Shown in pieces: positions 1 to 64,000 of a stretch of DNA of 64,000 nt (positions are counted from its first letter, which is position 1; the number at the start of each line of letters is the position of its first letter). Below the pieces are notes generated by a model, which saw only the letters and a program-made list of their open reading frames with translations, searched no databases and was not told the DNA's origin. Source of the stretch: Vigna angularis. Taxonomy: Eukaryota; Streptophyta; Magnoliopsida; Fabales; Fabaceae. The position numbers and the translations under genes were made by a program. The DNA lies in the NCBI RefSeq assembly GCF_016808095.1, contig NC_068971.1, positions 4,414,501 through 4,478,500 on the forward strand. Direction: 5' to 3'.

Positions 1-1076
1 CTCCAACCCCAAAAGGTAAAAAACCACCATGAATAAAGAAGAAAATCAAAGGAGGAGAGGAAAAGTTTTCCAATACTCCAACAACCTCAAAAAGTTTTTC
101 ACAGTCACTCTAGGTGATTCTATTCGTGTAAAAGTTGAGGAATACTCAAAACCCTCTTGAAAACATGATTAAAAATACTCACTTTCGCGTATCAAGGCCA
201 ACAAAATCACCTAACAATTTTGTTCTTGACCAATGAAACCTAAAAATCGATACTTTCTAACTTGTAACTTGCTGGGTGAACCATATTTTTTCTAGTAATT
301 CCAATACTGAAAGTTTGGGTTATCATTTTTGTCCAACGAGCAGCCAGCTTGCCTAGCGTCTTAGCATGACATCTAATGTTGCTTTTTTGGTCGTCTAAGA
401 GCGGTCCATGATACTATAACTCTACAAGTGAGTCCTTTGTTCATGTTTACAGTGTTAGATTTGGTTTTAGTTTCCTGACAATATGAAATATTTATCAAAA
501 AGTCATTTTTTCTTGTCCAATCATATATTTTTAGTTTGAATTTACTTTTCGTACTAAAATTGCTTTTTATTAAATTATTTCACACGTTCAAAATAAGAAT
601 TAAAAATAATCAAACATAAAACAATTAAAATAAAAAACGATTCAAAAACAATATAAACTTAAAGATTAATCAATATAAAAGTTATAAGGTACAAGTATTA
701 TTTAAATCTTAACCAATTTTAACAAAGTTGAGAATATTATTTATGCTGTCATTTTTAATAAAAATAGATTCTCTAGCCAACATTTTGGTAAAAGAAAGTC
801 TTATCTTAGTAATCACAGATTTGTTAACTAAAAAGTCTAAACACGAATACAAGATTGTAAATATAATCTAGGTTATTAATGAAGATAACAATGCTTTTGA
901 TGAAAAAAAAAGGACTTGATGAAGATTACAAAAGCTGAGAGATTTCTATTTTATATCATTCTCAACCTTTCTTCTTTAAAAAGTCTTCTCTATATATAAA
1001 TGTTGGAAGAGAAAAGTTATAATTTTTTTTGGTGTTGCTATGATATTTTGTGAAGTTTTTATTTTTATTTTTCTAG
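1..1076. other. AT-rich stretch without recognised gene
   Basis: No ORF, RNA gene or repeat boundary that I recognise. If the exon pair proposed at 1077-1362 is real, this stretch could be an intron or upstream part of the same gene whose body lies left of the window; nothing in the sequence proves that. Confidence 0.5.
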
Positions 1077-1362
1077 CGTTTATCCAAGTAAAATAGTTTA
1101 CTGGACTGTGTCTGATCGAGGAACGAAAATTGGGGCTCAGGTATCTCTCATTTTCACTCTTGTGATTGGTTTGTATTTAAGGGTATAAGTTTAGATTTTA
1201 AGAAATATATAAATCTTTTTATTGGAAGACAAAAATACCAGAAACTCTGCGAAATGATGTTGTTAGAATTTGCAATTTTTTTTTATTTTGTTTTTTGTCC
1301 TGGTCATATTTTTCTTTCAGATTCTGGTTGAAGTCCGTGTCCCCTTAACTTTACTACTTTAG
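1077..1362 (+). CDS. possible last two exons of an unidentified gene (partial)
   Basis: A pyrimidine-rich tract ending TTTTTCTAG at 1076 is followed by a 64-base open segment (1077-1140), which ends in CAG before GTATCTCTC. A second acceptor, TTTCTTTCAG, ends at 1320, and the open frame resumes in phase at 1321, reading about ILVEVRVP before a TAG at 1360-1362. AATAAA follows at 1371-1376, placed like a polyadenylation signal. The first exon would encode a peptide containing IVYWTVSDRGTKIGAQ. I do not recognise the family. The upstream exons are not visible, so this may be the 3' end of a gene lying left of the window, a decayed fragment, or chance splice-like sequence. Confidence 0.25.
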
Positions 1363-2578
1363 GTTATGAGAATAAAATGTTTCGTTTCAATGTAATTTCT
1401 GTTCTCTTATAATTTCATGACTCTCCTTTTCTATTATTTATAAATTAAATTAATTACTAATTTAATTATATACATTTTTTTCTATTTAGTAACTTTAAAT
1501 TAATATTTAATAAAAATGTTGACGTGGTATCTTTGTGATAAACGCATTGCTTTCACTAAAAACTAATTTGAATAATATATATATATATATATTGAATTTT
1601 TTATTTGACTAAAATTACAGTTATTTTATAGCAGATATAATATATACTCTTGAATTTTACAAATAAAAATTATTGAAAATTTTGACACTTCAATAGAAGT
1701 TTAATCCTTAACATTATTAGTTGGGAAAGAAATATATCAGCGTTATGTCCATACTTTCTCTTAATTGTGAGAGCAAGTGTTAAAGATGTGCTGTCTAATG
1801 TATTTTATATTAATTTTAAATGTCTAAATTGAAATAAAAAGTGAAGAATATGAATTTTTTGGTATATTAAACCTTATTTTTAAACAAAATTGTTTGATGT
1901 CGTCTGGTTTTTTTCATCTGTTTCAAAGGTGAATTTGGAGTGTGAATATTGAAAAAGTAGTTGAGAATTTGTTTATAAATAAAATGGAAAAATGTTGATG
2001 TAAGAGAGAAGGAGCATTGATTGAGGGAACGGTGAGAATGGAAAAACTTTGAAAGTGGAATGGACAAATGGGCCCACATAGATAGAGAAAGTCAAGCTTC
2101 ATCAAGTGTTTCAAATTCATTTTCCTTTTATTTATTTTATTTTATTTTTTCTGGAAAAACAAAATCAAATCATTCTCTTTCTCCATAAATGAAATCTGCT
2201 CTTTCCCAGTCTGTCAGTTTTGCATGTGCCACCACGTGACACCAGTGCGCCGAATTCACTATTGTGCGCTCAATGCACTTATTACACTTTTTTTACTTAT
2301 TTTCGCGTGTCTCTATATTTTTTTTCTTTCTCATTTTTTTTAGCCAAATATCTATTTTTTTTTTAATTTTCAGTCGGTAGTTTTATTTCCCTATCATCTG
2401 TTTCACTCATCTCTACTAAGCTGGACATTTATGTAATTTTATCACAAATGAAAACAATACACGTTTTTCTTGCTCACTTTTATAATTGTTTTGTATAAAT
2501 TACTAAAATTAAGATAGGAATGCTCGAATTTCTATTTATTTTTAGATAAGTTATATTAAAATTCTCTCTCTCTCTCTA

Positions 2579-2643
<65 letters not shown>

Positions 2644-3205
2644 TGTCTGCTATAATAATCTTATTCGGTATAAGTAAGAATGTATCATATGAAAAATATA
2701 TAGAAAAAATGAATTCACTAAAATTTAAAAATGTGAAGATTATGTAATTATTTTATCTCTTTTATGTTTTCATTTATTAGTTCACCGACCGCCATTTGAC
2801 TTATCAATCATTTACTCTCTTTTTAAGTAAAATAATTTAAATCTGCATGGAAAACTTTGGTTTACTTTTATAATCATAATTTCTAATTTAAATATTACTA
2901 TTTCTATCTTATATTATGTATTAACAATGTATGACTTGTAAAATTAAAGTTGAACTAAAATTAAACATAATAACTTAAAAGAGCTATGTCTAAAAATTTT
3001 TATCTGCAGTTCATTTACAATTCAATCTACACACGTAATAAATATTTCCAGTGTGCTTTATGATAATAATAATAATACCATATATACCAACTTTTCAGAA
3101 AGATTATACACGTAAATATTAACTTAAAAAATTCTATATATAAGCATAAAAATATATGATAATAATTTATATCCCTGATATCATGATTTTTTTTTCCGGA
3201 TAGAT
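1363..3205. other. AT-rich intergenic DNA with microsatellites
   Basis: No credible coding region. It holds a short (AT)n run at about 1574-1592, a CACGTG core near 2233, and the compound repeat listed at 2563-2641. It ends at the copia element's target-site duplication (AATAC, 3206-3210). Confidence 0.6.
2563..2641. repeat. compound (TC)n(TA)n microsatellite
   Basis: A TC dinucleotide run (2563-2577) passes through CTATC into an uninterrupted TA run of about 60 bases (2581-2641). Confidence 0.95.
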
Positions 3206-3210
3206 AATAC

Positions 3211-3490
3211 TGTGAACACAATAAAGGTAGGAAACGTTTTCTGAATGTAATCTTTTGATGTGTTATTAAAGTATTTGATTACAATCGTTTTATAATAATA
3301 AAAGAAAGTAACTGCACTTTCCCACTCTTCTAAATAAGTGGGATATCTCCTACCAGATCTCTCGTTCCTAAAAATCAACTCCTCAATCTCCTAATAATAG
3401 GTCAGCATAAGACCTTTTATTTAACTGCATAAAATAAAGGACTTTAATCTTTATTTAAACTAAATAAAACAACATGAAATAAACCTGACA
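3211..3490 (-). repeat. 3' LTR of the copia element (left copy)
   Basis: 280-bp LTR with TG...CA ends, flanked outside by AATAC at 3206-3210. Compared with 7662-7941 I count seven substitutions and no indels, about 2.5 percent. Confidence 0.96.
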
Positions 3491-3501
3491 ATCCCTCCCT
3501 T
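3491..3501 (-). other. polypurine tract of the copia element
   Basis: On the minus strand this reads AAGGGAGGGAT, immediately before the 3' LTR. This is the expected position of the plus-strand DNA primer in LTR retrotransposons. Confidence 0.8.
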
Positions 3502-3575
3502 AAACTAAATTCCAAAGACTTTTAGTTTACTTCTGATGCTGTAATCATGCCCAGCATACTTCTAATCTTCAAAAA

Positions 3576-5354
3576 CTACTCCAGCTTGAGTGGTTTAGTC
3601 ATTATGTCAGCTATTTGATTTTGAGTGCTGCAGTGACTTAACTTGATTTTCCCTTCCTTAACCAGATCTCTCAAGAAATGAAATCTAACATCAATATGTT
3701 TGCTTCTGCCATGCAATACTGGATTTTCTGACAACTTAATAGTTGAATTGCTATCACACATAATCAAGCTATGTTTTAATCGTTTGAAACCTATGGTCTC
3801 CAAAATTCTCATGATCCATATGCATTGACATGCACATGAAACTGCAGCTATGTATTCAGACTCTGTAGTAGACAATGTCACTATTGGTTATTTTTTGGAT
3901 GACCATGAAACTGCACCTGTTCCTAACGAAAAAACAAATCCAAATGTACTCTTTCTATCATCTACATCACTTGCATAATCACTATCTGTATAGGCCATCA
4001 AAGTTATATCTTCTCCTTTCTTGTAAAGTATTCCCAGTTCTGTAGTCCCCTTTATATACCTTAGAATCCGTTTCACAGCCTGCCAATGAATCTCTGAAGG
4101 ATTCTCCATGAATCTGCTAATGAGGCTAACCACATACATCAGGTCAGGTCGAGTTGCTGTTAGATACATGAGGCTTCCAACTGCTTGCTTGTAGAGTGTG
4201 GCATCTGCTTTAGGCCCTACATCTTTTTTGGATAATTTCATTCCTGGAACTATTGGGTTCTTCACTGCATTGCATTCCATCATGTTAAACCGAGCCAAAA
4301 CTTCCTGTGCATATTTCCTTTGACATATAAAAATGCCATATGAATTCTGCAAAACTTCAATTCCCAAAAAATACCTCATCTTCCCCAAATCAGTCATGTC
4401 AAAGGTTGACATCATAGACTCTTTAAATTCATCACACATGCCTTTATCATTGCTGGTATAAATCAAATCATCCACATATATACTTACAATAAGAATTTTA
4501 CCTTCCTTTGCTGATTTTGTGAACAAAGTGTGCTCACAAAAACATCTTTCAAAGTCATTCTGCAAGAAATATGCTTCTATTTTGTTATACCATGCTCTAG
4601 GTGCTTGTTTGAGTCCATAGAGTGCCTTCTTCAATTTATATACTTTTTCTTCCTCCCCCTTTTTGATGAATCCAGCTGGTTGTTGAACGTATATTTCCTC
4701 CTTTAGTTCTCCATGGAGGAATGCGCTTTTCACGTCTAATTGAAATATGAACCAGCCATTTTGTGCAGCCATAGATAGAATTATGCGAATAGTATCTAAT
4801 TTGGCCACAGGTGCAAATACCTCCGTGTAATCCATACCATAGTGTTGTGCATAACCTTTTGCCACTAACCTTGCTTTAAACTTGTCAACTTCACCATTCT
4901 CCTTGAGTTTTGTTTTGTAAACCCATTTCACTCCAATTGGTTTTACATCTTTGGGAGCATGAGTCAATTCCCAAGTCTGGTTTCTCTCTATAGCCTCCAT
5001 CTCTTTCACCATTGCCTCTTGCCACTTCTTATTTCTGACTGCTTCTTCATATGTTACTGGATCAGTTTCAGCTATCATAGCATCAAAGTATCTGCTTTCA
5101 CCTTCTTCATAGTCTGCCATCCACACAGGTTTTCTCCTATTTCTTCTTGTCCTCCCTTCAGTTGGAATCTCACGTATTGGGGAATGAGATTCATTTCTGG
5201 TGTGTATCTCTACAGCTACTGTTTCTATTTGTTCTTCCCTTGATTCTGCAGCTTTTGATTCTGGTTGCTCCTCCTCCACTTCAGATTCTGTTTCACTACT
5301 TTCTTCTTCTCTTTCAATAATTTCTTGATGATTTCTACTTCCTTCTGCTCCCAT
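3576..5354 (-). pseudogene. copia pol, reverse transcriptase and RNase H part (broken)
   Basis: The frame opens at 5354 in the acidic integrase-RT linker. It covers the copia RT domain (RVT_2 type): KWVYKTKLKENG, then LDVKSAFLHGEL with the first catalytic Asp, then YVDD at about residues 293-296. RNase H follows, with AYTDSDYASDVDDRKS, TESEYIAA and HGRSKHIDVRFHFL. The two pieces, 5354-3888 and 3881-3576, are in the same frame and separated by one TAA (3888-3890). CAA fits that position, so this looks like a Gln-to-stop C-to-T change. A TAG at 3576-3578, after MTKPLKLE, precedes a still copia-like tail (FLKIRSMLGM) and may be a further nonsense mutation. This is the 3' part of one ancestral gag-pol frame; its frame is offset from the integrase part upstream. 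Confidence 0.95.
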
Positions 5355-6922
5355 TTCCAGCCTTTGTTTTCTTCAAATACAACATCCTTGCTGACTATTA
5401 TTTTCTTTTTGATTGGATCAAAAAGTCTGTATGCTTTGGATTCATCACTGACTCCAAACAGAACACACAATCTGCTCTTGTTATCAAGCTTAACTCTTTG
5501 CTGATCTGGTGTGTGGACATGAGCAAGACAACCAAACACACGAAAGTAGCCAACAGATGGTTTTATTCCACTCCATGCTTCCTCTGGAGTCATATCTTGT
5601 ACTACAGATGTAGGGCATCTATTCAGAATGTGTGCACACCATTTTGTTGCTTCTGGCCAAAAGATTTTTGGAACTTGTTTTCCAATCAGCATAGTGCGAA
5701 CCATATTCATGATGGTTCTATTTTTCCTTTCAGCAACCCCATTCTGTTGGGGAGTATAGGCAGCTGTTAGTTGCCTTCTTATCCCTTGATTTCTGCAAAA
5801 TTCCTCAAATTCTTTTGAGCAGAATTCTCCTCCTCTATCAGTTCTTAAGCAAATAATGCTTTCTCCAACTTCTTTTTCAACTAGAACCTTGAAGTTTTTG
5901 AACAAAGAAAACGTTTCAGATTTCTCACTCAGAAAATATAGCCAAATCTTCCTTGTAAGGTCATCAATAAAGCTTAAAAAATATCTCTTATTGCTGCTGG
6001 AAGTTGGTTTGATTGGCCCACACAAATCTGCATGAACAAGCTGCAGTTTCCTAAATGCTCGCCATTCTCCTTTCTTAGACATAGTGAGTCTGTGCTGTTT
6101 TCCTTCCAGACATTGTGTGCATATTTCTTGAGGGGCTGTGATAGGAGGCAAACCTGTTACCATTTGCTTAGAAGCAAGATTACTCAAACCATCATAGCTT
6201 AAATGCCCGAGCCTGTTGTGCCAGAGTTGAGAATTTTTTTCTGCATTAATCTGAAAACACGTATCTGCTTCCATGGTTGCTGCTAATACAAACATCCTAC
6301 TAGAATTCATTGGAATTTCCCATAGTATTCCTTTATCAGGATGTGTAATTGTGCAAGTATTGCTTACAATTTTGATGCTCAGCCCCTTTTCCTGAAGTTG
6401 TCCTATGCTTAGCAAATTGTTTTTCAGTTCAGGAACGTAAAATACATGCGTAATAACATGCATCAATCCATTTACCTCCATTCGAATGCTCCCTTTCCCC
6501 ATCACATTTATGTGAGTATTATTTCCCAGCTTGACTTTGCCTCTAAAGTTCTCATCTAATTCTGAGAACCATTCCTTGTTGCCACTCATGTGGTTGCTGC
6601 ATCCTGAATCCAAGAACCAATCAATTTTCCTTCCTTCTTTGCTGCTCACAAGAGCCATTAGTAAAATCTCTTCCTCATGTTCTTCCATTTCTGCATAATT
6701 TGCTTTCTTCTCCCACATTGGACATTCATACTGAAAATGTCCAAGTTTATGACATTTAAAACATTCAACTTCATTTTTGTTAAATGTTTGTCTCCCTCTT
6801 CCTCTACCTCGGAAGGCTCCCCTTGTTCTCCCTCTTCCTCTGCCTCTTCCATATTTCTCCTCAAATACAGTTTGCATAACTTGCTCTTCTTCCACTGAAC
6901 ATGTCATTCGCTGCTCATGCAC
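5225..6922 (-). pseudogene. copia gag tail, protease and integrase part (frame-shifted)
   Basis: The open frame runs from about 6922 with an Arg/Gly-rich segment and a CCHC zinc knuckle (CFKCHKLGHFQYEC, about residues 54-67). The aspartic protease active site WFLDSGCSNHM has DSG at about 105-107. Then come the integrase HHCC finger (HNRLGH...CTQCLEG) and the D,D-35-E core: HADLCGP, RTDRGGEF and NGVAERKNR. The GAG-pre-integrase linker lies between protease and integrase. The frame is offset by one from gag near 6922 and again from RT near 5330. Each offset fits a loss of one base (or gain of two), because copia elements normally encode gag-pol in one frame. The catalytic residues themselves look intact. 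Confidence 0.95.
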
Positions 6923-7545
6923 AATAAACTACTTTGCAATTCATCTATAGTCATAGTGTTCATGTTGTTGGATTCCTCAATTGAACATACTACATAATTG
7001 AATTTAGTAGTCATAGACCGCAAGATTTTTGCAGTAATGACACTCTCTTCTATTCTTTCTCCTGCTGCTTTCATGCTTTTGGCAATCTTTAAGGTTCGGC
7101 CAAAATATGAATTCACCGATTCTCCCTCCTTCATTTGCAATATCTCAAATTTCTTACGTAAAGCCTGCAACTGTGCTCGTTTCACCCTTGTGGATCCTTG
7201 AAATTTCTGCTTCATGGAGTCCCATATATTTTTGGACGTTTCATCGTTTAGGATTGTGTCCAAAATCTCTCTATCTATTGCTTAATAGAGATAATTCTTT
7301 ATCTTCAAATCTTTAAGCTGTTGTTCTTCCAGTTTTTTGAGTTCTGCATTTGTTGCTTTTGTTTTGTCTTGAACATCATCAATTCCATGCTCCACCAAGC
7401 TCCAATACTCCTTAGACCGTAAGAAGTTTTCCATTAACTTCGCCCAATGGTCATAATGACCATCAAATTTTGGAATAGCAGTCTGGACATATTTTCCGTT
7501 TTCTGTCATCTCGAAGTGCACTCTCAAGTTTTCCCAAAAACTCAC
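6904..7545 (-). pseudogene. copia gag nucleocapsid precursor (nonsense mutated)
   Basis: From the ATG at 7545 the frame gives a UBN2/Retrotran_gag-type protein: AIPKFDGHYDHWAKLMENFL, then KNYLY, then a TAA at 7282-7284. The same frame continues without a gap (AIDREILDTILNDETSKNIW, ... STRVKRAQLQALRKKFE, ... MTIDELQSSLL) down to about 6923. The stop therefore interrupts one ancestral frame. CAA to TAA is the simplest explanation, because related gags commonly have Gln there (family knowledge). After SLL the reading frame jumps by one into the segment containing the zinc knuckle. Gag would form the virus-like particle in the cytoplasm, but this copy cannot make full-length Gag. Confidence 0.93.
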
Positions 7546-7644
7546 AGTGTATCACTCTTCCCAATTCAATCCAGAAAACAAAACTCTCTAGTGTTTCTCT
7601 CTCTTACTCTTGTGTGACTTTTCTTGGTTCAGGCCCCTGTGAAG

Positions 7645-7658
7645 GAGCTCTGATACCA
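7645..7658 (-). other. primer binding site (initiator Met tRNA) of the copia element
   Basis: On the minus strand this reads TGGTATCAGAGCTC. It begins a few bases inside the 5' LTR, matches the 3' end complement of plant initiator-Met tRNA, and fixes the element's orientation as minus. Confidence 0.92.
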
Positions 7659-7661
7659 AAT

Positions 7662-7941
7662 TGTGAACACAATAAAGGTAGGAAACGTTTTCTGAATGTA
7701 ATCTTTTGATGTGTTATTAAAGTATTTGATTACAATCGTTTTATAATAATAAAAGAAAGTAACTGCACTTTCCCACTCTCCTAAATGAGTGGGATATCTC
7801 CTACCAGATCTCTCGTTCCTAAAAATCAGCTCCTCAATCCCCTAATAATAGGTCAGCATAAGACTTTTTATTTAATTGCATAAAATAAAAGACTTTAATC
7901 TTTATTTAAACTAAATAAAACAACATGAAATAAACCTGACA
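7662..7941 (-). repeat. 5' LTR of the copia element (right copy)
   Basis: 280 bp, TGTGAACACA...CCTGACA, followed by the AATAC target duplication (7942-7946). It should hold the element's promoter. Confidence 0.96.
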
Positions 7942-8915
7942 AATACTTCATAAAAAAAAATGAACTTGAACACATTTTTCTTAATCTTCTAAATTATTCT
8001 TTATTTTACAATTTTACTTATTTCAAATACATTAAATACAAAACCGACTTTTCTCAACTTGTATAAACACAGATCCTTATAATTGTCTTGCATATATTTT
8101 TCCTATAAATTGCCTAACTACAACAGAAAATAATTTCAATCAATATCTGGCTAAACATCCCGATATTTTTATTATATTAATTTGTGTTTACATATTCGGT
8201 ATTGTACATCAGTACTGTAGTCCACATTATCATTTTACTATTCAAACAAAGTACATGGATCACATTATTACACATACCAATTATTTTTTTATTGTCTTTA
8301 AAAGTGAGTAAAATAACTTTTACGTGAATTGTAAAGCTTTTATTCATTGTTTGTACAACTGCTTTAATGAACTATGATATAATTTTAACAATTTAGAAAA
8401 TCGGTAAACATAAAGAATTGAGTCATGGCGGAAATGCTTAAGGTCCAAAAACTGTTAATCAAATTAACAAGAAACAAGCTCTTATTTTATAACAAAGTAG
8501 GTTTAAACAAGACTTTAATTAATTAATTTTAGAATTTTAGTATTTGGTCGAGTTTCGATTGAGAGTTCATCCAGAGTGGAACCATTTCAATAGTAGTCTG
8601 TCAATTAGAGTCAAACTAAGTGATAAAACCACAATATTTATACTAATTAGAGTCAAATTAAGTCATAGAAACATATCAATAGTAATTTTTAAACGTAGTA
8701 ATAATAATCGTTTAATTTATGTTATTTGACTACCACGAGAATAAGACATGGAATTAGTTTTTCCCTTTCCATCAAGTTATATAATTAGGTCGGTCATAAA
8801 GCTTCTGTAACGTATATGACCACTAGAAGTTGTTCAAAACTATAGAACAGTTTAAACTAAACTGTTTATAACTTATGATGATATAGAAAATATATTTTAA
8901 AATAAAATGTTCATT

Positions 8916-8920
<5 letters not shown>

Positions 8921-8963
<43 letters not shown>
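8921..8963. repeat. (TA)n microsatellite
   Basis: Uninterrupted TA dinucleotides over 43 bases. Confidence 0.95.
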
Positions 8964-8965
<2 letters not shown>

Positions 8966-11900
8966 TTATAATGTGTGTTTATCATCTCCTAGGTTCGTGC
9001 CTGATTCGTTCGAATCTGAATGGTCTAACTGAAAGTTATTGTCGGTTATCCAATTGGTTATACGAAGACATAAAATAAAAGATTCATATGAATTTATGAT
9101 CTTCAAATGTTGTTCTCATGACTAGACATGGAACATTGTGGATTTATCTGAAACATGAAAATTTGTTAAGAAACTGCAATAGAAATATAAAAATGAAAGA
9201 AAAGTTTGGAAATTTGTTACGCGTAGAAGGTGAAAGAGATGAGGTATAATTGGAGAGTTTGTGAGATGTTGTGTTGTGGGACAGGAAGAGCAAAAAATAT
9301 GTAGAAAAGGTTGGAACTTGACTTTTAAGCGTGATTCCAACCCATGAATGAGGATGAACATCAGAAGCAATAATTAGCAAAGACATGTGCAACTGATCGT
9401 ATACAACATACAACTGTGGACGCAATTGTCTCCAGGAGTTAGAGCATGTTCACATCAGAACAGGTTTCATGCATGAATTTACAATTCTTGCAGTAATTTT
9501 GAAAGTTGTATAAATTTGAATGTTTAAAGTATAAGATTATTGGTGGCGCATTGAATGTGGTGGAAGCATTGTCTAAGGAAAAGGAAAAAGAAAAAGTAGG
9601 AAGGCAGTACTCATGTTCTTGCATGTGGGTTGCCTAAATATCCACATGCAACCCAATTTATTTGTAGCACACACACTACCTAATCATTCATTGTTCCAAA
9701 ATATCACTACTTTTCGATTTCATATCATCATCATCTTCATTCAAGTACTTATGGTACAAATACTCACATATTAAACCCTTTTCTAAGGCAAAAATCTTTC
9801 TCTTTCATATGCTTTTTTAATCCACTTTCATATTCTTATTTTTACTTTCAAATCAATTAATCACTTTTTACTTTTGTCACAAATTCACTCATAGTAACAA
9901 TAGTGTAATCAGTTTTTACTTTATTCAAACACTATTTCTTTTCATGACTTTGGGAGAATAAATACTCAATTTATAGTAACAATAAAGTAATCCCAGAGTA
10001 CGGATATATCATATAAATTATTGAAGTATTAATGCATCATAAAACTAATATAATTGAAATGTGTGAAAACTTTTAATTTTTTCATTAATGAGAATTATAA
10101 AGTTGATTTGATGAGTTTAATAAGTGTGGGAAAACTGGTGAATTCAACTTTTCTCGTTAACAAATATTAACAACTAATGTTTTTTTAATAAAAAAATGTG
10201 AAAATAAATTCTGAATACAAAATAACTTTAAAAAGTAGTGGTATTTAATAAAAAAAAATCTTAACCGGTAGGGCCAACAGATCCCAAAAGCAACAGAAAC
10301 TCCCACACATACACGGGGTGCATTGCTGTTCTCACCCCTTATTTGCAATTTAAACCTCTCAACTATTCAACTTTTCAACAGTAATATTTTGATAAATTTT
10401 ATATAACAATTTAATGTGGTGGAAATAAAGTTTTCTTATATTTTATTTATGTTTTTGAAAAGTATATACAAAAAATATATACAATAGAAACGACTTTTTG
10501 ATGGGTTAGTTTTTTAAATAAAATAACGCAGCAAAAATCTTTATTGTTGTGTAATTTTACTCCAGGAAAACCTGTGTTCCTTGGAAGTATTTTATGTTTG
10601 TTGGGAGATTTAAATAGTAAATTGAGAGGGCAAAAATAAACGCCTCTACATGGGCCGGGAACAGGGCTACTAAAATCGTGGGTTCAAAGTCCATATATAA
10701 CTAGAAAGGACTGGGCCTTAAAATAACAAGAAGCCTTGTGAGGACCAAGAAGGAACCACCAACTCTAGGAGACAAGAAAATTAAAGCTTTAGGCTCGAAA
10801 TATGTTTGAGTTGGACCAGAATATAAAAAGCATTGCTAAAATTTAATTTTGGTTTGATTCAATTTATTCATTAATTATTTTTGGTAAAATTATACTTATT
10901 TTTCCGGATAGGCCTAAATTATGGTTATACTTCCTCTAATTTTAAAAAGATATTTATCTCTTTATATTTTTTTTATAAATAAACATCCATTTGTTTCTAG
11001 TTTTCAAATAAATATTCTTACTTTTCTATATCTGTAATGAATGCATTCACATTTCTTATATTTTTAACTAAATCATACTTTTCTCCCTTATTTTAGTTAA
11101 AAATATCATAATGAGTAAAATATAAATAAAACAATTGTGAGAATTAAAAAATAAAAAATGTTTATAAACAAAGTTTTTAGTATTACTAAATTGCATTTTT
11201 TTTTTCTTAAAAGAATAGGAAAAGTAATATATTATAAGAAAAAAGATTATTTAATATAAAATAATTAAATATCTATAAAATATATAATTAAAATGATTAA
11301 ATTACTATTGCATGTAAATATGTTTTTGATATATGTGTGTGTGTTATATTTTATTAATAGCATAATATATAGTCAATTACACTGGTTATAGATATAATCA
11401 ATTATTAAATAATTTCCTTAAACACAGACCAAATCAAAAGTATAACAAGAAAGATTTATAGTATGGTTACTTTTCACTAAAACCATCCAAAATTCTAATA
11501 AAGTACAGAAAACTCCTCTATGACATGTTTAGGACTTATATTTTCTCATCAGTCAATTTCATAATATATCTTAAATATCATATCATAGTTATAAATTATC
11601 TTTTAATCTATGTTGGTAAACTTAATTTGGTGAAAATTTTTAAAACAAATATTTAAGTTAATAATATATATTATTTTTAAAATAAATTTGTCGGTGAAGT
11701 TTATAAAAGAGTTGTTTAACTTGATAATTTGATATGAAATTTTATCGTAGAAGATAAAAGTTAATCCTTGGAAATGATACTTTATGTAACCTTAAGTTTA
11801 TAAAAAAATGTTTTTTGAGAAAGAAAGGTCCAAGAATTTATGAATGATATGGGAAGTCAAGAAAGCTATTATATTAATGAATGGAGATGAGATATGGATA

Positions 11901-12861
11901 TATTGCATAAGTAATTATGAAACTTAAGTAAAAGATAGCAGCATGGTTTTATATTATGGATAAAAAAAGAAGTTGAAAGTGGTGTAAGTATGATCCATAA
12001 AAGGACACGTATTGTGTGGAGGGGATAAAAGATAGGAGTGAAAAGATTTGATTCATGGTACAATTTGAAGATGAAATGTTTTTTCTCCATTGTATATTCT
12101 CTTTCAGGATTGATAATTCTGCAAGAGGGAAAATAATTCGGGTGGTTAAGGCACAACAATCATAAGTGTAGGATCTTTTAATAAGCATCCATTGTATTAT
12201 TGATCGGAAGCAGGAGAACAAAATTGCCAGTTGTGAAGTGACATAACATTAGGAATTATGCTAATTTCCTAAAATTGATTAATTTGTGTACTTGCTTTAA
12301 ACTATGATTTGATACTGTGGCATTTGCGTTTGGGAGAAAGAGGCATGTAGGGCCAGAGAGGGAGTTGTTAATGCAATTGTTTGTCACAAATAGCTGTGAT
12401 CTCCAAAGCACAACTTTCATATTGAGCTGGTTTTTACTCCAACTTTCTGAGACTTGCGCAGTTGAAAGTGACAATTAGGTAGAAATGTCAGAGACCATAA
12501 TAAGGGTATGTCACAGCCCAATTTATTTACCTCTTTGAATAGACCACTTACACACAAAAACCAGTAATTTGGATGATTGTGGGAGGGCCCAAAACCTAAC
12601 GTTGGAGTGTAAGGACATTAATTATCAAGAGAAATTAGAATGTTGGTGTTGGTTGGGTTAACGTTAGCAAAGTTTACATGGTTAGGTATATGGTTCTAAG
12701 AACTAGAAAATGCCTACACGGAAATGGAGTTGTGGGGTAGCCATGGATAAAGAATATGGGGTGCTCCTTAATGACCTTGTAAGAGCGTGGGACATTGCAC
12801 ATGATCACATAAACTTGCATTCTAATCCATGCCATGGATCTTCCAAAAGGATAAGATGAAC

Positions 12862-12890
12862 AACCCTTTAACCCTTTAACCCTTTAACCC
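12862..12890. repeat. short tandem repeat, unit AACCCTTT
   Basis: About 3.6 perfect copies of an 8-bp unit. It resembles, but is not, the plant telomere repeat (CCCTAAA). Confidence 0.85.
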
Positions 12891-15800
12891 TATTATTTTC
12901 AGTAAAGTGAGACAACCACTTTCTGTTAATAATTTATTGACATTGTTAGAATATTTCAAACACTTTGGATTCTTTTACCATACTCTTGTCTATTTTCTTT
13001 CATCAACTCTCCTTAAATCTATTAATATGTTCAGAGAATGACCATTCACTGACCATAATTAATTGGCCTCTTCTGGCTACTCTCTATTGTCCACTATGCA
13101 TGCAATATTATCAAACCTTATATATTATATATATCGTTCCATTCCTTTCTTCTCTCTTTCTCTCACTCAACCAATCAACCAATTAAAGCTTCCCACTGCA
13201 AAATCGACCCTTCCTTCCATATCAGTTCACCACATGTGACCAATACCAGATTTACAATCATTCAACACATAAATTAATACTATTATACCACCTTCGTAGC
13301 TCCCACAGCATATACTAAAATACAAATATTATAATGTAATTTGAAAATTTCAGAATTAAAGGCTGGACAAGAACAAAATCATTGTGAACTTGAAACACAC
13401 TTTGTCCAAGGTATTTGAAACTTAAATTTGAAGAGATTGCGTGTTGGTGAACTGGCTGAGAATGAAAGAAAAATGGCAGAGAAAGGCATTGAGAGGTTTC
13501 TCCCATGTGCATGAAACGTGCATCATTATGAGTGTGAAGCAGCACTTGTTATGAGAAACTTTTCCGTAATTGAATCCTATGAAAATGCACTCATGATGAT
13601 AATTGGAATCATCTTGCTGTGTACAGCAATTAAAAGAGGCCACATAAAACCTTATCTCGTAAAGGGTAATAGTTTTTGGTTCTTAAGTTGCAAAGCTGGC
13701 TTTTATGAAACTTGGCGTGACACTTCGCTTTCCAACCCCTTTTTTCTTTTCCTTTCAATTCTCCTATAATAGCATATTTAGCACAGACATTCATTCATAT
13801 ATATTCGCTGGCCCTTTCCCTTCGTCCCCCAACTTAATTAGTATTTCCAAAACAGTAAAGCTGCAAAATCACTTAGAGTGAACGCAAAAAACACAAATTA
13901 TTACTATTTTGTCATTTAGTGTAAATAATACAATTGGTTTAGTGATGGATCATTATCTCTATATACATTTCAAGCATATAATTAGTGGTCGTTTGATAGC
14001 TTATAAAAGTAATATTATGTGTAAGAAAGAGAGTTTAAACTGAACTAAAAATTATTGAAAGAAGAGATGGCAATTTGCAGTGGTGGTGTTTGGGCCATTG
14101 AAGGTTGAAAATCATTGTTTGTTGAAAGAAGGATGACCCACAGATGAAATAGCAATGGGATGGAGTTTGAGATTGTCCAAGATAAAGAGCCCAATATGGT
14201 TAGATAGATAGGGTGGTACTGATGCTAGTAGGGCACAGCAACGTGGAGGGAAAGATCAGAGAACTGGTGTACATATGAAGATTATATATGTTGGTTGTTG
14301 CTTGACAATTACTCTTGAGGGAGACCAAAAGTGTTATAATATACCCTATGTCCAATTCAATGAGTCATTATCTTCTATTCTTCCATCCCACAACACAAAA
14401 ACTCCTCTGCACTTTCTCTTTTTTTCTCTAATTCTTCTTTTTCAACCTTCCTTCTACCTACACGTACCTCATCATTCACCAACACTTTCACCATAGAATT
14501 AACATCAAAAAATCGATTTATTTTTTCTTCTCTTTTCTTTTCCTTTAAGTTTTGTTTCATTGCAATTCAAGATGCTATTTTAAAGACTGGTTTAAACACC
14601 AATCATTGTTTTTTTTATGGGAAGATTCACATCAATTAGAAAGGTTGCAAATTTCTGATGCACATCAAACTCTGTTACGAATTGCGTATTAGATGGAAGT
14701 TGTTCACCTTAATCTAAATTATGTGCTTGAGCAACATAAATATTCAAGAATTAAATTTGCACCAGTACATTTAGATTGGATTGTATTTGGACAAATTTTA
14801 AAAAATATTTTTTACAATAAATATAAAATTCTTATAAGAATTTTTTCAGAGATTTTTGGCTTTTATAAAAAAAATACTTAATTATTAATTTGACGTAATT
14901 TCAATTGAATTTTTTTATACGCACAAATCCTAGTAAAAAAACTGTATTTTTTCTTTGAAAAAAAATCTTTTAATAAAATTATACTTAGAAAAGGTATTCA
15001 ATATAGATAATAATATATTTAAGCAAACATTATTTGAGCTGAATTTAGGTTGCACATGCACTCTTCTTCTTTTTCTTCAAAAGAATAGGAATTTTAAAGC
15101 ATTTTTTAAAGTATTTTATATTACATACATACAAAATTTATGCAGTATGTACGGAAAGAATTTTCAACTATATATATTTCAATATTATATAAGTTGGAAC
15201 CTTTTCAATTGCATAATAAAGGAAATAGATGTAGAGATTGTGTACTTTATATGCAAGGGAATTCATCTTACTGTCTATCTTTGTAAAGGAATGGATAACA
15301 AAAATATTTAATGAGTTGATTTAGTATAAGGGAAGAAATTTCTTTGACTTAAAAAATAAAGTAATTTCTATGGTACTTTTTTATTTTTACCGAAAAATTC
15401 ATGATATCTTATATTTGAACTTCAAAGTCATTGGTGTATGTACATGTAAAACATAATTAAAAGAGAATTTGATTTAATTATAATTTCATCAACAAATAAT
15501 GTATTTTAATAGTTTAGAACATGATTAAAATATTTATCTCCGTAATTGACTTATGAATAGTTTAAAATTATATTTGATAATCCTTTTGATTGTTTTCTCT
15601 CTTTTTTTCTATTTTGAATCATGTATTATAAGTTTATCCCATTTTCCTTCAAATTAATTAATTATATAAAACATTATTTAGTTTATTTTCTCTTTTTAAA
15701 AATTACTTTTCTGTCATATTTCTGCATTTTTATATTTAAATAATATATACGAGGATTAGAATTCTAATAGATCAACAATAAAGCTAAAAGAGCTACTCCA

Positions 15801-17072
15801 AGACCTAGTGTCGATTGTGAGAAAATAATAATAATATTAATAAAATCATTTAATGGCCTAATAATCTTTTAAGAGTAGAGATAGAGAGTAAAAGTCCTCC
15901 CTTGATTTTTTATTCACTCATAAATATATCTAAACATATTAAATTTATGTTCTTCATAAATATATATTTTTTATTTATTTAAGACTCAATTGCCTATTTC
16001 ATGATTAAAAAAATTAATTTAATTAATAACAATAAATACTGCATTCATTATGTTAATCCATCGTGATTATGAAAAATATTTAACTTATCAATCCAACTAT
16101 CTAATCATGCATTCATTATGTTAGAACTTGTGATCTTGTAATTTAAATAATTTAGAAATTTGAGTATTTTAATTTATAAAAAAATGTTTATTTATAAATT
16201 AAATAACATCTTATACTTTAAAATAGTTTTATGATAGAATTTAATTTATTTTTAAATTTTTATTAAATTTTAATGGGTTTATTTACATAGTTAAATTAAT
16301 AAGTTTTATTTTGATCTAAAAATTTAGTAAAACTATAATTTTACATGTTATTTTTATTTAAAATTGTATAAGAAAACTCCCAAAATTATAATTTAGCACA
16401 CTTCTTTAAAAGAAAAACAATATTAACAAACTCTTTCATATAAATAAAAATAAACTACGGTCACCCTTCGCTAGTAGTATAAGTGAGCAAAAGTTTAACC
16501 AAGTCAAGTTATATTTTTCTTCATTTAACCTAAAATTAAGAATATATAATTTTTTAATTTAAATTTTTAAATATATGAGATTAGAGTGTGTTGATCCAAC
16601 ATTTTTTAGTTCAATATATAAATTTATATAATATGTATAATTGTTACTATTATTTTATAGAATAAAATGAATATAAAAGTTATATTTTACAATATATATT
16701 TTAAAAAAAATTATTATAAATTTAAATACAATATTATACAACTTATTTTGTAAATATTTTTTATGCTAGTGGATAGATTTGGGTTAAGGTAATTTACCTA
16801 TTAAGTGGTTCAAGGTGAGAAAACATGGTAAATGACATGTTATTATTGTAGGTAAGTTTTATACAGTAGAACATTCTTATATATGTTAATTTCTAATCCT
16901 TCTTATTTTAATTTTGAAATTTTATTTATAAAATGGAATTAAATTTATATAAAATTAGAAATGATTTAAATGAAATGAACTTTGTACATTCTTTAGTTAA
17001 ATTACAAATATTATCAATAGAAAAATTTTAATTATTCAACTTTTTTCAATAAAAAGTGTTGTCTTTTTAAAA

Positions 17073-17073
<1 letters not shown>

Positions 17074-17136
<63 letters not shown>
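17074..17136. repeat. (TA)n microsatellite
   Basis: Uninterrupted TA dinucleotides over about 63 bases. Confidence 0.95.
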
Positions 17137-17138
<2 letters not shown>

Positions 17139-17415
17139 CTTCTAATTTACCGAAATATTTGTTTACATCGTTCTAAATTTGAGTCTATTCCAATTGTGTT
17201 GACAGAGATAAAAAGATGAGTTGTCAATTACCTTTTCATTTTGAGTACGTTTTTTTTTTAACTATTTTTCTTCTGTTTATATCATGTCGGGTAGTTTGCG
17301 TTACTAGGGGTATGAGTTTATGTGTGCAATTTTCCAAGGCAAAGATGATGTTAGTCTTGCAGGATACTTTCACTTTTAAATATTAAGGTTTTCTATACAT
17401 AGGTTTTAGTTTTTT

Positions 17416-18250
17416 CTGTATAAGAACTTTTTTTAATTACCGATTAATTAGTATCTATAATAATTAATTTGTCTGTAAATTCAAATTTATTAACAAGTTT
17501 TTTAAACAAATTTAACAATTTAATTTACTTATAAATAGCATATTATTGTTAGTATTACTAAAACTATTTTTATGTGTAATTTTATCATTACAATTAAATT
17601 ATAATTTTTATTATAGATAAATATTTTTTCGATAACTTATTATTATAATAATTGATAATCATAATTCATCGATAAATTTGACAAAAATTTGGATAACACA
17701 ATTTTTATCCATTTTGATGATATTTTTTATATGTTAAGAGGAGATTAGTAGAAATAATGAGAGAAGAAGAGAAAAAGAGAAGAGGAAGAGAGGAAGATGG
17801 AAGAAAAAGAGGCAACGCGATAACGACAGGTGAGTGATGATACATAGTCTCGTTAGTGATGCAATAGTGTCGAGGAGATAGAGAACATCGATGATGGTGG
17901 TTGCTGAAGTTAGATAATGATTGGGAGGTGGAAAAGGAATAACAATATGAAGGAGGAGGATAAGTAGGAGAATGAGAAGGAGAAAGAGATCAATTGGAGG
18001 TAGAGGAGAAAAAAGAATGAGACTTAATTACGTAATTTACCAACAGATGGTATCGATGGCTAAAATATGTCGATAATTACAGACAAATTCATGGTTGTTA
18101 GTAATTGCTGAAGAATATCTCCATTTGTCAATAAAGTTAATTGATGATTTTTTTTTCGTCGAAAGTGCATTGATAAATAGGATTTACTAACAAATTATGA
18201 CTCTTATCGATGGATTGAATCTATCGGTAAGAAGTGATTTTCTTATAGTG
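17416..18250. mobile_element. small non-autonomous CACTA-type element (degenerate left end)
   Basis: The right end, read inward on the minus strand, is CACTATAAGAAAATCACTTC, a typical CACTA (En/Spm) terminus. The left end, CTGTATAAGAAC, is a mutated match. Both ends continue into a shared TTACCGAT motif and into subterminal copies of CGAT/ATCGATGG-like words. TTT flanks both sides (17413-17415, 18251-18253), which fits the 3-bp duplication of this superfamily but is weak evidence in T-rich DNA. The centre is a purine-rich GA tract with no transposase ORF. Confidence 0.6.
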
Positions 18251-18253
18251 TTT

Positions 18254-20054
18254 TTGTTAAACCAAAACTTATTCCAACTTTATTTGAAGTAAGGAAAATT
18301 AATTAAAATTTGATAATAACTTAAAGATAAAAAATGGTAATGGTATAAATATGATTTAGTTAAAAAATTTTGTTCAAGGATAATTCAATTTGAAGTGATT
18401 TTCATATAAGCAAAAATTTCTCAAGGAATGAAGACTTACAACTCAATTTTTGCTAAGTAAGATTTATATCGCTCAAAAATGGACACTTTTTGCTTAAACG
18501 AATAATTTTATACTCAAGTGAAGAAATCCACTCAAGCTAAAATCGTAATAAACAATAAAAGTTTGTAAAATATATTTTTTAAATTTAATAAATATGATTC
18601 ATATATGTATGCTTAGAAAATATGAATCATATTTTAATTGTTTTGTTTGATTTTATTGATGAATTACATTGTACATAAAATGTAGTTGTAAACGATGAGT
18701 TGTGAAAATTAAATCGATTTGATTTTGATATAATATGGATATTATCTTTACGAAGGAGATAACATTGCGTGTTGTGTAGTGATGAATGTAATTTGGAGAT
18801 GTCTATAAAAGTTTATCCTAATTCTATTGTTTATTAAAGTCATACTGATTTATGTCTATATTGTGAAAATATTATGTCTGAAAACTTGTTAGAATTTATT
18901 TTTTCACATAAATAAATAATGCTTTTTCCCCCTCTTGATCGTTGAATTGTACGGTGGTATGATATATGCATAATGCTTAAATTTAACATATATAGATTAT
19001 TTTGAATTTTGTATAATTTGTTATAATTTAAATGATGTAACCACGTTATAAAAAATTAGGTGATGTGATAAACGATAAAACTTTGTAAAAATCGATGACA
19101 ATATGTTTCTTATTACATGTACTTCTATAAACAAAAATATAACGCACATGTTTCCCAATAAAGAAAAAATTAAATTGCTTAGAATTTGAAAGTCAATGTT
19201 AAGGTTTTATGGTAGAAAATTGGACATTTATGATCTTTTCCCCTTGTTGAAATTTGGTCACGATATCAATGGTTGTTCCGAGGTAGTTCAGGACGAGAAT
19301 CATTTTACTCACGATATTTTGTATAACATTTATTTAAATATCATGTTTTGGAGTTTAGTTGTGCCATGCTTGTTTTCCATGTGTGTTAAAATAACAGTTA
19401 TTGTGTTATTTTTGAAATTTTGTTATATGTATTAAATTTCAACTAATAAAAAGAAATTAACAAATTATATTTGAATAACTAAAATGATGCATTAATAAAT
19501 GTTTTAAGATATATTGTGTGCTACTTTCACCTAATATCCTATTTTGATAGTCATAAGTTTAATATGAGTACTGTTACTATTGCTATTATGTGATTTGTGA
19601 GTTTCTATGCATCGATTCAGCGCTTGTCTACACGCCATTCCATGATTAAACTTTAGCTCTTCTGTCTTTAGTCGGCTTACGTCACACTAACATAAAAATA
19701 TTCTCTCTTTATTCAGTGTCCCTAACCTCCTCCTTTCTCTTTTACTATGTTCCGTAAAGCACTCTTATCATTCCTTTTCCCTCATTTTAATAATTTAATT
19801 CATCTATCTAGTATACAAGAAGAAAAATACTTATTAAAATTAAATAAAAAACTATGACAACATGGCATAAATCTAAATATATAAACTCTACTGAGAAGGA
19901 TAAGGAATCTATATTTAATATGTAATGTTAAATTTATGATTATGCAAATATAATAATGGGGAGATGTTGTTAAAGGTTTTGGAGGGTATTAAAAGAAACA
20001 ATTTTTTAGTAGTAAAAATAGTAAAGAACTTTGAAGAAACCACAGGGCTTTGCA
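18254..20054. other. AT-rich intergenic DNA
   Basis: No supported gene or repeat boundary. The ORF at 19196-19435 (+) shows no family features. Confidence 0.5.
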
Positions 20055-20086
20055 CACGTGTGAGACACGTGATATGTTGACACGTG
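20055..20086. promoter_or_regulatory. cluster of three G-box (CACGTG) cores
   Basis: CACGTG occurs at 20055-20060, 20066-20071 and 20081-20086; the first and last read ACACGTGT/ACACGTGTC, the form of ABA-response elements. Such cores bind bZIP and bHLH factors. The cluster lies about 1.45 kb upstream of the ZHD start codon, the nearest gene. Control of that gene is an inference. Confidence 0.5.
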
Positions 20087-20668
20087 TCGTCCGATTTGGT
20101 GGGTCTTTTAGGTGGTTAAGTGGTAATAATGTGGAAGCGAGAAGGGGTTTTGGTCTTAATAAAAAAATGTACATCTATACCACCTAGTTCCCGGGTACGG
20201 TTTCAGGACATGTTTCTCCTGTCGGGGCCAATCGAGCAGTTACGTAATGCGACGCCGTTTCCCTTGCCATGATACCGTTGTATTGTCCGTAATGCCGACA
20301 AAGATACTTCTCAGTCCCTTCAAAACAAATCGAGGAGATGTAATATATAGTATTGTGTGTGGTTTTTCAATTTAATCTTTGTTATTACTTTCTCTTCTGG
20401 TTACTCTCAACAATAAAAACTTATTTAAAATAAGAATCTTCAGATTATATAACCTTAAAGACTTAGATAATAAATATTTAATATTTTGAAAAAGTTAGGT
20501 AAATAGTTTTGTTATTTTGAGAAATTATTTAAGAAGATAATTTCTTAAGAAGATAAATGAATGGTTTATCCATTTAAGTTTAGATGTGATGTTAATATAA
20601 GGTGGGGAAATTGATTTGAAAAGAAAAGATAGAAAAATGTGTTTGTTTTGTTGGATGTGTATTAAGTT

Positions 20669-20704
20669 GGGAGGGAGGGAGGGAGAGAGAGAGAGAGAGA
20701 GAGA
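20669..20704. repeat. (GGGA)n(GA)n purine-strand simple repeat
   Basis: GGGA repeats run into a GA dinucleotide run, about 36 bases, in the upstream region of the ZHD gene. GA tracts in plant promoters can bind BBR/BPC factors; whether this one does is unknown. Confidence 0.9.
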
Positions 20705-21218
20705 AGGGGTGGATTAACCAAAGGGTTATAGGAAAAGAGAAAAAGTGAAGAGGAAAAAAAGAAAAGGGGAATGGGTTGCATCCCTAAAATGAAAAACCTC
20801 AATGATTTTACTGTGAAAGCCTGTCCCGTCCCGTCCTTCCCTGCCAACTTGACAAATTAAGATGGGTTACAGTGAATGGGCTCAGAATTGCAGACCATAC
20901 CATTCTCATGCTAAGAAAGAAACCACTCTCCCACCCTAAACTCACTGCACCACACTAACCACTCAAAATCAAATCAAATTCCCAAATTAAAACCATTACT
21001 ATTCTACACTACTCTCCTAATAACTAATAATAGTGGTAATAAACTGTAGGGTCATCACCCCAAGCGCGCATATTTATTACTCACATCTAACCTCAAGTGG
21101 GGTCAATAACTTAACCATGGATTAGAACCAGGGTTAAAACACTACTGGTTAAGAAGCTCCACCACATAACCCAATCCCAAACCCAGATTTTTATTATCAA
21201 CACTCATCTCATCACTCT

Positions 21219-21243
21219 CTCAACTCAACTCAACTCAACTCAA
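21219..21243 (+). repeat. (CTCAA)5 repeat in a pyrimidine-rich leader
   Basis: Five copies of CTCAA sit about 300 bases upstream of the ZHD ATG, followed by a C/T-rich stretch to about 21350. It probably lies in the proximal promoter or 5' UTR of the ZHD gene. Confidence 0.85.
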
Positions 21244-21511
21244 CAACACCATCATCGACACTCCTCTTTCTCCTCCCTCCTCCAACCCCCCCGGCCCCTT
21301 CCTTTTTCTCTCTTTCCATTTTCTTCCTATTTTTTTTCTCCCGTATACAACAGTGCCACCCACTACCGCCACCTCCACCACCTCCACCACCATACTTCCA
21401 TTCCTGCAACTGTGACATCTCATACTTCCATCTAATCTCCACCAAAAAACCTAACCCTAAAAAGCAAACCTTTTTTGGTTTTTTAAATATTGTTACTTTC
21501 ACTCACCCTAG

Positions 21512-21532
21512 ATGTTAGAGCCATGGACATAA
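21512..21532 (+). promoter_or_regulatory. 6-codon upstream ORF overlapping the ZHD start codon
   Basis: ATG TTA GAG CCA TGG ACA TAA begins 11 bases before the ZHD ATG (21523), in another frame, and its stop falls 7 bases after that ATG. If the transcript starts upstream, as expected, ribosomes would meet this ATG first. The main ATG has a better context (GCCATGG) than the upstream one (TAGATGT), so leaky scanning is likely. A role in damping translation is inference. Confidence 0.5.
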
Positions 21533-22494
21533 CCCCAACAACAACCATAAACAACACCACTCCCAGTGCAACAACAAAATCCCCAGAACATGACACCGAA
21601 ACACCCACCAGGATCAACACCCCCACCGCAACCAAGGCCTTGTCTTTCTCCAACGGGGTCCTCAAGCGACACCATCACCACCACCACCACCCCATCCCCG
21701 CCGCCGTCACCTACAAGGAATGCCTCAAAAACCACGCCGCCAACTTGGGTGGGCACGCTTTAGATGGATGCGGCGAGTTCATGCCGTCCCCCACAGCCAC
21801 TGCCGCCGACCCCAGCTCCATTAAATGCGCAGCATGCGGCTGCCACCGCAACTTCCACCGCCGCGAGCCAGATGAGCCGCCCATCGCATCCACCACGCAT
21901 GTGATCGAGTACCAGCCGCACCATCGCCACCACCCTCCGCCTCCGTTCCAGGCAGCGGGGGCGAATCGAAGTCCGAATTCTGCATCCCCGCCGCCGATCT
22001 CCTCCTCTTACTACCCCTCCGCTCCGCACATGCTCCTTGCCCTTTCCGCCGGGCTCGCCGCTCCGCCTGAGAGCACGGCCGCACCCTCCGCGCTCACCAG
22101 AAAGCGCTTTAGAACCAAGTTCAGCCAGGAGCAGAAGGAGAAGATGCACAAGTTCGCTGAGAAAGTAGGGTGGAAGATGCAGAAGAGAGACGAAGATTTG
22201 ATTCACGAGTTTTGCAACGAGATTGGCGTGGATAGAAGCGTTCTCAAGGTTTGGATGCACAACAACAAAAACACCTTGGCCAAAAAAGATAATAATGTTA
22301 ATATTACTAGCAATGATAATATTACTAATAATATTAATGATAATGATGCAAATGGGGGTGTCAAGGGTTTTGAAGAAGACCCTAATAGCAACATCGGTGG
22401 TGGTGCTGAAGATCACAGTGAGGATCCGAGTCGCAATCACTTTGGTGGGTTGAACGTTGGTGCTAATGCTAACGGGTCTTCTTCTACTTCTTGA
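21523..22494 (+). CDS. ZHD: zinc-finger homeodomain (ZF-HD) transcription factor, ZHD family
   Basis: An intronless gene of 323 codons plus TGA. The start is the ATG at 21523 in a GCCATGG context; the frame stays open upstream to 21490 but without an ATG. Residues 1-48 are Thr/Asn-rich and a run of seven His follows at 50-56. The ZF-HD dimerisation finger spans about 62-118: [21 protein letters not shown], then [14 protein letters not shown] with the Cys and His ligands intact. A Pro/Ser/His-rich linker follows. The plant ZF-HD homeodomain, about 190-255, starts [13 protein letters not shown] and has recognition helix LKVWMHNNK. The tail is Asn/Asp/Gly-rich. In this family the finger mediates homo- and heterodimers and the homeodomain binds ATTA-type sites in the nucleus. 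It has typical family layout and length. Codons in the finger-linker region are much more GC-rich than the surrounding DNA. Confidence 0.96.
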
Positions 22495-25400
22495 TCTGTG
22501 AGGGGGTGAAGAATAATGTGTTAGATAGGTTAATGATCACGATGCTGTTGTTGATGATGTTACTACCAGTTAATTAATTAGTGGTTTAATTTCCTTTTTT
22601 TAAATATTGTTGATGAGACGATGATGATCAAGCACCTTAATGGGAGAGAATGATATATCCAGAAGGGAATTTATTTTGCTTTCTAAGCTTTTAATGATTT
22701 TATTCTGAATTAGTGATAGATGTGTATGTGTATGTTTATCTGTGGCGTGATCTTCGGACTTTGTTTGGCTTTGTTTGTTTGAGTGGTGCTAGCACTGAAC
22801 AGTGAACTGGACATGCAGTGTGCTGTTGGTTCTCTGAATTTTTTGAGGAAGACGAAAGCTAATTAAATTTCTGTGATTTCACATTTTCTCCCCCGTAAGA
22901 CATGGAAAAAATGATAATAATGATTTTTTTCTCTGTATCTCGTGTTCGAGAGAAAGGGGCAGAAAGTGTTGCTGCCTATGGGGTTTATTAAATTATGGGA
23001 GGTGGTGAAATCCTGGTTCTGTTCTATTCCTATGGCGCTGTGCAGCTCTGTGCTGCTTTATTCACAAAACAATCATCTGATAGATAACAGGCAAAGAAAA
23101 ACACATATTCTATTTGAGGGTTCATTAAAAGTTAAAACTGTAAGCTTTTGATAATAATCAAAGTATGTTTGGATAAGGGTATAGATTAATAATAGTTCAT
23201 GGGAAAATTCTATATATTTAATAGTTGAAAAGAAACCTTAATTATGCTTGTAAGTACTTTATCTAGTGAAACATGCAATCCTCGTGTAACACAACACTAG
23301 TTTCTTAAGATAATCTGGTGTGATAGGATGATTTAATTACTGTCTGTAGTGTTGTATAACCAAAAAGATTTTGTTGGGTGGGAAATATTTGGGAGTACTT
23401 TCCTTTTAAAGCAAGTAGATCTGTCAAACATTAAAGAAATAATATTTACTAAAATACTAAAAAATAATAAAGAGGGAGAAACTGAGGAGAGAAAAAGAGA
23501 GTTGAAGAAGAACTATTTTGTGTCTTGTCTTCCACACTTTTACGCCATGGGTGTTTGTTTTTCATCTCTGAACTTATTAGTTTATTTGCGTGTGGACCCA
23601 CACTGTGGTTTGTTTTGGTTTTTGGTTAGTGATGAAGTGAGTAATCTTGTTTTGGTGGGGTGGGACCCTTGAGGAGCTGCCCTTGGTTATGCTAACCAGG
23701 AAGTCATGGGCTGGTTCTGGACCCCTTAATTGCCCCTTAAAGACAGGGGTGCTGATGCAAAGTATGAGGGGTTTTGTCAATTTTCCCAGCTAAACACAAT
23801 AGTTCTACACTGTAGTTAATTGGTTTCGCATCCTTCAATCCTCACCACTTCAACACGCCACAATCTAATTCTCTTTCAACTCAATCTTTTTTTTTTTTGG
23901 AAACTATATTTTGACACAGCCTATGTGTTTTTTATAAATGAATTTTGAATATTCTTTTTGCTGTTGACGAAGGAGTTATTTTTTTTATGCGGAAATTTGA
24001 ATGGTATGACTACATGGTGAAGTGCATACGAAAAAACCTAGCATTTCAAACTTCTGTTTGGATGTGCTTTTATGCGATTTTTCTTTACTTGGGGTGTGAC
24101 TCCATTTTGTTGCTGTAGGTTCGTTGTATTTCGTTGCACCCTCTCGATTCATTGTTTGAGTGTGACTTTCTTATTTGTTCCATTGTTTCGCACTTCGGTT
24201 TTTGGTACGTATTTGGCTTCTATGTTAGTGAAGTCCATTTCATTGGTTGCAAGTAAGATTCGTATAACTTGATGATAAATATTTTTATTTTTTGGTTATG
24301 GTTTGGTTAAACTAAAGAAGTTTCATTAGGGGTTGGTTTGAAATTGATATATATTTGGTGATTTCTTTGATATTATTGTAATGATTTATTTGTGATGATT
24401 TGTGGATATGTTTATATTCAGTCTGTGTGTTTGACTTTGATATATTGTAATTGAACAAAGTTTTAAATAGGGTGAAGTGTTGACTCATTAATGTATGTTT
24501 TAAATATGTTTAAATTGATGTATTTGTATTATATTTTTTCAATAGTAATGACTCATTGAATATCTATATTTTGATTTTGAAGGGTTGTAATTGTGTGTAT
24601 ATGATTGTGTGAATTTTGCAAATATGATTAAGGAGTCATTGTTATAAAATTAATTAAGTTGTAGGACGATGTTTCGAAATATGATGAGAAAAACATGTTT
24701 AAATACATCAATGTAATTAGTAAAACATTATTAAATAATTTCAAGCGTTTTAAATATTTTTATGGCATTGTTTTGCGTTTTTCACTGTTTGCTACGACCT
24801 CGTATGATTGAGTAATATTTCTTTGTGCATAAGCAACTACAACAAATTAGAAAAAAATACGTATATGAATAAATACTAGATTAAGATAATACCTATAGGG
24901 AATCAGTGATTCAAGTTAGATTTACTTATTCCAACTTACTAGTGTAGATGTTGTTTATTCAAATATAGTTATGCACATTGTAGAAAATGTAAATTTATGT
25001 TGTACTCAATTGTATTTCATGTTTATATGTTGTATTGAATTGTATTTTATGTTTAAAAGAAAATTGGTTTAAAGTTGTACAAAATGTCTTAAGCTATTCA
25101 TCAAATATTTGTGTACTATGTATTAGACATGGTAAGTCTCTTTTTTTACAAAGTAGTGACCTTACGGAAGTGGTTAACCTCGTTATTTGTCAATTGTAGT
25201 AACATTCATGGTAGATAACAACTACAAACCATTGGTGATCGAAAAAAGCTTTATTGGATGAAAGTTCTTCATTAGGATTGGATGCAATTTACTTAAACTG
25301 ATGTAAAAGTTTTGTGTAATAGAATCTTGTTTGTTCATATGCTTTATCTTTAATGTAGTGTTTAAGTTTGGAATTTTCATGCATCTAAATGTTTCTAGTC

Positions 25401-25622
25401 ACTCGGAAATGATCTAGAACATGTATATAGATAAAACAAGCAAGTGAATTAGTTCTAATTTCTCTGGCCATTCTAAATATCTTAACATAATGCAAATTTA
25501 GTGTTAACTCAACTAAGAAATTAGTAACTTAGCATCTTGATTAAACTTGTTCCTAAGGAATTAAGACTTGTGAGGCTTTATATATGAATGTTTGAATGAA
25601 ATATGGACAAATTGTATAGAGT
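22495..25622. other. downstream intergenic region
   Basis: The ZHD 3' UTR presumably fills the first few hundred bases (a TTTTAATGATTTTATTCTG stretch near 22690 could serve polyadenylation). The ORFs at 23349-23672 and 24072-24272 (+) show no domain I recognise. An imperfect two-copy repeat of about 36 bp, built on ATGTTGTA, lies near 25005-25065. Confidence 0.5.
25077..25262 (+). repeat. diverged direct repeat, copy 1
   Basis: Shares ordered blocks with 26762-26983: ACAAAA...GTCTTAAG, then CATGGTA, GGTTAACC against AGTTAACC, GTTATT...GTCA, and a block around AAACCATT followed by GTG-GATC. Many substitutions and indels mark it as old. Its origin (segmental duplication, or old repeat arms) is unknown. 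Confidence 0.5.
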
Positions 25623-26482
25623 CACTAGTGTAAAAACAGCGTATAATGTCACGCGTTTAACGTCTAACCACTCAATAACCAATGTTAAAAATGCCGATGA
25701 CAATTTTGTAAATAAATGTAATTATTAAACGTCGAATGCCTCAACGTTAGACGTCAAAAGGTTAGTGAATTCAATAAAAAATTGAGCAAGAGATTGAAAA
25801 TTCATTCACTTTATTTTAGCCCGTGAGACCCTCTTCTCTCCTCAAACTTTTCTCAAACGAAGTTTGACTACCACATGTAATCTTTCTTTTATTTGATACA
25901 AATGCATGTTAATTAACTACTTTAGGTATGATTTTCATTTGTTTTCGACGATTATTTTCGTGTTATTGTCCTTCATATGTGCATTCTGTTTTCTCTCTCA
26001 CTGATGGGAACACTTTATTCCGATGAATCCACCTTTTGAAGGTTAGTTTTCATTTTCGTTTTGAAGAACTTATTTGTTGAATTGTTTGTTATTTTTTTTT
26101 TTGAATTTGTTTGTTGTTGTTGTTTGGTTGAACTTATTTGTTGTTATTGTTTAATTGAACTTGTTTGTTGTTTAATTGAACTTGTTTGTTGTTTGTTATT
26201 GTTATTTGTTGTTGATCTTATATTACCGTTCATAGTTCTACTTTTTAGGTCTCGGAGAGTTGTGAAAAATTATTACAATTTAAAAAAAAAATTGATTAAC
26301 GTCGTATATTGACAAAATTCGACCTTAGATTAACGTCGTATATTAACAAAATTCGACATTAAATTAACGTCGAATTTTTTTAAATTTGACGTCAATTTAA
26401 CGTCTCCCGATATGACGTCGTTCTCGAATTCGACATGAAAGACAAAAAATATTCAACGTTGGACGTTGTTTTTATACTAGTG
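25623..26482. mobile_element. non-autonomous CACTA element, 860 bp, with exact TSD
   Basis: The ends are CACTAGTGTAAAAACAGCG (left) and CACTAGTATAAAAACAACG (right, complement), 17 of 19 matching. The 3-bp target duplication AGT is exact (25620-25622 and 26483-26485). Subterminal regions are packed with AACGTC/GACGTT words, the expected multiple transposase-binding repeats. The middle holds a TTGTTTGTTG-type low-complexity stretch (about 26060-26220) and no transposase. Mobility would need an autonomous partner. Confidence 0.9.
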
Positions 26483-26761
26483 AGTATTTACATCATTCGA
26501 TTCATGAAATCTAATCCTAATGAAGTTTTTACTGAATCACTCTACAATTAATTGAATTTTGATGTTTGCAATCTATTTTAGTTCATAATGTTGTCAACTA
26601 TAACTTGTATCAAAGTTGTGATTGGAAAATTACCATAATTGGACAAAAAAGCACAAATCCTTTGAGAAAATGATACTTGAAACTTCCATTTACTACTTGT
26701 AACGAATTGATATAATTGTCAAAAAAGGTTAACAAAAACCTCTAATGGAACTAGTCCCTTA

Positions 26762-26983
26762 AAATTATACAAAAAGGTCTTAAGTTGCTAGCTAGTTATT
26801 TGTTTAATGTATACTAGATTTGTGTCAAACATGGTAGACCTAATTCTTTTCTTTTTTTTGCAAAACAAGTTATTATAGTTAAATAGTTAACCATGTTATT
26901 AGTCATTTTTAGTCACATTAATGACGAAATAAAAATTAAAACCATTTGTGGATCACAAAACCTTTAAAAAATACAATGGTATT
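26762..26983 (+). repeat. diverged direct repeat, copy 2
   Basis: Partner of 25077-25262. The two copies lie on either side of the CACTA insertion and are about 1.7 kb apart. Confidence 0.5.
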
Positions 26984-27356
26984 AGAGAACAAATATAACA
27001 TAATACATCTTGAATATGTGTCCAAATAAATTGCCCCATATCAAATTAGATATTAAACGTTACATAATGAAATATACTCAATAACATCACAAGAACATTT
27101 ATTTATATAAACTTTAATAATAGGACTGGTTATTTCGTTGTTCCCTTCAAATACCAAATTATTTCCTTCACTCAAGTCATTATCATTGCAGAATTACTTG
27201 TAACATTTCCTTAAATTTGTTGACCTTCGTGAATTTCACAATAGAAGTTTTCATTGAACTCTACCTTTCTTTATTAGAAGGGCAACCTCATTTTCCTTTT
27301 TATGAAGTTTACAAAACAAGTCTATAAATAATGCATGAATGACAATGGGAGAAGTG

Positions 27357-28104
27357 TGATAATTAACTATTATTTACACTTATTATAACCCCTTATTTGT
27401 CCTTATATCACGCGTTTTGTGTTGAATTCCTTGAAAAGATGTAAGATTTGTCTATAGTTTTTATAGATATATTTAATTATCTATTTTTGGTTTATTTTGT
27501 AGGAAATTGGAAGATTGAAGAAGAATAGAGAGTTGTTGCCAAAATTTTGCTAGCTTAGTCAGCAAGCACCGCTAGCCCGACCATTAGAGCAACTTTAGCC
27601 CAGCCAGAAAGTCTTGCTAGCCCAGCCAGCAAAGAGCACCTCTAGCCCATCAAGTAAATTAGTTGTTTAAATCCCTAGGTCCTAATGCGGGTTCACTTGT
27701 TGAGTGCTCAAGGGATTGACACTTAATAAGAAAACCTAGGCTCTCTCACCTACGAGATTAGGATTTGAGTGCTTTAGAGGGTTGACATTAGTGTTGGATG
27801 GAAATGAGATGATTTTATGTGTGGAAGAGAGTGAAGCTGGTGAAATCTACCCCTAGCATTGCCATTCTATACCATTTCTACATTTTTTTCATTCCTAAGT
27901 GTCTCTAATTACAAAAGTCCATCACTCTTTGTAAATCTTTATTTACTTGCATATAGTTGTAAATTCATGAACTATTCTTTAGTCGAGATGAGATATTAAT
28001 TGTATTATTATTTAGTATTATATGAGTCTCTTAGATAAACGACATATGATCTTACTATGGTTTTATTACTTGAACGATTTGGTACGCTTGCCATTTAGTT
28101 AACA
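27357..28104 (+). mobile_element. probable solo LTR, degenerate
   Basis: Begins TGATAATTAACTATT and ends GGTACGCTTGCC...GTTAACA, giving TG...CA ends like those of the better-preserved solo LTR at 38297-39577 (TGATAACGG...CTAACA on its minus strand). It has a GC-richer core with repeated CTAGCCCAGCCAGC-like words near 27600. No matching 5-bp duplication was found and no internal region adjoins it. Assignment to a Ty3/gypsy family of the Tat/Ogre type is a guess. Confidence 0.45.
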
Positions 28105-28333
28105 TAATGCAAATGTTTTGAAGTAATGTCACTCTGTTTTGTATTTGGAGTTACATAAAATTAACACTTTGTTTATCATCATCATTCTTAGCATGTTGTT
28201 TGCTCCTTTTTTTCAACAATTGCTTTTAATTGACTAACAAAATTTTAATATTTAACTTGTCCTTGTTCTTCATCAACATGCAAAAGACATTCTTTGTCTT
28301 TATAAATGAAAGAGACAAAGTTATACTTTACAG

Positions 28334-28528
28334 TTGGAAATCCAAGTGAGTCTAAGTCTCACATTGGATAAAAATGAGAAAGTAGAACAATATATTAAGG
28401 TGAAAGACCCATTAACCCGTTGCCTTAAGGTTTTGGATAGAGAGTGGTGTCGATCCCTTATATGTTGGACTCATATCTCATTGGTGTTTGTGTCCTCCCG
28501 GTGAACCTCCTCCTCGATAGATCCAACA
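28334..28528 (+). mobile_element. solo LTR, 195 bp, with TSD
   Basis: A short LTR with inverted ends: left TTGGAAATCC (expected to have been TGTTGGAAATCC, first bases lost) and right GATCCAACA. TACAG lies directly on both sides (28329-28333 and 28529-28533), an exact 5-bp duplication. The size suggests a TRIM or small copia family. No second LTR or internal domain is nearby. Confidence 0.7.
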
Positions 28529-30357
28529 TACAGTCCTGTCATAAATGTATTTTTTTAAGAGCACTTCAACACTTAATATTTGTTTCAAGTCCTTTGGACT
28601 TACCGTTCCCAAACATTCACACAGACCTATCCTAAATGTATTTTTTTAATAACACTCTAACATACCGTATTTGTTTCCAAATTTTTATTAAACTTTCTAA
28701 AAAGAGTATCTTCCTCACAAGTTCTACCACTATAACAATTTCAAGAAGTGCTTTTGCGCAACAATCAACAAAAACTCATTTATAACAATGAGATATACTT
28801 TTAATAGGAAATATTACGATATACTTGAACAAAAATCTCTATTATGAATCGTGTCATGTGCAAAGTAACAATCTGTGTTTTTGTTTATTCATAGAAAATT
28901 GGATTAGTAATTGTGCTTAAAGCTTCTTGACTAAGATTATAGATGTATTGGTTCTAGTTTCATAATGCTTCATTTTAAATTGGTACTTTCATACGAAAGA
29001 TTTAGAAAATTGAAAAAAAGAAGACACTTTTGTCCATTGAAGTTGAACGGAGCCTATGTGGTATCTTGTTGTGAAGATGTAAATGTTTTATAGACATAAT
29101 GTTTCTTTAACAAAATCACTGTTCTTTAATTGTTAATTTAGCACAATCACGTTAGGAGGACTAATTTTCCTTGAAGATTTCTTTTGAGGACAATGTATTT
29201 TATTGCGTTGATTGTGATATCAATTTGTATGACTATTAGGACTTTCATCAGGCATATTTTTCTTTAACACACACCATATCTGAGTTATTTATTTAATTTA
29301 TTTTTGTCATTCACCAATCATTTAGAAGATAAAAAAAAAGATAAATAATGTCTCCATATTCAGCTAAAGTGGAACGTTGATGATATACATGCCCATATAT
29401 AATTACTAATTGCATTTTTCATAAAGTTTTTTTTTGAAACAAATTAAAGCAGATTGTTCCTTTGTACATGGCAGTGTCCACAATCGAAATATTTTGTCCG
29501 TATTTCATACTTGTATGCAGCCCGCAAACATATTTACAAAGGTTTGTGAAAACGATATTCTGACTTTCTTTTCGCAAGTTGGAGATTTTGATCCTCCTCG
29601 TGTTCCAATTTGAAAGAGCATCAGTACTGAAAATTGAGATGTGATTTTTTCTAATTCACAAGTCTTGATTCTAAGCATAAAATTATTTTGTTACTATCGT
29701 GATTACATTTTTTTCTTACAAAACTTGAATTCTGTATAATTTATAATATTGTAGATCAGAATCCAAGAACAAAATTGTTAGCATTAAAATATTATTCTGA
29801 ACGAGGGAGACATCCCGTGACTGTGAGAAAAGAACAAAGCTGAAGAAGAGGAGAGAGCCTGAGTGACAGAAAAAAATAAAGACATGGTCCCACAAAATTG
29901 ATGATAAGAACTTATGATTAATTTTACCATGATTTGAACTGTAAACAATTATTAATGTGAAATTCCATGTTAAATGAATAAACATTTTAGAATATTTATA
30001 TAAAAAGTAAAAGTTATTTTCTTTTTATGTATGTGTAAATCGTGAATGAACGTATAAGATTGAGTGTATGAATAAAAGTCCGACAATCCTTATGCTCCTT
30101 GTCTTCATCCCTTGATTTAGAAACATTGGCACTTCCACCAAAGTCAATAAAACTATTAACATTCCCTTTGAACCAAACTTAAAAGCTGTCATTTGGTAGC
30201 ACATTTTTCTCTATGACAACAGTGGACTATAATTTGTACATCTTGTCCAATATCAGCGTATTGAGACATCGTTGTCATAGGATAATTGTTTTGGTTGAGG
30301 ATTAATTAAGAATATAATGTATGTTATAATGACACCTTCGTGGTGCAATGCAGTTAT

Positions 30358-30360
<3 letters not shown>

Positions 30361-30405
<45 letters not shown>
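30361..30405. repeat. (AAT)15 microsatellite
   Basis: 45 bases of perfect AAT trinucleotide repeat. Confidence 0.96.
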
Positions 30406-31688
30406 TCAGTGTTACTTAAGATGGGAGTTAACTTAAAATATAGGTGAGAGCTTAGGTTAACATAACACCCTGCACAGTGAGTTGATGGGCAACTTTCTGT
30501 CCCTACCTAAAACATTACACTGTGCCAACATGATGTGACCTTCTAGTTCCTCAATAACATGATTAGATTGATGAACTTCGTTTCTTCTTCTTCTTCTTCT
30601 TACTTCTAAACTTTATCATTATTTTAATTCTCTCCGATAACCTACTTTTCTTCCCCTTGCACGTGTTCCTACAGTAATTTCAAATTTCAAATTTCTACAA
30701 TAATTAGCCAAATAGCCTTACTTTGGCACCAACCTCTCTCATCAATTCACAATTCTCATTGGAGTAACTTAATTCACTCATTTATAATTAATTATAAACT
30801 GTTTCAGATACGTGCTTTGTTTGCAGAGATGTGACGTTTGTTATACAGGCACCAGTCACGACAAACAACTATACAGTAAGCACAAATTCATCTCCAGTAT
30901 TTACAAAATGAAATTGTATTATTATTTCTATACTTATTTTACGTTTTTAATTCCAAAATTATGAATAAATTTGTAATAGAAATCTCTAAACATTATATAG
31001 TATCAGTTATGACATACACTAACTGAGTTTTTAGTTGTTATTTTAATTCTATTTTATAAAAGTAGCTATTCTTTGTGTTTGTTAACATTCTAATTTAAGG
31101 AAAATTTCAAAACTATTCTTACTGTGTCTTAAGAAAATATTTTATTTTATACATGTGTTTTAATTAAATATTTTATTTTAATGTCATCGTTTGTTTTTTT
31201 CTCTCATTTGAATCCGACGCGACGTGGGTAAGTAACACCGTACAGCTTCAATCCAACCATCAGTGTCTAATGTCGTGTCATATTTTGAATATCAAATTCC
31301 ATATAATATTTAATTTTTAACTTCAATATGTTCTCATTCGTCTATTACTAAGGAAAAAAACATGTTTAATTACAATGCCGCTGCAAATTTAATGACATTT
31401 TAAATAATATATAATTTGAATTAAATTAAAAACTATCTTTTAAGAAAAGTTTGCATATGGATTTGAAATAAATTATTCTTCAATTTGTATAAGCTTTACT
31501 TGTTTGGATGGGTTAGTCATAATCAGAAAAGAACAAGAGAAATTAATTTGAACAGTATAACGAATCAATTTAGTCTATTTTGTTTTGATTGGTAAAAAGT
31601 GCAAGCCAATGGTTGAAAGTTATTGTTTTATAGGTTAAGAATTTTCATAACGTCGCTAGTTTTTTTATAATCTTTCTTTAAATTTTAC

Positions 31689-31693
<5 letters not shown>

Positions 31694-31737
<44 letters not shown>
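31694..31737. repeat. (TA)n microsatellite
   Basis: Uninterrupted TA/AT dinucleotides over 44 bases. Confidence 0.95.
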
Positions 31738-31740
<3 letters not shown>

Positions 31741-32400
31741 AAAAATAAACTTAATTATGTAAGTACATTTTAAATTTTTAAATGATTAATTATTATTTTT
31801 ATATATAGTAAATTTATCATTATAATAATTGATAATTAAGCTTTATTGTGTAATTTTAGTAACTTAAGTTACGATAAAAATAGATATTTATATTCATTAA
31901 TAATTTATGGTATTGCAATATATATTTTTGTGAGGCTAAAATTTCATCATAAATAAAAGAAAAAAATAAATATTTTGGTATAGAATCTAAAATCATTATC
32001 AAATATTTATTTACTATTTCTTTTTTAATTAAATTTTTTTTTTATGTTCTTAGAACATAATAAAATTTTAAATTAACAATAACTGTAATTATTTATTTTC
32101 TTATCTTATATTTGTATTAATAAGTTTTGAGATGGATTTACGATTAGTTGTAATCACGCTTCAATATCTAATAAGTAAGATTTATTAAAGATTATGATGA
32201 ATGTTGTATAGGATTTAGGATCTCCATCCTCCTAACTCGGTCGAACAATCTTATCCTTACATATATAAGATAAAGTAAAGATTAAGATTAGAGAACTTAT
32301 TTGAGTGGGTGTTAATATCTTGAGTTTAGTCCATAAACCAATTAATCTATTAATCATTTTAGGATTTGAGAAAGATATTTGTGTTACTGCATATAACTAC

Positions 32401-32794
32401 TGTTTCGGTTGAAGTAGTCCGAGGGTCGGTCGTCCCTCCTTGCTCTACTCTGTTTTGATCTTTAATCCTCTCCGAGAACGCGACCTACTCCAATGGGTTG
32501 TTGACCTGCAGAAGACACTCTGACGCTCAAGTCAGATATGTTTCATAAAGATGTCTATATGTTATTAGGATAGAAAAGGATGATTGTACCTAAACATCAA
32601 TTGTATATTTATAGGACTTGTGACACCTAAGTCCATTGATTAACCATTAGTGCAATATATTTTTAGGCAATCAAACCCAAAAATCAATTATTAATATCGT
32701 ATATTTGTAAAGCGTAAGGCAATCTGACCTATTAATACCTGATAATTGCCCATGAATGACCATTAATTCCGATCAGTATATTTTATATAGTACA
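32401..32794 (-). repeat. 3' LTR of the 32.4-kb element (left copy)
   Basis: 394 bp, TG...CA. A G-rich segment (minus strand GGGCTTGGGGGCTTA) just inside it is a plausible polypurine tract. Confidence 0.88.
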
Positions 32795-33149
32795 TAAGCC
32801 CCCAAGCCCGAGCGAGCTCTTTGTTGAAAGAGGTCCGTAGGAATTATTATGAGCTTTAAAATAGGTCGCTCACGTTGTATTTAGGGAGTCTATCTTCGAT
32901 GCTTTAAGTCTTCATTTCTCTCTGTACCGAGCGGCGAACTCTAGGAGTTCTCTTTGGATATGTTCCCTAGACTGAACAGAAAATGCTAAGAGTTCTCTTT
33001 GACACTTTTTCCTGTGCAAGAGATTTTCACTCCAAAAAATATGCTTTTAAATAAAATAAAGTAAACGCTTCAATATTTTATAATTTATTTTTATAATGAA
33101 AAGGCATTAGAACCTGACAAAGCTGAACCTGTTGAGTAGTTGACTGATA

Positions 33150-34000
33150 AGAGTTCTTTTTCGAACTTCTTGCATTGAGCGAGGATTTCTGAAGCCCTTT
33201 TACGGACTTCCCCCTAGCGACTTGAGGCAGGAGTTATTTTTCTAACTTCCTCCGTTGAGCGGGGATTTCTGAAGTCATTTTTATAACTTCCCCCCGAGCG
33301 GTCTTGAGGCAGGAGTTATGTTTCTAACTTCGTGCGTTGAGCGGAGAATTCTGAAGCCCTTTTTCGGACTTCCCCCTAGTGGCTTGAGGTAGGAGTTATT
33401 TTTATCACTTCCTGCGTTGAGCGAGGATTTCTGAAGTCATTTTTCTGACTTTCCCTCGAGCGGTCTTGAGGCAGGTGTTATTTTTCTAACTTCCTGCGTT
33501 GAGCGGAGATTTCTGAAGTCATTTTTCTGACTTCCCCCGAGCGGTCTTGAGGTAGAAGTCATTTTTTTGACTTCCTATGTTGAGCGAGGATTTCTGAAGT
33601 CATTTTTCTGACTTCCTACGTTGAGCGGAGATTTCTGAAGTCATTTTTCTGACTTCCCCCTGAGCGGCTTGAGGCAGGAGTCATTTTTCTGACTTCCTAC
33701 ATTGAGCGGGGATTTCTGAAATCATTTTTCTGAGTTCCCCCGAGTTGTCTTGAGGCAGAAGTCATTTCTCTGACTTCCTACGTTGAGCGGGGATTTCTGA
33801 AGTCATTTTTCTGACTTCCCCCCGAGCGATCTTGAGGGGTAGGAGTCATTTTTCTGACTTCCTCCGTTGAACGGGGATTTCTGAGGTCGTTTTTCTGACT
33901 TCCCCCCGAGCGGCTTGAGGCAGGACTCATTTTTCTGACTTCCTGCGTTGAGCGGGGATTTCTGAAGTCATTTTTCTGACTTCTCCCGAGCGGCCATTAT
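33150..34000 (-). repeat. tandem array A, about 82-bp units with paired hairpins
   Basis: About eleven units of roughly 82 bp, one shortened to about 40, each with GAGCGGGGATTTCTGAAGTC and CTTGAGGCAGGAGT blocks. Most units contain GAAGTCA-(TTTTTC)-TGACTTC, a perfect 7-bp stem with a 6-base loop, and often a second related stem (AGGAGTCA...TGACTTCCT). The leftmost units carry the variants GAAGCCC...GGACTTC and GAGTTA...TAACTTC, so stem sequence varies while pairing is partly retained. Confidence 0.9.
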
Positions 34001-34665
34001 AACCTGACACAGTTGAAGGTAGGTCTGAACCTTTCTGCACATGATATTTTATAATTTATAATTTAAAATTAAGAGTTGGTAGAACCTGACCCAGTGGAGG
34101 TCTGAACCTTCCTACACATAATATTTTATAATTTATAATTTAAAATTAAGAGTCGGTAGAACCTAACAAGGTTGAACGCAGCTCTAAACCATCTTGTGCA
34201 TAATATTTTATAATTTATAATTTAAAATTAAGAGTAGATAGAACCTGACAAAGTTGAACACATTTTTGAACCATCTTGTGCATAATATTTTATAATTTAT
34301 AATTTAAAATTAAGAGTCGGTAGAACCTTACAATGTTGAACGCATTTCTGAACCATCCTGTGCATATTATTTTATAATTTAGAATTTAAGATTGAACGCA
34401 GCTCTAAACCATCCTGTGCATAATATTTTATAATTGAAAATTAAGAGTCAACCTGACAAGGTTGAACGCATTTTTGAATCATCCTGTGCATAATATTTTA
34501 TAATTTAAAATTAAGAGGTTGTAGAACCTGACCAAGTGGAGGTCTGAACCTTCCTCCACATAATATTTTATAATTTATATTTTAAAACTAAGAGTCAGTA
34601 GAACCTGACAAGGTTGAACGCATTTCTGAACCATCCTCTACACGATATTTTTACTCACAAAAATA
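33995..34665 (-). repeat. tandem array B, about 80-90-bp AT-rich units
   Basis: About eight units alternate an AT-rich block (ATATTTTATAATTTATAATT) with a block of the form GTAGAACCTGACAAGGTTGAACGCA...CTGAACCATCCTGTGC. A shortened unit lies near 34370-34400. It shares the word AACCTGACA with the junction regions of array A but is otherwise unrelated to it. Confidence 0.88.
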
Positions 34666-34893
34666 TGAGTTAAACAAATATATTATAATTTATAAATTAT
34701 AATGAAAAGTGGAACCTGCCAAGGATGAACGTGGGATCGAACTTTCCTGAAAGTTCTCAAAACGAAAGACATGGCTTTAGGAATTATTACGGAATTTTTT
34801 ACTCTTGTTGCAAAACCTGGTAGTGATCCGAGGTAGCGATGTCAAGACTGAGCGTGCGTCTGGTTCTTTGTGGCTTCATGAGGATGCCGCTCG

Positions 34894-34911
34894 ACCCCAC
34901 GGTAGGCGCCA
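34894..34911 (-). other. probable primer binding site of the 32.4-kb element
   Basis: Minus strand TGGCGCCTACCGTGGGGT, three bases inside the right LTR. TGGCGCC starts are common to plant Ty3/gypsy primer sites; the exact tRNA was not determined. Confidence 0.65.
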
Positions 34912-34914
34912 AAA

Positions 34915-35298
34915 TGTTTCGGTTGAATTGGTCCAAGGGTCGGTCGTCCCTGCTTGCTCTGCTCTCTTTTGATCTTCAATCCTCTCCGAGAACGCGATCC
35001 ACTCCAATGAGTTGTTGACCTGCAGAAGACAGTCTGACGCTCAAGTCAAATATGTTTAATAAATAGGTCTATATTTTATTAGGATAAAAAAGAGTGATTG
35101 TAGCTGAACATCAATTGTATATTTATAGGACTTGTGACAGCTAAGTCCATTAAATAACTATTAGTGTAATATATTTTTAGATAATCAAACCCAAAAATCA
35201 ATTATTAATATAGTATATTTAAAAAGTGTAAAACAATCTGACCTATTAATACCTAATAATTAGCTATCAATAACCATCACTATATTTTATATATTACA
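34915..35298 (-). repeat. 5' LTR of the 32.4-kb element (right copy)
   Basis: 384 bp, TGTTTCGGTTGAATTGG...ATATTACA, followed by ACTAC. A related truncated LTR lies at 58478-58780. Confidence 0.9.
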
Positions 35299-35303
35299 AC
35301 TAC

Positions 35304-37109
35304 TAATCTTAATCCCACTCATGAAGCAATCCTTTGAAACACTTCCGCCTTGAAGTTGTACCTAATGTTCCTCGGTTGATGAGAAAAGATAACGCAGAAT
35401 AAAAGATCAAAGCAGCAGCAATGCCCGATTTATTCATCACGAATCCAAAGTCTTAGTCAAATTCCCAATGACTTTGAAACCAACATGTCACCGTGGGGAT
35501 TCGCTGAAATAACGTTTTTTAATGATTAGCTTCTTCATTAATTTCGCTAAAGTTCAATCACCTTCGGATTTTGTAGAATTTTAACTCACCAAATGATTCT
35601 TTTAACTCATTTTTCATTAATCTAACTTAAACATATAATAGCCTATATTTTTTTTTTATAAAATTAGCCAAAAAACAATTTTTTATTTATTTAACAACTT
35701 AAATTTCTTTATAGTTCACCTTACTTGACTGTTGATTAGCTTTACAAAAAACAACAGGAGTTGTTGATTTCTTAAATTTACATTTTCTTTTATTTTTAAA
35801 ATATATCGATGAACGCATTATTTTCTAACGTAGAGTGAGAATAATTGGGTTGAATTTTTCCATAAAATGTGAATCGGGTTGAATTAATTATTTTCTCATA
35901 GCAGAACTTGTAAGCAGGGAATTAGGTTAATTTACTGACAAAAATCAAATTCTTAATTATTAGATATACTCAGACAAATTTAGTTAATTTTAATGTGTAT
36001 AAATTATGTTTAAAATATGTTATAATTTGTTTATTAGAAGTTTATAATTTGTATATATCGAGTAAAAAAAGAGGAGGAATCTGTCTCATGTAAAAACAAT
36101 TTATTATTATTGTGAAATGAAGATGTAAAGGAAGAAATAGGACCAGTTATTGCAAAGGAAATAATGGACCACACAATTATTTGCAGCATAAAGATTATGT
36201 AAGAAAGTTATTATGGTGGTCCATTATATTTTTGAAGCCTTATCTCTAACAATCCCCATCTTTAATATTCTTTCATATCATCACTTTTCAGCTCCTAATG
36301 CAAATGTTTAGGATAACGATTGCCATCAATCTCTAATTAATTTCATATTTCATACCTTCATCTTCATTATTGCACATGATATCTTCACAAAAGTTAAGTT
36401 TATGATAAAAAGAGGAACATTAAAAAACAAAACAAAACCCTTCATGACAAAACCAATAAAAAGCTTTGGCCCAGATTTAATGGTCATTATCAATATTTCA
36501 TTTTTCAAGAACATCGATTTAACCGACCACATCTTAAAGCAAAAGAGGTGTTGCTAAGGAATTGTGACCTATGTTCCAAGCATTAATGTTATAGTGAAAA
36601 TGTTTAACACTTTAATTTTGCATGTATGAACATCGTTTGTGACTTTTCTAATCACAATGCTAAGGATATAGTATTAAAATATGATGCTTTTGTTGATGAT
36701 TCTTTTTAGAGGGAGAAGTCAAATCGTAAAAGAACTAACTAGTTTACATCTGTTCTCGGGCACACTTTTCAAACATACAGTACTTTGATTGGTTGGTAAA
36801 TTTAGTAGATGCTTTAAATATCTTGTACATATTTTTAATTTTTGTAATATTAGTCAATTTCAATTTAGTTTTTATAAAAATTGAAATATGAGTAAACTTT
36901 AATGTTAATTCTATAAAATTTTAACTTTTATCTCTTCAAAATTTGAAATAGTCACTTTTGAATTTAATATTTCTTTTAAAATAGAATAATAATATTTAAA
37001 AATTAACAACAACAAAATGTCATGTATTTTAAACTGTAGAACGTGCGTAGCCTTAAGCTTTTTTCATTTACTAGGAAATTGAAAAGTGTAGCATAATATT
37101 AAATTTAAA
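35304..37109. other. AT-rich intergenic DNA
   Basis: No gene or repeat boundary that I can support. Confidence 0.5.
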
Positions 37110-37118
37110 AAAAAATAA

Positions 37119-38278
37119 AGGTTAAATATGTTTTTAGTTTCTAAACTATGAAGCGATTTTGGGTTTCATTCCTCTAGTTTTGAAACTTTTATTTTTAGTC
37201 CTTAAAATTAAACGGCGTTAAGTTTTTTTCGATATGGCAAATATTGAGCCACATCACTTTCCTTTTTTTCTGAAACGTGTACCCAAAGCTTGCCGCTACT
37301 ATTGAGAACTCACTCCATGGCGCCTACCGCATAGGAAAAGTCTCGCTGACAACCCTTCCTCTCCAAAGCTCTTTGCTTGCGGCTTCTGCACTGTTGGAGG
37401 TGTAATTTCTCGAGAGTCTTCGTTCACTACAGAAGAGTCTTCGTTCACACGTTACCGAAGCCTCCCACGCCAATGACTAAGAGTTCATCGAAGTTGTTGG
37501 TTGATGCTTTCATTTTCGCAATTGAGAAGTGGCGGCAAAGGTGGGTGAGTAGCGACGATGAGCCATTGCCCAGAGAAGTTCCGTATTTTTTTATTGGGAC
37601 CCTTGTTGACTGAGACGTTCTTTCTGCATTTGATGAGGAACAAAACGGTGATAAGGGAGAGGAAAACGACACCGGAAACTGCACTAGCAACTTCGGCAGT
37701 TGGGGGTCTCTTGGTGCCGCTATTTTACTATTAGGATGCATTTCCAGTGAAAGATATACCTTTTCCCTATTTCCTGGAATGTAAATTGCATAACCTTTAA
37801 CCACTGGTACACCCTTCTGGTTGCGCTCAACTTGAGAATGTCTGCCCCTCTTTCAGCCAACTAATCCTGAATGAAGATGTATAACATTTCATCAACGGGC
37901 TCTTGAACCTCCGGGCTCTGAATTTGTAGTTAATTAAGGTTGCGTCTTCTCTTCTTCTTCCAACAGCATATGCAGAGAAGGTGTCGCCGACGAAGGAGCG
38001 GAGGAAGTTGCTGGGGGTGGAGATGAAGGAGGTGAATGTGGAGGTGACGATGGAGTCACACGAGGATAAAAAGAAGAAAAGCAACGTGGCACACGGTAAC
38101 GAGTGAATGTGGCATAACACATAGGTCGTCGTTTGCCACATCAAAGAAAACGCCGTTCAATTTTAAGGACTAAAAGTAAGAGTTTCAAAACTAAGAGGAT
38201 GAAAATGAATAAACCTTTCGAAGAGGGACGAAACCCAAAATCGCTTGATAGTTTAGGGACTAAAAATATATTTAACCC
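37119..38278 (-). mobile_element. Pack-MULE (Mutator-like element carrying a gene fragment)
   Basis: Long terminal inverted repeats of about 100-130 bp: left AGGTTAAATATGTTTTTAGT, right (complement) GGGTTAAATATATTTTTAGT. Both continue through AAGCGATTTTGGGTTTC and AGTCCTTAAAATT. The right arm has an extra segment of about 28 bp. A 9-bp target duplication AAAAAATAA lies at 37110-37118 and 38279-38287; it is exact, but A-rich. The 0.9-kb interior has no transposase and includes a receptor-kinase fragment. Its right duplication overlaps that of the neighbouring element starting at 38289, so one inserted into the other's target repeat. Confidence 0.85.
37444..37930 (-). pseudogene. captured fragment of a CrRLK1L (FERONIA-like) receptor kinase
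   Basis: Read leftward, in three frames, it gives consecutive parts of a malectin-like receptor kinase. First is the end of the ectodomain (KGYAIYIPGNREKVYLSLEM). Then, in a shifted frame, comes a transmembrane helix (AVSGVVFLSLITVLFLIKC). Back in the first frame is the juxtamembrane segment (LCRHFSIAKMKASTNNFDE) and the kinase glycine loop GVGGFGNV, where homology stops at a TGA. The piece upstream of the ectodomain end (EPVDEMLYIF...AERGADIL) is in yet another frame with a stop. The order is contiguous and intron-free, as in CrRLK1L genes. It cannot encode a receptor. Right-hand sequence to about 38140 may include more captured DNA that I could not identify. Confidence 0.8.
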
Positions 38279-38296
38279 AAAAAATAATGGGTGTTG

Positions 38297-39577
38297 TGTT
38301 AGCTGCAAAATCAACAGCATGTGCACCGGTCGTAGCGTAGCAAGTGATAAATATCGTTCTCTCCCAAGGGACTTATGCAACACATGAAAACTCTTCCTTC
38401 CATAACTTAATTAGACATCAAAGTGTACAAAAAACACAAGAAACTCTTTTTGGTATTTTTATCAAACAGTTGGTGTGCAAATAATTTAACATAGAGTGTT
38501 TACAATTTGTTAAGACTAGAATTCATCCATTTCATTCTCATGCATTCACAAACATTTCAATTCCATCTAATAGGTGTTCAATTTCAGTTCTAGGTTCAAT
38601 TCATATTTCTCAATACATCAAGAACCAAAATTCATGCATGGGTGATCAATCCAAAGCAAGCATTAAGCATAGAAATCAAATACTAACATGAATTGGAAAA
38701 GCATATAACATTAACATCACAAAATAAATAAGAATTCCATGTTTTACAACTAATCTCAACAAATAGGAAAAGTCCTCCATGGTGGAGAACTTAGGGTTCT
38801 ACAAAATTGAAGATATATGGAAGAAATTGGAACCAAAGAGAGGATGCACAACCTTTCCCAAGGTTTTTGGCAGCTGCTCCATGCTCCATTTGCGCCTCCC
38901 CTTCGTATCTCCATCCACAATTTGTGACTCATCTTCTTCCTCAACCCAGAAGGGCAAAAATCACCATTGTTGAAGCTTGAAGACCCAAGGAGGAGTGAGA
39001 GAGCTTCCCCACACCCCAAACACCTTCCAAGGGCCTCTACCAATCTCTCTAGGTGAAGAATGAAGTGTAGGAGGAGAAGAATGCTCAAAAAATCGCGAGA
39101 CCCATGTTTAAATAACCTATTTTGCCACATCAACACCGTCCGCGCTCAGCCCCCTTCCTAGGGCGCCCGGCACAAGAGTTGCGGGAAGACTGGCGCCCAG
39201 CCCCCTTCCTGGTGGCGCTCAACTTCTATGCAGGTGGCGCTCAGCCCCTAAACCAAGGGGGCCCGGCCTGATTTTTCTGCAGATCTGCTTGCTCCAAAGG
39301 CGTCCAACATGGGTATTTGCTTCAAATTGATCTTTTATTGTCCCAAAACATGTTCTCTTGAGTTCTTGCTTATTTTCCTCCACTAGAATTTTTTCCTATT
39401 CATTTATTTCACACACTCAAATAAAGAGATTAGAGGTAAAAACAAACATATACTAAATAAAACACAAGAAAACTAGAAAACACACTAAACTTGAGAATAA
39501 AACAAGGTAAAAGCTATGAAGGAGTTGATTTATTCACAAAATATATACACAAAAACACGTAAAATCAACCGTTATCA
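38297..39577 (-). mobile_element. solo LTR, 1281 bp, inserted in the left arm of the Mutator-type element
   Basis: Ends TGATAACGG...CTAACA on the minus strand (TGTTAGCTGC...CCGTTATCA on plus). The exact 5-bp duplication TGTTG is at 38292-38296 and 39578-39582. No primer site or polypurine tract adjoins it, so it is the product of LTR-LTR recombination. It includes a GC-rich block with repeated GGCGCTCAGCCCC-like words near 39140-39260. The ORFs inside (38133-38387, 38756-39136) have no protein features and are treated as LTR sequence. Probably a Ty3/gypsy (Tat/Ogre-like) family. Confidence 0.88.
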
Positions 39578-40055
39578 TGTTGCTCCCTCCACCACCACCT
39601 CTTGCTTCCTCCACTTCCCCATTCCTGTTTTATCCCTCCCTCCACCTTCTTATTCCTGTTTTACCCTTCAGAAGAATTTTATTTTTAGGATTAATATTTT
39701 TTAACTTCTACCCACTCCAATCCCCTACATGAATGCGATGGTCTCATTTATGCTTAACCAACAAGCATTTGTTATTGACATTTATGTTGTTTCTTTCTCT
39801 CTTCGATCTCATCACCTATACAACACAACCATCTTAATGGTGGACCCATGTTTCTATGTTTAATTTTCTTTTGTCTCTCTCTGTTTTTTATGCTTCTTTC
39901 CATTGTTGTATCTTTTGAACTTTCTAATTGTTTATCTTACCCACACCAACGTACGAAGAGTTATGCAATCTCACATTAAAAAAATGTTGATACATGAGGA
40001 AGAAATATATGTCGCAATGTGTCAGAAAAAATATTGTGGAGGATAGTTAATTTTA

Positions 40056-41143
40056 GGATTAATAGCCTTTTTTGTCTCCAGATTTGTTTATTTTTCTCAA
40101 TTAGGTCATTCCTTTTAAAAGTGTGTCAAATTGGTCTTCACTTAGTAAATTTTGCGAGTCAACGTCGTCCCTTCCGTTAAATACGCACAAACGGCGTTAG
40201 CTTTTTCCTCTCTCTTCTGCTTTTCAGTAATGCAACAGACCTTTCTATTCTACAATCTTCTGCAATGCAACAGACCAATCTGTCCTCACTTTTAAAAGCT
40301 ATTAAACCAAACATTAAATATTTGAGATAAAAGAATAAATAATAAGAATTAAAATACTAGAATTAAAATGGGCTGATAGTGATGCATACAATACAACTCC
40401 ATTTTCACTCCTTAAAACGTGAAAAACATTCTTCATTTCTTCACTGCAGCAATAACACAAACGTTTCATCTACTTCTTTAATTGCACACGCTCAACACAA
40501 TCTTTTTCTTCTTCCTCTTCTTCTTTAATCTCACACCTCATAATACAAAACAAAGAACTCATTCTGCGTCTTCTTCCACCACAACATAGACCTCCATGTT
40601 GGCCTTAATTTTCAATCCTATCTTCAACCATTCTTCCTGAGATTTTGAAACAATGCAACTGGTCTAGAGTCAGATCGACCCCAAAATCGACAACAGAAAA
40701 GCTCTTAATCCAACGCTCATGTTGTGCCACCCTGGTCATGGCCATGATTGAAAATAAAGTCGCCACTTTTGTCAATCCAAGTAGAGGAAATGGGGAAGAG
40801 GAGAAACAAGCCTTACACGATTTTGGAAGGTGAAGAAGAAGGTGGTGTCGGTGGTGTTGATGATGTTGCCGACAATCGAAAACGTAATGTGATGGCTTCT
40901 GCCCGGTGAAGGATTCTCGAAGGTTGATGTTGCTCCATGACTGCCTCGCGTGGAAAGAGAAGGTGAAGAAGGGTGAAGGCGGTCCTGCCATGAGTCCATG
41001 ACTGTCTTGGTAGGGGAGGAATTATTGGGTCTTTTGGATTGAGAATTATTTTATTAGAAAAAAAGGTTAGAAGTATATTTGTGTTGTGAATAAAAGTAGA
41101 GATCTAAGATTTGTTTAAGTGTAGAGGATAATGTATTAAGTTA

Positions 41144-41237
<94 letters not shown>

Positions 41238-41528
41238 AGGTGGAGATTAAGAGTTTATATATTATATAATATAGTTTTATATAATATATGAGAATAAAAG
41301 AAGGTGGGGAAAACTAATCATTTTATGCTACAAAAACTGATAAAAGCTGCTGTGTTAAAAAAAAGTAAAGGAGAGAGAATAAAAAGTTAACGTTGTTTGT
41401 GAGTATTTAACGGAAGGGACGACGTTGACGCAAAATTTTATAAGTGAAGTCCAATTTGACACACTTTTAAAAGAATGTACCTAATTGGGAAAAATAAGCA
41501 AATATGAGGACAAAAAAGCTATTAAACC
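40056..41528. mobile_element. inner Mutator-type element, 1473 bp, with about 145-bp TIRs
   Basis: Left arm starts GGATTAATAGCCTTTTTTGT; right arm (complement) GGTTTAATAGCTTTTTTGTC. They stay alignable through AGTGTGTCAAATTGG and AACGTCGTCCCTTCCGTTAA for about 145 bp. The flanks TTAATTTTA (40047-40055) and GTAATTTTA (41529-41537) match at 8 of 9 bases. The interior has a C/T- then G/A-rich stretch, an ORF without known domain (40605-40991, -), and a long (TA)n run. No transposase. Confidence 0.85.
41151..41232. repeat. (TA)n microsatellite, 82 bp
   Basis: The longest uninterrupted TA run in the window, inside the inner Mutator-type element. Confidence 0.96.
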
Positions 41529-42384
41529 GTAATTTTATAAAAAGGTTGAAACATTTTATATAATCATTTAAATAAAATATTGAAATTTTAAAACTTTAAG
41601 TGAGGAATTTGATCATTTAAATTTAGAAAATTTTGAATTATAATTAAATAGTAAGAATTTTGAACTTTTGAAAATTTTTTAATTAATTCATGTATACATT
41701 TTTCATTTTTTTATTCCGTTATCGTTTTGAAATTGAGATATAGAAACTTTAACACATTTTACTAACAATAATGAATATTTCTCTCATGTTAACAATCGAT
41801 TGTGGTTAATTTCCCGATTTATTTTGCAATCGTTTTTTTACCAACATTAATGGTATATGTTTCCATTGATGTCATTTAGAATTTTTTATCAATGTCAATA
41901 AAATTATTTTTTTATGATGTTAGTCATAAAATATTCATTATTGTTAGTCATAAAATATTCATTATCGTTTGGAACTGCTGCACCGCCGAATGACCACCGT
42001 AAACACCCCGCATCGTGGCACCACAAAAAGCCACACCACCGCACTACGAAACCAAACGGATATGGAGACAGGAATATGAAGAAGAACCAAATGGATATGG
42101 AGAAGAGAAGTAAAAATTGAGAGATGAGAAGAAACGGATCCGGTGAGAGCTCGAGGGGGTGAGAATCTAGAAAGAGAGAAAATGAGACTTGGGATAATGG
42201 ATGGTGGGGCTGTGTAGTGAAAATGGGTGAGTAAAAATGGGTAAGAATTTAGGATTTCAGAGTAAAATAAATAAATAGGATTAAAAGTAAAAAAAGCTAC
42301 TTTTGTAATAAAATTTTTTTATAAAGGGTCGGGGAGGTGGAGGAAGAAGGGGTAGTGGTGGAGGAAGCAACACCCAAAAATAAT

Positions 42385-45096
42385 TTTTCCTAATTTTATA
42401 AGAATAGAAAAGAACCACTTTTTAAATATCGAAACTAAAATTTACTTTATGAAATGAACAACATTATTAAGTCTAAACAATTTGTAAAAAATTAAAAATT
42501 AAACAATTAATTAATTGGAATAAAAATATTATACTGATAATTGAAATATAAAATACAAAATTTTTATAAATATTACAAAAAAATCTTGACAGAAAAATAT
42601 TATTCAACAATAATGCATCTCTCTCATAGAGCGAAATTATAAGTGTTGACAAAAATTCTCGATAAAAAGATATAATCTATTTAGAATCAAAACCTATATA
42701 CTTACAACTTAGAACTTTAAGATAAAGGTAGGCATAGTTTTTAACAAAAAAAAAATGATGTTGAAGACAAATATTTTTCTGAATTTGTTTTTATTTTGAT
42801 AAGAAATTCTTATATTAATTTAGGTTGTGTTAGCATTCAATCATTTCCAATTGAGACAGAAAAGGAAAGATGAATTTGAATTGATTGTTTATGTTTATAT
42901 GTAGCGATTTGAAAAAAAAAAATGAAAGTGGATCAGTGAGATTTCTCTTTGGTGAGATTGCTCCTTCGTGTAATCTCACTTGATATGAAGAAAATTATGG
43001 GAAATGAATACAACTTTCCTTAAATGCTCCTGGTTTAGCTTTTGCTTCCAATAGCTTTACAGGATTCCTCCACCAAATAATTTATGACTATTGCTTAAGA
43101 GAGGTCTTGTGATGAATAATTTATGGTTTTTGCTATAAATATATAATATCTAAATATTTAATTTTTATTTTTATATCAAATAAATTGTATTTTTTCTATT
43201 ACAATAATTATTTTTTTCAAAACTATTCACTAGCATTTTCTTTAAAAAACAATTCCAACTAATTCAAAAATAATTTTATATTATTTTTAACATCAAAAAC
43301 AATTTTGTAATTTTTTTTTATCTATTAAAATTTTATTTTTTTATATAACATTAGTCAAATCTTTTACAAATTTTTAAAAACTTTACTTTCCAATTTACTC
43401 TCTAACACCTTCAAATATTTTAAAAGTAAATAACACACATTCTACTCATAAATTCATCCATTCACTTTCTTAAATCCATATTGACAAGTGAACACATACT
43501 TAATGTAGGTATGAAGACTTGTAAAGATAATATTTAATTCTTTTTAATCAAATTTGAAAATAAAATAAATATAAATATATTTGTTCGTCCAGTCCAGTCT
43601 TTGTATTGAAAATGTATTTTGTTTTCTTTAGTCATTAGTTTCTTAACTTATTTGTAGGATTTATATTTGATCATCTTTTTCAACTTTCTATAATTATTTG
43701 ATTTGTATCAAATTGTTATTTGATATTTATATAATTATAATCTCTTTTATTAATATTGGACATTAAAAAAATGTATTCGTTTTTTATTTTAAATGTTTGA
43801 TAATATTATTTCTTTTATGATTTTTATTTTTTATAAAAAATTATTTAATTGATATTTGGAACACCGAAGAAACCGGTATAAAATAAAAAATTTATATCAA
43901 TTAAATATGAAGATGAATATTGAATTTTTACTTTAGATATCAAAATTAAATATATAAACATATAACCTACATATATACTATGTTCGACTGTCATCTCTAA
44001 TTATAAATAGTTTAGAAATACTAGAGTGGTAAGTTAAATATCATATTCTTAATAACAAAAATATAATGTAAAGCTCACTTAATTTAGACTAGGAGATATA
44101 ATTTTAAAATAACTAGAGAATGAAGATATTATTTAAAAAATATCTTTTAATAGGCTGCAATGTATTTTTTCTTTTATTCCAAAATTTACTTTTAAGAGTT
44201 TTAAATATTTGTTTTAAAAAATCCTAGTTGATCAATCATATTAGTAAGGAGGCAGCAGTTGGGAAATTAAAATAGATCAATAAAAAAAAATTATTTGAGT
44301 AAATTCTTCTTTTTTTATTTTTGCATTTTATTCTATCGTTTTTCTTCCTTTCATATGAGTTTGTGAGAGTTATATATTCAATCTAATCAACTAACAAATT
44401 AAGAATGTTTTAGTAATTTGAATAAGTAGAGATATTGATTGTATATCTCGACGTTATAGAAGTTCTATCAATTTATTTAGGAGACCTTGAACATTGGACT
44501 GACTTCTTTGCAAGTGAAGTTATTCTCATGTAAGAGAAATAAACATTCTACATCTATTCAATTATGTTTAGTTTATGTGTTGAATTGTAATAAATGTTAT
44601 GATCGGAGTTACCATTCATTTTGTATTAGAAATACATGGATTTGTGATTTATATGACGTTAGCTATCTTAACTTGAGCCGGGATTTGGAATTAGTCAATT
44701 TTAAATTTAGTTAGTTTATTAGAACATTTGATAACTTTATATTCATAACTTAATATTTGATAACTTAGTAGCCATTAAATATTAATAACTTAAGTTATAA
44801 TTTAACCTTTGAGTCAAAGAAATATCAAAATAGTTATCTTAAACATTGATTTAAATACATAAATCCATTAAAAAAAATAGGTCTTATCATAGTTAGATTA
44901 ATAACATAAATTATATAAATTGAAGTATTTCTTTTTAGTCAAAATGGTGAGATTGAGTTAATAAATGCTTAAAAGTCTTACGTTTTGTAATTTTGTTTTA
45001 CAAATCATTTTTAAATAACGAGATTCAATATTGTTCTGACTTGATAATGCAGTATATGTTTATTTATTATTATTATCACTAAATAATATAAAAAGA
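42385..45096. other. AT-rich intergenic DNA
   Basis: No gene, RNA or repeat boundary recognised. Confidence 0.5.
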
Positions 45097-45368
45097 AGTT
45101 AAATATATTTTTAGTCCCAAAATTTAAAGGTAAAATAAAATTTTTTTATTCTTTTAAATTTTGATACATTTTAGTCTTTAAATTTTAAAAATGAATAATA
45201 CAATTTTTTTAATTTAATAAGTTAATTTTTTAAGTTTATTGACATTTGAGCTATTACGTGTCAAAATGGTTAAACAATTTAATCATCATTTCAAAATGTA
45301 TTTGACAAAAAGATAATTAATATAATTGAATTAAAAAGACTATATGTATTATTTTTAAAAATTTAAGA

Positions 45369-45420
<52 letters not shown>

Positions 45421-45485
45421 AAATTTGAAAAAATTATGAATTTCATTTTTACGTCACAATTTAATAATTAAAAATATATTTAATT
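45097..45485. mobile_element. MITE-like remnant with Mutator-type ends
   Basis: Left GTTAAATATATTTTTAGTCC faces right (complement) ATTAAATATATTTTTAATTA. Inner words (AAAATTTAAA, TTTGATACATTTTAG) and their rough complements also pair. A (TA)n run (45373-45418) sits in the right half. No matching target duplication was found. The ends resemble the Pack-MULE termini at 37119-38278. Confidence 0.45.
45373..45418. repeat. (TA)n microsatellite
   Basis: Uninterrupted AT/TA dinucleotides over 46 bases. Confidence 0.95.
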
Positions 45486-48046
45486 CTTATTTGAAAAGAG
45501 ATTATAAGTTAGTCATTAATAAATTTTAACTTCTTTCATTGTTTAATAATTGAATTAAGGAAGATGTTATTTGTTTTGTTTTATACATACTTATAACAAC
45601 TTGATTTTATTTTCTTTAGAATTAAAAAGGAAGATAAGAAAATGATTGGATTGTATTTTTTTTACTTATCAGATGTCTATTTTTAAAATCGTAAAATAAG
45701 ACAAACTAATGTGAAAATGACATAAGCATCATTCTATAACCAAAACGCATTAATACACTTAAATTGTCTTTGAATTATGTTTAACATATATTTTTGTCAT
45801 TTGTTTATTATTAATGGATGAACCGAGGACCAAGGCATCATGGTGTCTACATTTATCTTATCTACTATTTTAAAATTATTTGAATGCCTCGCCTAAGTAT
45901 AAGCAATATTAAACGAAATTTTTTGAAAAATTTTATTGACAATTTTTTTTATATATATTATGAATTAGTTAAATATTTTGATGGCTTTTCAAGTTTTATA
46001 GAGTGAGTTATTTTTTTAAAAAATGTCATTGTTATTATTATTTTTTAAAAATTTATTTTTCAATCATTTTTAGTAAATATATAAAAGGTCTGATGAAAAA
46101 AAGGTGAACGTTGATAAAATTCATTAGTTTTGCTTATTGAAAAATTATAAATTTTAATCTCACTATTTTGTTCGACTGCATATGTTTAACGAAAAATGGA
46201 AGAAAACACTTCTACGGAAGCCCAAACTCTTAATGGGCTTATTCGGCCTGTTTTAGTATGTGGGCCTTGTATAGTTAACTCATTTTAAATGGTGGTGAAT
46301 TGACTTTCGTTAGATTTGTCGAACGTAACAGTATCATGCGAGAACAGTAATAAATAAAAGCACAAAATCTTTATGCTTTAGTTAATCAATTATATTATTT
46401 TGAAAAGGTTTTTAAAATTTGACTTGATAAATTCCACTGTCTCACAATAAATATAATTTACATTGTTTAATTTAATTTATTATCTAACATTCAGTAAAAT
46501 ATTAAATTTTTACTTTCTTATTTTCCCTTCTACTAATTATTATTTTCATCTAAATTAAAATAATATATTTATTGAACGAGTTATTTCATTTAAAAATTAC
46601 CGTATTAATTTTTATTCTTAATTTTGTAAAATATGGCCTAAACTATAGTTTTGTACAATGGTGGTGAAGTACTAACTTTTTTGACATAGTGTCACTGATT
46701 TTGTTTTCAACTCATAAAAATATTTAAAATTATTATAATTAAAATGAAGGAAAAATTAATTTAAAGTAATTATTCTCAATATATTTTAGTCAAATAATTA
46801 CAATTATTTTAAATTAAAATAGTTAAAATATTCGAAATTAATTTCGCCGCATTCATTTTTCTCACCCTAATACAATTAGTCTGACTAAAATATAAGAAGA
46901 AAAACAAAAAACTAAAATTTAAATTTAAACCTTATCAAATCTACAAACCCTTTTTAATATTATCATAAAAAAATGTCTTTATTAAATCTGAATATCATGT
47001 CGAATAAATATGACTGAAAATAATTTTATAAAGTTAGTTTTTTATTTATGAAATTAATAATTTTATATAAACTTAATTATCAATTTTAATAGTATAAAAT
47101 TAACTATTTGTTTGTATTCAAGTCCAAAATAATGATTAGAAAAATTATTACATATTTTTTACTCTTTGAAGAAATTTTAGAAAAACACTAAGCAAATGTA
47201 ATATATGTCCCAAAAAAATATTATTATTATTATTATTCTTTTCTTCTTTTACTCATTACACACATATTATTATTACTAAATTCTCCATCCATCCATCAGT
47301 TTTACAATTTTATCTCTTGCCCGATTTGCCAAGTAACCCAATATGCTTTTATAGTCTTAACTTTCAAATTTTTTGACAAACCCAAACCGTATTATTTTGT
47401 TATTTTTATCCGATTCCTCCATCAACAACATTTTATATAATTTTTATTGTTTTTATTTATTTATATTTATATTTTGATTTATTTAATGAAATATTTTTAA
47501 CCTCATTTTAATTTATTTATTTTATATTTAAATTATTCAGTACGTTCAATATCTAATAATTATTATGTAATAAAAAAATTATCATGATAAATAAAAATTC
47601 AATTTTTTATAACTCATATATCCTCACTAACCACTGATAAATAATTTGATTTATAACTGAAGGTATAATATTAAATTAATAGATGTTAACTCATTTATCC
47701 TGATTAACTACTATTAAATGATTTGACTTATTATAGTCTGAGATATAACCACAGGTATTAAATAAGTATATTATTAGCTCATTTATGTTAAAAGATTTAT
47801 TTGAATATTTATAAAGATATTATAAAATGAAATCAAATAACTCATTGAAGAAATTTTGATATCTTTTTTTATATAATACAAATTGTTTAAATTAACTTCA
47901 TGATAATAAAGTTATATCTATTGTAATTAAATATCAATTTTTTAATTGTATATTTTTATATTTGATGGATGTGATTTTTATTTGCGATGATGATCATATA
48001 TTGAAGATCGATAACAAACAAGATTTTTAGTTTGTGAATAAAAATA

Positions 48047-48081
<35 letters not shown>

Positions 48082-48771
48082 TTTAGTAGTTCTCGTTAAT
48101 ATAAATATGTATGTAAAAAAATTACTTAAAAATGTTAGAGGATTAAAACTAGTTATTATAATTGATAACTTGCTATAGACATTATTATAATTTTCTTTAT
48201 CCATCACTTCAACTTCCATTATTCTAACCTTTATTTTTGTTTTGTTTTTTATACAAATGATTTAGTTGCTTCACAATTGATAATTGTGACTAATATTGCC
48301 ATATTGGGTCTTATTCTATACATTTGGCCTTAATTTAGACTTTTTAGTGTTTTTTCTAACATATAATCTAAATTTTGGCCATTTATCTGTCTAAAATCTT
48401 ATATCTCATCTCCTATCCCCTTGAACATGTTTTTGTGGAACTAGTACTGAACTATTTTTACCTTCATATTTTGATACCTATCCATCCATTGACCTTTATT
48501 GTACATTTGAAAATGTCATATCCCCCACTAAGTTCATTTGAATTGCAATCTCCTAAATCCTTTTATTAAAAAAAAAGTGAACAACAAAGAAAAAAATAGT
48601 ATTTTTTCAAAACAAAAAGATAATAAACAACTATCAATAAAATAAAAAAAGAAATCTAGTTACGCCAATATAATATTTTTATACTTCACCAGTCTTTTTC
48701 GTTTTCCATCAATATAATAACTTTATAATTTCACTTCATAATCCCCTACTTCTAATTCCTTTCAACATATA
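45486..48771. other. AT-rich intergenic DNA
   Basis: No supported gene. Two TGGGC/GGCCC-type motifs occur near 46225-46265 without a nearby ORF. A (TA)n run lies at 48051-48078; the ORF across it (47956-48219, -) is an artefact of the repeat. Confidence 0.5.
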
Positions 48772-48945
48772 TTTAAATATATTTTTAGTCATAATAAATT
48801 ATCAAATTTATTCTTAATTTTTAATCAAATTTTAACTTTTTTTAGTAATTTTTTAATCAAAAAGTATTCTAGAAAGTAGTCAGTGAAATAAAATTATACA
48901 AATAAAGCTTAGGAGATAAGAAAAAAATTTGATAATTTATGTCAT
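48772..48945. mobile_element. short MITE-like inverted repeat
   Basis: ATTTAAATATATTTTTAGTC and ATAAATTATCAAATTT at the left face a complementary AAATTTGATAATTTAT at the right, leaving a small loop region. No duplication confirmed. Confidence 0.35.
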
Positions 48946-51297
48946 TGTTATATTAAGCCTTACATTTCAAATTTATGAACTACAAAATTGGGCATAGGGG
49001 GTTGCCAACAAAGTGACTGGTCAGTCTCGACAAGTAATGCGAGGAAGGATGTAATTAAGATTACCATGATGATTTTGGTTAACTAAAATAACAATAATTA
49101 TAGGATAATTGGACTGTAATATAAAAATGTAATATAAAAACTTTAATATTTTTAATTATTTTAATTTAAAAAAATAAAAAACAAAAACGACTATGAGCGG
49201 ACTAAGCAGAGTGGGCCACAAACCATAACTCATTTTTAACACCCTTATAAATAAAGGTGATTGATAACGTATTTTTTAGTTTGTTGTTATTTTAACATTC
49301 ATTATAGTCCTTACTCAAACTTAAAGAGACTTAAATATTTGAATACTTTATGCAATTACTATCTATATAATTTGGACGTCGAAAAAGACCAAAAATCCTA
49401 GAGACAAATGCAAGCTTATGTGATGTTGGTAGGAACATACTTCAATTTTTAGAGGCTCAAATTGAATTTGAGATATACATTACGTGAAATATAGCTAGTT
49501 TTTTTTTTCTTCTCACCTGAAATATGGAATTTATGCCTTTAAAATATATTATTTTTATATTTTAAAATATATTGAAAACTATTTTAATATATGAAAATCA
49601 ATGTATTTTGAAAATATATTAGAGGAACAACACCAAAATCTTAAAGAAACTCCGAATTTTTAAAGATATGCGAATCATCTAATATTTGGTGAGACATGTT
49701 TTGAAGATAATTGTTAATATTCTTTTGATGGGAAAGAAAAGAGACTAGTCACAACTAATATATGTAAGATAATAATGAAACCTGATTTAATTAAATTTTT
49801 AGTTTATTATAAATTCAAATATGTTTAAATCGGTCTTTATTAAGAAATTTCATTTTATTAAATATTAAAATTTTTAGGTTTTTTTAACTGAGTTTTTATA
49901 GTCTGATTTTGCATTAATTGACCAAAGTGACTTTTAATAGGCATCATCATTATTAAGTTTCAAATTTCTTAAAATTTGAGCATTTTCAATTCGGTCTTAA
50001 TAAAACTTTTGTCTTATCGACTGTCTAAAACTTTTATCTTATAAAGATTTTGGATGTTCAATAAAATAAATTTTTTAATTAAAAATACTCTTAAAATTTA
50101 GTTATGTTTTTTTATTTATTTAAAAACATATAAACAATGATTGATCACGTATTAAAGTTTTATTAAGAATTCAATTAATAGTACTTAAATTTAAATTTAA
50201 GTGGAGTTTAGAACTTAATTAAATATTCAATGTTAGATAGATTAAATATTAGTTACAGAAAAAAAACTCATAACGGTAACATAGTAAATCTCAAATGTCA
50301 ACACATAAGTAATAAATGCAGACTAATCATATTAAAGTTATTATTTATGATTTATCTTAAGTAAATATTAAATTAATAAATGCTATTAGTTATATAAGTT
50401 AGAAATAAGGAAAGTATAAAACTTTGGTTTTAAACATATACATAAAATTTAATGTAGAATTAAATATGTTTGTAGTTAGTGATGATTATTGGAATATATT
50501 TTTTCAATATACTTTTAGTTTTTTTGGTCTTTGGTAAACTTTTTTGTTTTTCGCCAAAAAGCTTTAAATATCGTGTCAAACAATTAAATTAGGCGTTTTA
50601 GATACAACTTTCAAGATTAAAAAATTTATTAGAGACCAAGGATTATAATAAAAGGGACGAAAATGAATTTAAGTTATTAATAAATATATACTATAATATC
50701 AAAGTTCTTTTCCACTTTCTTTCCTTTTATCTTTTCACTTTCTTTTCCTTTTATAATCTAAAATAAGATCATAAATTTTCATAAGGAAAATTGCTTTGAA
50801 AATATAAAATGTGAGAATACAGATTCAGGTGTTACAGAAGAGAGGTCGAGATTTAAAATCCCTTTTATAGATATATTTATGTTTTGACATTTTATGAATG
50901 GATTGAAATATTCATTATATCTCATTTTTAAAGTTTATTATCAGTTATTGTTTATAAAAAAATGCGTAATGGAAGAACACAAATTTAGGTGTGATGGAGA
51001 AACAAAAATTTAGGGGTGTGATTTGATGATGCGATTGATGAATTAGGTTAAAATCCTTATGGAATGACAATTTTGATGATGAGATCTACCATAAATTTTG
51101 TCATTCATCAACTTTGCACAATTCTCATAAACAAAAAACATCTTATTAAACTTTGCCTTGACAAACATTAGTGATGAAAGCATAACATGATTAAGCTAAA
51201 ATCGAAAAACATAAGAACTAAAAGCAAAAACAAGTCGACACAGAAAACAGACATCATAAAGGGGTTTACATATATAATTGGTCAGACGGAAAACATG
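48946..51297. other. AT-rich region downstream of the MIF gene
   Basis: No gene. A further Mutator-terminus-like piece starts ATTAAATATGTTTGTAGTTA near 50460 and ends near GGGACGAAAATGAATTTAAG at about 50678; it may be another MITE remnant. The region nearest 51297 should include the MIF 3' UTR. Confidence 0.45.
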
Positions 51298-51585
51298 CTA
51301 TGCATTGTCAGAAGAAGTGCAGCGACAAGTAACTTGAATATGTATCTCCCTCCGATGGAAATTCTTGTGGCAACCACATGCACCACAAATCAGAGCCCCA
51401 GCAGTTCCTTCTGCTCCACTCGGAAAGAACTCCATGCAACCATCCACAGCAAATCCTCCGACATTGATCGCGTGATTCCTCTGACACTCCCCATGTTGCA
51501 CATTCCTCACGATCGTCACCGTGTTATTGGTCGGGCATCGTCGAGGGGGCTGTCTTCTCAGAATCACTCTCCTCATGCTCTGCAT
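51298..51585 (-). CDS. MIF: mini zinc finger protein (MIF family, ZF-HD dimerisation domain only)
   Basis: 95 codons plus TAG. A basic N-terminus ([13 protein letters not shown]) is followed by the complete ZF-HD finger: [51 protein letters not shown]. All Cys/His ligands are present, and there is no homeodomain. The length matches MIF microproteins (about 80-105 residues). These are known to heterodimerise with ZHD factors and block their DNA binding or nuclear function, affecting hormone responses and meristem or floral development. The frame opens at ATG 51585; a second ATG at 51576 gives the N-terminus more usual for the family. GATGCAG just before it could be a splice acceptor of a 5' UTR intron, which would make 51576 the true start. 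A TATA box lies about 165 bases upstream. Confidence 0.92.
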
Positions 51586-51741
51586 CCTTCAAATTATCTA
51601 CCTTCAAACAATCAAAAGTTCATGTAAAATTTGTCAGTGAGAAGAAAAGAAAGAGCGAAAGGGAACAATAAAGACAAAGAAAGAGAGAAAGAGTACAACT
51701 TTGTTCTCTGATGGACATGAAGACTCTAGCCCTAAAAGTTG

Positions 51742-51749
51742 TATTTATA
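51742..51749 (-). promoter_or_regulatory. TATA box of the MIF gene
   Basis: Minus strand TATAAATA, with a C/T-rich leader (about 51620-51700) between it and the ATG. Transcription would start near 51715. Short upstream ATGs occur in the leader (near 51718 and 51622); whether they are transcribed depends on the true start and any intron. Confidence 0.6.
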
Positions 51750-53381
51750 ATACAAGACATCGTATAGATGTGAGTCATCTATTAATTGCAAGTAACTGAT
51801 AAGAGTCAATGAACCATTACTTATATTCATTAACCACCTTTTAACATTTTTTCTTATATTTAGTTCAATAAATTGATTCATAAATATGAAAAAGGACAGT
51901 GAAATGAGTAAAATCTTTGAAATTTACCTCAATATGGGGAGGGATTAAATTTTAGTTTGGGTTGAAAATATTCTTAATTCACCAAACAAATCTATACTAG
52001 TCTCGATTCAGTTATTTGTTTTTAAGATTGTTTTCTTAGAATATAAGAAACGATTTTTTTAAAATAACAATTAACTCATGAATGTATGAGATATTAATCT
52101 TTTACAATTTATTAAGACTAAAGTAGAATTTTTTTCTATTCACAGTCTTTCAGATATTAATAATGTTTTGCAAGACTAGTTTTATTACTAGTCATTGGTT
52201 GCTTGCTTTTTTTATAGCTTATTGTTTACATTTCGTTATTCAATTTCTTTAAATGTTTGAATTTTTTAAGAAGTTTGTTTTGATCATGTTCCTTTCATAA
52301 TGCTGAAATTGGAAAATAAAAAAGAATGAAAAAACCTTCCTTATTTCTACATAAAAACACACCTTAAAAAATTATATATTCTTTAATAGTTATTTTATCA
52401 ACTTATTTGTTATTTTTATTATATCAGTAAGGATGTTAAATTATATAAAATTTGAATGTAATATTTTGACTCTTGCACAAATTATTGATTAAGATGGCAA
52501 CCAAGAATATAAGACATGATGTTTTTGTATATGTCAACTATAAAATAGGGTTAAGATAAAATAAAAACAAGTACTGAAAAATACCTATAAAAATAAAAGA
52601 TCTTGACAGTCATATTATAATAGTAGGAATGGATGATTTAAATGAAGTTGTAGTAATTGAAGTTGTTTATGAAATTATAAAAATAGAAAATAAAGATGCA
52701 CCAAGCTTATCTTTTTAGTATATTATTTCACTGCTCATCTGCATAATTGTCCACAAAATATAGATATTCACATTTTCCACCTTATACCATTGAGACCATC
52801 ACTGTCCATCATTTGTTGCAACAAATCTATCTAAACACAAGAACCATTGTGAGTTATATTCCTTCCTTTCCCATTTTCAATATTGTCGCCTTTATCATTT
52901 CCTTGTTCCCTCATGGAACTTATTTATTAGCTACTATTTTCAGAAGGGTTGAATTTTTGAAGAGTAGTGCATGTGAATGAGGAATGTAATGTGTTAAAAC
53001 GTTGAGGGTTTGATGTTGGAATTCATATATAGAAGTGTTTAAGACACTATTCATATTACAATTATCATGGGAAAATCTCATCTATAATTTTGTGATTTAC
53101 ACATCGCTCAAGCGGCCTTCATGGCCTAAGCGTAAGATGCCATCATTGAGTGTGAAGCTGTCTAAGTCTAAGGTGCAGGTCTTTCTAAGGTCTCTAAATA
53201 TACCTAGGATACACCAAGTGTTTAGAGAGGTACCCTAAAGTCCCTGAGCGTCTACACTAAGAGCAAACTATGAACACTGATTGCAGACAATTAGTGTAGA
53301 GCATAGGGAATTCTAAGAGGCAAGTTTGGTAACATTAAAAGGTGATATTTTGACACACAAATTTTTTATATTTATTTGATA
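51750..53381. other. intergenic DNA upstream of MIF
   Basis: No gene recognised. The ORF 52747-52980 (+) has no family features. A less AT-rich stretch at 53095-53260 reads GCTCAAGCGGCCTTCATGG and onward and could be repeat-derived; its source is unknown. Confidence 0.45.
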
Positions 53382-54050
53382 TATTACTACAAAAATAAGT
53401 TTTAGCGTCTATTACTTCCAACCTTTGACGTCAATCCAAACTTGAACGTCTTAGTCGAAGATGTCAATTTGATATTGGTGTGACAAAACGATGTTAACCC
53501 TGAGTCAAATCAATGTCCATTAATGACAGATAAAAGGAAACTGACATCCAACAGCGTTCAGGAGAAAAGAGAATTCACCGTTGTTCAAACACTAGTAAAA
53601 AATAGGTTTTTAACTCGCCTAATAGGCTTCGGTCAAAAAAAACCGAAACATATCCAAAAACGGTGGCAATCTTATAGTTTAGACGAATTTATATGCCCCG
53701 GTTTGTGAAGAACCGAAGTATGTAGTGCATATTACCTCGGTTCAAACCATAACCGATGCCTAATACTATGTAAAAAAAGTCACTTGACCCTCTGCAAAAC
53801 TTTATTTTGGCCTGACATGTGATCCAATGCTTCGGTTCTAAACAGAACCGGTGTTGAAATAGGTTTATGCCTCGGTTAGTGCAGAACTGAGGCCTAAGAG
53901 TCTGTCAAATCAGTGCCTTAAACCCTACTGCTCATTTCTTCTACTACTCAAACCCTACTGCTCACTTCTTCACCCAGGTTCCTTCCACAACTAAACCACA
54001 TCACTGCCAACCCCAAATCTGCCACCGTTTCCATAAAGAAATCCAATGAT

Positions 54051-54356
54051 TATGCAGTCGGCGTGAAAGGCGTGGCAGCATATAGGGAGGAGGTCGTGGT
54101 GGTGGAACTTGGAGAGGCAGACCGCGTAGTCGGGGGCGGCGGAGGAAGAGTGGCGCGTGACGGAGGAGAACGTGAATAATGGCAGCGTGTTGATGACTAA
54201 GGCAGCGACGATGGCGGTGGACGAGGAGTAGACAATCTCCGGTGAGATGCGGCGGTTGGAGGAGAATATAGGTGTGGCGTAGGCGTATGCGGAGGACGCG
54301 GCGGAGGAGGAGGAGAAGCGACGGAGGCAGCGACGATTGAGGTGGCGGAGGAGGAA
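54051..54356 (-). pseudogene. captured fragment of an ATL-type RING-H2 ubiquitin ligase
   Basis: One minus-strand frame reads FLLRHLNRRCLRRF, then a Ser/Ala-rich stretch. Then comes ISPEIVYSSSTAIVAALV and the family-typical LPLFTFSSVTRHSSSAA, followed by a RING part YAVCLSKFHHHDLLPICCHAF and HADCI. Homology then ends before the expected DTWL. ATL proteins are membrane-anchored E3 ligases whose RING-H2 binds zinc and the E2. Here the first zinc Cys (normally CAVCL) is Tyr, about three residues are missing before the CCHAFH motif, and the last zinc ligands and the N-terminal membrane helix are absent, so no working ligase is possible. The longer overlapping ORF in another frame (54001-54450) is a shadow. 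Confidence 0.8.
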
Positions 54357-54371
54357 GTGAACGACGCGGGG

Positions 54372-54839
54372 ACGTGGGGCCTTGTGGTTGTTTTTTTCTT
54401 ATTTCAGAGTTTGGGTTTGTGTTGTTCTTTGAATGAAGAAGGTACTTCACTAGTGGTGGGATTTTTGGGTTTGAGGAATTTGGATGATGCTGAAACGTGG
54501 TTTCTGTGTGCAGGTAATGCTCTTTTGAAGTTCAGGCAGAGAATAGTGAGTGACCCTTTTGGTGCTTTGTCAAATTGGGTGGATGATGATTCATCTTTTG
54601 ACCCTTGTAATTGGTTTGGAGTTGAGTGCTCAGATGGAAGAGTTGTGGCATTGTAAGTGTTGATTTTTTTAACCCTTTTTCTCAGAAACTACTTATTTGT
54701 AACCAATGCTGTTTTGAACAATAGTTTCCTCTGTTTTGAAATTTTACTTAAGTGATTTTGTGCTCAAGAATTTGAAGGATCTCTGCCTTGAAGGAACTCT
54801 GGCACTTGAGCTTGTGAAACTTATCCACATAAATTCTAG
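54372..54839 (+). pseudogene. captured 5' fragment of a MALE DISCOVERER/MRH1-like LRR receptor kinase
   Basis: Exon 1 (about 54372-54441) encodes a signal-peptide-like stretch (WGLVVVFFLFQSLGLCCSLNEE). An intron 54442-54513 has GT...CAG ends. Exon 2 (54514-54652) encodes NALLKFRQRIVSDPFGALSN and DPCNWFGVECSDGRVVAL, the LRRNT_2 cap. A second intron starts GTAAGT at 54653. Exon 3 (about 54768-54839) encodes one leucine-rich repeat, NLKDLCLEGTL...ELVKLIHI, with a size fitting the 72-base LRR exons of these genes. The acceptor of intron 2 reads CTCAA/G, where AG is expected, so it appears mutated. Everything downstream (further LRRs, membrane helix, kinase) is missing. Retained introns show a DNA-level copy, not a reverse-transcribed one. 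Confidence 0.82.
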
Positions 54840-55941
54840 AGATTCAATATGACTGGCTAAAGAAGAAGAAAAAAAAATAAAAAAAAGGACCCTACTGCCT
54901 CGGATCAAGCTCCAACCGAGGCAGTAGAGGGGGAGAAACGACTTCGGTTCATCAGGAATCGAGGTATAATCCTACCATTTTATGCTTCGGTTCTGAACCG
55001 AGGCATAAAGTCTACCACTTTTTACCTCGCCTGAATATGCCTCGGTTCAGGAACCGGTGCCTATCAGCGAAAATAACCGCTGTCGTTTCCCCTGACTGCA
55101 CTAGTGAAAATAGTATCCTATGTACAAAAACAATCAGTCAATTGAAATAAAATCATACTCACAAAATTCAATGAACATGCATTTGTGTTAAGGGAAGCAG
55201 AAATTACCTATGGTGGTCACGAAAGTTGTCACCGGACTGTGTTCGAAACCTTGAGTGCGCATGCAGAAACAATAGCTAAACAATGTTCTATGCACGAAAA
55301 TAATCGGTCAAATAAAAGAAAATCATACCAAACAACCCAATGAATGTGCATTTGTAACAATGATCATGCAAAAATTGTAAACGAAACACACATTCTCATA
55401 CTAAGTTTTAAGTGATATAACACCCTTAAACGTTGGATGCCCTAATGGCCTCTGTCTAAGGTGGTATTTGGATAGCAAAACATTTGTTTTGTCCAGGTTT
55501 TGAATCATGACATTAAAGGTCAATGACAAACCCTATCCTGGCCAACGTCATATGTATTGTCTAAGCTCGACACTACTCAACAGCTTGTCAACCCGAGCTC
55601 ATTGGTTTCACAAGCTAAGCTCGACATGAGATCGACCTCAATTGGGATGACGGTGGGCTACAAAAACTGACTTCAAACCTGGCTATGATGTTGACGAGAT
55701 TTGTGATTGACATTTATTTCATCAGCTTTTAACAAAGCTACAACTCGACAGAAAATCGACCTCAAATTGGAAGACAATATGCTACAAAAACTGACTTCGA
55801 TTTGGTGACATTGGTCGAGCTTTGTGGTAGACATCTAATCATTATTTTATTTACAACACTACCATTGATCATTTTTTATGCTGGTTGGTTGCCAGTCTAA
55901 CATTGAACGAGGGATGTTAAAATCTTGATTTATCATTAGTG

Positions 55942-56369
55942 ACACTATCTTTTCTTACTTTTTACTCTCTTTTTTTTTAAAAAAAAATTCAAAAGTTTAT
56001 TCTTTTATGACTATATTATTCTTTAATAAGTGTCAAATGAATGTAAACATATATCACCCTATCATTGCTCTTATTCAAATCTAAGCTTGGCTAGCTCAAA
56101 TTGCGATGTCCCATAACAATATACATAAAAGTACTCATGTTTTTTTTTATTTATTTCCCATAATAACATTTTTCTAGTTGTATATAAAGTGCCTAATAGT
56201 TAAAGGCTGATGAATGAACCTCAAGGATTTCCATGCCAAAGGATTTATGTAAAAAGTAATGATAAGATGAGAGATATTTACATTCATTTATTATACACTA
56301 TAAAGAGAAAATGGTCATACTTTTAAGAATGAAGGAAGTAAAAAAATAATGAAAAAAGGATAATATCAA

Positions 56370-56429
<60 letters not shown>

Positions 56430-58149
56430 GTATCATTTCACATATTAAAAAATAGATAACCATATAACTTTCAAGTTGAAGGAGGATTTTTATGTATTTT
56501 AAATATTTATATAAGTTATGCAAATTAAATTTGTAGAACATATATTTATAGTTAATGAGTGATTAATATATTTTGGATGAACTTCTCTTTGATGAATTTT
56601 AAAATTAGTTTGGTAGGATATATCTTGATAGAAAGGAACAAAAGTATGATGTTATTTTTATGCGTAAAGATGTTTGTATAAGAATTGAGACATAGTTAAT
56701 ATTTCATTTACGTTATATATTTTATTAAGTTTATATTATTTGATACATTTCTCTTTTAATACTAGTTAAAAAGTAAAATTGACATGTTAAAAATATTAAA
56801 CAAGTTAAAAGTATTAGACGTGATTAAATAAAAAAAATCATATTTATTTATTTTTAAAATTTTAAATTAAAATATATCAAAATTTTAAATATAAATAAAA
56901 TTTAATTTTGTGTCAAAATTTATAGACTGAAAACACTAACACTCAAATTTAGTTTACAGTCATATACTTTTTGGATAAATTAAAACCTGACTTAAAAATA
57001 ATTTAATCAACCTTTGAACTATGTTTACACTAGATGTATAAATAAAAGAAAGTAAAAAGAAAAATACAACCAGGAACATTTTGTTTGGGTTCGAGCGCGT
57101 GACTTTTTTTAAAGGAAAAAATCTAAATCCTTAATTCATAAAAAGAAATTTTATGTTGAAAAAAATGATGTAATGTAAAAGATTTCCATTAAGAGACTTA
57201 AAAATAGTAACTTTTATTTGTACCGTAGTTCTAAAGTTGTGGTGTGGTTTTGATTGTCCAGCTAAGATAGTAAAACAAATGTGGTGGTCCACGAGGTCTA
57301 AAGTAAAACAGTTTCTTCTTTTATTGCGTTGACAGATAATACCTCACTAAGCTTTTGTCTGTATCTGAAGCTGTTGACAAAAACATGCATCAATGGTAAT
57401 AAATTGTCTTTGCCAAACCATAAATTTTGAGTTGTTTTCTCACAGTTTTTCATGCATGTGACGTTATACCGATTAAAGCATGGAGCTGACGTAACAAACG
57501 CGCAAGAACACTTAAACCACAATGTTTATTGTAAAATTAATAACCACATTCTAGTGTTTGTTTCAGTTACACTCAACCTCATTAACCATTGTCAAACGCG
57601 TCATGGGAAATTGTGAAAACGCGTGGCGGTTATCATTTTCTTCACTAAATTGAAACATTTGTCTCTTTGTTTTTATATTTTAATTATAATTAAATTTACA
57701 TATAAAAATGGCACTCAAAATTTCGAGATGGTTAATTTGTGAGGTTTTTTTTATACCTTTAACTGATATAAGATTTTAAGTTATTTTATTATAATATTTT
57801 ATTTTTAAATAATTTTAAAAATTTTATATTATTAAAAATAATACATAAATTAAGTAATTTTGTTTTATTAAATTATTTTATAAAATTGAGTTAGATTAAA
57901 ATTTATTTTTTAATATGATATCATAGTAAAAAATTTATTGTAATTGGATTAGTTGAAACTATCATATTTTTTTCATGTTTAACGTTTATAGTGTGAGAAG
58001 ATATTACCAATGCACTATTTTCTCTATTAAGTTGTAACTTTTATGAGATTAAACCAAATTTAAAATTTATCTTTTAATATGATATCATAAATTTTAACAA
58101 TTTATCTTAGTAAAAAATATTGGGTTTACTATGTTATTTCTTATTAAAT
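55942..58149. other. AT-rich intergenic DNA
   Basis: No gene recognised. Contains a (TA)n run. The ORFs at 56323-56541 and 57298-57522 (-) lack protein-like features. Confidence 0.5.
56380..56425. repeat. (TA)n microsatellite
   Basis: Uninterrupted TA dinucleotides over about 46 bases. Confidence 0.95.
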
Positions 58150-58477
58150 TTTGGTTGAGGTTAAATAGGACAAATTTGATTTAATTTTAATAGGATCTAA
58201 TTTAGTTAAATTTTGATTGAGATTGACAAAATTGAATTTAGTCGAATTTTGGTGAATCCAATTAATTTTGATAGGGATCAACTCAATCAACTTTCGACAA
58301 GAGTCGACTTAGCTGAATTTTAGTAAGTGTCAAATTTTGGTTGAGTCTATCTTGTTTAAAATTTGAACAAATTGTGCCAAGTTATCTCTGATCGAATTTT
58401 GACAAAGTCAATCCTAACCAAAGTTTGGACGAATTCAGTTGAGTCTACGACTAAAATTTTGCCGTATCGATCCAATT
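58150..58477. repeat. degenerate tandem repeat of roughly 30-40-bp units
   Basis: Words such as GAATTTTGGT, AAATTTTGATTGAG and CGAATTTTGACAAAGTC recur every 30-40 bases with heavy variation. Related words (TCGACCTGAATCGA, TTTGAACGGG) resume after the LTR fragment at about 58800-58900. The LTR therefore probably inserted into this repeat. Confidence 0.5.
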
Positions 58478-58780
58478 CAAGTTATTTCAGTAGAATTAGT
58501 CCGGGGTCGGTCGTCCTTTCTTGCTCTGCTCTCTTCTGATCGTCCAATCCTCTTCGAGAACGTATTCCTCAATGGGTTGTTGAGCTGCAGAAGACACTTT
58601 GACGCTCAAGTCATATATGTTTCACAAAGAGGTCACTATTTTATTAAGATAGAAAAAGATGATTTTACCTATAGGGCTTGTGGCAACCAAGCATATTGAT
58701 TAACCATTAAAGCAATATATTTTTAGGCAATCCAACCTAATAACCAATAATTAATACCATATATTTGTAGAGCCACACAA
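58478..58780 (-). mobile_element. truncated solo LTR of the 32.4-kb element family
   Basis: Closely follows the LTR at 32401-32794: GTCGGTCGTCC, CTTGCTCTGCTCTCTT, AATGGGTTGTTGA, CTGCAGAAGACACT, TTGACGCTCAAGTCA, GCAATATATTTTTAGGCAATC. About 30 bases in the middle and the last roughly 90 bases of the LTR are missing. No internal region or target duplication was seen. The ORF 58439-58699 is LTR sequence. Confidence 0.85.
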
Positions 58781-61077
58781 GCTAAATGTCATCTCAAGTC
58801 AACCCATACTAAACTTTGAACGGGTCGACCTGAATCGAAAGGTGAGATGAACCTATATAAGTTGAAGGTCAATCCTGACTGATTTGACTGAAGATCGAGA
58901 CAGGTACCTAAACTGAAAGTATAAACTTTTTTTGTTCAAGTTCACGTGAGTTAGAATCAAATCCTTAAACTAAATCAAACTAACAGTTCTACCCATTACA
59001 ACTCTCACTAATTTTTATAAACTTTTCTTTTATTTTCTTTCATTTCTTTCTATCTTTTCTTTAATGAAAATAACCTCACAATTTGTTTATTTTTTCCTCT
59101 GAAATTTTCTTCCCTAAATCCATCTTAGAAGTAAAGCACAAACTAAGTCTAATTGAATCCAAAATTCAATGTATCCTTTTCTGATTAATGAAGTAAGTAA
59201 ATTATTATTATAAAACAGAATGACAAAAAATCTTAACATATTTTTGCAAGTATAAATCGAATGCTATTTAAATAAACTAAAATTTGATTGAAATGTAAAC
59301 TCTAAAAAACATATATTTTTTAAATATGAATTTACATGCATGCGGAAAGCTGTGGTTCTCATATTTAGCTGTAGAAGTGAATGCAGATATTCACAGACGG
59401 TGACAAAAAGTTTTGTGCAAATTGAGAGTGGGTGCAGTATTTGGGAATAATTTTTAGAAATAAAAACAAAAGAGTATTGTCATAATAAACAAGGGAGTGC
59501 AAATAGCAATAACCCCGATTTGGTAGTCCATCTTGGAATTTGATGGGAAAATGTGGAAGACTTTTCTATTGAGAGATCTATCTTTTTCATATAGATACGT
59601 GTATAACATTGCAAACTGTTGACAAAGAAATATATGAAATCACATGTTATACTAAATGCACAATGTTTGGTCGGCACATGATTCCTTCTTTACGAAGATA
59701 GCTAAGCCTGTCAACTTGCAAATATGCACAAGATTTAGTTGTTCTTTTCTCTTTATTTTCTTTTTCTTTATACAGTGGTAATATTAATGCACATAAATTG
59801 TTATGTCTGAAAACATCTTTGGTGATGGTGTAATATAATAATATAATAATACTTTTTGGTTTGTGTACGTATTTAACACAGTTGTCTATCTTACAAGGTA
59901 TATTCTTGTAATTATGTAAAACACAGTTTGTTCATACCTTCTCTCAATTTTTCATTAAGAAGTTTTAGTAGCCAACATATATGGTTGGGTAAAGGGGCAC
60001 AATATGGAGGAAATTGAATAGCTTTAATTTTGGTTTGCTATTATGGAGCTCATGAAAGGCTTCAAAGCTGTGAAAAAAAAAAATAGTTTGCCAACTTTAT
60101 ACACAATTTCTTTTCTTTTTTTCAATACCAGGATAAAGACTCTTATTAGAGTTAGATAATTGTAGGAAAAATCATAATAGGAAGGTCTTGACCATGAACT
60201 ACAAATTAAGAGAACTTACAGATTTTCTTTTTAAATTATTAAGACGATAAATTTATAAATCCGAATTATTTATACATTATTCAATTTTTTTATAATATTA
60301 AAATTCAAAAGGAAAAGAAGAACAATCCTAACCGCCCAGCATTATGCGCACGTGTCAAGCAACATGACCGTTTCTCTGGTTTTTTTCTCCCTGACGGTGT
60401 AGCGGTTCTGTTTATTCTTTTCTCTTTTGTTGTATCATACATACCGCCTTTTTTTTTTTTCTCTTTTTCTAAAACACAAGTAATATATATCTTCAATAAA
60501 ATAATTTCTTTTATGTTCACCATTTTCTTTTCCTCTTTTCCTTCCTTCGTCTTATCGCTTCTATACCTTAAGCAATTTCACAACATCATGATGGCCCTAT
60601 AATATGTGGTTGTCTTGCACAAATATTGCTAAGATAATATAAGAGCCATGTTTAACTAATGCAGACATCAACCATTTTGCTATCTTAATTTAAAAAGGAC
60701 TAGAACAAGGACTCCGGTCAAAAGATAAACAAAATGTAAAATATTTTTAGTAAACGTCAACTTCTTTTGCTAAGCAATATGATGTAACTTTTAAATTTTT
60801 CTTATAAGCTTTTATTTAAGTAAAAAACTTAATAATATTTCAAAATTTTCACAAACTTACGAACCTTAGTTGAAAAACTGAAACATATTTTAAAAATATG
60901 TTTAAATTTTCTGAGTAATTCAGACTTGTGAGATAACATATTATTGTACAATATTATTCTAATTGATTTTGGGTGTATTAAATACAATGTATTGTTTTTA
61001 TACATGTGATATTTTTGTACAAGTTTAATATGTGTAGCAAGAAACAAAAATAAAAAAGTTATTTAAAAGAAAAAAAA
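58781..61077. other. AT-rich intergenic DNA
   Basis: No gene. A G-box-like GCACGTGTC lies near 60350 with no downstream ORF that I trust. Confidence 0.5.
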
Positions 61078-61480
61078 CCTACATTAGGCTTCAGTTATAT
61101 CCAAAATTGAAATACAAAGAGTATATTAAATATTGGTTTCGGTGCTAATCAAAACCTAATATCCTTCTGATTTAAAATATTGTTTAATTTTAAGGGTATT
61201 AAAGTTTAGCTATTACTAGAATCAAAGCTTAATATCTCTAAATTAAACAATTCTTTTTTTAATAAAAAAAATTTAAGCTTTAGTTATTATGAGAATCGAA
61301 GTTGAATCTACATTTTTTACTTTTTTATTATTTATTTATAATTTCATGTTTTTGTCATAGGGATGAAAGCATAATAAGGATCTTTATGCTTAACTTTATA
61401 ACTGAAGCAAAAAAGTAATCTTTTTTACCTAGCTTAGAATGCTTCAGTTTTTCAATTGAAACATAATGTCCAAAATAATC
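61078..61480. mobile_element. degenerate CACTA subterminal-like region
   Basis: Repeated words of the type TTAGGCTTCAGTTAT, GGTTTCGGTGCTAATCAAAACC, AGCTTTAGTTATTATGAGAATCGAAG and GCTTCAGTTTTTCAATTGAAACATA recall the palindromic subterminal repeats of the 53590-55106 element in decayed form. No CACTA ends or duplication could be set. Confidence 0.35.
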
Positions 61481-62196
61481 GATGTCAAAATTCTTTTTTA
61501 CGCTTATGTGAGTACTCTAACCTTTAAGCTGAAATGTCTTTATTTCCTTAGAATTAAAAAGGGATGTGCTTACAGAAGATATTTTGATGTTTAAGTTAGT
61601 CAAGTGAGTGATATGATAATAAATGTTATAATAATGAAACATATTTAATTTAACTTGTATATTGTGCTATTTATATTGTGTTTAGGAGTTTCTACCTGGA
61701 TAGGTCTAGTTTACGTAAGTAATAACTTGGATTAACTTTGCTTAATACTTTGTTAATATGCTTTAGTCATTACATTAACTTAATCACAATTTACCATTGT
61801 TGTTATGTCCTTACCAACATGATATCGTTCTGACCGAGTATATCTAGCTAAGAATACTTCGGGTTAGGTGGTCAAATGTTATTCTTAAAAATATCACAAT
61901 TAGGAACAACAATGTTAACTTCAACATTTTAAGAATCAGACACATAAACCATAACAACCAATTCTTTCTTTTGTTTTCTTATCATGTTTTAACTATATTG
62001 ATCATTTTTTTTGTTTTCTGATCTCATACGAAATAGAAGTTATAAGAAAACTTAATTTTGCAGGCAAGATTAGAAATTAGTTGTCAAATGGATATTAAAT
62101 TATATGCAAAATTGGAATATATAAAACATCTTTTATTAGAAAAATATTATTTAATTTAACAAATTTTCTTTTTTATATGGTATCAGAGTCCTTCAA
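61481..62196. other. AT-rich stretch ending in a copia-type primer site
   Basis: No gene. At 62178-62190 TGGTATCAGAGTC matches the initiator-Met primer site of copia elements. An otherwise lost copia element may have had its 5' LTR here, cut off by the element starting at 62197. Confidence 0.4.
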
Positions 62197-64000
62197 TGTA
62201 AGACCCGTAATTTTGGGACATGGTGGGGACATGGTAGTTACCCACCTTTTTCATTATTGGAAGCAATTATTGGAGGTGCATTTACGGGGAAGCTTAGCAA
62301 GGGAGGGATTCATTTTTTTTGTGGGCATGTGAGAAAGAAAGAGGGAGAGAGCAGCCAAGGGAGGAAACCTTCCTTCCTTCCATTTCCAGCCGTCCAAAGA
62401 GCACCCATGGAAACTGTACCAACTTCAGAAGGGCTGAGAGGTAGATCTGGGTTGGGCATCTGGTGAGGGTGGAGTTCTTGCAGCAAGATCGGGAGAGAAA
62501 GTGGAGAGCTGATGAATTTGCTAGGAGAACTAGAGCTGCATGTCTAGGAGGAGATAGATCCCAAAATTTTCAAGGAAGTCTTCAAGAGGTAAGGGGAGTT
62601 TGATTTATTTCATTAATTGTTGGTATAATCTGTATTTTGATGCAAATTTGGGAAGAAGGGGTTGAAAATGGGGTTTTCTGGGTTTCTCTAGAATCTGCGC
62701 GATTCTGCAGAATTCTGCAGAATGCGCGTACGTCCAATTTTAGTGAGTCAAAATTGGACGTTCGTTCCAACAGTGCTCGACCAAATAGTGGTCGGCCAAA
62801 TTTATGGACGTTTGGTAATTGTTCTGAGCGTCCGTCCGAATCAGCGAACTTGGGAACGTTCGGTCTTTTAAAGCTAGCGAACATTAGCGTTCGTCCTTGG
62901 TCTACAATAGTAATATTAGCGTTCGTTCAGGGCTTATTTAATACCGTTCGGTTGGAATCTAAAATTAATAGTGTTCGGTTAGGTGTGAATTTAACATTGT
63001 TCGGTTTAATCGCTCGTCCAGGATTCTAGACGTTCGTCCAAATGATTGTGAGCGTTCGTTAGCAATTGGTAATCCAGGTTCAACTTGAGCGTCCGTCCCT
63101 AAATTGGCATCCACTAGGAGTGGTCTTGGACGTTCGGTATTGAGTATTAGTGATTGGTGGCGTTCGTCCTTTATATGGATTCTTAGGAGTGATTACTGAG
63201 CGTTCGGCTTTTGAGTATTAGTGAGCGTTCGGCTTTTGATTATAGTGAGCGTTCGTCCATAAGTGTTATTTGAACGTTCGTCCTTAAGTGTTATAGTGAG
63301 CGTTCGTCCTCAAAGTGTTATTGTGAGCGTTCGTCCTTTAGTGTTATAGTGAGCGTTCGTCCTTAAGTGTTATTGTGAGCGTACGTCCATAAGTGCTATA
63401 TTGGGCGTTCGTCCATAAGGGTTATATGGGGCGTTCGTCCATAATTGTCATTTTGAGCGTTCGTCCATAATTGTTATTTTGAACGTTCGATTTCGTATGA
63501 GGCGAGCGTTAGCATTCGTCCTTCATGTTGAGTGTAACGTTCGACCTTGGTTTAATTGTGTTAGTGAGCGTTCATCCTTAAGCTGGTATTCTTAGGTTTT
63601 AATCTTGGACGTTCGGTTTTGATGTATTAGGGTACGCTCGACCTCAGTGTATTAGAGATTTTCTAGCGTTCGCGCAAATAGTGATCAGTCAAATGGAGTT
63701 CAGAAAATATGTTGGTAGTTAGCGTTCGTTCTTGGTAGTAGCGTTCGGTCTTAATCATGTTTAGGCTTAGGCATTTAGCGTTCGTCCTTGTCTGGAGAGC
63801 GTTCGTCCTGCGTTCGTCCTTGTCTGGAGAGCGTTCGGTTTAAGGGGATGAGATTGATAGCGTCCGGTCATTGATCTAAATAACGATCGCTCAATGTTGT
63901 GGTTTAGTAGCGATCGCTCAGGTGTTGGTTAGTAGTGTTCGTTCATTCGCTGGTTTAGGAGTGTTCAGTCAGTTGATGGTTTAATAAGCGTTCGTCCAAA
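62197..64000 (+). mobile_element. LTR-type repetitive element, truncated by the window end
   Basis: Starts TGTAAGACCCGTAATTTTGG, a common start of long legume LTRs, directly after TTCAA (possible target duplication; the other end lies outside). The first 500 bp are GC-balanced and unlike the flank, and include tandem ATTCTGCAGA words near 62700. From about 62735 the sequence is dominated by GCGTTCGTCC/GCGTTCGGT words. ORFs here (62257-62466, 62637-63029) show no protein family features. A long LTR or the 5' part of a Ty3/gypsy-type element is the likeliest reading. Confidence 0.5.
63198..63490 (+). repeat. tandem array, 24-27-bp units starting GAGCGTTCGTCC
   Basis: About twelve consecutive units: GAGCGTTCG plus TCC or GCT, then a variable TTAAGTGTTATAGT-like tail. 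The same core continues irregularly on both sides (62760-64000), with roughly thirty GTTCG cores in all. Confidence 0.9.

What the first reader, a model, noticed from the sequence alone, without database searches (positions are those of the whole stretch)
53590..55106. Pack-CACTA holding pieces of two unrelated host genes in opposite orientation
The sequence shows CACTA ends with matching flanking triplets. Inside are an ATL RING-H2 fragment on the minus strand and an LRR receptor-kinase 5' fragment, with introns, on the plus strand, separated by about 15 bp. Two independent captures in one 1.5-kb element are uncommon. Any transcript through it would be antisense to one gene family and sense to another, a possible small-RNA source acting on ATL and receptor-kinase genes (inference).
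Basis: partly seen in the sequence, partly recalled or inferred. Interest (0 to 1): 0.75.

Follow-up and report, generated by a model that had tools for sequence, protein, structure and literature searches.

The report
Two-gene Pack-CACTA transposon family, Vigna-like
A small plant jumping gene carries broken pieces of two unrelated host genes, and relatives of the same patchwork appear among the listed proteins of adzuki bean and rice bean; such gene-scavenging transposons are already well known.

Summary
Window 53590-55106 is a 1,517-bp non-autonomous CACTA element: CACTAGT ends, AAA/AAA flanks, and 7+7 subterminal CCTCGGTT-type repeats that 0 of 1,000 shuffles of either end reached. It holds an ATL4-like RING-H2 fragment (minus, 54051-54356) and the 5' part of a MALE DISCOVERER/MRH1-type receptor kinase gene (plus, 54381-54837), 24 bp apart. 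With exon borders set by hand, the receptor piece matches Vigna angularis LR48_Vigan07g058100 at 87 of 90 residues. Both genes are cut inside coding sequence at the join, so they are not natural neighbours. New here: five short Vigna "proteins" look like translations of sister copies. Three carry the antisense receptor piece and three the transposon piece beside ATL (E<=1e-6); one carries both. Most simply, the patchwork was built once and then copied. One entry is named an E3 ubiquitin protein but has no Pfam RING. Multi-gene capture by CACTA elements is known (soybean Tgm-Express1; maize Pack-CACTA), so 'uncommon' is not supported. The small-RNA idea is untested. New member of a known kind; modest interest. 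The own genome could not be searched.

The parts
53590..55106 (.). Non-autonomous Pack-CACTA element, 1517 bp
   Evidence: CACTAGT ends, subterminal repeats, flanking triplets, captured host sequence
53587..53589 (.). AAA, left copy of presumed 3-bp target duplication
   Evidence: sequence; weak on its own; no empty site seen
55107..55109 (.). AAA, right copy of presumed 3-bp target duplication
   Evidence: sequence
53590..53596 (+). left terminal inverted repeat CACTAGT
55100..55106 (-). right terminal inverted repeat ACTAGTG
53590..53905 (.). left subterminal region, 7 CCTCGGTT-type repeats in both orientations
   Evidence: 7 observed, shuffle mean 0.2, 0 of 1000 reach 7
54881..55106 (.). 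right subterminal region, 7 CCTCGGTT-type repeats in both orientations
   Evidence: 7 observed, shuffle mean 0.28, 0 of 1000 reach 7; also inverted repeats
53906..54050 (.). internal element sequence left of the ATL piece; part of its minus-strand translation recurs after the ATL piece in Vigna proteins P0002, P0004, P0014 (P0001 and P0015 only weakly)
54051..54356 (-). captured fragment of an ATL4-like RING-H2 E3 ligase gene: from the end of the transmembrane segment to the middle of the RING, with the first RING Cys as Tyr and a 3-residue gap before LLP against P0003
54357..54380 (.). 24-bp spacer at the ATL/LRR join
54381..54441 (+). captured MRH1/MALE DISCOVERER-type LRR receptor kinase, part of exon 1 (signal peptide region)
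54442..54513 (+). intron 1, 72 bp, GT...AG intact
54514..54652 (+). exon 2, LRRNT_2 domain
   Evidence: Pfam PF08263 E 1.6e-11
54653..54767 (+). intron 2, GT donor present, in-frame acceptor reads AA not AG
54768..54837 (+). exon 3 piece, first leucine-rich repeat; homology stops after INS

Best explanation
This is one decayed copy of a multi-copy, non-autonomous Pack-CACTA family in a Vigna (or very close) genome. A CACTA element lacking its own transposase picked up genomic DNA (introns included) from an ATL4-like gene and from a MALE DISCOVERER/MRH1-type receptor kinase gene, joined head to head. The finished patchwork was then copied to other loci, presumably by transposase supplied in trans acting on the CACTA ends and the subterminal CCTCGGTT repeats. 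Shown: ends, repeats, both fragments, truncation of both genes at the join, and the same neighbouring blocks in database proteins of V. angularis and V. umbellata. Inferred: that those proteins come from CACTA elements, transposition in trans, the way of capture (gap repair with template switching, or fusion of neighbouring elements), a single ATL capture before spread, and silencing. It most likely does nothing for the host as a protein; it is ordinary transposon cargo.
For: Ends and subterminal repeats. LRR piece 87 of 90 residues identical to V. angularis LR48_Vigan07g058100, residues 19-108 of 637, with introns retained. ATL piece: 18 proteins at E<=0.01 among 54 candidates, of which 12 carry precomputed RING domains, 5 are Vigna entries without any, and 1 is a Dipteronia entry without any. 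Sister copies: of 112 proteins (all) compared with the LRR part and the left internal part of the element, P0001, P0002 and P0015 carry the antisense LRR block (E 2.5e-9, 8.7e-16, 6e-7) and P0002, P0004, P0014 the element block (7.7e-9, 5.5e-7, 3.7e-7), in the same protein as the ATL piece; the other 107 have no match at E<=1e-6. In these five and in the window the ATL likeness begins, judged by eye, at the same FLL residues, where P0003, P0016, P0019, P0020 and P0022 have a Cys just before (15 proteins looked at, 5 ATL4-like ones gave no match to the pattern used). 0 of 5 Vigna proteins match a Pfam family at E<=0.01. No ORF of >=150 aa lies in the element; the window's four such ORFs are retrotransposon (2), a ZF-HD gene and a frame antisense to it.
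Against: The terminal inverted repeat is short (7 bp) and AAA/AAA is a low-complexity triplet; 9 of 100 shuffles give as many end+triplet pairs. Sister copies are seen only as annotated proteins, not as DNA with CACTA ends. For P0001 and P0015 the left-block match (E 7e-4, 2e-3) is within the noise of the control, and P0004 and P0014 show no LRR block. In P0015 some 65 residues lie between the LRR block and the ATL block, and its ATL likeness is 33 of 75; in P0014 only 37 residues align cleanly. The ATL4 donor of the host was not recovered (the searches limit protein length), and the own genome could not be searched.
Confidence: 0.9

Rival explanations
1. Two captures made independently in this single element copy, with the Vigna proteins being unrelated captures of the same ATL4 gene.
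For: ATL block identity between window and P0001/P0002/P0004 is only 72 of 86, 67 of 86 and 61 of 82, lower than the 87 of 90 of the LRR block to its host gene. P0004 and P0014 show no LRR block.
Against: Same ATL start point, by eye, in 5 of 5 Vigna proteins and the window; antisense LRR exon 1 sequence in the same protein as ATL in P0001, P0002, P0015. The ATL block is CpG-rich (32 CpG in 312 bp against 1 in 456 bp of the LRR block), so faster decay there would not be surprising.
Confidence: 0.06
2. A functional locus (compatible with the best explanation): transcripts through the element feed small RNAs that lower ATL4-like and MDIS2/MRH1-like host transcripts, or the composite is an emerging chimeric gene.
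For: 87 of 90 residues shared with the V. angularis receptor gene make long exact nucleotide matches likely (inferred). Captured sequences of maize Helitrons, Pack-MULEs and Sireviruses were reported as siRNA reservoirs (passage of the review PMC13317346); CACTA elements are not named in that passage.
Against: No ATG in either long stop-free frame of this copy, lost intron 2 acceptor, RING cut and first Cys lost. The sister copies differ and have internal gains and losses. No expression data available.
Confidence: 0.06
3. Not a transposon: a chance CACTA pair around a local duplication or pseudogene cluster.
For: Ends plus triplet alone are not rare in such sequence.
Against: 14 of 31 window hits of the subterminal motif fall in 542 bp at the two ends; 0 of 1000 shuffles each. 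The blocks recur together in Vigna proteins from different contigs.
Confidence: 0.02

Closest known systems
Tgm-Express1 (soybean CACTA element with five host gene fragments)
   Same: Legume CACTA element carrying exonic and intronic pieces of several unrelated host genes (PMC1947982, abstract and Background read).
   Different: 5.7 kb against 1.5 kb; the soybean (Tgmt*) subterminal motifs TTGGCAG and AATCTTACAG (passages of PMC2613891) occur once (minus, 54004, not subterminal) and not at all here; so it looks like a different CACTA subfamily.
Pack-CACTA / Pack-TYPE transposons (Arabidopsis, rice, maize)
   Same: Non-autonomous CACTA ends around host coding DNA, more than one locus in one element (PMC8903248, passages and section 10 read).
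   Different: Other species and cargo; here the ends begin CACTAGT rather than the CACTACAA used for Arabidopsis (same paper).
pvCACTA1 (common bean)
   Same: Small non-autonomous CACTA family of a bean (PMC4938662, passages read).
   Different: pvCACTA1 has 145-158 bp terminal inverted repeats; here 7 bp exact and 43 of 150 matches end to end.
MALE DISCOVERER 2 / MRH1 / At3g56050-type receptor kinase genes
   Same: Donor family of the LRR piece (names given by the sources).
   Different: Only the part matching residues 19-108 of 637 is present; no kinase.
ATL4 RING-H2 E3 ubiquitin ligases
   Same: Donor family of the minus-strand piece.
   Different: N-terminus, half the RING and the C-terminus missing.

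Membership tests
CACTA (En/Spm) superfamily | 5'-CACTA...TAGTG-3' termini | tested here: met
CACTA (En/Spm) superfamily | 3-bp target site duplication | tested here: inconclusive
   AAA/AAA flanks match but 9 of 100 shuffles give as many end+triplet pairs; no empty site available
CACTA (En/Spm) superfamily | subterminal repeats in both orientations near both ends | tested here: met
   7+7 hits, 0 of 1000 shuffles each
CACTA (En/Spm) superfamily | transposase in trans and actual mobility | not testable with these tools
Pack-TYPE (Pack-CACTA) | host coding DNA inside, no transposase | tested here: met
   cargo; no ORF of >=150 aa; of the shorter frames only three cargo frames were run against Pfam, without a transposase match
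Pack-TYPE (Pack-CACTA) | donor genes exist outside the element | tested here: inconclusive
Pack-TYPE (Pack-CACTA) | more than one copy of the element | tested here: inconclusive
Tgm / Tgm-Express subfamily | subterminal motif TTGGCAG / AATCTTACAG | tested here: not met
pvCACTA1 | terminal inverted repeats of 145-158 bp | tested here: not met
small-RNA regulatory locus | siRNAs from the interval that act on donor genes | not testable with these tools
   no RNA data

The most novel reading that the evidence does not exclude
A Vigna Pack-CACTA lineage that was put together stepwise: one ATL4 capture shared by all copies seen, then a receptor-kinase piece present in one class (window, P0001, P0002, P0015) and not seen in another (P0004, P0014), and amplified in Asian Vigna, with copies entered in databases as proteins. 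In its boldest form its head-to-head cargo yields small RNAs that act on both an E3 ligase family and a MALE DISCOVERER/MRH1-type receptor kinase family (pollen-tube and root-hair roles recalled from the names, from no call).
Probability: 0.08. Interest if true: 0.6.

Novelty: new member of a known kind. Interest (0 to 1): 0.3.

Why it matters
It adds a legume example in which likely sister copies suggest that a two-gene patchwork was built once and then spread, and it explains five Vigna database proteins, one named an E3 ubiquitin protein, as likely transposon cargo. If nucleotide copies confirm two classes, the family would allow the order of captures to be read, which bears on how Pack-CACTA elements acquire genes.

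Tried and rejected
Natural adjacency of the two genes: rejected, both are cut inside coding sequence at the join. One continuous plus-strand coding gene (136-codon frame 54246-54656, open through intron 1 because that intron is 72 bp): rejected, no ATG in frame and its first part is antisense ATL. The internal CACTAGTG at 54448 (inside intron 1) as an element end: rejected, no matching triplet for 53590-54455 or 54448-55106. Other copies inside the window: none found; outside itself the element has no BLASTN hit in the window better than E 0.02, the hits being 14-48 bases long. Rfam at gathering scores: 0 matches over the window. An insertion of about 8 residues in the ATL piece as a mark of the family: dropped, 22 of 113 aligned sequences have letters at all 8 columns. 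C-to-T decay as a sign of methylation: only suggestive; changes go both ways between copies. Papers: the searches 'Pack-CACTA', 'CACTA, gene fragments, captured, legume', 'Vigna, CACTA, gene fragments', 'Vigna angularis, CACTA', 'Tgm-Express' and 'CACTA, ATL, receptor-like kinase, gene fragments' listed no title or abstract start that describes this family; this covers only the held open-licence library, and of the listed papers I read passages or sections of eight.

Full report
What is there. The reported interval 53590-55106 starts CACTAGT and ends ACTAGTG, with AAA on both sides. The exact terminal repeat is 7 bp, 8 of 13 bases. Such ends with a matching triplet are not rare enough to prove a transposon: among 35 end pairs of at least 7 matched bases in the window, 2 have matching triplets, and 9 of 100 dinucleotide shuffles of the window reach 2 as well. 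The subterminal parts decide it. Hits to CCTCGGTT on either strand, with at most one mismatch, number 7 in 53590-53905 and 7 in 54881-55106; that is 14 of the 31 in 64 kb, and 0 of 1000 shuffles of either part reached 7. Closely spaced direct and inverted subterminal repeats are a mark of CACTA elements (passages of PMC2613891, and PMC8978399).

The plus-strand cargo. With exon borders set by hand, 54381-54441, 54514-54652 and 54768-54837 give a peptide that matches V. angularis LR48_Vigan07g058100 at 87 of 90 positions, residues 19-108 of 637, and a common bean and a cowpea protein at 81 and 80 of 90. The sources name relatives MALE DISCOVERER 2, MRH1 or At3g56050-like. The piece covers the signal peptide region, LRRNT_2 (Pfam E 1.6e-11) and the first leucine-rich repeat, with two introns, so genomic DNA was captured. 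Intron 1 keeps GT...AG; intron 2 keeps GT but has AA where the in-frame AG should be. A V. mungo gene model contains a translation of part of the same intron 1, IWMRLKRGFCVQ against IWMMLKRGFCVQ here.

The minus-strand cargo. From 54356 down to 54051 the sequence encodes a fragment of an ATL4-like RING-H2 protein, from the end of the transmembrane segment to the middle of the RING. The RING scores are below the Pfam cut-offs. The first Cys of the RING is Tyr here. Between the two homologies lie 24 bp. The two genes point away from each other and each is cut inside coding sequence: the LRR gene lacks its first 18 codons (against LR48_Vigan07g058100), the ATL gene its N-terminus. They are not normal neighbours.

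Likely sister copies. The search with the ATL frame gave 18 proteins at E<=0.01 among 54 candidates; five of the 18 are Vigna entries without a Pfam domain (P0001, P0002, P0004, P0014 V. angularis; P0015 V. umbellata, by the names the sources give). P0001 is named 'E3 ubiquitin-protein'. I compared all 112 proteins from these two searches with the LRR part and with the element sequence left of the ATL piece. At E<=1e-6 the LRR part, read antisense, is found in 3 of 112 (P0001, P0002, P0015) and the left part in 3 of 112 (P0002, P0004, P0014). P0001 and P0015 have weak left matches (7e-4, 2e-3) at the expected place, but unrelated proteins reach such values too (down to 1.4e-4), so these two are inconclusive. 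P0002 holds the three blocks in order. In P0015 about 65 residues lie between the LRR and ATL blocks, and in P0014 only 37 ATL residues align cleanly. In these five and in the window the ATL likeness starts, by eye, at the same FLL residues. P0004 and P0014 come from one naming series (HKW66) on contigs of different length, so one genome probably has at least two loci (inference). Pairwise likeness within the ATL block runs from 61 of 82 to 73 of 86 for the window, P0001, P0002 and P0004, so they are hardly alleles of one locus.

How it most likely works. A transposase-less CACTA element acquired two pieces of host DNA and was then mobilised in trans. Published models are fusion of neighbouring elements (PMC8903248 passages; PMC13317346 passages) and, from recall, interrupted gap repair with template switching; PMC8978399 cites Rubin and Levy for a mechanism (passage). 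The data do not separate them. The ATL block differs more between copies than the LRR block differs from its host gene. This fits its CpG richness (32 CpG in 312 bp, against 1 in 456 bp of the LRR block) but could also mean that the ATL piece is older. P0004 and P0014 lack the LRR block in their gene models, which would fit ATL first and LRR later; gene-model splicing could give the same picture. Transcripts from the left would be antisense ATL then sense LRR; P0001, P0002 and P0015 read the other strand, antisense LRR into sense ATL. Neither long stop-free frame in this copy has an ATG.

Comparison. Soybean Tgm-Express1 carries five gene fragments in 5.7 kb (PMC1947982). [quoted passage not shown] So the kind is known. 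The motif here is not that of the soybean Tgmt* family, and the ends are not those of pvCACTA1 (motifs from passages). CACTA elements are common in Vigna: 5.7% of transposon sequence in cowpea (PMC6852540 passage), and they are listed for adzuki bean (PMC5389050 passage).

Limits. The species is inferred, not known: the LRR piece is closest to V. angularis among the 58 proteins. Sister copies are seen only as proteins. No RNA data were at hand.

Noticed in passing
window 25623-26482: A second CACTA-like element of 860 bp: ends CACTAGTGTAAAA/CACTAGTATAAAA (12 of 13), AGT on both sides, with AACGTC/GACGTC repeats near both ends seen by eye.
   Followed up: partly
window 53385-53589: By eye, the left flank of the element starts ...CTACAAAAATAAG and has GACGTC-type repeats like those of the element at 25623; the Pack-CACTA may have landed in or beside a remnant of that other family.
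   Followed up: no
window 55118-55360 and 25865-25962: A roughly 170-bp tandem pair right of the element matches, inverted, a stretch at 25865-25962.
   Followed up: no
window 3888-6922, minus: Ty1/copia-type pol frames (RVT_2, integrase, Pol_BBD) in two overlapping frames.
   Followed up: partly
window 21490-22494, plus: ZF-HD-type gene (ZF-HD_dimer E 2.5e-28).
   Followed up: no
window 33151-33994 and 63187-63983: Long tandem arrays (units of about 41/82/122/162 bp and of 19-26 bp).
   Followed up: no
proteins P0002 and P0015: The ATL/LRR join region looks expanded in sister copies as repeats of RPRAV-like residues, as if a 15-bp unit at the join had multiplied.
   Followed up: no
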